IMG/VR virus record: IMGVR_UViG_3300031873_000363
Span: 1 to 25,030 of that record
Strand: one strand, 5' to 3'
DNA from: a virus
Length of the DNA: 25,030 nucleotides
Position 1 is the first letter of the stretch, and each line of letters begins with the position of its first letter. The position numbers and the translations under genes were made by a program. Shown here piece by piece: positions 1-25,030 of the stretch. Below the pieces are notes generated by a model. It was not told where the DNA came from, ran no database searches, and saw nothing but the letters and a program-made list of their open reading frames with translations.

Positions 1-97
1 TTTCCGTCTCAACTCTAATAACCCTAGACTTCTCGGTTATATAATCAGAATAATCTAGACACCAGTGGGATAAATTGAATAATATTTCTTTAAACAT
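1..97 (-). CDS. Partial hypothetical protein, N-terminus only
   Basis: An open frame starts at an ATG at 95-97 and runs without a stop to the left window edge, giving 32 residues that begin MFKEILFNLSHW. The ATG overlaps the end of the upstream methyltransferase gene by 8 bases (ATGTTTAA), the same overlap length seen between the two methyltransferase genes at 892-899. That regular spacing is the main reason to call it a gene. The visible part is too short to assign a family. By position it belongs to the glycosyltransferase/methyltransferase operon. Confidence 0.55.
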   Translation of the reverse strand, partial: MFKEILFNLSHWCLDYSDYITEKSRVIRVETE

Positions 98-899
98 TTT
101 TCTTTTTCATTGCTACTAAAAAATAGTGTCTAAATTCTTCTATCTCCACAATTTCAAGTCCACATCTCATAATTAATAATTCTATACCCTTTTTAGTTGC
201 CCACTGCCACTCGTCCAAATAACCTGGATCTAATTTATCCCCAGAATCATGTAGGAAATTGGCCGAAGCAAATGATACCCATAGCATCCCATCCGGTAGT
301 AGATATTCAGATGCTCCCATTAAAAACTCACATGGACTGGGAACGTGTTCTATTACTTCTGTAGCAAATACAAGGTTAAAGTCATCACTGCATGAATGCA
401 TAAATTTAATCTTTGGTTGTACCGACACGTCAACGCGGTGAGCTTCGTGTCCCTTTGAACGAACAAAGAGAATGAAATCCGGCATCACCTCGATACCTAC
501 TACTCGTCTCCAACCACTTTTTAACGCATAATCAATGTTCTCTCCTCCACCGAAGCCAAGTTCCAAAATAGAATCTTTCATTTTTGTACATTTGGCAGCA
601 TGATCTAACCTACCATTTCTTTCGGTGTCAGGTTCTCCGCTCAAAACTCGTGCAATTTTTGGTTCACCAACGTCATAACTTCTCTGTAATATTATGTCTA
701 CTCCCAAGTTTCTTAATTCTGTTAGGTAACCATACAATCCTACTGTATCCTGATAAAATGTTCCACAATTTATGCATAACTCCCATTGCCCACCAGTTGT
801 CTTGAATGGTTCTCCTCGTTCCTTTGAACCACAGTAAACACAGCTATCTCTAATCTCGAACTGCTCACTTTTTCTAGTCTTTGGAATAATGTTATCCAT
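90..899 (-). CDS. Zinc-ribbon class I SAM-dependent methyltransferase
   Basis: A protein of 269 residues. Residues 20-45 carry two CxxC pairs (C20/C23 and C42/C45), a probable zinc ribbon. A class I methyltransferase fold follows: the glycine-rich SAM loop ELGFGGG is at about 113-119, an acidic residue ends the next strand in VVGIEV (about 133-138), and the motif ATEVIEHV is at about 179-186. Proteins with this zinc-ribbon plus methyltransferase layout often act on sugars or small molecules in surface-glycan clusters. The substrate here is unknown. The start overlaps the stop of the upstream methyltransferase gene by 8 bases, so translation is probably coupled. Enzyme class is well supported; target is not. 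Confidence 0.85.
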   Translation of the reverse strand: MDNIIPKTRKSEQFEIRDSCVYCGSKERGEPFKTTGGQWELCINCGTFYQDTVGLYGYLTELRNLGVDIILQRSYDVGEPKIARVLSGEPDTERNGRLDHAAKCTKMKDSILELGFGGGENIDYALKSGWRRVVGIEVMPDFILFVRSKGHEAHRVDVSVQPKIKFMHSCSDDFNLVFATEVIEHVPSPCEFLMGASEYLLPDGMLWVSFASANFLHDSGDKLDPGYLDEWQWATKKGIELLIMRCGLEIVEIEEFRHYFLVAMKKKNV

Positions 900-1527
900 T
901 TTTCCTGATTAATGTTAATAGGATCCCGCCAGTTAATAAATAATAATTTTTATTGAATACGCCTTTTACGTCAAACCATTTTGATACATAATCTGAAAAT
1001 TCGTCTGATGTCCACTCTCTAATATGATACCTATTATATGGTGGTCCCATTATGGGATGCTTTTTTTCCCCAAGGATCTCTCTTGCCGGAGTTGAGAATA
1101 CAATACATTTGGGGTTTATATTAACTATATATTTCATTATGATATCTGGATCCACAACGTGTTCTAGGACATCAGCACAAATTACCATATCGAATTCTTC
1201 ATCTAATGGTCTTGAATAATCAGCCATCATCCATCTACGGTTAGGATAATTAATTGTTAATGTAGAATAGTTTGGTTCTACCTCGATGCCAAGCGTATCG
1301 TGTCCTATAAAATATTTCACTAATTTATACCCAGAGCCACATCCTATATCAAGTATTTTTTTACAATTATTTAATCGCGACAATTCTTCTGCCTTCATGT
1401 AAACCTCAACCTGATATCTTCCTCCAGTTTTTTCTGTAATTTCATTTGAGACATCTAGGGGAACATATTCTGGGTTAGTTTTATATTCAGTCGGTATACA
1501 ATATTTATCGTAGATTATTTCTTCCAT
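892..1527 (-). CDS. Class I SAM-dependent methyltransferase
   Basis: The frame opens at 1569, but ATG 1527 is chosen because it gives a 211-residue protein with a modest 13-base overlap with the stop of the 1017-residue gene upstream. From that start the SAM-binding loop ILDIGCGSG is at about 58-66 and the post-motif CADVLEHV at about 117-124, typical of small UbiE/Methyltransf_11-like enzymes. No extra domain is visible. It sits between a multi-domain glycosyltransferase/methyltransferase and another methyltransferase, so a role in modifying the same glycan is a reasonable inference. The start remains uncertain because neither candidate has a clear ribosome binding site. Confidence 0.82.
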   Translation of the reverse strand: MEEIIYDKYCIPTEYKTNPEYVPLDVSNEITEKTGGRYQVEVYMKAEELSRLNNCKKILDIGCGSGYKLVKYFIGHDTLGIEVEPNYSTLTINYPNRRWMMADYSRPLDEEFDMVICADVLEHVVDPDIIMKYIVNINPKCIVFSTPAREILGEKKHPIMGPPYNRYHIREWTSDEFSDYVSKWFDVKGVFNKNYYLLTGGILLTLIRKNG

Positions 1528-4500
1528 AGATGAAAAACAATCTCGCCAGAAAAGTTTTCCTCCCTCCATTCTATGCCATCAAAATAAGATATTAATTCAC
1601 TTCTATTAATAGATATAAGCGGTCTCCCGACTGAATCGATAAATACTATTTCCGTTGGTTTATCTGTCAGTTTTTCAAACATAACTAATGCCATCCTATT
1701 TTTAAATGACACGAGCGCATTCATCAATACTTTTTTCCAGTTAAAATTATGTTCTAAGACATGTCTCATAAATATACAGTCGGTATTCGAAATATAATCT
1801 TCTAAGTCTGCAACGATGTCAGTAAATTGACTTATTGAACCATCTATATTTTTATAACCACTTTGTTTTATAAATCTCTTGAAATATGCCGTTCCCCCGC
1901 CCCAATCCTCTATATCACCAAAACCATCTAAAAATCTTGCCCCGTCCATATAGGTATCTTCTTTGCCAAATAATTTTGGTTCAGTAAATATAGAGAAATC
2001 CCATCTCCCGCCCATTTTACCGTCTATTATTTTTAATGGAACAAGTTCCGTTTTACTTTCTTCGATTATTGTTACTGACTCTGTCGTGGATGCGATATCT
2101 TCTATCGTTACCTCTTCCGTCTTTGATATTTTTTTAATCAATAGAGATATCCCGTTAGGATTTGCATAGTTAATCTCATACTCACAACCAAACTCATCCA
2201 TCCACTTAACTATTTCTTCTTCATCGTATCTTCTAGCAAATTCTGGATAATACCAATCATAATTATTTAGATTATTTTCTTCAAATGAAAAAGCATCATT
2301 CCAAAATGCTTTCATAACACCATAATAGAAGATTTCATGTGGGGTATATTCTCCTGGTTTCAAACCAAGCATAGAAATTTCTTCTTCTATTTTTATTTTC
2401 TCCTTAATAGCTGAAAGATTTTGTGCAAATTTAGTTAGTGGTTTACATTTTTTAACGCATTCTTCTGACGTAAGTTTCTGCATTTCGTTCCTCAAATTAT
2501 CGTTCACAAATTCTCGTATTGGCCCCATCTTCCTATATAAATAAACATATAGATGCCCACCCATCATTAACTTCCTATATAAGAATTCTATAACCTTCTT
2601 AGGATCTTCTAGATGATGTACGATGCCATCAGCAACTATTAGGTCGTAAGTATTATTTGGAGAATCTATATCCAGAACTCTTTGGTTTATAATTTTTACA
2701 TTTTTATTTCCGGCAAATAGTTGTCTAACATTTTTACATGCCGTTTCCGAGGTGTCTACTCCAGTAATTTTGGCTTTTTTATTATGTTCTGCAATGTATT
2801 TCATATTGAATCCAGAACCAAAACCAATTTCAAGAATATTTTTCTTACTGGCATAAAACTTATTAAATTCTGCCACCGATTTCATCCCGTATTTGGCAAG
2901 TGCCCACTTTAGAAAAAAATCCACCTGTTCCTTGGTTTTCCTGCCATAATTTTCTGGCATCATTTTCCACTTCTTATCAAAACATGCGATAGTTTTACCA
3001 TCCTCACCCGACGTACCCTTTGTTTTATTTAACACATTCTTATCTTCAGAAAGAAACATTGGACCGCCGTTTTCGGCGATTTTAAGTGCCTTTTGGAAGA
3101 ATTTATCAAATTCTTTTGCTTTTACGTTCCAATCCCAATTGTCAACCATTTCTTTTCTGTTTATATCACCCATATTTCTTAGTTCTTCAGTCGTCATGCT
3201 CATTATTTTATTAACAGCATTGTCTATGTCAGCCGGAGTTCTTTCAATTGTTATTCCTCCTCCAAGTTTCTGTAATTCTATCCAGTTACCAGTAGCAGTA
3301 GATATTATTGGCAAACCACAAGACATAGCCTCCATAAGAGAAAGGGAGGCGCCCTCTGACAATGATGGCATAATGAATACATCTAAGTCCTGATAAAATT
3401 TTATAAGTTCTCTTTGTGTAAGTTGGTTATCACCAAATTCTGCTAATTTAAGTTCTACATCTCTTCTGCCCCTTAGGGTATCTATAACCAACTGAATTCC
3501 CTTAACAAGATTAGTTGGATTCCCACTCCAACCAATTTTAAGTGGACCTTTTCTTCCATAGTTTTTCTTTTGTCCAAAAAATGTTGTATTTACCCCATGA
3601 CAAACATACACTACATTAGGATGGAAATTTTTAAATAATTTAAACGATTCCTTAGATACTGTATGAATAATTGGATACCTTAAAATGTGTTGTGCGTTTT
3701 TCGCTGTTTTTGGATCTTGACGTTGATCTTTTTGGTCTTTTTTATCTAGATATCCAAATAATGCCCTAACTCCTGTACATATTTTATTAAAGTTTATGTC
3801 ATCAGGAACCCATGATACCATAAAATGTCCGAATAAATATACCAAGTCTATCCCCTCGTAATGTTTTTTATCTTTCACATTATCATACCAATTTATAATC
3901 TTAAAATCGTATTTATTGCTCATTACTCTGACCATATCCCTAGCGGATATACCAAATGCCCAGTCTGGTTGGTCAACTACCATCAGTATTTTGGGTTTTA
4001 TTTTTTCCATATTGTGATCAAACGTTTTTAATCTATTTACTATTTCTTCTAATTTTTCCCAATATCCAGGTTGTATCGAGTCTCTGTACGGTTGGTTTAT
4101 TAAGGGTTCATAATTCCTAACTGTCCTTATTATAACTTTATGGGGAGCATTTAAATAAGTAAAAGTTCTATCACAATAATCAAGTGAAAGTTTATCTTTA
4201 GGAAACTTTTTAAAATATTTATCAAATACTCGTAATTGGTCTTTATTAAATATTGCTCCCCATCCTATCAATGCAATCTTATTATTGCTTATCTTCTTAT
4301 AATAATCAAAGTGATGTTGTTGACAATTATACACAATATGGTTCCCATCAAACTCATCTATGAGTTGTTGTATATTTTCAACATAACAATCATCATCTTG
4401 GACATAAATAAATTGATTTTTAGCTTGCAATGCTAGCTCATATCTCCACCATATCTTATCCGCCTCAGTCTTTATAAGAATTTCAGTGATATTTTTATTC

Positions 4501-4568
4501 TCTCTTACTATATCTAGTATTTCTTTTGGATATTCTTTTTCTCTAGTTATTAAAACGGCAGTAATCAT
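1515..4568 (-). CDS. Four-domain GT2-like / GT4 / methyltransferase / methyltransferase-like protein
   Basis: A 1017-residue protein with at least three, probably four, domains. Residues 1-185 look like a short GT2-like or GT-A domain with an acidic FIYVQDDDCY patch at 53-62. Residues 192-495 form a GT4 (glycosyl transferases group 1) domain, with VCHGVNTTFF near 322-331 and the donor-binding signature SEGASLSLMEAMSCGLP at 404-420. Residues 560-690 form a class I methyltransferase with ILEIGFGSGFN at 578-588. Residues 850-1017 resemble a degenerate methyltransferase, with DWGGGTAYF at 888-896 and MRHVLEH at 934-940. The start overlaps the stop of the upstream GT2 gene by 4 bases (ATGA). It probably adds and methylates a sugar. 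The acceptor is unknown; virion proteins or host surface glycans are both possible. Confidence 0.85.
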   Translation of the reverse strand: MITAVLITREKEYPKEILDIVRENKNITEILIKTEADKIWWRYELALQAKNQFIYVQDDDCYVENIQQLIDEFDGNHIVYNCQQHHFDYYKKISNNKIALIGWGAIFNKDQLRVFDKYFKKFPKDKLSLDYCDRTFTYLNAPHKVIIRTVRNYEPLINQPYRDSIQPGYWEKLEEIVNRLKTFDHNMEKIKPKILMVVDQPDWAFGISARDMVRVMSNKYDFKIINWYDNVKDKKHYEGIDLVYLFGHFMVSWVPDDINFNKICTGVRALFGYLDKKDQKDQRQDPKTAKNAQHILRYPIIHTVSKESFKLFKNFHPNVVYVCHGVNTTFFGQKKNYGRKGPLKIGWSGNPTNLVKGIQLVIDTLRGRRDVELKLAEFGDNQLTQRELIKFYQDLDVFIMPSLSEGASLSLMEAMSCGLPIISTATGNWIELQKLGGGITIERTPADIDNAVNKIMSMTTEELRNMGDINRKEMVDNWDWNVKAKEFDKFFQKALKIAENGGPMFLSEDKNVLNKTKGTSGEDGKTIACFDKKWKMMPENYGRKTKEQVDFFLKWALAKYGMKSVAEFNKFYASKKNILEIGFGSGFNMKYIAEHNKKAKITGVDTSETACKNVRQLFAGNKNVKIINQRVLDIDSPNNTYDLIVADGIVHHLEDPKKVIEFLYRKLMMGGHLYVYLYRKMGPIREFVNDNLRNEMQKLTSEECVKKCKPLTKFAQNLSAIKEKIKIEEEISMLGLKPGEYTPHEIFYYGVMKAFWNDAFSFEENNLNNYDWYYPEFARRYDEEEIVKWMDEFGCEYEINYANPNGISLLIKKISKTEEVTIEDIASTTESVTIIEESKTELVPLKIIDGKMGGRWDFSIFTEPKLFGKEDTYMDGARFLDGFGDIEDWGGGTAYFKRFIKQSGYKNIDGSISQFTDIVADLEDYISNTDCIFMRHVLEHNFNWKKVLMNALVSFKNRMALVMFEKLTDKPTEIVFIDSVGRPLISINRSELISYFDGIEWREENFSGEIVFHLWKK

Positions 4569-5278
4569 TCTATAAATTTTTTATATTTTTCTCTTATTCT
4601 TTTAACACAATCTGCTTGTATTATAGATTTTTCCTCTTGTGCGCCATGTATTTTACTTCCACTTTTATCTCCACGGATCCTAACATTATATAATCGTTCT
4701 GGAACCCTAACCATTACAGCGGTTGGTTTATTGGTCATTATATTTAATAATAAATCATAATCAACTGCTCGTTCCAGTGTTTCGTCATACCAAATTCCAT
4801 CCATTAATTCTTTTTTTATAAACGAACTACCATGTGGAATTCCTTTTTTACCCTCAAAACATTCCTTAAGACTTGGTATAAAACATTCAAAAAATCCACC
4901 TTCCTTTAGATATCCGATGCCATCATCGTTAACAATATTATAATCAGTAAATACTAAATCAGCGCCAGTATTTTGTGCCACCCTCAACTCTTTTTCTATA
5001 CACATTGGTTCTATCCAGTCATCACTATCAACCACAAGAAAATAGTCACCCTTAGCCAGTGTCATAGCAATGTTTCTCGCTTTTGCTATACCCGAATGTT
5101 TAATTTTTTTATACACATCAACATTCTCTTTAAATAAAACCGTATTATCTTCCGAACCATCATCAACCAAAATTATTTCATAATCCTTACATGTTTGTCT
5201 CTTAATACTTTCTAAACACTTAGAAAGATATTTTTCCGAATTATATGTGGCTATCAATACGCTTATTAATGGTTTCAT
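4565..5278 (-). CDS. Family 2 glycosyltransferase
   Basis: A 237-residue GT2 (GT-A fold) enzyme. The N-terminus PLISVLIATYNSEKYL and the run ILVDDGSEDNT at about 36-46 are the nucleotide-sugar binding core. KARNIAM at about 66-72 and the metal-binding VVDSDDW at about 82-88 complete the family signature. The frame opens at 5314, but ATG 5278 is preferred because the family core begins right after it and because the junction with the upstream gene is TAATATG, a stop/start arrangement repeated elsewhere in this operon. It overlaps the next gene by 4 bases. No membrane segment is visible, so it is probably cytoplasmic. Donor and acceptor are unknown. Confidence 0.9.
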   Translation of the reverse strand: MKPLISVLIATYNSEKYLSKCLESIKRQTCKDYEIILVDDGSEDNTVLFKENVDVYKKIKHSGIAKARNIAMTLAKGDYFLVVDSDDWIEPMCIEKELRVAQNTGADLVFTDYNIVNDDGIGYLKEGGFFECFIPSLKECFEGKKGIPHGSSFIKKELMDGIWYDETLERAVDYDLLLNIMTNKPTAVMVRVPERLYNVRIRGDKSGSKIHGAQEEKSIIQADCVKRIREKYKKFIE

Positions 5279-5279
5279 A

Positions 5280-5720
5280 TTATTTTCCAGACCGTGCCCT
5301 ATCCCACACATCATCCCAGAAATTATCCAGATGTCGGTCCCGTTTGTATTTATCTCTTATCTTATTTGCCCATGGTGGATCAGCAAATGGTCTCTGTCTT
5401 ATTCCTTCCATTGGGTCTTCAAATTCAACTTTTGGTTCTGGTTCTTTTTCTTTATTTTCTAAGGGCACACCTCTCTCTAGTGTTTGTTCTGGAACCGTCT
5501 CGTCATCTTCAGGAAAAGATTCCGGTGGCAATGATACCCCTAAATCAGGTATGGGTTCGGACACCTCAACGCCACAAAGTGTACACTTCATTCTTATTTC
5601 TAGAACACCGTTATGTGCTCCTAACATAGACTTATCACTACTAAATAGGTGATGTCCCGTAGAACACCCCTGGACTATACTGCTTTCTTTTACTATTGGT
5701 TTGTTTATGTCATTATCCAT
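5280..5720 (-). CDS. Hypothetical acidic/proline-rich protein with one CxxC
   Basis: I do not recognise the family. The frame opens at 5807, but that would overlap the upstream gene by about 95 bases; ATG 5720 leaves an 8-base overlap and is preferred, giving 146 residues beginning MDNDINKPIVKESS. The middle contains a CTLCG pair, followed by an acidic, proline-rich stretch (PEDDETVPEQ and EKEPEPKVEFEDP). The C-terminus is charged with several tryptophans (NFWDDVWDRAR). It lies between two glycosyltransferase genes and ends one base before the ATG of the next in a TAATATG junction. No function is assigned. Confidence 0.65.
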   Translation of the reverse strand: MDNDINKPIVKESSIVQGCSTGHHLFSSDKSMLGAHNGVLEIRMKCTLCGVEVSEPIPDLGVSLPPESFPEDDETVPEQTLERGVPLENKEKEPEPKVEFEDPMEGIRQRPFADPPWANKIRDKYKRDRHLDNFWDDVWDRARSGK

Positions 5721-8172
5721 TGAATATTTGTTCCCATTTTTTAGCACATTTTTCCCAATCGAATGTCTTTTTCGCACATCGCGTAAGACGTTTTCGCATT
5801 GGCTCAAACTGCCTAGGGTTTTTAAAATATTTGACTATCTCATTGACAAAAAATTGTTTCCGTTCTTCTTCTTGGACACCGTAATCTCGACCCGATGCCA
5901 CGTCTACAGTCCAATTATCATATGTCTTGTCTGAATGACTAATAATACCCTCTTTTAAGAATTCTCCCTGAGCAAAGGCATCTGTAGTCACCGGGATTAC
6001 GCCGGCAAGTATGGCCTTCGTTCCCGAGATAAAGCCGATCTCGAAAAATTCACTTGGATATAACATAAGTCCAGATTCTAGATATTGGTCAACAATGGCA
6101 TCCTGAGAAATCATATCTCCACTCTCTTTCTCCATTATACCACATTTTTTTAATTTTTCCATCTTTTCTACTGCTCTCCTCTTCCATTCTATCATCTTTT
6201 CATCATTTGCAAACTCACCATCCCAAACTCTAAACCCATAGTTCCATCTAAACTTTAATTTTGGCTTCAAGTCATCTGACAACGCATCATAAACACGTTC
6301 TATAATTTCCATATTGGTCAGAAGACTTCTGTCCGGAGAAGAGGTATTAATAATTTTATATGGATTTCTTTTTACTACAATTGCCCTTTCTTCGAACTTG
6401 CCAATATCTAGTCCGTGGGGTATAATCATAACCTTTTCATCCGGGATGTTCGAACAGTAATCTCTGTGTGCCCTACTCTTAAACATGACCTTGGTCACCC
6501 TTGCAATACGGTCTGGAGTAAATTCTTGCGGCGGGATAACGTCATGCATATCTACAAGAATAATGTCGGCATTGATATCATAATCTAGAGGTTTGGGATG
6601 TCTCCAAAGAATAACTACATCTTGTTTATCACGATAATTCCAGGCAGCAAATGGAAGCCATTTAACTCCATCGATAATCTTTTCATTAGTGCCAATATTG
6701 GCGTATATTTCTACATTCCATCCATCAACTGCCCATCTCTTTGCTAATTGAATAATCGCTTCTTCTGAACCACCAACCCCTTTTGTTTTAAAGGTATCTG
6801 CGTCCCATTCATTTTCAGTATATGAACAATAGATAGCCACGTCCTTACCAGACGAGGTTTGTTTTACAAAATGTCTGTTGCGCAGATTAACAATTGCAGG
6901 ATAATACTTCATATCCGGTGGAACAGAATCTAATAATTTTTTAAGTTCCTTTCTGTCAGTTATAACCTGCGCCTGTTTATATACCTTATTAGCGGCATCA
7001 AACTTCCTAACTTCAGGGGCAAGACTTTTGATAAGTCTCTTTACCCTTTTTGAGTCAGGATATACTTTAAGTGCCATCTTTAGGTTTTTAACTGCATCCT
7101 TGGGTCTTAAAAGTTTTAGATAGGTTTCGGCCAACAACATCCTTGGAAGATAGTCATATTCCCTAGGATTCCAGGCTATCTTTTCATCGGTAGATATCTT
7201 TTTGGTAAATCCATCTTCTAACATCTCTTTGGCAGCCCTGAACTTTCCCATTTTCATATAAATGTTTCCCAAACCAAAGTATGAATCTGGATACCACGGT
7301 CTTAATGCTAATGCCTCTAATTCTGATTGTAACGCCCGGGCATAATCACCTGTATTCGCATAAGCCACGGCAAGTCGGTGCCACGCAGTAAATCGTTCCT
7401 CTTCGGAATTTGACATTCCAAGAAAATCAAGATATAATGGGATTGTATCATCAAATTTTCCTTCACTTAAATAACAATTAGCTAGGTTCCAGTAAATTCT
7501 AGGATCATTAGGATGTTTCTTAAATGCTGTTTCAGATATCTCAGTATTTCTTGCCAAGGCCCTATCTAATCTAGCGCTATCAGTTAAATGAATCACAACC
7601 ATATCTTTGTTAAGATCGGTCATAATCTGACGTTGAGGAGTAAAATCTTCATGAAGTTCTGCGTCATTCCATCTCACGCATCCGTCGTTTTTTAGAACAC
7701 GACTCTTGGTATGTTCTGTATCTAACTTCCCATATTCATCATAATGGTAATTATATACCAGATTCAGAACGTCTATTGCCTCTTCCTTCATTCTGACAGT
7801 AAGATCTCTTAAAAGTTGTGGATTTTTCCATACGTCATCGGAATCGGTCCAAACAATATAATCAAAATCTTTCGAGACTTGAGCAAAGTTAAAATTCCTT
7901 GCATCAGCAAAGTTTTTATTCCATTCAAAATAAGACACAATAGCCCCATATTTTTTGGCGATTTCCTCACATTTTTCATTATTCCCAGTAATTGTCAAAA
8001 AAATGGAATCCACATATTTTGCCAACCCCCCCGTTTTCTTAAGGTCAATGTTCTTATGTTCTTCTAGAAGTTGGGACTTATTTACGACACCGCCAAGACA
8101 TCTATCTAAAAGACGCGCCTCTTCATCGGTAGGAGTCACTATCATACAAAGTGCTATTTTAGGTTTGCTCAT
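5713..8172 (-). CDS. GT2 - TPR - GT4 fusion glycosyltransferase
   Basis: An 819-residue protein from ATG 8172; the frame opens at 8196, but the start after TAATATG fits the family start MSKPKIALCMIV. Residues 5-190 are a GT2 (SunS-like or TPR-associated) domain with NFADARNF at 87-94 and the metal site WTDSDD at 108-113. Residues about 205-385 contain several tetratricopeptide repeats, for example WNLANCYLSEGKFDDTIPLY and FGLGNIYMKMGKFRAAKEML. Residues about 443-819 form a GT4-like domain with GVGGSEEAI at 465-473, IPHGLDI near 584-590 and FFEIGFISGTKAILAGVIPV near 709-728. TPR-linked glycosyltransferases often glycosylate proteins, so a capsid or other virion protein is a possible acceptor. 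That is inference. Confidence 0.87.
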   Translation of the reverse strand: MSKPKIALCMIVTPTDEEARLLDRCLGGVVNKSQLLEEHKNIDLKKTGGLAKYVDSIFLTITGNNEKCEEIAKKYGAIVSYFEWNKNFADARNFNFAQVSKDFDYIVWTDSDDVWKNPQLLRDLTVRMKEEAIDVLNLVYNYHYDEYGKLDTEHTKSRVLKNDGCVRWNDAELHEDFTPQRQIMTDLNKDMVVIHLTDSARLDRALARNTEISETAFKKHPNDPRIYWNLANCYLSEGKFDDTIPLYLDFLGMSNSEEERFTAWHRLAVAYANTGDYARALQSELEALALRPWYPDSYFGLGNIYMKMGKFRAAKEMLEDGFTKKISTDEKIAWNPREYDYLPRMLLAETYLKLLRPKDAVKNLKMALKVYPDSKRVKRLIKSLAPEVRKFDAANKVYKQAQVITDRKELKKLLDSVPPDMKYYPAIVNLRNRHFVKQTSSGKDVAIYCSYTENEWDADTFKTKGVGGSEEAIIQLAKRWAVDGWNVEIYANIGTNEKIIDGVKWLPFAAWNYRDKQDVVILWRHPKPLDYDINADIILVDMHDVIPPQEFTPDRIARVTKVMFKSRAHRDYCSNIPDEKVMIIPHGLDIGKFEERAIVVKRNPYKIINTSSPDRSLLTNMEIIERVYDALSDDLKPKLKFRWNYGFRVWDGEFANDEKMIEWKRRAVEKMEKLKKCGIMEKESGDMISQDAIVDQYLESGLMLYPSEFFEIGFISGTKAILAGVIPVTTDAFAQGEFLKEGIISHSDKTYDNWTVDVASGRDYGVQEEERKQFFVNEIVKYFKNPRQFEPMRKRLTRCAKKTFDWEKCAKKWEQIFNG

Positions 8173-8173
8173 A

Positions 8174-8587
8174 TTATATCTTGCGTGGCACAACAAACTG
8201 GGGGAATGCCTTCATAAACCAGGTCCATTCTGCTAATTCTTCTTTGGTCATTGGATTCGATTGAGAAAGAATTGACGGATCCGTTACCAACATTTCAAAT
8301 CTTCTCATTAAACTTTCTGGAAATTTAAATACCAATCGTTGTCTCTGTTCTTTATCTGCCGCATATTCATTGGCGGCAAGTTCTCGCTTTTGAGTCATAA
8401 TTTGTTCAAAGACCCTCATTTCCGCTGGATACTTTTTCTGATATATTTCTATGATAGCACGGATAAGATGTTGTCTTTCAGATTCGTGCCGGTGTCTTGA
8501 TATAAGACTTGAAAAAACCTCACGAAAAATAGCATCAGAAAATTCTGGTGCTACTTCTTTTTCAGATAATGAATTTTTCTTGTTCAT
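8174..8587 (-). CDS. Hypothetical protein following the capsid gene
   Basis: A 137-residue, mostly helical, charged protein (begins MNKKNSLSEKEVAPEF) with no family I recognise. It has no cysteine pairs, signal peptide or membrane segment. Its ATG lies 7 bases after the predicted spliced capsid stop at 8595-8597, and its own stop forms a TAATATG junction with the GT2-TPR-GT4 gene, so it is part of the capsid-glycosyltransferase transcript. Position suggests a structural or assembly-related role, but nothing in the sequence proves it. Confidence 0.72.
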   Translation of the reverse strand: MNKKNSLSEKEVAPEFSDAIFREVFSSLISRHRHESERQHLIRAIIEIYQKKYPAEMRVFEQIMTQKRELAANEYAADKEQRQRLVFKFPESLMRRFEMLVTDPSILSQSNPMTKEELAEWTWFMKAFPQFVVPRKI

Positions 8588-8594
8588 TTTATAT

Positions 8595-8611
8595 TCAGTT
8601 AGTTGCCTTAA
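8595..8611 (-). CDS. Major capsid protein, exon 3 (last five codons and stop)
   Basis: Seventeen bases complete the split phenylalanine codon and encode K-A-T-N followed by TGA. The exon was placed by two independent signs: its first five bases TTAAG are complementary to CTTAA in the guide sequence of the second intron (P10), and joining it to exon 2 keeps the reading frame and ends 7 bases before the next gene. Because it is so short, protein similarity alone could not locate it. Confidence 0.65.
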
Positions 8612-9028
8612 CTATTTTATATTATGGGGACAAACGCCACCATTTCTAGCCCTACCAAGATTGCAGTTGTAACATTGGACTTGATATGTATTTGGAAATC
8701 CTAGTTTTATTATTTTACGGTATGTCTGGGTACTATTTCCTCCACTATTTCTTTCCTTATGGCCATCATTGTTAACATGGTCAATGGTCAAAAATCCTTC
8801 ATTAGTTTCAATACATCCTTTACAATTACATTGTCTACCATAATAATCAAAAACGGTCTTTTTAAGAGTCGCCCTATAATCACGTAATCTTTGTGCATTG
8901 TCTCTATACCATTTATCTTTATATTTTTTATAATATTTTCCATTTTTTTCAAGCCATTTATGATTATTCTCTTTATACCTATCTTTATTTAAAAGATAGT
9001 GCTGGTGTTTATACTCTTTCCTATCCAT
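8612..9028 (-). CDS. HNH homing endonuclease encoded in intron 2
   Basis: A 138-residue basic protein. The first 55 residues are lysine- and tyrosine-rich and may bind DNA. An HNH nuclease region follows, with metal-binding or structural cysteines in CNCKGC, the catalytic-type segment LTIDHVNNDGH (histidine in the first H position), a conserved YRKIIKLGFP segment and the terminal pair CYNCNLGRARNGGVCPHN. This resembles free-standing and intron-borne phage HNH enzymes that cut intron-less alleles. The gene starts downstream of the intron core, and its TAG stop supplies the terminal intron G. No strong promoter was found directly upstream; it may be translated from the capsid transcript. Confidence 0.88.
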   Translation of the reverse strand: MDRKEYKHQHYLLNKDRYKENNHKWLEKNGKYYKKYKDKWYRDNAQRLRDYRATLKKTVFDYYGRQCNCKGCIETNEGFLTIDHVNNDGHKERNSGGNSTQTYRKIIKLGFPNTYQVQCYNCNLGRARNGGVCPHNIK

Positions 9029-9359
9029 TAATTGTTTTCAATGTATACTCAGCAAAACCACATTGAATAGTAATGCCGAGTAAACAATTAATTAAGTTAA
9101 TTATTCTACTTCATTATTGACGTTAGTCAATATCAACAATTTTGTTACTACCATTTCTGGCGGTTATACATTTCTGTATAACTCTATATATCGCTATATA
9201 GTTCGGACTATCCCATTATCCTATTAGGATATGCCTATTATAGTCTCTGAACGTCTCCTTGCGGATTTCGCTGCGGATTGTCTCACTTGAGAGTTTCCCG
9301 CAATTTCAGGCATTTGCTATATAACCTCTCGGTTATATGGGCCTTAAGTTATAAACTAA
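8612..9359 (-). ncRNA. Group I intron 2 in the capsid gene, with HNH ORF
   Basis: A 748-base intervening sequence. P1: exon GGCT plus intron TTA pairs with TAAGGCC at about 9340-9346, placing a U.G pair at the splice site after 9360. P2 is a perfect hairpin at 9319-9338 (ATATAACC, loop GAGA). P3 is ATGCCT (9308-9313) with AGGCAT (9231-9236). P7 is GACTA within TTCAGAGACTA (about 9241-9251) with TAGTC in TAGTCC (9205-9210). P8 is the hairpin TATCCT-AAT-AGGATA (about 9217-9231). P9-like hairpins follow. P10 is 5-bp CTTAA/TTAAG. The intron ends in G at 8612, which is also the last base of the HNH stop codon. The endonuclease gene lies after the core. Confidence 0.85.
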
Positions 9360-9840
9360 AGCCATTGTGATACCAGTTGCTGTTTCTGTTCTTAACCTCA
9401 AGGGTCAAGTCACCAACAACCGCTCTAAAGTCGTAGTCTCCAGCCCTTTGCAGGGTTGTGTCAACAAACGGTCTTCGAAGATATGCTATCTTCAACTTCT
9501 CAGGACGAACTGCCAATACTTTACCAATTAGAGACGTAGAATCACCTGATTGCTGCACGTATCTGTGATAATGTATGGCTAACCTTCCAAATGATGTGCT
9601 ATATACGTCAATCGTATTAAGGATTGTCGTAGCGTCTACGGTCACCAGGGTATTAGACTTGCTGGTAAACTCATCGATCGCATTTCGTAAGAACGAACCT
9701 ACGAAAAGATCAGTCGCCACATCACCATTTGAGTTATCCATGTTGTCCTTCATTATTCCGTTAAGAATTGAAGTTGAGAACACGGTTCCTGAAGCGTGAG
9801 CGGAAAAGTTAGTTGAGCGAGAAATCGCTTCTAAAATACC
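9360..9840 (-). CDS. Major capsid protein, exon 2 (C-terminal half)
   Basis: This exon encodes residues 144-303 and the first base of codon 304. It begins GILEAISRSTNFSAH, continues through SGTVFSTSILNGIMKDN, DLFVGSFLRNAIDEF and AVRPEKLKIAYLRRPFVDT, and ends in LTLEVKNRNSNWYHNG. These are characteristic of the C-terminal half of SU10-like (DUF5309) major capsid proteins. The GTG at 9783 is not a real start: the same frame is open upstream and reads as conserved capsid sequence back to the splice point. If intron 2 is not removed, the frame adds only F-S-L and stops at 9349, so an almost normal C-terminus would still be made. Confidence 0.88.
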
Positions 9841-9963
9841 CGTTAATGGACTTTGTCTTCATCCTCTTTCGAAGAGCATCCTGTAAAGTCTCTACACTTG
9901 CCCGAGACAACCTTTTAAGGTCCTTGTCTCTGCTAGCACGGCGTCCCTGGGAGGTTCACCGTT

Positions 9964-10407
9964 TTAGGGATGTTTTAGATGAGCAGTTTTTTTAGAATGC
10001 GAATTTGTTAGAATTGCTTGAGAATTCGTTTTTAAACGATGACAGTTAGGACAATATGTTTTCATATTATCTATATCAGTTATTTTTAATGGATTTATCT
10101 TTCTTGGTTCAATATGGTCAACTTCCATGATTCTTTCATCGTGGAATAGACACATATTTTCTGACAAATGCCACCAACAATTTTCCGTACACCGGCATGT
10201 ATAATTATCTCTTTCAAGAACAATTTTTTTCCAATATGTGGCAGATATACCGCCTTTCCATCTTGGATGATTTTTCCCAGATATTTCGCCCTTTTTAAAG
10301 GAACTCTTAGGTAGTGGGCGATTTTTAATATAACAATTCCAACACGTCTTAGCTTTGTGTTTTTTTATTATGCCCCCACAATTAGGACATGGTTTCGGAG
10401 TGGCCAT
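9964..10407 (-). CDS. HNH homing endonuclease encoded in intron 1
   Basis: A 147-residue protein. A zinc ribbon with CPNCGG and CWNC occupies residues 7-25. GEISGKNHPRWKGGIS resembles a NUMOD3-type DNA-binding motif. The HNH region contains RDNYTCRC, the catalytic-type EVDHIEPRKINPL, the central N in DIDNMKTYCPNCH and the closing CPNCHRLKT. It would cleave capsid genes lacking the intron and spread the intron by homing (family knowledge). Its ATG is 5 bases downstream of a strong TATAAT, so the message is probably leaderless. The codons for TAHLK near the C-terminus are the same bases as the ribozyme guide sequence. Confidence 0.9.
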   Translation of the reverse strand: MATPKPCPNCGGIIKKHKAKTCWNCYIKNRPLPKSSFKKGEISGKNHPRWKGGISATYWKKIVLERDNYTCRCTENCWWHLSENMCLFHDERIMEVDHIEPRKINPLKITDIDNMKTYCPNCHRLKTNSQAILTNSHSKKTAHLKHP

Positions 10408-10412
10408 ACTTC

Positions 10413-10441
10413 ATTATACCATAAATGAAGAAGTTTTTCAA
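10413..10441 (-). promoter_or_regulatory. Sigma-70-type promoter inside intron 1
   Basis: TTGAAA (10436-10441), a 17-base spacer ending in TGG and TATAAT (10413-10418) on the minus strand. The -10 is 5 bases before the HNH ATG at 10407, so transcription would begin at or next to the start codon. It has the same form as the promoters at 12231, 15393, 18131 and 18259. Confidence 0.75.
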
Positions 10442-10457
10442 TACCACTTCGTAGTTT

Positions 10458-10886
10458 ACTCATCTTTGGAACGGTACCGGATTGTCCAGAAACAAGGGTT
10501 GAACGAACCAAGTCAAACTCGGCTGCATTTCCCCATTCTGCTAATGCTTTGGTTGTCTGTCTAGCCAACTCATCTTCACCATAATAGTGCTGAACAAGTT
10601 GCTGCGTCCTGTCTACCTTGAAAGGAATAGCAATTTTTTCTACAAGGTTCGTTACTAACGTAGTTGTAGATCTTGCAAGATTGGTAAAATCTTCGGCTTC
10701 TGCAACCGCTTGAGATGCCGCCGTTCTTAGCGTATCTGTTAGTGTTGAATGAACGGTGCTAATTGCAACGTTCTTACCAAGATTTGAAAGGAACCAATCC
10801 TCTCGGGCAGTCAGAATTTCAACCAAACCCAGGACATCCTGTTTTATAGCTGTATCACCGTAACTTCTTAAAATTTCATCGGCCAC
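10458..10886 (-). CDS. Major capsid protein, SU10-like (DUF5309), exon 1
   Basis: This exon encodes residues 1-143 of a 308-residue capsid protein made from three exons (10886-10458, 9840-9360, 8611-8595; 927 bases in all, in frame). Family features include the early segment LVEILTAREDWFLSNLGKN (about 21-39), STVHSTLTDTL, AIPFKVDRTQQ (about 86-96) and EWGNAAEFDLVRSTLVSG (about 117-134), ending in GTVPKMS. The product forms the icosahedral shell. Unspliced, the frame reads 29 unrelated residues into intron 1 and stops at 10368. The gene follows the putative scaffold gene, the usual head-module order. The splice sites are inferred from reading frame and RNA pairing and have not been tested. Confidence 0.9.
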
Positions 10887-10906
10887 GGTATTTGATTAGA
10901 TCTGAC

Positions 10907-11764
10907 CTATAGATGCAGTCCAAGGGCTTTAACGAGGGCAATTTTGTCTTCCTCTTTACCGCTTTTTAGGATTTTTGCTCCTAAATCCTGAACTTTCTTT
11001 TGGTCAAACCCAATTCTGTTACTTGATGTAACCACCGGACTTTTCTTAGACTCTTCCTTTGCCTTGGCTTCGGCTAAAGACTTTAAGGGTGACTTTTCGA
11101 AGGCTTCAAGTTGAGAGATGCCTTTTTGTTTTGCAACAATGGCTACCTCTTCCTGAACTTCAACTGCGTAAGGATATTTTGCAAGAAGATCGGAACGATC
11201 AAGTCGTGACTTGAGTTCTTCGACTTCGGCGCTATTTTTATCAATGCGCTTATCCTCCACGGGGGGTTCAGGTTGGTCAGATTTCTTAACAGGAGCCTCG
11301 ACTTTCGCCGGTGCCTTTCCTGTAAGTGTATCAGCCCAAAATTTCTTTGCTTCTTCTACTGTTTTACCCTCACTCGATGCCCACTTAGTTACAAACGAAT
11401 CGTAAAGTTTGGCATCTTCTCTAGTCTTAGCGATAGCTTGATCGCCGACAAGACTTTTTAGGTTAGCAAGTGTCTTTTTGACGTCATCGATATTGTCGAA
11501 TTTCCGTCCAAGTGCACCTTCAACCAATGATAATACCTCCTTATTTGGGTCGGTAGTTGAAGAAGAATCTTTCTGGGTAGAAACATCTGAACCAGAACCT
11601 ACCTTGACGGGTTCCTCTTCTGGAGGTTCCTGAGGTTCGGTAGGCTTTTGCAATGCAATAGCCTCTGCAACTCTCTCCTTAATTAAGTCGTCTAAAGAAA
11701 GTTCTTCTTCGACTTCCTCAACTTCGGGGGTGTCGGTTTGATTAGGTTTGTTTTCTACTTCCAT
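10907..11764 (-). CDS. Putative scaffolding protein
   Basis: A 285-residue acidic, low-complexity, helix-rich protein between the portal region and the capsid gene, where tailed phages encode the scaffold. The first 60 residues are rich in glutamate and proline (EVEEVEEELSLDDLIKERV, then EPQEPPEEEP). A central region around LDRSDLLAKYPYAVEVQEEV and a lysine-rich C-terminus (KSGKEEDKIALVKALGLHL) follow. Phage scaffolds typically have an acidic helical body and a basic capsid-binding tail, which fits. The frame opens at 11776, but the ATG at 11764 is preferred because MEVENKPNQTDTP starts the acidic region. There is no sequence signature that proves the role. Confidence 0.72.
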   Translation of the reverse strand: MEVENKPNQTDTPEVEEVEEELSLDDLIKERVAEAIALQKPTEPQEPPEEEPVKVGSGSDVSTQKDSSSTTDPNKEVLSLVEGALGRKFDNIDDVKKTLANLKSLVGDQAIAKTREDAKLYDSFVTKWASSEGKTVEEAKKFWADTLTGKAPAKVEAPVKKSDQPEPPVEDKRIDKNSAEVEELKSRLDRSDLLAKYPYAVEVQEEVAIVAKQKGISQLEAFEKSPLKSLAEAKAKEESKKSPVVTSSNRIGFDQKKVQDLGAKILKSGKEEDKIALVKALGLHL

Positions 11765-11775
11765 TTTTATATGCA

Positions 11776-11804
11776 ATAATAGTTGATACTATAATTGCTT
11801 TAAA
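11776..11804 (-). promoter_or_regulatory. Possible sigma-70 promoter for scaffold and capsid
   Basis: TTTAAA (11799-11804), a 17-base spacer and TATTAT (11776-11781) on the minus strand, 11 bases upstream of the scaffold ATG. It is weaker than the TTGAAA/TATAAT set and lacks the TGG before the -10. The placement fits the head genes, but it could be chance in AT-rich DNA. Confidence 0.4.
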
Positions 11805-11834
11805 AAAGACCTAGTTACGGATTTTTCGACCTAC

Positions 11835-11885
11835 ACAAGTTTTAACTTGTTGTCAAATCCCCTAGGCAGCGCACGCTCCCTAAGG
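11835..11885 (-). promoter_or_regulatory. Tandem stem-loops upstream of the scaffold gene
   Basis: On the minus strand a roughly 12-bp stem (CCTTAGGGAGCG with CGCTGCCTAGGG, one wobble and one mismatch, 2-base loop; about 11860-11885) is followed by a second hairpin ACAAGTT/AACTTGT (11835-11850). No T-run follows, so a standard terminator is unlikely. It may be an RNA-processing site, attenuator or operator between the gene at 11896 and the scaffold gene. Confidence 0.45.
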
Positions 11886-11895
11886 CATCCGGCAA

Positions 11896-12222
11896 CTATT
11901 TCTCTTCTCTATATAGAGAATCTGTATCGGCAGACTTATGTTTTTCAAGTAATTTTCTACTTACATCTCCATCTGATATATAAGCACCTATCAATAATTC
12001 TATTTTCTCAAGATATTCTGAGGCAATTGTTCTAGATTTGACTTCTATTGCGGCCTTTTTATCAGATGATACATCAATCGTTCTGGCATCTGTTAGACCC
12101 CTTATCATACTATCAATAATAGGTTTAACAAGGTCCACCCATTCACCAGATGCCATAAAATTCCTTGCTCTATCGCCAAGGTTAATTCTGTCCTGGTGTT
12201 CTCGTGCCTGTTCTGTAGTCAT
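11896..12222 (-). CDS. Hypothetical helical protein in the head module
   Basis: A 108-residue charged protein with no cysteines and strong helical character (for example DLVKPIIDSMIRGL and EYLEKIELLIGAYI). I do not recognise a family. A promoter with -10 TATAAT ends 8 bases upstream of the ATG, so its message is nearly leaderless and separately initiated. It lies between the lysine-rich small genes and the scaffold gene, where small head accessory proteins are common, but that is positional inference only. Confidence 0.68.
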   Translation of the reverse strand: MTTEQAREHQDRINLGDRARNFMASGEWVDLVKPIIDSMIRGLTDARTIDVSSDKKAAIEVKSRTIASEYLEKIELLIGAYISDGDVSRKLLEKHKSADTDSLYREEK

Positions 12223-12230
12223 CTGTTTTT

Positions 12231-12259
12231 ATTATACCACAATTTGTGGATATTTTCAA
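12231..12259 (-). promoter_or_regulatory. Sigma-70-type promoter
   Basis: TTGAAA (12254-12259), 17-base spacer ending in TGG, TATAAT (12231-12236) on the minus strand. It lies immediately downstream of the stop of the 57-residue gene and 8 bases before ATG 12222. Confidence 0.75.
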
Positions 12260-12261
12260 TA

Positions 12262-12435
12262 CTACTTATATGATTTAACCTTTTTGTTCCCAGCCTTTCT
12301 TGCTGCCGCTAGGGCGATAGCAATAATTTGTTCTCTTGATCGAGGCTTACCACCGGCACCACGGGCCCTACCTTTTTTAAGGTTATCCTTAACAAGTTCT
12401 CTTATGTTTTCACTGACATTACGTGTTAACGGCAT
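12262..12435 (-). CDS. Small basic protein, DUF6496-like
   Basis: A 57-residue basic protein beginning MPLTRNVSENIRELV. Its core (KPRSREQIIAIALAAARKAG, residues 30-49) closely resembles the SR-QAIAIAL-ARKAG motif of small phage-associated DUF6496-type proteins of unknown function. The ATG is one base after the stop of the 23-residue gene (TAATATG), so translation is probably coupled. The gene ends three bases before the promoter at 12231-12259. Confidence 0.7.
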   Translation of the reverse strand: MPLTRNVSENIRELVKDNLKKGRARGAGGKPRSREQIIAIALAAARKAGNKKVKSYK

Positions 12436-12436
12436 A

Positions 12437-12508
12437 TTATTTTTTCTTATTCTTTTTTTTACCCTTTTTCTTGCCGACCTTTTTTACTTTTTTCTTATTC
12501 TTTTTCAT
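12437..12508 (-). CDS. Tiny lysine-rich protein (23 residues)
   Basis: The frame encodes MKKNKKKVKKVGKKKGKKK and four more residues, NKKK: almost only lysine with a few asparagine, glycine and valine. It starts one base after the preceding stop and stops one base before the next ATG, with TAATATG at both junctions. That exact packing between two other small genes is the evidence for a real gene. A DNA- or RNA-binding, charge-neutralising or packaging-related role can be imagined but is not shown. It could also be a simple-sequence spacer kept for translational coupling. Confidence 0.5.
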   Translation of the reverse strand: MKKNKKKVKKVGKKKGKKKNKKK

Positions 12509-12509
12509 A

Positions 12510-12647
12510 TTATTTTTTTCTTTTTGATTTATATTTTCCAACCGTATTATTTTTTGGTTTCCTTTTCACTTTATTTTTTCTTTTTCGACCACCCACGAAA
12601 CCGCTCGTTCCCTCGTCTCCGTAGGTCTCTAAAATGTTATCTGCCAT
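12510..12647 (-). CDS. Small protein with lysine-rich tail (45 residues)
   Basis: A 45-residue product beginning MADNILETYGDEGTSGFVGG, then strongly basic (RKRKNKVKRKPKNN, then KSKRKK at the end). It starts one base after the portal stop in a TAATATG junction and ends one base before the next ATG. The acidic/neutral head with basic tail is unlike a chance frame. No family is recognised. It was probably overlooked in automatic calls because of its size. Confidence 0.55.
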   Translation of the reverse strand: MADNILETYGDEGTSGFVGGRKRKNKVKRKPKNNTVGKYKSKRKK

Positions 12648-12648
12648 A

Positions 12649-14625
12649 TTATTGTATTGGAGAGACTCCTCCTGGTAGTCCTCCGGCCATCCCTCCGCTT
12701 ATCTGAGGCGCAGAAGCGCCCAATTGTGGTAATCCACTGGCATTTGCAAATGTCGTTCCCTCTGTTGGGGTACCAGAAGCCGCTTCTTTCATCAATCTTC
12801 CTGCCTGCGTAGCCTCTGCAGATAATGCCGGGATAACTGGTTCTTTTAAGAAGAACTCACCCTTTAATCCCATATAATTTAGGATCTCCCTCATAATTGC
12901 ATCCGTATCTAGTCGTGAGGCCACAGGCAATCTAGAATATGCGATCAACATGTCTTTTAATTGTTGTACCGCAACCACCCGGTTAAATCTTTCATCAGTG
13001 ATAGTCACATCAACATCAATGCTTTCATCAAATATTCCCCTAAGATACGTAACAAATCTCTGTTTCCCCATCGCACTAAGTGTCTTTTTCTGTTTTGCCT
13101 TAAATAGATTTATCTCTTCATCCGTAGGAACAAATCCGCTATTTTCAATATAATTTTGTTCATAGGCATCTGTTCTCTTTTGAATAATATCGTTATCTAT
13201 TGCCTCAAGAAATGCCGGTTCTCCTGTTATTCTTACAATATCCGCAGGTTTCAAAATACTCTCCATCATTGGAATATATTGTCTAGTAATGAGTCTTTCA
13301 ATTAAGAACCCCATACCTTCCTGAATAAGAACAAAGGTATCACGGATATTTCTATCCTGTGTAAGGGTTGCAGTAGCCGAGGCAGAGGCCCTGCCGGCCT
13401 CTCCACGATTGATATCAAATGCTCCCGTAACCCGGTCAGAATAAAGGTTAATTTTATCTTCGTCAGTATAAGATGATGCTCGATAGTCTTGAACTTGTAA
13501 TTGTTTAACGTCTCGGTTAATATCTGTAACGGGTAACGCTCCTCCAGCCACTATAGAACTCATGAGATCTGGTGTTAACCCGCCACCCTTACGAATTAAA
13601 AAGATGCCGTTCTGAAGAATCAAACTGTTATTTTTTCGCGTATTGACTACCTGATTAGTATACTCTTGCAAACCAAATAACATCTCAGCTATCCCACGGC
13701 CGAACCATCTGCCATCTACCCGCTTATACCACCCTTCTTCATATGGTTTAATACCATCTTCTCTTGGATTCTCTCTTATGAGATGAATAACGTTGGCACC
13801 CCCAGAACCAGAAGCGATGATGTGTCCATTGATCCATATGTCTTCATCTTTATAATTCTTAGTAACCCATGATTTTTTTATTTTTCCCCATCTTTCCCAT
13901 ACCTCAATATAGGGCACCTTACCCCGACTACTTCCCCACACATCTGGAACATTAGGGACAATCGTTGAAAAAGTTACATAATCTAGATTTTTCCAAACGC
14001 CCTTATAGGTATCAAAATCCGCCTCTGTCATAAAACTTCTCTCTACAATAGACGGCGCATCTTGAATACTATCTACTGCCGGATCTATCCAAATATTTAA
14101 AAGATCGACAATCTTTGATTTAATTATTTTCCGGCCAGTATGTCTATCTATATCTTCAAATGTTTTAATAACAACAGTCCCATCTCGGGCCAACACCCTG
14201 GTAAAATCATTAAGCAACTGGCCAAATTCCATCTTCTTCATGTAATTAAGAATAATAGAACGCACCATTATCGCGACCCGAACTGCACTTGGAGTACCTG
14301 GCTGTATCAAAATATCTTTCGTGTCTAGGTCGATACTTTTTACCACAGATTCAACTGACCATTCTGTCAATGGTACCCACGTTTTATCTTCGCCGGTTGT
14401 TTCATCCTTTGGAACATCAAAAATTCCGTAATAAAACTTACGAGCCTTTTTAATCACATTTCTCATTAAATAAGAGATTCTGTCTGTAAGATATACAGAT
14501 TCGTCGTCCCATGCCGCCTTTTCCTGGTTTATTGTTTCAATTGCTTCCTGTTCAAAAGAATCAGGAATATATCCAGTAAGTTTCGGTCCTATATAAAAAT
14601 TGTCTCCGCCAAACATATTAGGCAT
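12649..14625 (-). CDS. Portal protein
   Basis: A 658-residue protein, a usual length for portals of podovirus-like and SU10-like phages. It lies between the putative adaptor and the small-gene/scaffold block. Supporting segments include DGTVVIKTFEDID (near 150-162), the basic/aromatic region GWYKRVDGRWFGRGIAEML, QEYTNQVVNTRKNNSLILQN typical of the portal crown/wing helix, and the polar SASATATLTQDRNIRDTF segment. The C-terminus is glycine- and proline-rich. The dodecameric portal forms the DNA entry vertex and binds the terminase. The start MPNMFGG has an alternative ATG three codons later. Identification rests on pattern and synteny and is strong but not motif-proven. Confidence 0.85.
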   Translation of the reverse strand: MPNMFGGDNFYIGPKLTGYIPDSFEQEAIETINQEKAAWDDESVYLTDRISYLMRNVIKKARKFYYGIFDVPKDETTGEDKTWVPLTEWSVESVVKSIDLDTKDILIQPGTPSAVRVAIMVRSIILNYMKKMEFGQLLNDFTRVLARDGTVVIKTFEDIDRHTGRKIIKSKIVDLLNIWIDPAVDSIQDAPSIVERSFMTEADFDTYKGVWKNLDYVTFSTIVPNVPDVWGSSRGKVPYIEVWERWGKIKKSWVTKNYKDEDIWINGHIIASGSGGANVIHLIRENPREDGIKPYEEGWYKRVDGRWFGRGIAEMLFGLQEYTNQVVNTRKNNSLILQNGIFLIRKGGGLTPDLMSSIVAGGALPVTDINRDVKQLQVQDYRASSYTDEDKINLYSDRVTGAFDINRGEAGRASASATATLTQDRNIRDTFVLIQEGMGFLIERLITRQYIPMMESILKPADIVRITGEPAFLEAIDNDIIQKRTDAYEQNYIENSGFVPTDEEINLFKAKQKKTLSAMGKQRFVTYLRGIFDESIDVDVTITDERFNRVVAVQQLKDMLIAYSRLPVASRLDTDAIMREILNYMGLKGEFFLKEPVIPALSAEATQAGRLMKEAASGTPTEGTTFANASGLPQLGASAPQISGGMAGGLPGGVSPIQ

Positions 14626-14630
14626 AATTT

Positions 14631-15359
14631 TTAATGATAATTTTTCCTAGCCGCCATAAATATTAATTGCTGTTCTGAATCAGGGGCCTGTTCTTTTTCT
14701 CTCATATTTAATATGCCAGTTTCCCAATTTGATTGTGCCTTAAGAGAATCATTTATTCTTCCATATTTTCTGAATACATCCGTAAGCATTCCTTCTGATA
14801 AAACATTCAAAAAGTCTTTTGGTAAATCAGGAATATCAGTAGTGACCTTTAATTCACCCGGCCTCTTAATCCAATACATATGCAAATTGGCATTTCCGAC
14901 AACCACGTCATCAGTGCTACATGGAACTGGAGCAATCCACACGGAACGATCTTTGAACCAATACTTAGGGTCACTAGAACTAAATTCTGAATTAATATCC
15001 GCATCTAAAATAGTGGGAGTGGGTATTTGTTGTAAGGATATCGGATCGGCAACCCGCCAATCATTACTACCACCGCTATAATTTATCTCGATTCTTTGCA
15101 TCTTTATCATTCCTCCACCGTATGTAGTTGTAGCATTGTCCACTGGAAGAACGTATTCTCTTTGATCAGCAACTAAATCCGTAAAAGAAATTTCAGCATA
15201 CAAATCTTCATTTAAGTCAACCAACTCCCTAACCATAAGAAGGTAGTATTTATTGGCTAATCTTAAAAGATTGGCGTCGGTAAGAGTGGTACTGTCTTTC
15301 CCCGAAATATAACGGACATCGGAAAAAACATTGTCGAGGGTTTGATAACTTGCGGCCAT
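14631..15359 (-). CDS. Putative head-tail adaptor/connector protein
   Basis: A 242-residue protein directly between the large terminase and portal genes. The N-terminus (YQTLDNVFSDVRYISGKDS) and helices such as LLRLANKYYLLMVRELVDL, followed by a beta-rich middle with DQREYVLPVDN and DPKYWFKDRSVWIAPVP, resemble the head-to-tail adaptor-like proteins often found beside portals of this type. Such proteins bind below the portal and link it to the tail. I have not been able to identify a named family. A dedicated promoter ends 33 bases upstream of the ATG. It stops 5 bases before the portal start. Confidence 0.7.
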   Translation of the reverse strand: MAASYQTLDNVFSDVRYISGKDSTTLTDANLLRLANKYYLLMVRELVDLNEDLYAEISFTDLVADQREYVLPVDNATTTYGGGMIKMQRIEINYSGGSNDWRVADPISLQQIPTPTILDADINSEFSSSDPKYWFKDRSVWIAPVPCSTDDVVVGNANLHMYWIKRPGELKVTTDIPDLPKDFLNVLSEGMLTDVFRKYGRINDSLKAQSNWETGILNMREKEQAPDSEQQLIFMAARKNYH

Positions 15360-15392
15360 AGTTCACTAAATAGTTAGATGATATCTATTCAT

Positions 15393-15421
15393 ATTATACC
15401 ATAAATACTTATGTTTTTCAA
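15393..15421 (-). promoter_or_regulatory. Sigma-70-type promoter for adaptor and portal
   Basis: TTGAAA (15416-15421), 17-base spacer ending in TGG, TATAAT (15393-15398) on the minus strand. It lies just after the terminase stop and leaves a leader of about 30 bases before ATG 15359. Confidence 0.75.
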
Positions 15422-15423
15422 TA

Positions 15424-16773
15424 CTAATTAAATCTACTTACTCTGGGTCTCCATATTCTAGATGAACCGAGACTGTCTTCCAATGGTTCGTCATTTAATT
15501 TCCAACACGCTAAAGCAAGACTGTTGACACAATCATCTTTCTTTGATGAACCATAAATTAGGTTTTTACTTGGAGAAAAATGATAAGTAAAAGATCGTAA
15601 TTCATTGATTAATTGAGGTATTCTTGGGATTGTAATTTTTTTTCTATCAAATAGAATACCTAACTTATCTATTAGCAATGTTTTACTTTTATTTGTATAT
15701 ACAAAATCCGTATCAACATTAACCCCCATAGTCGCCAAGTCCTCAGAAAAAATATTGCCACCCGTACCAGAAGCATCAAGAATGATTTCTGCACCATTAT
15801 ATTTTTCTGAGATATCTTTAACTTTATTTCTCATAAATTCCCAAGACAAACTATTCACTCTATAAAAGGCCACTAATCTATGGGTCATTCTGTCAATAAC
15901 CGAGATGACGGTAAAGTCTTCTACTTTAGCAACGTCAACACCTAAGAAATATAAATGTCCAGTTCTTGGTTCGTCACTCCAGTCATTGACGTCTTTTATT
16001 TTTATAGTATCATCAACGCATGCCTCAAAATCTTTAAATCTTTGGCCGGCACCCTCTTGAAAACAAGCAAGATACTCCTGTTTCCAAACATCTGGTGGGG
16101 TAGATGCCTTGATAGATTTTAACTCTTCAACCGAAATAGCCGACGGATTATTTGTTCCAATAATATTTCCATCCATATCCTCTAACGCGGTTGGCGCCAT
16201 AAAAGAAACATATCCCGGATTTTCTATTCTTCCTTCTGGTGTTCCCTTCAGATAGGCATCAAAAAACCAATTAAACCCAAATGGATTTGAAATAAAAAAT
16301 GCTCTTCCTTGTTTATCCATTAAATTTGGTCGAATATATCCATCCCAAATTCCATTATCTAATCGCGACGCCTCGTCAATAATCGCTAAGTCCAATCCCT
16401 TACCTAATAAACCTGCCGGATTTTCCCCCGTCTTAGTCCATAACTTAGCACTAGTAGTTCTGTTTTCTATAATATGTTCGTGTTTGTTTACTCTGAATGG
16501 ACCCTCGTCTCCCCCAAAATGTCTATCTATCCATAGTTCAAGATATTCCCAAATACGACCAGTAAGGTCATGAGTGGGAGCAAGAATCCAGACCGCATGG
16601 TCTGGTATAAATAATTCTCTTAACGCTAGATAGGCAGCCAAAATAGTTTTTCCAACTCTTTTCCCCCCTACTACAACTGTGAATCTATCCTGATTCTTTA
16701 AGATGTCTTTTTGTATTTCATGAGGATAGAACCCTATCTGTTGTTTTATTTTGCCAAGATCTATTTGTTTCAC
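15424..16773 (-). CDS. terL: Terminase large subunit (DNA-packaging ATPase/nuclease)
   Basis: A 449-residue packaging motor. The ATPase domain has Walker A GGKRVGKT at 36-43 and Walker B LAIIDEA at 129-135 with its catalytic glutamate. The nuclease domain has LGVDVAKVEDF at 277-287 (first metal-binding aspartate 280), IILDASGTGG at 330-339 (aspartate 333) and KKDDCVNSLALA at 411-422 (final aspartates). All expected catalytic residues appear intact. It translocates DNA through the portal and cuts concatemers. It starts with GTG, sharing one base with the TAG stop of the small-subunit gene. Length and motif order are normal for the family. Confidence 0.96.
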   Translation of the reverse strand: MKQIDLGKIKQQIGFYPHEIQKDILKNQDRFTVVVGGKRVGKTILAAYLALRELFIPDHAVWILAPTHDLTGRIWEYLELWIDRHFGGDEGPFRVNKHEHIIENRTTSAKLWTKTGENPAGLLGKGLDLAIIDEASRLDNGIWDGYIRPNLMDKQGRAFFISNPFGFNWFFDAYLKGTPEGRIENPGYVSFMAPTALEDMDGNIIGTNNPSAISVEELKSIKASTPPDVWKQEYLACFQEGAGQRFKDFEACVDDTIKIKDVNDWSDEPRTGHLYFLGVDVAKVEDFTVISVIDRMTHRLVAFYRVNSLSWEFMRNKVKDISEKYNGAEIILDASGTGGNIFSEDLATMGVNVDTDFVYTNKSKTLLIDKLGILFDRKKITIPRIPQLINELRSFTYHFSPSKNLIYGSSKKDDCVNSLALACWKLNDEPLEDSLGSSRIWRPRVSRFN

Positions 16774-17486
16774 TATGCCTTACCTATTTTTAATTCTTCC
16801 ATTTCTAGACGACCCAACCTATGGTCCTGTTCCGGGAAATCTTCATCTGATTCCTTATAAATAGTATCAACAATTTCTCTCACCTTAGTTTCAGTCTGGA
16901 TTTTATCAGTAAACATTGCCTGAGTCTTCCCCATTAATTCCAGCAATCTTGTCTTCTCATGAATAGAAGACCCAGAATCATTATAAAGTTTTAGCATCTC
17001 CTTTTTAACAAAATCGGGAGTAATATCCTCAAAAGTCATAGCCGCTACTAAATCAGGGGCCTTGACTCTTATCCTTCTCAATACTTGATTAGCCAAAGCA
17101 GAAACTCTCGCTGCTTCTAGTCTTGGGTTCCCATAGTCTTTGACTTTATAAACCCCCCTATATGCTTCCTGCATACTTCCAGTAGTAGAAAGCATCATCA
17201 TAAACTTTCTTTCCTTAAGAGTGACCCTATTCTTTCTTTTAGCCGGATTCCACGGATCCCACGGTGGGGTCGTTCCCTTCTTAGGGACATATCCCTCCCA
17301 CTTTCCTGTTACCTCATTAAATGTGGCCGAAGTATTCATTATTTTTGGCTTCTTTTCTTCTGGTTTAAAAAGCGGAAGTTGTTCCGTATCTATAGCATTT
17401 TTTGCACCTTCTATAACTTTAGGCGTAGCCTCCCCATTATTTTTTTCTTCTTCCACTATTATGCCGTTGTTATTATTTTCATCCAT
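16773..17486 (-). CDS. terS: Terminase small subunit
   Basis: A 237-residue protein directly upstream of the large terminase, sharing one base with it. After a charged, low-complexity first 80 residues comes a helix-turn-helix-like region typical of small terminases: VTLKERKFMMMLSTTGSMQE, AYRGVYKV, then ARVSALANQVLRRIRV. The helical FVKKEMLKLYNDS and TRLLELMGKTQAMFTDKI segments that follow fit the oligomerisation part. It would recognise the packaging site and recruit the large subunit. The long acidic N-terminal extension (for example NNGIIVEEEKNNGEATP) is unusual. A promoter lies at 17496-17524. Confidence 0.82.
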   Translation of the reverse strand: MDENNNNGIIVEEEKNNGEATPKVIEGAKNAIDTEQLPLFKPEEKKPKIMNTSATFNEVTGKWEGYVPKKGTTPPWDPWNPAKRKNRVTLKERKFMMMLSTTGSMQEAYRGVYKVKDYGNPRLEAARVSALANQVLRRIRVKAPDLVAAMTFEDITPDFVKKEMLKLYNDSGSSIHEKTRLLELMGKTQAMFTDKIQTETKVREIVDTIYKESDEDFPEQDHRLGRLEMEELKIGKA

Positions 17487-17495
17487 ATATCATTA

Positions 17496-17524
17496 ATTAT
17501 AACACATTTAAACTCTTTTTTCAA
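17496..17524 (-). promoter_or_regulatory. Sigma-70-type promoter for the terminase genes
   Basis: TTGAAA (17519-17524), 17-base spacer ending in TGT, TATAAT (17496-17501) on the minus strand, 9 bases upstream of the small terminase ATG. It overlaps the 3' end of the frame at 17508-17762. Confidence 0.75.
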
Positions 17525-17762
17525 TAGCAGTTATACTGCGATTGACGACCGTAGAACGGTCTTCAATACTTATAGAAGTAGTAGAGACACTAATTCTCTG
17601 GTGCCCAGACCATTTTTCTACTTTTATTTGTATATCTCCACATTTATCACACTTCCAAATACACAAAACCCCCAAATATGTGGGGTAGACTCCCGCTCTT
17701 TCATAATTATGTATTTTATGAAGCGGGCTCCATACATAAGTCCGGACTTCTCCGTCCGACAT
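17508..17762 (-). CDS. Hypothetical small protein with cysteine cluster
   Basis: An 84-residue frame beginning MSDGEVRTYVWSPL. Its middle (YPTYLGVLCIWKCDKCGDIQ) contains a CxxxCxxC-like cluster that looks like part of a zinc ribbon and reads as real protein. The C-terminal third (STTSISIEDRSTVVNRS) is less convincing. It overlaps the terminase promoter at its end. The upstream region has no obvious ribosome binding site. It may be a real small zinc-binding protein or a chance frame. Confidence 0.5.
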   Translation of the reverse strand: MSDGEVRTYVWSPLHKIHNYERAGVYPTYLGVLCIWKCDKCGDIQIKVEKWSGHQRISVSTTSISIEDRSTVVNRSITAIEKRV

Positions 17763-17828
17763 GTTTATATTTAGCGCATTTATGGCTTCCAGTACGGCCT
17801 TGGCGAAATTGATCCCCTTCCTTATTTA

Positions 17829-18101
17829 TTAGGCAAACCCGCCTACCTTCATTTTCTGCTGAAGTTTTCTCAATCCCTTCTTAAATGTCTTTCTCTTTAA
17901 TAACGGGCCAAAAGCTCTTTCTTCATCCCCAAAATTACTTCTTATTGTTCCATGTATGATTCTTGGAGCCCTACCCAAGTAATTTTCACTCTCCTTAAGA
18001 ACCCCTTCCTCGGAAGGAACGGGAGAGTAATCAAAACCCGTTTGTGTTTTCCGTATTCTTGTTATTATTTTTTTATTAACTCCGATAGGCATGTTCGCCA
18101 T
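17829..18101 (-). CDS. Hypothetical small basic protein
   Basis: A 90-residue basic protein beginning MANMPIGVNKKIITRI and ending in a lysine/arginine-rich helix (LKRKTFKKGLRKLQQKMKV). No family is recognised. A strong promoter (18131-18159) lies 29 bases upstream, and the ATG is within TAATATG, the start context used by many genes on this strand. It is the first well supported gene of the minus-strand block. The 66 bases between it and the next frame hold nothing evident. Confidence 0.68.
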   Translation of the reverse strand: MANMPIGVNKKIITRIRKTQTGFDYSPVPSEEGVLKESENYLGRAPRIIHGTIRSNFGDEERAFGPLLKRKTFKKGLRKLQQKMKVGGFA

Positions 18102-18118
18102 ATTATTTTCCAGCGCAA

Positions 18119-18244
18119 TTATATATTCTTATTATACCATATTCCGCCATCATTTTCAATATCTAAAAAGGGGAGAACATCTATAACGTGTTCAAGTACA
18201 CTAGATATTCTCCAAGGTCTCTTCTCGTATCTCACGCGGGCCAA
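18119..18244 (-). CDS. Possible small ORF (TTG start, 41 residues)
   Basis: A frame starting at TTG 18244 encodes a 41-residue product beginning MARVRYEKRPWRISSV and ending DGGIWYNKNI. It lies directly downstream of the promoter at 18259-18287, which otherwise would have no gene before the next promoter. The composition looks protein-like, but the start codon is weak and no ribosome binding site is seen. The second promoter (18131-18159) lies inside its 3' half. Confidence 0.3.
   Translation of the reverse strand: MARVRYEKRPWRISSVLEHVIDVLPFLDIENDGGIWYNKNI
18131..18159 (-). promoter_or_regulatory. Sigma-70-type promoter for the 90-residue gene
   Basis: TTGAAA (18154-18159), 17-base spacer ending in TGG, TATAAT (18131-18136). 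It shares GGCGGAA within the spacer with the promoter at 18259-18287, suggesting a recent duplication or a bound factor. Confidence 0.75.
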
Positions 18245-18258
18245 GAAGTAGTCACTTT

Positions 18259-18287
18259 ATTATACCACGTTTCCGCCACTTTTTCAA
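18259..18287 (-). promoter_or_regulatory. Outermost minus-strand sigma-70-type promoter
   Basis: TTGAAA (18282-18287), 17-base spacer with GGCGGAA and ending in TGG, TATAAT (18259-18264). It reads leftwards from the junction between the two divergently transcribed arms. Confidence 0.72.
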
Positions 18288-18504
18288 TATTTCACTAGTA
18301 TATGATTATATACATGTACACAACCTGTTATGTAAGACTGAGGAAGATTTTTGAGAGAGGGAGGCCCATAACCCATACACGTTTCCCGAATCGAACCGAG
18401 GACAGTGGATGAAATAGGATTTGAGGATTTTGCTATAGAGTGGTGCCTGTTCTTTTCTTTATATGGGGGGGGGTGTATGTGATTGACAAAGCCATAGTAG
18501 GCAG
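18288..18504. other. Gene-free junction between the divergent arms
   Basis: No credible frame on either strand. The stretch holds a nine-base G run (18465-18473), a TTGACA at 18484-18489 without a good partner -10, and a GGTTCGATTC-like segment on the minus strand that does not extend to a tRNA. The switch of strand makes it a candidate for early promoters or a packaging or control site, but nothing proves this. Confidence 0.5.
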
Positions 18505-18561
18505 GCGACTATGAATATGGATAGTCGCGTGTCTGCTAGTCGACAGACACGAAGTTAACAA
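18505..18561 (+). promoter_or_regulatory. Hairpin-TTAACAA leader 1
   Basis: Two perfect 8-bp stem-loops in tandem: GCGACTAT/ATAGTCGC (18505-18528) and CGTGTCTG/CAGACACG (18528-18551), then TTAACAA (18555-18561) 10 bases before the ATG at 18572. The second stem shares CGTGTCT with leader 2. Confidence 0.65.
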
Positions 18562-18571
18562 GTAAATACAT

Positions 18572-18712
18572 ATGCACAAGCGTAAGTTCGAGGATCACGA
18601 CTGGGGCATTACAGCCCTTGTTGTGTTTGCGGTAATGACCACGCTTGCATTGCCCCCCTTGGCCATCTTCTGGGTCATATTCTACTTCCTACTTAATAAA
18701 GGAAAGAAGTAA
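18572..18712 (+). CDS. Small single-pass membrane protein (46 residues)
   Basis: A 46-residue protein. After a charged start (MHKRKFEDHDWG) it has one long hydrophobic stretch from about residue 13 to 41 (ITALVVFAVMTT, then LALPPLAIFWVIFYFLL) and a lysine tail (NKGKK). This is a typical small phage membrane protein; the proline pair in the middle may give a kinked helix or hairpin. A lysis-related or host-membrane role is possible but not shown. It is the first plus-strand gene, preceded by leader 1 and followed by a GC-rich stem-loop. Confidence 0.68.
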   Translation: MHKRKFEDHDWGITALVVFAVMTTLALPPLAIFWVIFYFLLNKGKK

Positions 18713-18750
18713 CCCACCGCCGCTCAGGGCCTTTATGGGCCTTGGCGGGG
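18713..18750 (+). promoter_or_regulatory. GC-rich nested stem-loop
   Basis: CCGCC/GGCGG encloses GGCC-TTTATG-GGCC just after the stop of the membrane protein gene. No T-run follows. It could be a weak terminator or a processing site, matching a similar CGCC-TTTAC-GGGCG hairpin at about 18964-18982. Confidence 0.5.
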
Positions 18751-18789
18751 GTGTAGTCGAACCCTAATAGTACATAGCGACAATAGAAT

Positions 18790-18951
18790 ATGGATACAAC
18801 AGATCACATGTGTATATGTGGCGACCTAAAGTCTCAGCATGTCGACGGCTTAGGACCGTGTATCATCCCAGAATGTGGGTGCAAAGAGTTCGGCCGGGAT
18901 TACGAACTGGAAGACATAAATAAGATACATCGGGAACTTACCGAGGAATAG
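18790..18951 (+). CDS. Small cysteine/histidine-rich zinc-binding protein
   Basis: A 53-residue protein beginning MDTTDHMCICGDLKSQHVDG, followed by GPCIIPECGCKEF and an acidic helix ending RELTEE. The spacing CxC, H, C, CxC matches small zinc-finger proteins common in actinophage and other phage genomes, whose function is unknown. The start has no Shine-Dalgarno sequence. It sits in the run of leader-preceded small genes, though the TTAACAA element is not seen directly before this gene. Confidence 0.7.
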   Translation: MDTTDHMCICGDLKSQHVDGLGPCIIPECGCKEFGRDYELEDINKIHRELTEE

Positions 18952-18984
18952 CGGCCACGCCTAGCGCCTTTACGGGCGTTAGGA

Positions 18985-19033
18985 CGTGTCTACTAAGACA
19001 CGACAATTATAGGATTGCTAGTATCCTTAACAA
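18985..19033 (+). promoter_or_regulatory. Hairpin-TTAACAA leader 2
   Basis: CGTGTCT-ACTA-AGACACG (18985-19002), then AGGAT/ATCCT (19011-19027) and TTAACAA (19027-19033), 6 bases before the ATG at 19040. Confidence 0.65.
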
Positions 19034-19039
19034 TTAGAT

Positions 19040-19276
19040 ATGACGAAAAAGATGGTGGAACTTACAAAGAAACTGGCTAATCTATTACAAGATGAAGTTA
19101 ATTTGGGCATGAAACTTATGAAAGAACGTGTGGAGATTGAGAAAATAGCAGATGAGAATGCCCGGATTTGTACAGAGATTGAAAAGATTAATACAGAAAT
19201 AAAGCAGGAACTTTTTGGAGATAAGCCAGCGGAAATAAACGGGAAGATAGTAGACGAGATAGTTCACTTGGCATAG
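19040..19276 (+). CDS. Hypothetical small coiled-coil protein
   Basis: A 78-residue protein that is almost entirely predicted helix with heptad-like spacing of leucine, isoleucine and valine (MVELTKKLANLLQDEVNL, then EIEKIADENARICTEI and EKINTEIKQEL). No family is recognised. The C-terminus DKPAEINGKIVDEIVHLA is less charged. It probably forms a dimer or small oligomer. It follows leader 2 and is followed by leader 3. Confidence 0.7.
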   Translation: MTKKMVELTKKLANLLQDEVNLGMKLMKERVEIEKIADENARICTEIEKINTEIKQELFGDKPAEINGKIVDEIVHLA

Positions 19277-19318
19277 TATATCGCCGTTTGGGACCCGGAA
19301 CTAGCACGGGTTTCAACG

Positions 19319-19365
19319 GGGATGCATTATCCCACTTAACAACTGTGCTAGGACAGTGCTATAAT
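19319..19365 (+). promoter_or_regulatory. Hairpin-TTAACAA leader 3 with a -10-like box
   Basis: GGGAT-GCATT-ATCCC (19319-19333), TTAACAA (19336-19342), a further ACTGT/ACAGT hairpin (19342-19357) and TATAAT (19360-19365) directly before ATG 19367. TTAACA with 18 bases to TATAAT could also be a promoter. Confidence 0.55.
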
Positions 19366-19366
19366 T

Positions 19367-19471
19367 ATGTCACAACGACAGATAGAAGTGTACGTGCAGA
19401 AGTTAGTAGCCAAAGGTTATAGAGTGACACGCTGGGCCGGTCAGAAGGCCAGTAAGAGAAGGACAGCGTAG
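19367..19471 (+). CDS. Possible small basic protein (34 residues)
   Basis: A 34-residue frame, MSQRQIEVYVQKLVAKGYRV plus a basic tail ending KASKRRTA. It resembles a short amphipathic helix with a basic C-terminus. The ATG comes one base after TATAAT and follows leader 3, which is the reason to call it. It is too short to classify. Confidence 0.45.
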   Translation: MSQRQIEVYVQKLVAKGYRVTRWAGQKASKRRTA

Positions 19472-19512
19472 TCTAGTCTGCCGGCCACATTCCTAGCGTG
19501 TGGCCCGCTGGC

Positions 19513-19570
19513 ATCTGTTCATCAATTCTGGTGAACAGATAATCAGTGTTGTGTTGGGCACTTTAAAAAC
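19513..19570 (+). promoter_or_regulatory. Hairpin leader 4 (variant without TTAACAA)
   Basis: A 9-bp stem ATCTGTTCA/TGAACAGAT (19513-19540), a smaller AGTG/CACT hairpin (19545-19562) and TTTAAAAAC just before ATG 19571. Same layout as the other leaders with a diverged element. Confidence 0.5.
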
Positions 19571-20179
19571 ATGGAAAGAGAAGCGATTGAGTCTTTTGAA
19601 CATAAGGGATTCAAGATCAGTATCTATCAGGACGAATCTTATGACCAAAGTCCAAGCGATTGGCATGACGATAATCTGTTCTTGGTGCATTATCACCGTG
19701 ATTTTGATGTCCGTAGAGATGACATAATCACGAAGGAAGATTGCGAAAGAAAAGCTGAGGGTGAAAGGATACCGCAGGACAAGAAGTATCATTTCTTTCC
19801 GACTAAGGCATATATCCACAGCGGAGTAGTGCTAGCGTTGGAAGAGAGTGGTACAATGTTCCCAGATGAGCGATGGGATGTCAGCCGCATAGGTCATGTT
19901 TTGGTTAGCAAGAAAGAAGCTAAAACCAGAAAAGTGGCATATAAACTGGCATCTGGACTCATTGAGGAATGGAATTCCTGTCTATCTGGTGATGTGTATG
20001 GATTTACGGTAACAAAGGATAATAAATGCAAGACCTGTGGCCATGTAGAAACAGAGATTCTGGATTCTTGTTGGGGATTCGTCGGAGATATGGAAGATTG
20101 CAAGAAAAAAGCAATTGTGGCTGCCATTGTGGCTGCCGAGGGTATTGTTCCAGATAAACAACTTAAGTTAGCGTTGTAA
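19571..20179 (+). CDS. Conserved phage protein of unknown function
   Basis: A 202-residue protein with segments I associate with a widespread phage/plasmid family of unknown function: SPSDWHDDNLFLVHYHRDFD, YHFFPTKAYIHSGVVLAL, RWDVSRIGHVLVSKKEA and SGLIEEWNSCLSGDVYGF. A CKTCGHVETEILDSCWGF stretch near the C-terminus carries a CxxC pair and the DSCWGF signature. It is acidic with many histidines and tryptophans. The ATG follows leader 4. No enzymatic motif is evident, and no function is claimed. Confidence 0.8.
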   Translation: MEREAIESFEHKGFKISIYQDESYDQSPSDWHDDNLFLVHYHRDFDVRRDDIITKEDCERKAEGERIPQDKKYHFFPTKAYIHSGVVLALEESGTMFPDERWDVSRIGHVLVSKKEAKTRKVAYKLASGLIEEWNSCLSGDVYGFTVTKDNKCKTCGHVETEILDSCWGFVGDMEDCKKKAIVAAIVAAEGIVPDKQLKLAL

Positions 20180-20192
20180 TTCCACGCTTGGC

Positions 20193-20249
20193 TCATTATT
20201 CCCAGCACAATAATGAGTCAGCATGGGACTATAATGTCCCAGTTAACAA
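20193..20249 (+). promoter_or_regulatory. Hairpin-TTAACAA leader 5
   Basis: An 8-bp stem TCATTATT/AATAATGA (20193-20216), then GGGAC-TATAAT-GTCCC (20225-20240) and TTAACAA (20243-20249), 7 bases before ATG 20257. Confidence 0.65.
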
Positions 20250-20256
20250 AAAGACC

Positions 20257-20457
20257 ATGAAGAAAACAAAGCTTCAGGTCTTGACCTTCAGGAGTGAATC
20301 CAAATCACGCCCGGGTTCATTCTATAAGGTGATGCGGCATGGTGATGGCCTCTGGTCTTGCCGACGAGAAGACAATGGCTATCCGTGCAAGGGCTGGATG
20401 TGGCGCAAAACCTGCGACCATATCGTAAGGTGTCGCCAGAAGGTTAAGAAGAGCTAG
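20257..20457 (+). CDS. Small SWIM-like zinc-binding protein
   Basis: A 66-residue protein from ATG 20257; an in-frame upstream start at 20188 would run through the leader hairpins and is rejected. The sequence GLWSCRREDNGYPCKGW followed by RKTCDHIVRCRQKVKK resembles a SWIM-type zinc finger (C, C, CxH), with an aromatic strand YKVMRHGDGLW before it. SWIM fingers bind DNA or proteins. The match is by eye only. It may be a minimal nucleic-acid-binding protein. Confidence 0.65.
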   Translation: MKKTKLQVLTFRSESKSRPGSFYKVMRHGDGLWSCRREDNGYPCKGWMWRKTCDHIVRCRQKVKKS

Positions 20458-20468
20458 CAGACACGCAT

Positions 20469-20528
20469 CCCGAGACAGATAAAGGCTATCTCGGGGAGCG
20501 TGGCTACAAGCCACGGTGAACCTTACAA
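20469..20528 (+). promoter_or_regulatory. Hairpin leader 6 (TTACAA variant)
   Basis: CCCGAGA/TCTCGGG (20469-20495) and CGTGGC-TACAA-GCCACG (20499-20515), then TTACAA (20523-20528). The downstream gene starts at ATG 20564, or at GTG 20516 directly after the second stem. Confidence 0.5.
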
Positions 20529-20563
20529 ACTGGATATGGACTGGAAACAGAATTACAAGAAGT

Positions 20564-21094
20564 ATGACTACACCAATCAGCGACCTGCAAAAAGGCAGGT
20601 TAGAGAAAATCGTTATAGAGAATAATACCTATAACCGATTTTATGAGGTCAAGCATTCTGAGGTAGATTCAACTCTGGTTGCCAGAAACCATAACGATAT
20701 ACTCGCTTCGGAAGCGGCAAGAAAAGCCGAGAATAAACTATCCGAGGATAATAAGAAAATCCTAGATGCCTTGGAAAGTAAGAATTCAAAGGCGTTAGAT
20801 GCTTTAAGGAAGGAACAACAGGCGGAATATGATGCAGTAAGGGATACACAAAGAAAAGAAGAAAATACCTTAAGCACTAAAGCAAAGCAGTTAGAGAGTA
20901 AACTGCAAAAGGCCGGCCTGACAGAAGAGTATGTTTATGGTAGTTATGATTCTGATAGGAAAATCTGGACACCAGATGTCAACAGATTCAAGGATGCGTA
21001 TGTAGCTTGGATGAGAGATTTAAGAGCCCAGATTATTACCGCCACTTCGGCGGAGGAAGCCAAGAAATTGGTTGACGAATTTCTGCTCAAGTAA
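20564..21094 (+). CDS. Hypothetical coiled-coil protein
   Basis: A 176-residue protein from ATG 20564; a GTG at 20516 would add 16 residues but lies in the leader. The central 80 residues are highly charged helix (SEAARKAENKLSEDNKKIL, LDALRKEQQAEYDAVRDTQR) typical of a coiled coil. The C-terminal part (SDRKIWTPDVNRFKDAYVAW) may form a small globular region. No family is recognised. It could be a structural or host-interaction protein; nothing decides this. Confidence 0.68.
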   Translation: MTTPISDLQKGRLEKIVIENNTYNRFYEVKHSEVDSTLVARNHNDILASEAARKAENKLSEDNKKILDALESKNSKALDALRKEQQAEYDAVRDTQRKEENTLSTKAKQLESKLQKAGLTEEYVYGSYDSDRKIWTPDVNRFKDAYVAWMRDLRAQIITATSAEEAKKLVDEFLLK

Positions 21095-21149
21095 ATTAAC
21101 TAGATTCTGATTCCCAGTTCCGTGTCCAGTTTGTAGGGTTCACAATAAT

Positions 21150-21173
21150 AGTAGGGTGATTGCTACTTAACAA
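21150..21173 (+). promoter_or_regulatory. Hairpin-TTAACAA leader 7
   Basis: AGTAG/CTACT stem (21150-21167) running directly into TTAACAA (21167-21173), 4 bases before ATG 21178. Confidence 0.6.
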
Positions 21174-21177
21174 AATT

Positions 21178-21387
21178 ATGATAGTAAAAAGAAGCCAACT
21201 ATTCTTTAAACACGGCTATCAGTTGCTACCAATAACCCCCGACCAAGCAGAAAATTTGGAACTTAACGAGCAGGCATATTGTAAGGCAACACCCGATAGC
21301 CCCGCTTGCCCAGTTGTAATTACAAAGTGTTTTGAAGGGGCAGAAAAGTTTGAAGTTGATGTTGAAGTTAGCGTTATTTACCGATAG
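21178..21387 (+). CDS. Hypothetical small protein
   Basis: A 69-residue protein beginning MIVKRSQLFFKHGYQL. It has alternating hydrophobic strands (CPVVITKCFEGAEKFEVDVE, then VSVIYR) and three cysteines. It is probably a small beta-rich fold, of no family I recognise. The ATG is preferred over an upstream TTG at 21160 because TTAACAA lies between them, as at the other leader-preceded genes. Confidence 0.6.
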   Translation: MIVKRSQLFFKHGYQLLPITPDQAENLELNEQAYCKATPDSPACPVVITKCFEGAEKFEVDVEVSVIYR

Positions 21388-21428
21388 TTGCTAGTGCCGA
21401 TAATTTGTTCAATCACCAGATTGTCAGC

Positions 21429-21463
21429 ACTACGGAACTATTGAGTTCCAAGTAGTTTAACAA
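21429..21463 (+). promoter_or_regulatory. Hairpin-TTAACAA leader 8
   Basis: A two-part stem: ACTAC (21429-21433) with GTAGT (21452-21456), enclosing GAACT-ATTG-AGTTC (21435-21448), followed immediately by TTAACAA (21457-21463). The ATG is 28 bases further on (21492), preceded by a GGTGG that could serve as a ribosome binding site. Confidence 0.65.
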
Positions 21464-21491
21464 CCTTGAATAGCGGCAAGGTGGATAAATT

Positions 21492-21884
21492 ATGGGTAAA
21501 AATCTGTGCGGCAAAACCGTAAGCCGTGAAAACGCTTATGAAGTTTGGCAAAGCAGAGATGGTAGTTGGACTTGGTATGTCCTCAAGAAGTGGCAGGCAG
21601 ATGATGACAAGCCGTATGCCCGATGGTTCTGTGATGTAGTTACTCCGATTGTCCCCGAAGGAGAAATGGGAGATGTCTATGTCAAAGAAATCAAAGAGAA
21701 TGCGGTTAGGATAAAACCAGAACCAGAATATCTGAAAAATCCTTGTCCCGTATGTAAAGAGGAAATGATTGGACTTCATCATCATGAGGATAAGACATTG
21801 CCCGAAAATGCTAAAGACATAATTATGTCTGACCTCGGATTAACCGAGGATGAAGCAGAGAGAGCAATAGAGGATTTCCAATGA
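21492..21884 (+). CDS. Hypothetical protein with zinc-ribbon-like segment
   Basis: A 130-residue protein. The first 85 residues are beta-rich with several tryptophans (YEVWQSRDGSWTWYVLKKW, ARWFCDVVTPIVPEG). A CPVCKEEMIGLHHHEDK segment (about 86-102) could bind zinc through two cysteines and histidines. The C-terminus is an acidic helix (GLTEDEAERAIEDF). A GGTGG sits about 8 bases before the ATG, one of the few Shine-Dalgarno-like sequences seen. It overlaps the next gene by 4 bases (ATGA), so the two are co-translated. Confidence 0.7.
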   Translation: MGKNLCGKTVSRENAYEVWQSRDGSWTWYVLKKWQADDDKPYARWFCDVVTPIVPEGEMGDVYVKEIKENAVRIKPEPEYLKNPCPVCKEEMIGLHHHEDKTLPENAKDIIMSDLGLTEDEAERAIEDFQ

Positions 21885-22063
21885 CCAAGTTCTATTGCGA
21901 CAAGTGTAGCAAACCTATCCCGAAAGTAATCCGTTGCACTTTCACTATCCGCGACCCACGAAAGGTTTATGCCAAAAGCAAAAGAACCTTCATTCAGACC
22001 CAACATATTGAGGTCTGCAAAGGGTGCATGTTGAAGTTAAAGAAGGTAATGGAGATAGGTTAG
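21881..22063 (+). CDS. Small zinc-ribbon protein
   Basis: A 60-residue protein with one CDKC pair at residues 6-9 and a second CKGC pair near 46-49, separated by a basic strand-rich region (KVIRCTFTIRDPRKVYAKSK). This is a standard four-cysteine zinc ribbon. It overlaps the preceding gene by ATGA, and an AGAGG about 8 bases upstream may serve as its ribosome binding site. Function unknown; such proteins often bind nucleic acid or a protein partner. Confidence 0.7.
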   Translation: MTKFYCDKCSKPIPKVIRCTFTIRDPRKVYAKSKRTFIQTQHIEVCKGCMLKLKKVMEIG

Positions 22064-22106
22064 TCCTTACCGAATATTAGTCCCACCGCTATACTAGTGT
22101 TCGGGA

Positions 22107-22165
22107 TAGGGCTAATTGCCCTAAACAACCTGTTATTGACAGCTAATACCTGTCTATGATAGGAT
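22107..22165 (+). promoter_or_regulatory. Leader 9: hairpin, AACAA variant and likely promoter
   Basis: TAGGGC-TAATT-GCCCTA (22107-22123) followed by AACAA, then TTGACA (22136-22141), 18-base spacer and TAGGAT (22160-22165). An AGAGAA/TTCTCT hairpin follows at about 22165-22184. The promoter would serve the gene at 22222. Confidence 0.5.
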
Positions 22166-22221
22166 AGAGAAGGAATGTTCTCTGAAAACTGGATATAACA
22201 ACTGAATTGGCGGACAATTAT

Positions 22222-22791
22222 ATGTCAACAAGATGTCAGATTGGGTTTATGAAGGATAATGAAAATCCCAATAAACCAGAAATACTTATCTATCGTCATA
22301 GCGATGGATATCCCGAAGGAGTGAAGCCAGCAATGGAAGCATTCTTTCCGAAATTCCTTAAAGAGCGAGGTGCTAATGACCTTGAATATATGGGGGCACA
22401 ATTCTTGGCCTCTATGATTCACGACATGCAGAACTGGTCTAAAACTTTAGACAAAACCAGCACCAGAACTTGGGAATTTCTGGGATACGGAATTTGTGGC
22501 GACAAAGAATTCCACGGAGATATTGAATTCTACTACACTATCAGACCTGCCGATGACGAGAAGGCAGAGAAAGACGTGTTTCATCGGGTCAATAAAGTGA
22601 TAGTAGATGTGTATGAGCCGATAAAGGACAAGGACTTTGAGGTTGAGGACTTTAAACTGCTTGGAACTTGGGAGTTTGAAGCCGAAAAAATAGAATTGAA
22701 AGCCAGTAAAACGGAGGTATTAGACCCAGAGGAATGTCCCGAGTGTGGAAGTTGGAATGGACACAGCAGTTCCTGCGTCAAAGCAGAGTAA
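22222..22791 (+). CDS. Conserved phage protein with C-terminal zinc ribbon
   Basis: A 189-residue protein from ATG 22222; the frame opens at TTG 22207. The N-terminus MSTRCQIGFMKDNENPNKPE, then ILIYRHSDGYPEG, matches a widespread phage family whose function is unknown, recognisable by MSTRC and the Y-RH-DGYP motif. A middle beta-rich domain (HGDIEFYYTIRPADDEKAEK) follows, and the C-terminus CPECGSWNGHSSSC adds a short zinc ribbon. A GGCGG lies about 10 bases before the start. Confidence 0.78.
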   Translation: MSTRCQIGFMKDNENPNKPEILIYRHSDGYPEGVKPAMEAFFPKFLKERGANDLEYMGAQFLASMIHDMQNWSKTLDKTSTRTWEFLGYGICGDKEFHGDIEFYYTIRPADDEKAEKDVFHRVNKVIVDVYEPIKDKDFEVEDFKLLGTWEFEAEKIELKASKTEVLDPEECPECGSWNGHSSSCVKAE

Positions 22792-22823
22792 TCCCGCCAT
22801 TTTCAGTCAGTTGTATCCAGTTT

Positions 22824-22847
22824 TCAGGGTATATCCCTGATTAACAA
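22824..22847 (+). promoter_or_regulatory. Hairpin-TTAACAA leader 10 (no gene after it)
   Basis: TCAGGG-TATAT-CCCTGA (22824-22840) directly abutting TTAACAA (22841-22847). No frame longer than about 12 codons follows, so this copy either serves a lost gene, a non-coding RNA or a very short peptide. Confidence 0.6.
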
Positions 22848-22982
22848 TTGGATTTGGTGCTTCAACCTGTCCCAGAATCTGGATAGACCTCATAAATCTG
22901 TCTGGATTCCTTCTTGGCATTTGAAGTTAAACGATTTGAAGAGGGACGATAGACGAGTCGGCCGATTCAGTTGTGAAACCAT

Positions 22983-23009
22983 AAAAACCGTCAATAAAAG
23001 GCGGTTTTT
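22983..23009 (+). terminator. Probable rho-independent terminator
   Basis: An 8-bp inverted repeat AAAAACCG/CGGTTTTT (22983-22990 and 23002-23009) with a T-run on the 3' arm. The A-run on the other side means it may act in both directions. It separates the 22222 gene and leader 10 from the 23047 gene. Confidence 0.65.
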
Positions 23010-23018
23010 GTGTTGATC

Positions 23019-23043
23019 AAGTTGGGTAGTTGCAACTTAACAA
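23019..23043 (+). promoter_or_regulatory. Hairpin-TTAACAA leader 11
   Basis: AAGTTG/CAACTT stem (23019-23038) whose last bases are part of TTAACAA (23037-23043), 3 bases before ATG 23047. Confidence 0.65.
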
Positions 23044-23046
23044 ATT

Positions 23047-23295
23047 ATGAAGCAGTTAATTAAGCGCGGACTTCGCAAATGTTATACCTGCCACAAGATA
23101 AAGAAGTTGAAAGAGTTTTATCCCGACTCAACCAGACCTTGCGGAATAGGATACCGGTGCGAACCCTGCGGAAAGAAGTTGTATTACGCTTGGGGACTGA
23201 AAAAGAACAAAATTGATGCCGAGAAACGCAAACTAGCCAAAATTAAAAAGGAAGACCCTCTAAAATGGTGGCGTAAAGATGTAGGAAACTGGTAA
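23047..23295 (+). CDS. Small zinc-finger protein, endonuclease-VII-like N-terminal motif
   Basis: An 82-residue basic protein. KCYTCHKIKKLKEFYPDS, then GIGYRCEPCGKKLYYAW, has two CxxC pairs in the spacing seen at the start of phage HNH and recombination-endonuclease-VII-like proteins, but the catalytic part is absent. It is followed by a lysine-rich helix and a tryptophan-rich end (KWWRKDVGNW). It may be a stand-alone zinc finger or the remnant of a longer nuclease. The ATG follows leader 11 at 3 bases. Confidence 0.7.
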   Translation: MKQLIKRGLRKCYTCHKIKKLKEFYPDSTRPCGIGYRCEPCGKKLYYAWGLKKNKIDAEKRKLAKIKKEDPLKWWRKDVGNW

Positions 23296-23297
23296 TT

Positions 23298-23356
23298 ACT
23301 TGGACTGCCAAGTTATTCAACTACTAATTTGGCCGTCCTATGGAGTTACTTAACAA
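23298..23356 (+). promoter_or_regulatory. Leader 12: hairpin and TTAACAA (no clear gene after it)
   Basis: ACTTGG-ACTG-CCAAGT (23298-23313) and TTAACAA (23350-23356), further apart than in other copies. A GGGTGAG/CTCACCC hairpin follows at about 23366-23385. No frame of note begins here. Confidence 0.5.
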
Positions 23357-23397
23357 AGAAACGAGGGGTGAGATTTTTCTCACCCTAAAATCACCCT

Positions 23398-23476
23398 AAA
23401 AGTGGGATGATACCGATTCAGTTAATTGACAGAATAGTCAAATAACCGAATCAGACCACTCAAAAGTGGGATGATA
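23398..23476. repeat. 15-base direct repeats flanking an inverted repeat
   Basis: AAAAGTGGGATGATA occurs perfectly at 23398-23412 and 23462-23476. Between them lies an inverted repeat of the form GATTC.GTTA.TTGAC (6-base centre) GTCAA.TAAC.GAATC (about 23415-23452). Iteron-like or operator-like. Confidence 0.7.
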
Positions 23477-23588
23477 ATACATGGAACAGTAGGATTTTTG
23501 TCAAGTTTTAGGATTTGTCAAGTCCCTATTTATGTGGGAAAAAGTGATATTGTTCCACATACCCGAACCAATTTTGACCTACCCAAAG

Positions 23589-23659
23589 TGTGTTATAATA
23601 TGTTGAGGTTTTAAGCCATTATTTAGTGGTCATTTAGGGCTAAATGTGTTGTAATATGT
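23589..23659 (+). repeat. Two TGTGTTRTAATATGT repeats
   Basis: TGTGTTATAATATGT (23589-23603) and TGTGTTGTAATATGT (23645-23659) differ at one base. The first contains an extended -10 (TGTTATAAT). They may be repeated promoters or binding sites. Confidence 0.55.
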
Positions 23660-23754
23660 AAATGTGGGAGGATTAATTGACATTTTGACAGGTTTTTGGA
23701 AGTTTGCGGGGGGAAGCCCCACCGGATTGAACCGAATTGAACCAAAACGCCCCG

Positions 23755-23776
23755 TTTTCACTCTGTTTTCACTCTG
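23755..23776 (+). repeat. Tandem TTTTCACTCTG repeat
   Basis: Two perfect adjacent 11-base copies (23755-23765, 23766-23776) followed by a diverged third start (TTTTTACCTC). A GATTGAACC/AATTGAACC pair lies just upstream. Confidence 0.6.
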
Positions 23777-23987
23777 TTTTTACCTCCGTATTACCCTCTA
23801 AAATCGTCTAGGACAAGAGTAATTACCATAAATGACCTTATATGCTCTTATTGATGAATGATAGTGGCGGAAAGTGTTAAATAATGGTATGGATATATTA
23901 CCCCGATACGGAAATAGACCATAGATAGACGGATTTATAGCGGAAAATACATTACAATTCTGTTACGCAGAAGTGGACAACTGGGTA

Positions 23988-24015
23988 TTGACAAGAAATA
24001 GGAGCAGAATATACT
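23988..24015 (+). promoter_or_regulatory. Sigma-70-type promoter
   Basis: TTGACA (23988-23993), 16-base spacer, TATACT (24010-24015) on the plus strand, about 145 bases before the gene at 24159. The best plus-strand promoter match in the window. Confidence 0.6.
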
Positions 24016-24106
24016 TGAAACAGAAGTCAGTTAGTAACAACTGCTGTGTTAGTAGCGACCACAGCCCATAAGGGTTTAATGCGGAGTTACGGCATGGCGG
24101 TTATTA

Positions 24107-24156
24107 CTAGCCGAGTTCGGCTAGACAATAGTGCTTGCGATTGAGCATATTAACAA
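24107..24156 (+). promoter_or_regulatory. Hairpin-TTAACAA leader 13
   Basis: CTAGCC-GAGTTC-GGCTAG (24107-24124), then TGCT/AGCA (24132-24147) and TTAACAA (24150-24156), 2 bases before ATG 24159. Confidence 0.65.
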
Positions 24157-24158
24157 GA

Positions 24159-24299
24159 ATGACAAAAGAAAAAGCATTGATGTTGTTAAGTGAAGTTGTT
24201 ACTTTTTATCTTGACGCACACGAGGATAGTGCGGATATTGAACCAACTAATGCCGAGATAGAAAAAGCCGAAAAGTATATTGAGGATAACTTGAAATAG
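24159..24299 (+). CDS. Small acidic helical protein (46 residues)
   Basis: A 46-residue protein beginning MTKEKALMLLSEVVTFYLDA, rich in glutamate and aspartate, with helical pattern throughout (AEIEKAEKYIEDNLK). It follows leader 13 with only two bases between TTAACAA and the ATG. No family is recognised. Confidence 0.6.
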   Translation: MTKEKALMLLSEVVTFYLDAHEDSADIEPTNAEIEKAEKYIEDNLK

Positions 24300-24313
24300 G
24301 CAGTTGCTAGGCA

Positions 24314-24362
24314 CGACAAGTTAAATCGCTAACTTGTCGGGCTTATGGAGTTGCTTAACTCC
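24314..24362 (+). promoter_or_regulatory. Hairpin leader 14 (TTAACT variant)
   Basis: A 9-bp stem CGACAAGTT/AACTTGTCG (24314-24339), then GGAGTT-GCTT-AACTCC (24347-24362), which buries TTAAC in its loop side. A further AATCGTA/TACGATT hairpin lies at about 24376-24398 before ATG 24404. Confidence 0.55.
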
Positions 24363-24403
24363 AAGAGTTCATTAAAATCGTAGTCGTCAATACGATTAAA
24401 AAG

Positions 24404-25030
24404 TATGAAAACAAAAGAAAAGAAAGTTTTAATCGGTCATGTTGGCGTAGATTCGGGTCAAATAATTTTGACCGACCCGTGCTATATTGATAGTGAGTGG
24501 ATAGCGAATAGAGAAATAGTTGATTGGCGTGTTTATGAAAATAAACTGAACGGAAAAATATATCAGTATAAAAGCAATGCCCCGATATACAAGAAAGCAA
24601 TCCTGTTTAGCAGTTATGAGGAGCAGGTGGACAAGGGAAAGACAATGAACGAGTTGATAGAAAGTGGTATGGTAAAGGAAATCCCCAACCCCGAAAATCA
24701 TAAAGGAGAGTTTTCTTATAGCGGTGCTTGCGAGGCAACATTGAGTAAGGAGCAAGGCGGTCAGTTGAATTATAAATTAGGCCACGCAGGAGCAGGAGTG
24801 GCGGTTTCTACTGGATATGGGGACGGAAATTATCCTGTCTATATTGAATACATAGACGAGGGTATGGGTCGCAGAGTGAGCCGAGTAACGATTGAGTTCA
24901 TGGGAACTGATACCCAAAAAGTCGTGAAAAAACTTATGGGTAAAGATAGTAGATGTATGGCACAGGTCGGCACGGAACTTTGTAAGAATAAGGCCGTAAA
25001 GAACGACTATTGCCAAAAGCATGCTAAAAT
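24404..25030 (+). CDS. Conserved phage protein (DUF4241-like), cut by the window end
   Basis: An open frame of 209 codons runs to the window end without a stop. The N-terminus VLIGHVGVDSGQIILTDPCY and the later segments YSGACEATLSKEQGGQLNYK, GHAGAGVAVSTGYGDGNYPV and VTIEFMGTD match a widespread phage protein of unknown function; the GYGDGNYPV part recalls DUF4241. The visible C-terminus has CKNKAVKNDYCQKHAK, a short cysteine/histidine cluster. Opposite-strand frames here (24355-25022) are shadows of this gene. It is preceded by leader 14. Confidence 0.78.

Follow-up and report, generated by a model that had tools for sequence, protein, structure and literature searches.

Two group I introns in one phage major-capsid gene, the first with an HNH gene whose last codons are also the splice-site guide

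How can one capsid protein be made from a gene whose reading frame is interrupted twice? The question is raised by a minus-strand major-capsid gene of the SU10/DUF5309 family in a 25,030-nt stretch of viral DNA (IMG/VR record IMGVR_UViG_3300031873_000363; hereafter, the window). The gene contains two group I introns, as the original prediction had proposed, with ribozyme cores in both gaps (Table 1). Capsid genes are among the most highly expressed genes of a phage, so an intron there that depends on splicing tests how cheap such parasites are. Very probably, the gene is transcribed as a single precursor from which both ribozymes would excise themselves, giving a capsid protein of 307 residues; intron 1 would be a mobile HNH intron, intron 2 a gene-less one, and the second HNH gene a separate element.

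Table 1. Coordinates in the window of the capsid gene, its introns and the neighboring elements.
Feature	Coordinates	Strand	Size	Description
Capsid exon 1	10458–10886	−		GTG start, residues 1–143; Pfam SU10_MCP match of the joined protein
Group I intron 1	9841–10457	−	617 nt	HNH gene in P1 loop; homologues at the same site and covariation
Sigma-70-like promoter TTGAAA-17-TATAAT (putative)	10413–10441	−		Ahead of HNH gene 1; 11/12 positions, extended −10; consensus match only
HNH endonuclease gene 1	9964–10407	−	147 aa	PF01844, E 9.3e-9; 3' end encodes the internal guide sequence and the 5' strand of P3
Internal guide sequence GCUCAUC	9978–9984	−		Forms P1 with GAUGAGU of the 5' exon; splice-site pair U.G
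Intron 1 catalytic core P3-P4-P6-P7-P8	9849–9972	−		Alignment of seven introns
Capsid exon 2	9360–9840	−		Residues 144–303 and first base of codon 304
Group I intron 2	9137–9359	−	223 nt	No ORF; RF00028 match, 3' end homologous to the L016 intron
Capsid exon 3	9123–9136	−		TTGATATTGACTAA; ends GFDID-stop (L002 C-terminus GFDKD-stop)
Capsid 3'UTR RNA element	9027–9092	−		Helices A-B-C-B'-C'-A'; conserved in relatives; no Rfam match
HNH-like endonuclease gene 2	8612–9028	−	138 aa	Free-standing; follows the capsid 3'UTR element

The exons read as a single capsid protein. Joining 10886–10458 to 9840–9360 gives one SU10-like frame, as proposed, and the joined protein matches the Pfam SU10_MCP profile (PF17236) over residues 12–296 with an E-value of 1.5e-44 (153.1 bits against a cut-off of 24.1). 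Its nearest relatives, L002 (88% identity) and L003 (76%), are both intronless. Intronless relatives confirm junction 1 to the base: the window reads AAGATGAGT at the end of exon 1 and GGTATTTTAGAAGCG at the start of exon 2, and L002 reads AAGATGAGTGGTATATTGGAAGCG at the same place (AAGATGAGT followed directly by GGTAT). The codon preceding this junction is variable and the one following it is an invariant glycine. The predicted continuity was borne out at junction 1; junction 2 had to be moved to 9360/9136, which shortens the predicted product from 308 to 307 residues.

The capsid loci came from a scan of viral contigs (21 loci) and a profile scan (80 listed, partly from the same contigs). 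The gene is uninterrupted in 93 of the 107 loci examined, a proportion that overstates the intact share because the profile scan retains the best full-length matches. Two contigs have unusual capsid loci. L020 has two partial capsid matches that overlap and lie in different frames (4708–5115 and 5537–6397, covering residues 1–135 and 30–304), either a partial duplication or an odd insertion. L022 ends at position 6426, exactly on the boundary between exon 1 and intron 1, perhaps through an assembly break at the shared intron.

Intron 2 is recognized directly by the Rfam group I model: RF00028 aligns over its full length (model positions 1–253) to 9369–9184 with 88.6 bits (E 1.1e-21), above the gathering threshold. 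The 5' splice site has the expected U.G pair (GGCU/GGCC), and blastn finds kin in T4 nrdD and in Staphylococcus phage introns. Among viral contigs, the core pattern of intron 2 recurred in one terminase intron (L058).

The 3' splice site of intron 2 is placed at 9137/9136 by three lines of evidence: a single homologous intron, the C-terminus, which is short and variable, and an element in the 3'UTR. L016 and L017 have an intron at capsid residue 280, and the continuity of the protein (DYD/NRAVVG) fixes its exons; the L016 intron ends in ...GTAACAAATTTG, and the window core runs on likewise to ...GTAACAAAATTG. Joining 9360 to 9136 gives the C-terminus ...HNGFDID-stop, corresponding to ...FAGFDKD-stop in L002, and a conserved RNA element of the capsid 3'UTR follows 30 nt later. 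The residue-280 intron (L016 5358–6121, L017 6555–7318) represents a further insertion site in this capsid family; its core encloses an HNH-like gene, and Rfam at the gathering threshold does not detect it.

The original prediction had instead run intron 2 from 9359 to 8612, so that an HNH gene separated P9 from the 3' splice site and the last exon was 8611–8595 (...KATN-stop). Such an intron would also end in G, and HNH genes commonly sit inside group I introns, as one relative of this HNH gene does. P10 can be formed at either site (UUAA/UUGA at 9137; 5 bp, CUUAA/UUAAG, at 8612) and does not decide between them. We nevertheless regard the longer intron as improbable: the core can be followed to an ordinary intron end at 9137, splicing there yields the C-terminus of the relatives, a 3'UTR element found in most relatives would become intronic, and the sequence from 8611 onward resembles what immediately precedes the next gene in L002. 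The candidate exon at 8611–8595 was therefore replaced by 9136–9123. The predicted terminal G is present in both introns, for intron 2 at 9137 rather than at 8612, and of the two HNH genes assigned to introns only the first (10407–9964) lies in one; the second (9028–8612) is outside intron 2, whose 223 nt contain no endonuclease gene.

With the 3' site at 9137, intron 2 would be a small intron of the T4/Staphylococcus-phage type in the last capsid codons. Unspliced, it would give a capsid ending in ...NGFSL-stop, resembling the GFSLV-stop end of L003, so it may cost little even if poorly spliced; the capsid end would be of a normal kind with or without splicing (GFDID or GFSL, against GFDKD and GFSLV in relatives).

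On the original map a conserved RNA element would have passed for filler within intron 2; the corrected map brings it to light. In relatives the layout A-B-C-B'-C'-A' occupies ~60–70 nt directly 3' of the capsid stop codon, with the geometry kept and the sequence unrelated. Helix A has 4–14 bp (mostly 6–12), B 7–14 bp and C 7–12 bp, and B' and C' are separated by 0–2 nt. Carriers include the window, L002, L003, L063, L088, L098, L123 and others. Because the helices were picked by requiring pairing, the controls rather than the pair counts carry this claim. Scanning 352 kb on both strands located 32 sites, of which 30 lie at most 120 nt after a capsid stop codon, and a scan of 140 kb of shuffled sequence gave none; scores of at least 50 were reached in 48 of 75 distinct 3'UTRs of relatives but in none of 3000 dinucleotide shuffles, the highest of which scored 31.5. 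One of the two sites away from a capsid stop is a second copy in L085 (3883–3939), 468 nt past the capsid match.

Rfam gave no match to the element in the window or in nine relatives, and we found no description of it in open-licence papers. The isolated SU10-type phages LUZ24, pCB2047-A, EBPR podovirus 2 and CRP-7 have ordinary hairpins or terminators in its place; since these distant isolates of the same capsid type have plain hairpins or terminators there, our best guess is that it acts at the 3' end of the mRNA. An ordinary H-type pseudoknot would be hard to build with no linker between B' and C', which points to an unusual interlocked fold or to two alternative hairpins. With overlapping helices B and C inside A, fixed spacing, near-zero linkers and the same position in most relatives, the element probably represents an undescribed structured-RNA family that would act on the capsid mRNA, by protecting its 3' end, through termination or as a two-state switch.

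HNH gene 2 is best read as free-standing, since intron 2 ends upstream of it and it lies 3' of both the capsid stop codon and the conserved element. Its start coincides with the 3' edge of the element, and it ends 24 bases before the next gene (8587–8174); in L002 the element directly adjoins the counterpart of that gene. HNH gene 2 would accordingly be a separate homing-type gene placed between the two. Its putative assignment to the HNH class comes from a DH...N...CYNCN motif identified by eye; it has no Pfam match, and its one PHROG match, a weak one, is to an endolysin family. Relatives occur in 17 viral contigs, one of them inside an RF00028 intron, and when these relatives were checked for intronic copies at the same capsid position, none lay in a capsid gene. 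Sulfitobacter phage pCB2047-A (L142) has an annotated HNH gene (1767–2318) right behind its capsid gene, in the same position.

Intron 1 required a different approach. Searched against Rfam on its own down to an E-value of 10, it gave only chance matches and did not reach the RF00028 gathering threshold, so that the RF00028 search suggested for both gaps succeeded in intron 2 alone. As a formal test the miss counts against intron 1, although it is understandable for a model that the ORF in the P1 loop splits; the limit lies in the model, and the score is no chemical hallmark of group I introns. We used the 3' core pattern of intron 1 as a scan query and recovered 18 loci: HNH inserts in SU10-like capsid genes account for six of them, and the remainder mostly resemble phage tRNA introns with the same core. 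One such tRNA-intron relative scored 44.9 bits (E 2.9e-8) against RF00028, whose curated threshold is 50. Annotated phage records contained no match to the core.

The HNH introns of six other phages (L029, L030/L021, L034, L036, L038 and L040) interrupt the capsid gene at exactly the same base and codon as intron 1, and in all six the exons join to PxM[SR]GI. The terminal intron base is G in 7 of 7 of these site-143 introns, the window included. We aligned the seven sequences with the HNH gene left out and evaluated a structure comprising P1, P3, P4, P6, P7, P8 and P10, in which 97.7% of cells are paired (36–44% in slid controls). Two-sided changes occur at 15 pairs, against 6.2 ± 1.5 in shuffles, with none of 500 shuffles reaching as high. 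Compensatory changes support P1, P3, P4, P6 and P8; in P3 they affect four of the five pairs (CAUCC/GGAUG in the window, UCCCG/CGGGA in L030). P7 belonged to the pattern used for the scan; its lack of variation therefore agrees with the fold and is no independent evidence. P10 in the window has one mismatch. The homologues at the same site and the covariation establish intron 1 as real despite the Rfam miss.

The P1 pairing identifies the guide. The exon and guide strands covary (AUGCGU/GCGCAU in L040, AAUGAGU/GCUCAUU in L036), and the predicted U.G is seen at this 5' splice site as well as at that of intron 2. A search by eye for the guide strand in the first 50 nt of intron 1 gave no pairing that was kept across homologues; the conserved partner of the 5' exon lies in the distal end of the HNH gene. 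HNH gene 1 therefore fills the P1 loop, and the guide strand is ~470 nt from the splice site with which it pairs. The HNH frame runs through the guide and the 5' strand of P3 in five of the seven homologous introns, ending ...TAHLK.., and in the window the HNH motif is intact. The putative promoter ahead of HNH gene 1 is the best match in the region, and four homologous introns have promoter-like matches in the same place. Intron 1 thus joins two mobility parts in one stretch, with the last codons of the endonuclease as splice-site guide; since the end of the endonuclease gene encodes the guide, both must match the same capsid codon.

Read through without splicing, intron 1 ends translation after 172 residues, so it must splice for a capsid to be made. 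The sequences show gene structure, homology, covariation and a scattered distribution; splicing, cleavage and homing are inferred. The insert could alternatively be a free-standing HNH gene without a ribozyme, the capsid being made as two chains; the absence of an Rfam match would agree with this, as would the split-capsid annotation that exists in databases. The covariation in P1, P3, P4, P6 and P8 makes this very unlikely, as does a core shared with phage tRNA introns, where a working tRNA needs splicing. That the window is a single metagenomic contig might suggest a broken pseudogene or an assembly chimera with unspliced gaps, a reading scarcely credible for intact, in-frame exons with intact, covarying ribozyme cores and with the same insertion at the same base in six independent contigs.

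A precursor from which both introns are spliced remains the preferred reading, and the distribution of intron 1 fits a mobile element. In a tree of 77 capsid proteins that includes the seven site-143 carriers, the window is sister to the intronless L059 (the L002 contig; support 99/96), L029 groups with the intronless L086 (99/78), and L038 and L040 fall in other clades. Such scatter would be expected if a mobile intron had been gained or lost repeatedly. Intronless capsid alleles exist, and intron 1 probably spread between phages through cleavage of such alleles by the HNH enzyme at the PKM-GI codons, followed by repair. A comparison with L002 gave no signal of exon co-conversion, identity being about 76% throughout.

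Group I introns in capsid genes, even two per gene, are already known, and the suggestion that double capsid insertions are uncommon was overstated. The capsid gene of the marine uncultured phage Deep1-GF2-KM23-C739 (KT997847) contains a pair of RF00028 introns (78 and 76.9 bits), but this phage is T7-like (Autographiviridae), and its introns are ORF-less and at other sites. In this record (L145) the introns lie at 751–931 and 1460–1640, and the capsid is deposited as two separate proteins. Published capsid-gene introns include those of lactococcal phage Tuc2009 and mycobacteriophage LittleE (PMC3706429). The LittleE intron is likewise presumed mobile, and its splicing was shown by RT-PCR; it differs in being a single intron, with the endonuclease ORF on the opposite strand, in another capsid family. 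Intron 2 of the window belongs with the T4-like and Staphylococcus phage introns (RF00028), matching T4 nrdD at 81% identity over ~50 nt, but lies in an SU10-type capsid gene and has no ORF. Intron 1 shares its P3–P8 core with phage tRNA introns (L023, L032 and others; core GGGCAAGUGUAGAGACU...AAAGUCC) and differs from them in being in a protein gene, with no P2 seen and an HNH gene in the P1 loop. A homing endonuclease gene occupies the P1 loop of nuclear S1389 introns also (PMC8395846), where the enzyme is of the His-Cys type and the host gene encodes rRNA, and ORFs overlapping the ribozyme core have been reviewed (PMC3984707). New here is a P1-loop HNH gene in an intron of a phage protein gene, with its last codons forming the guide strand, that recurs at one capsid codon in seven phages.
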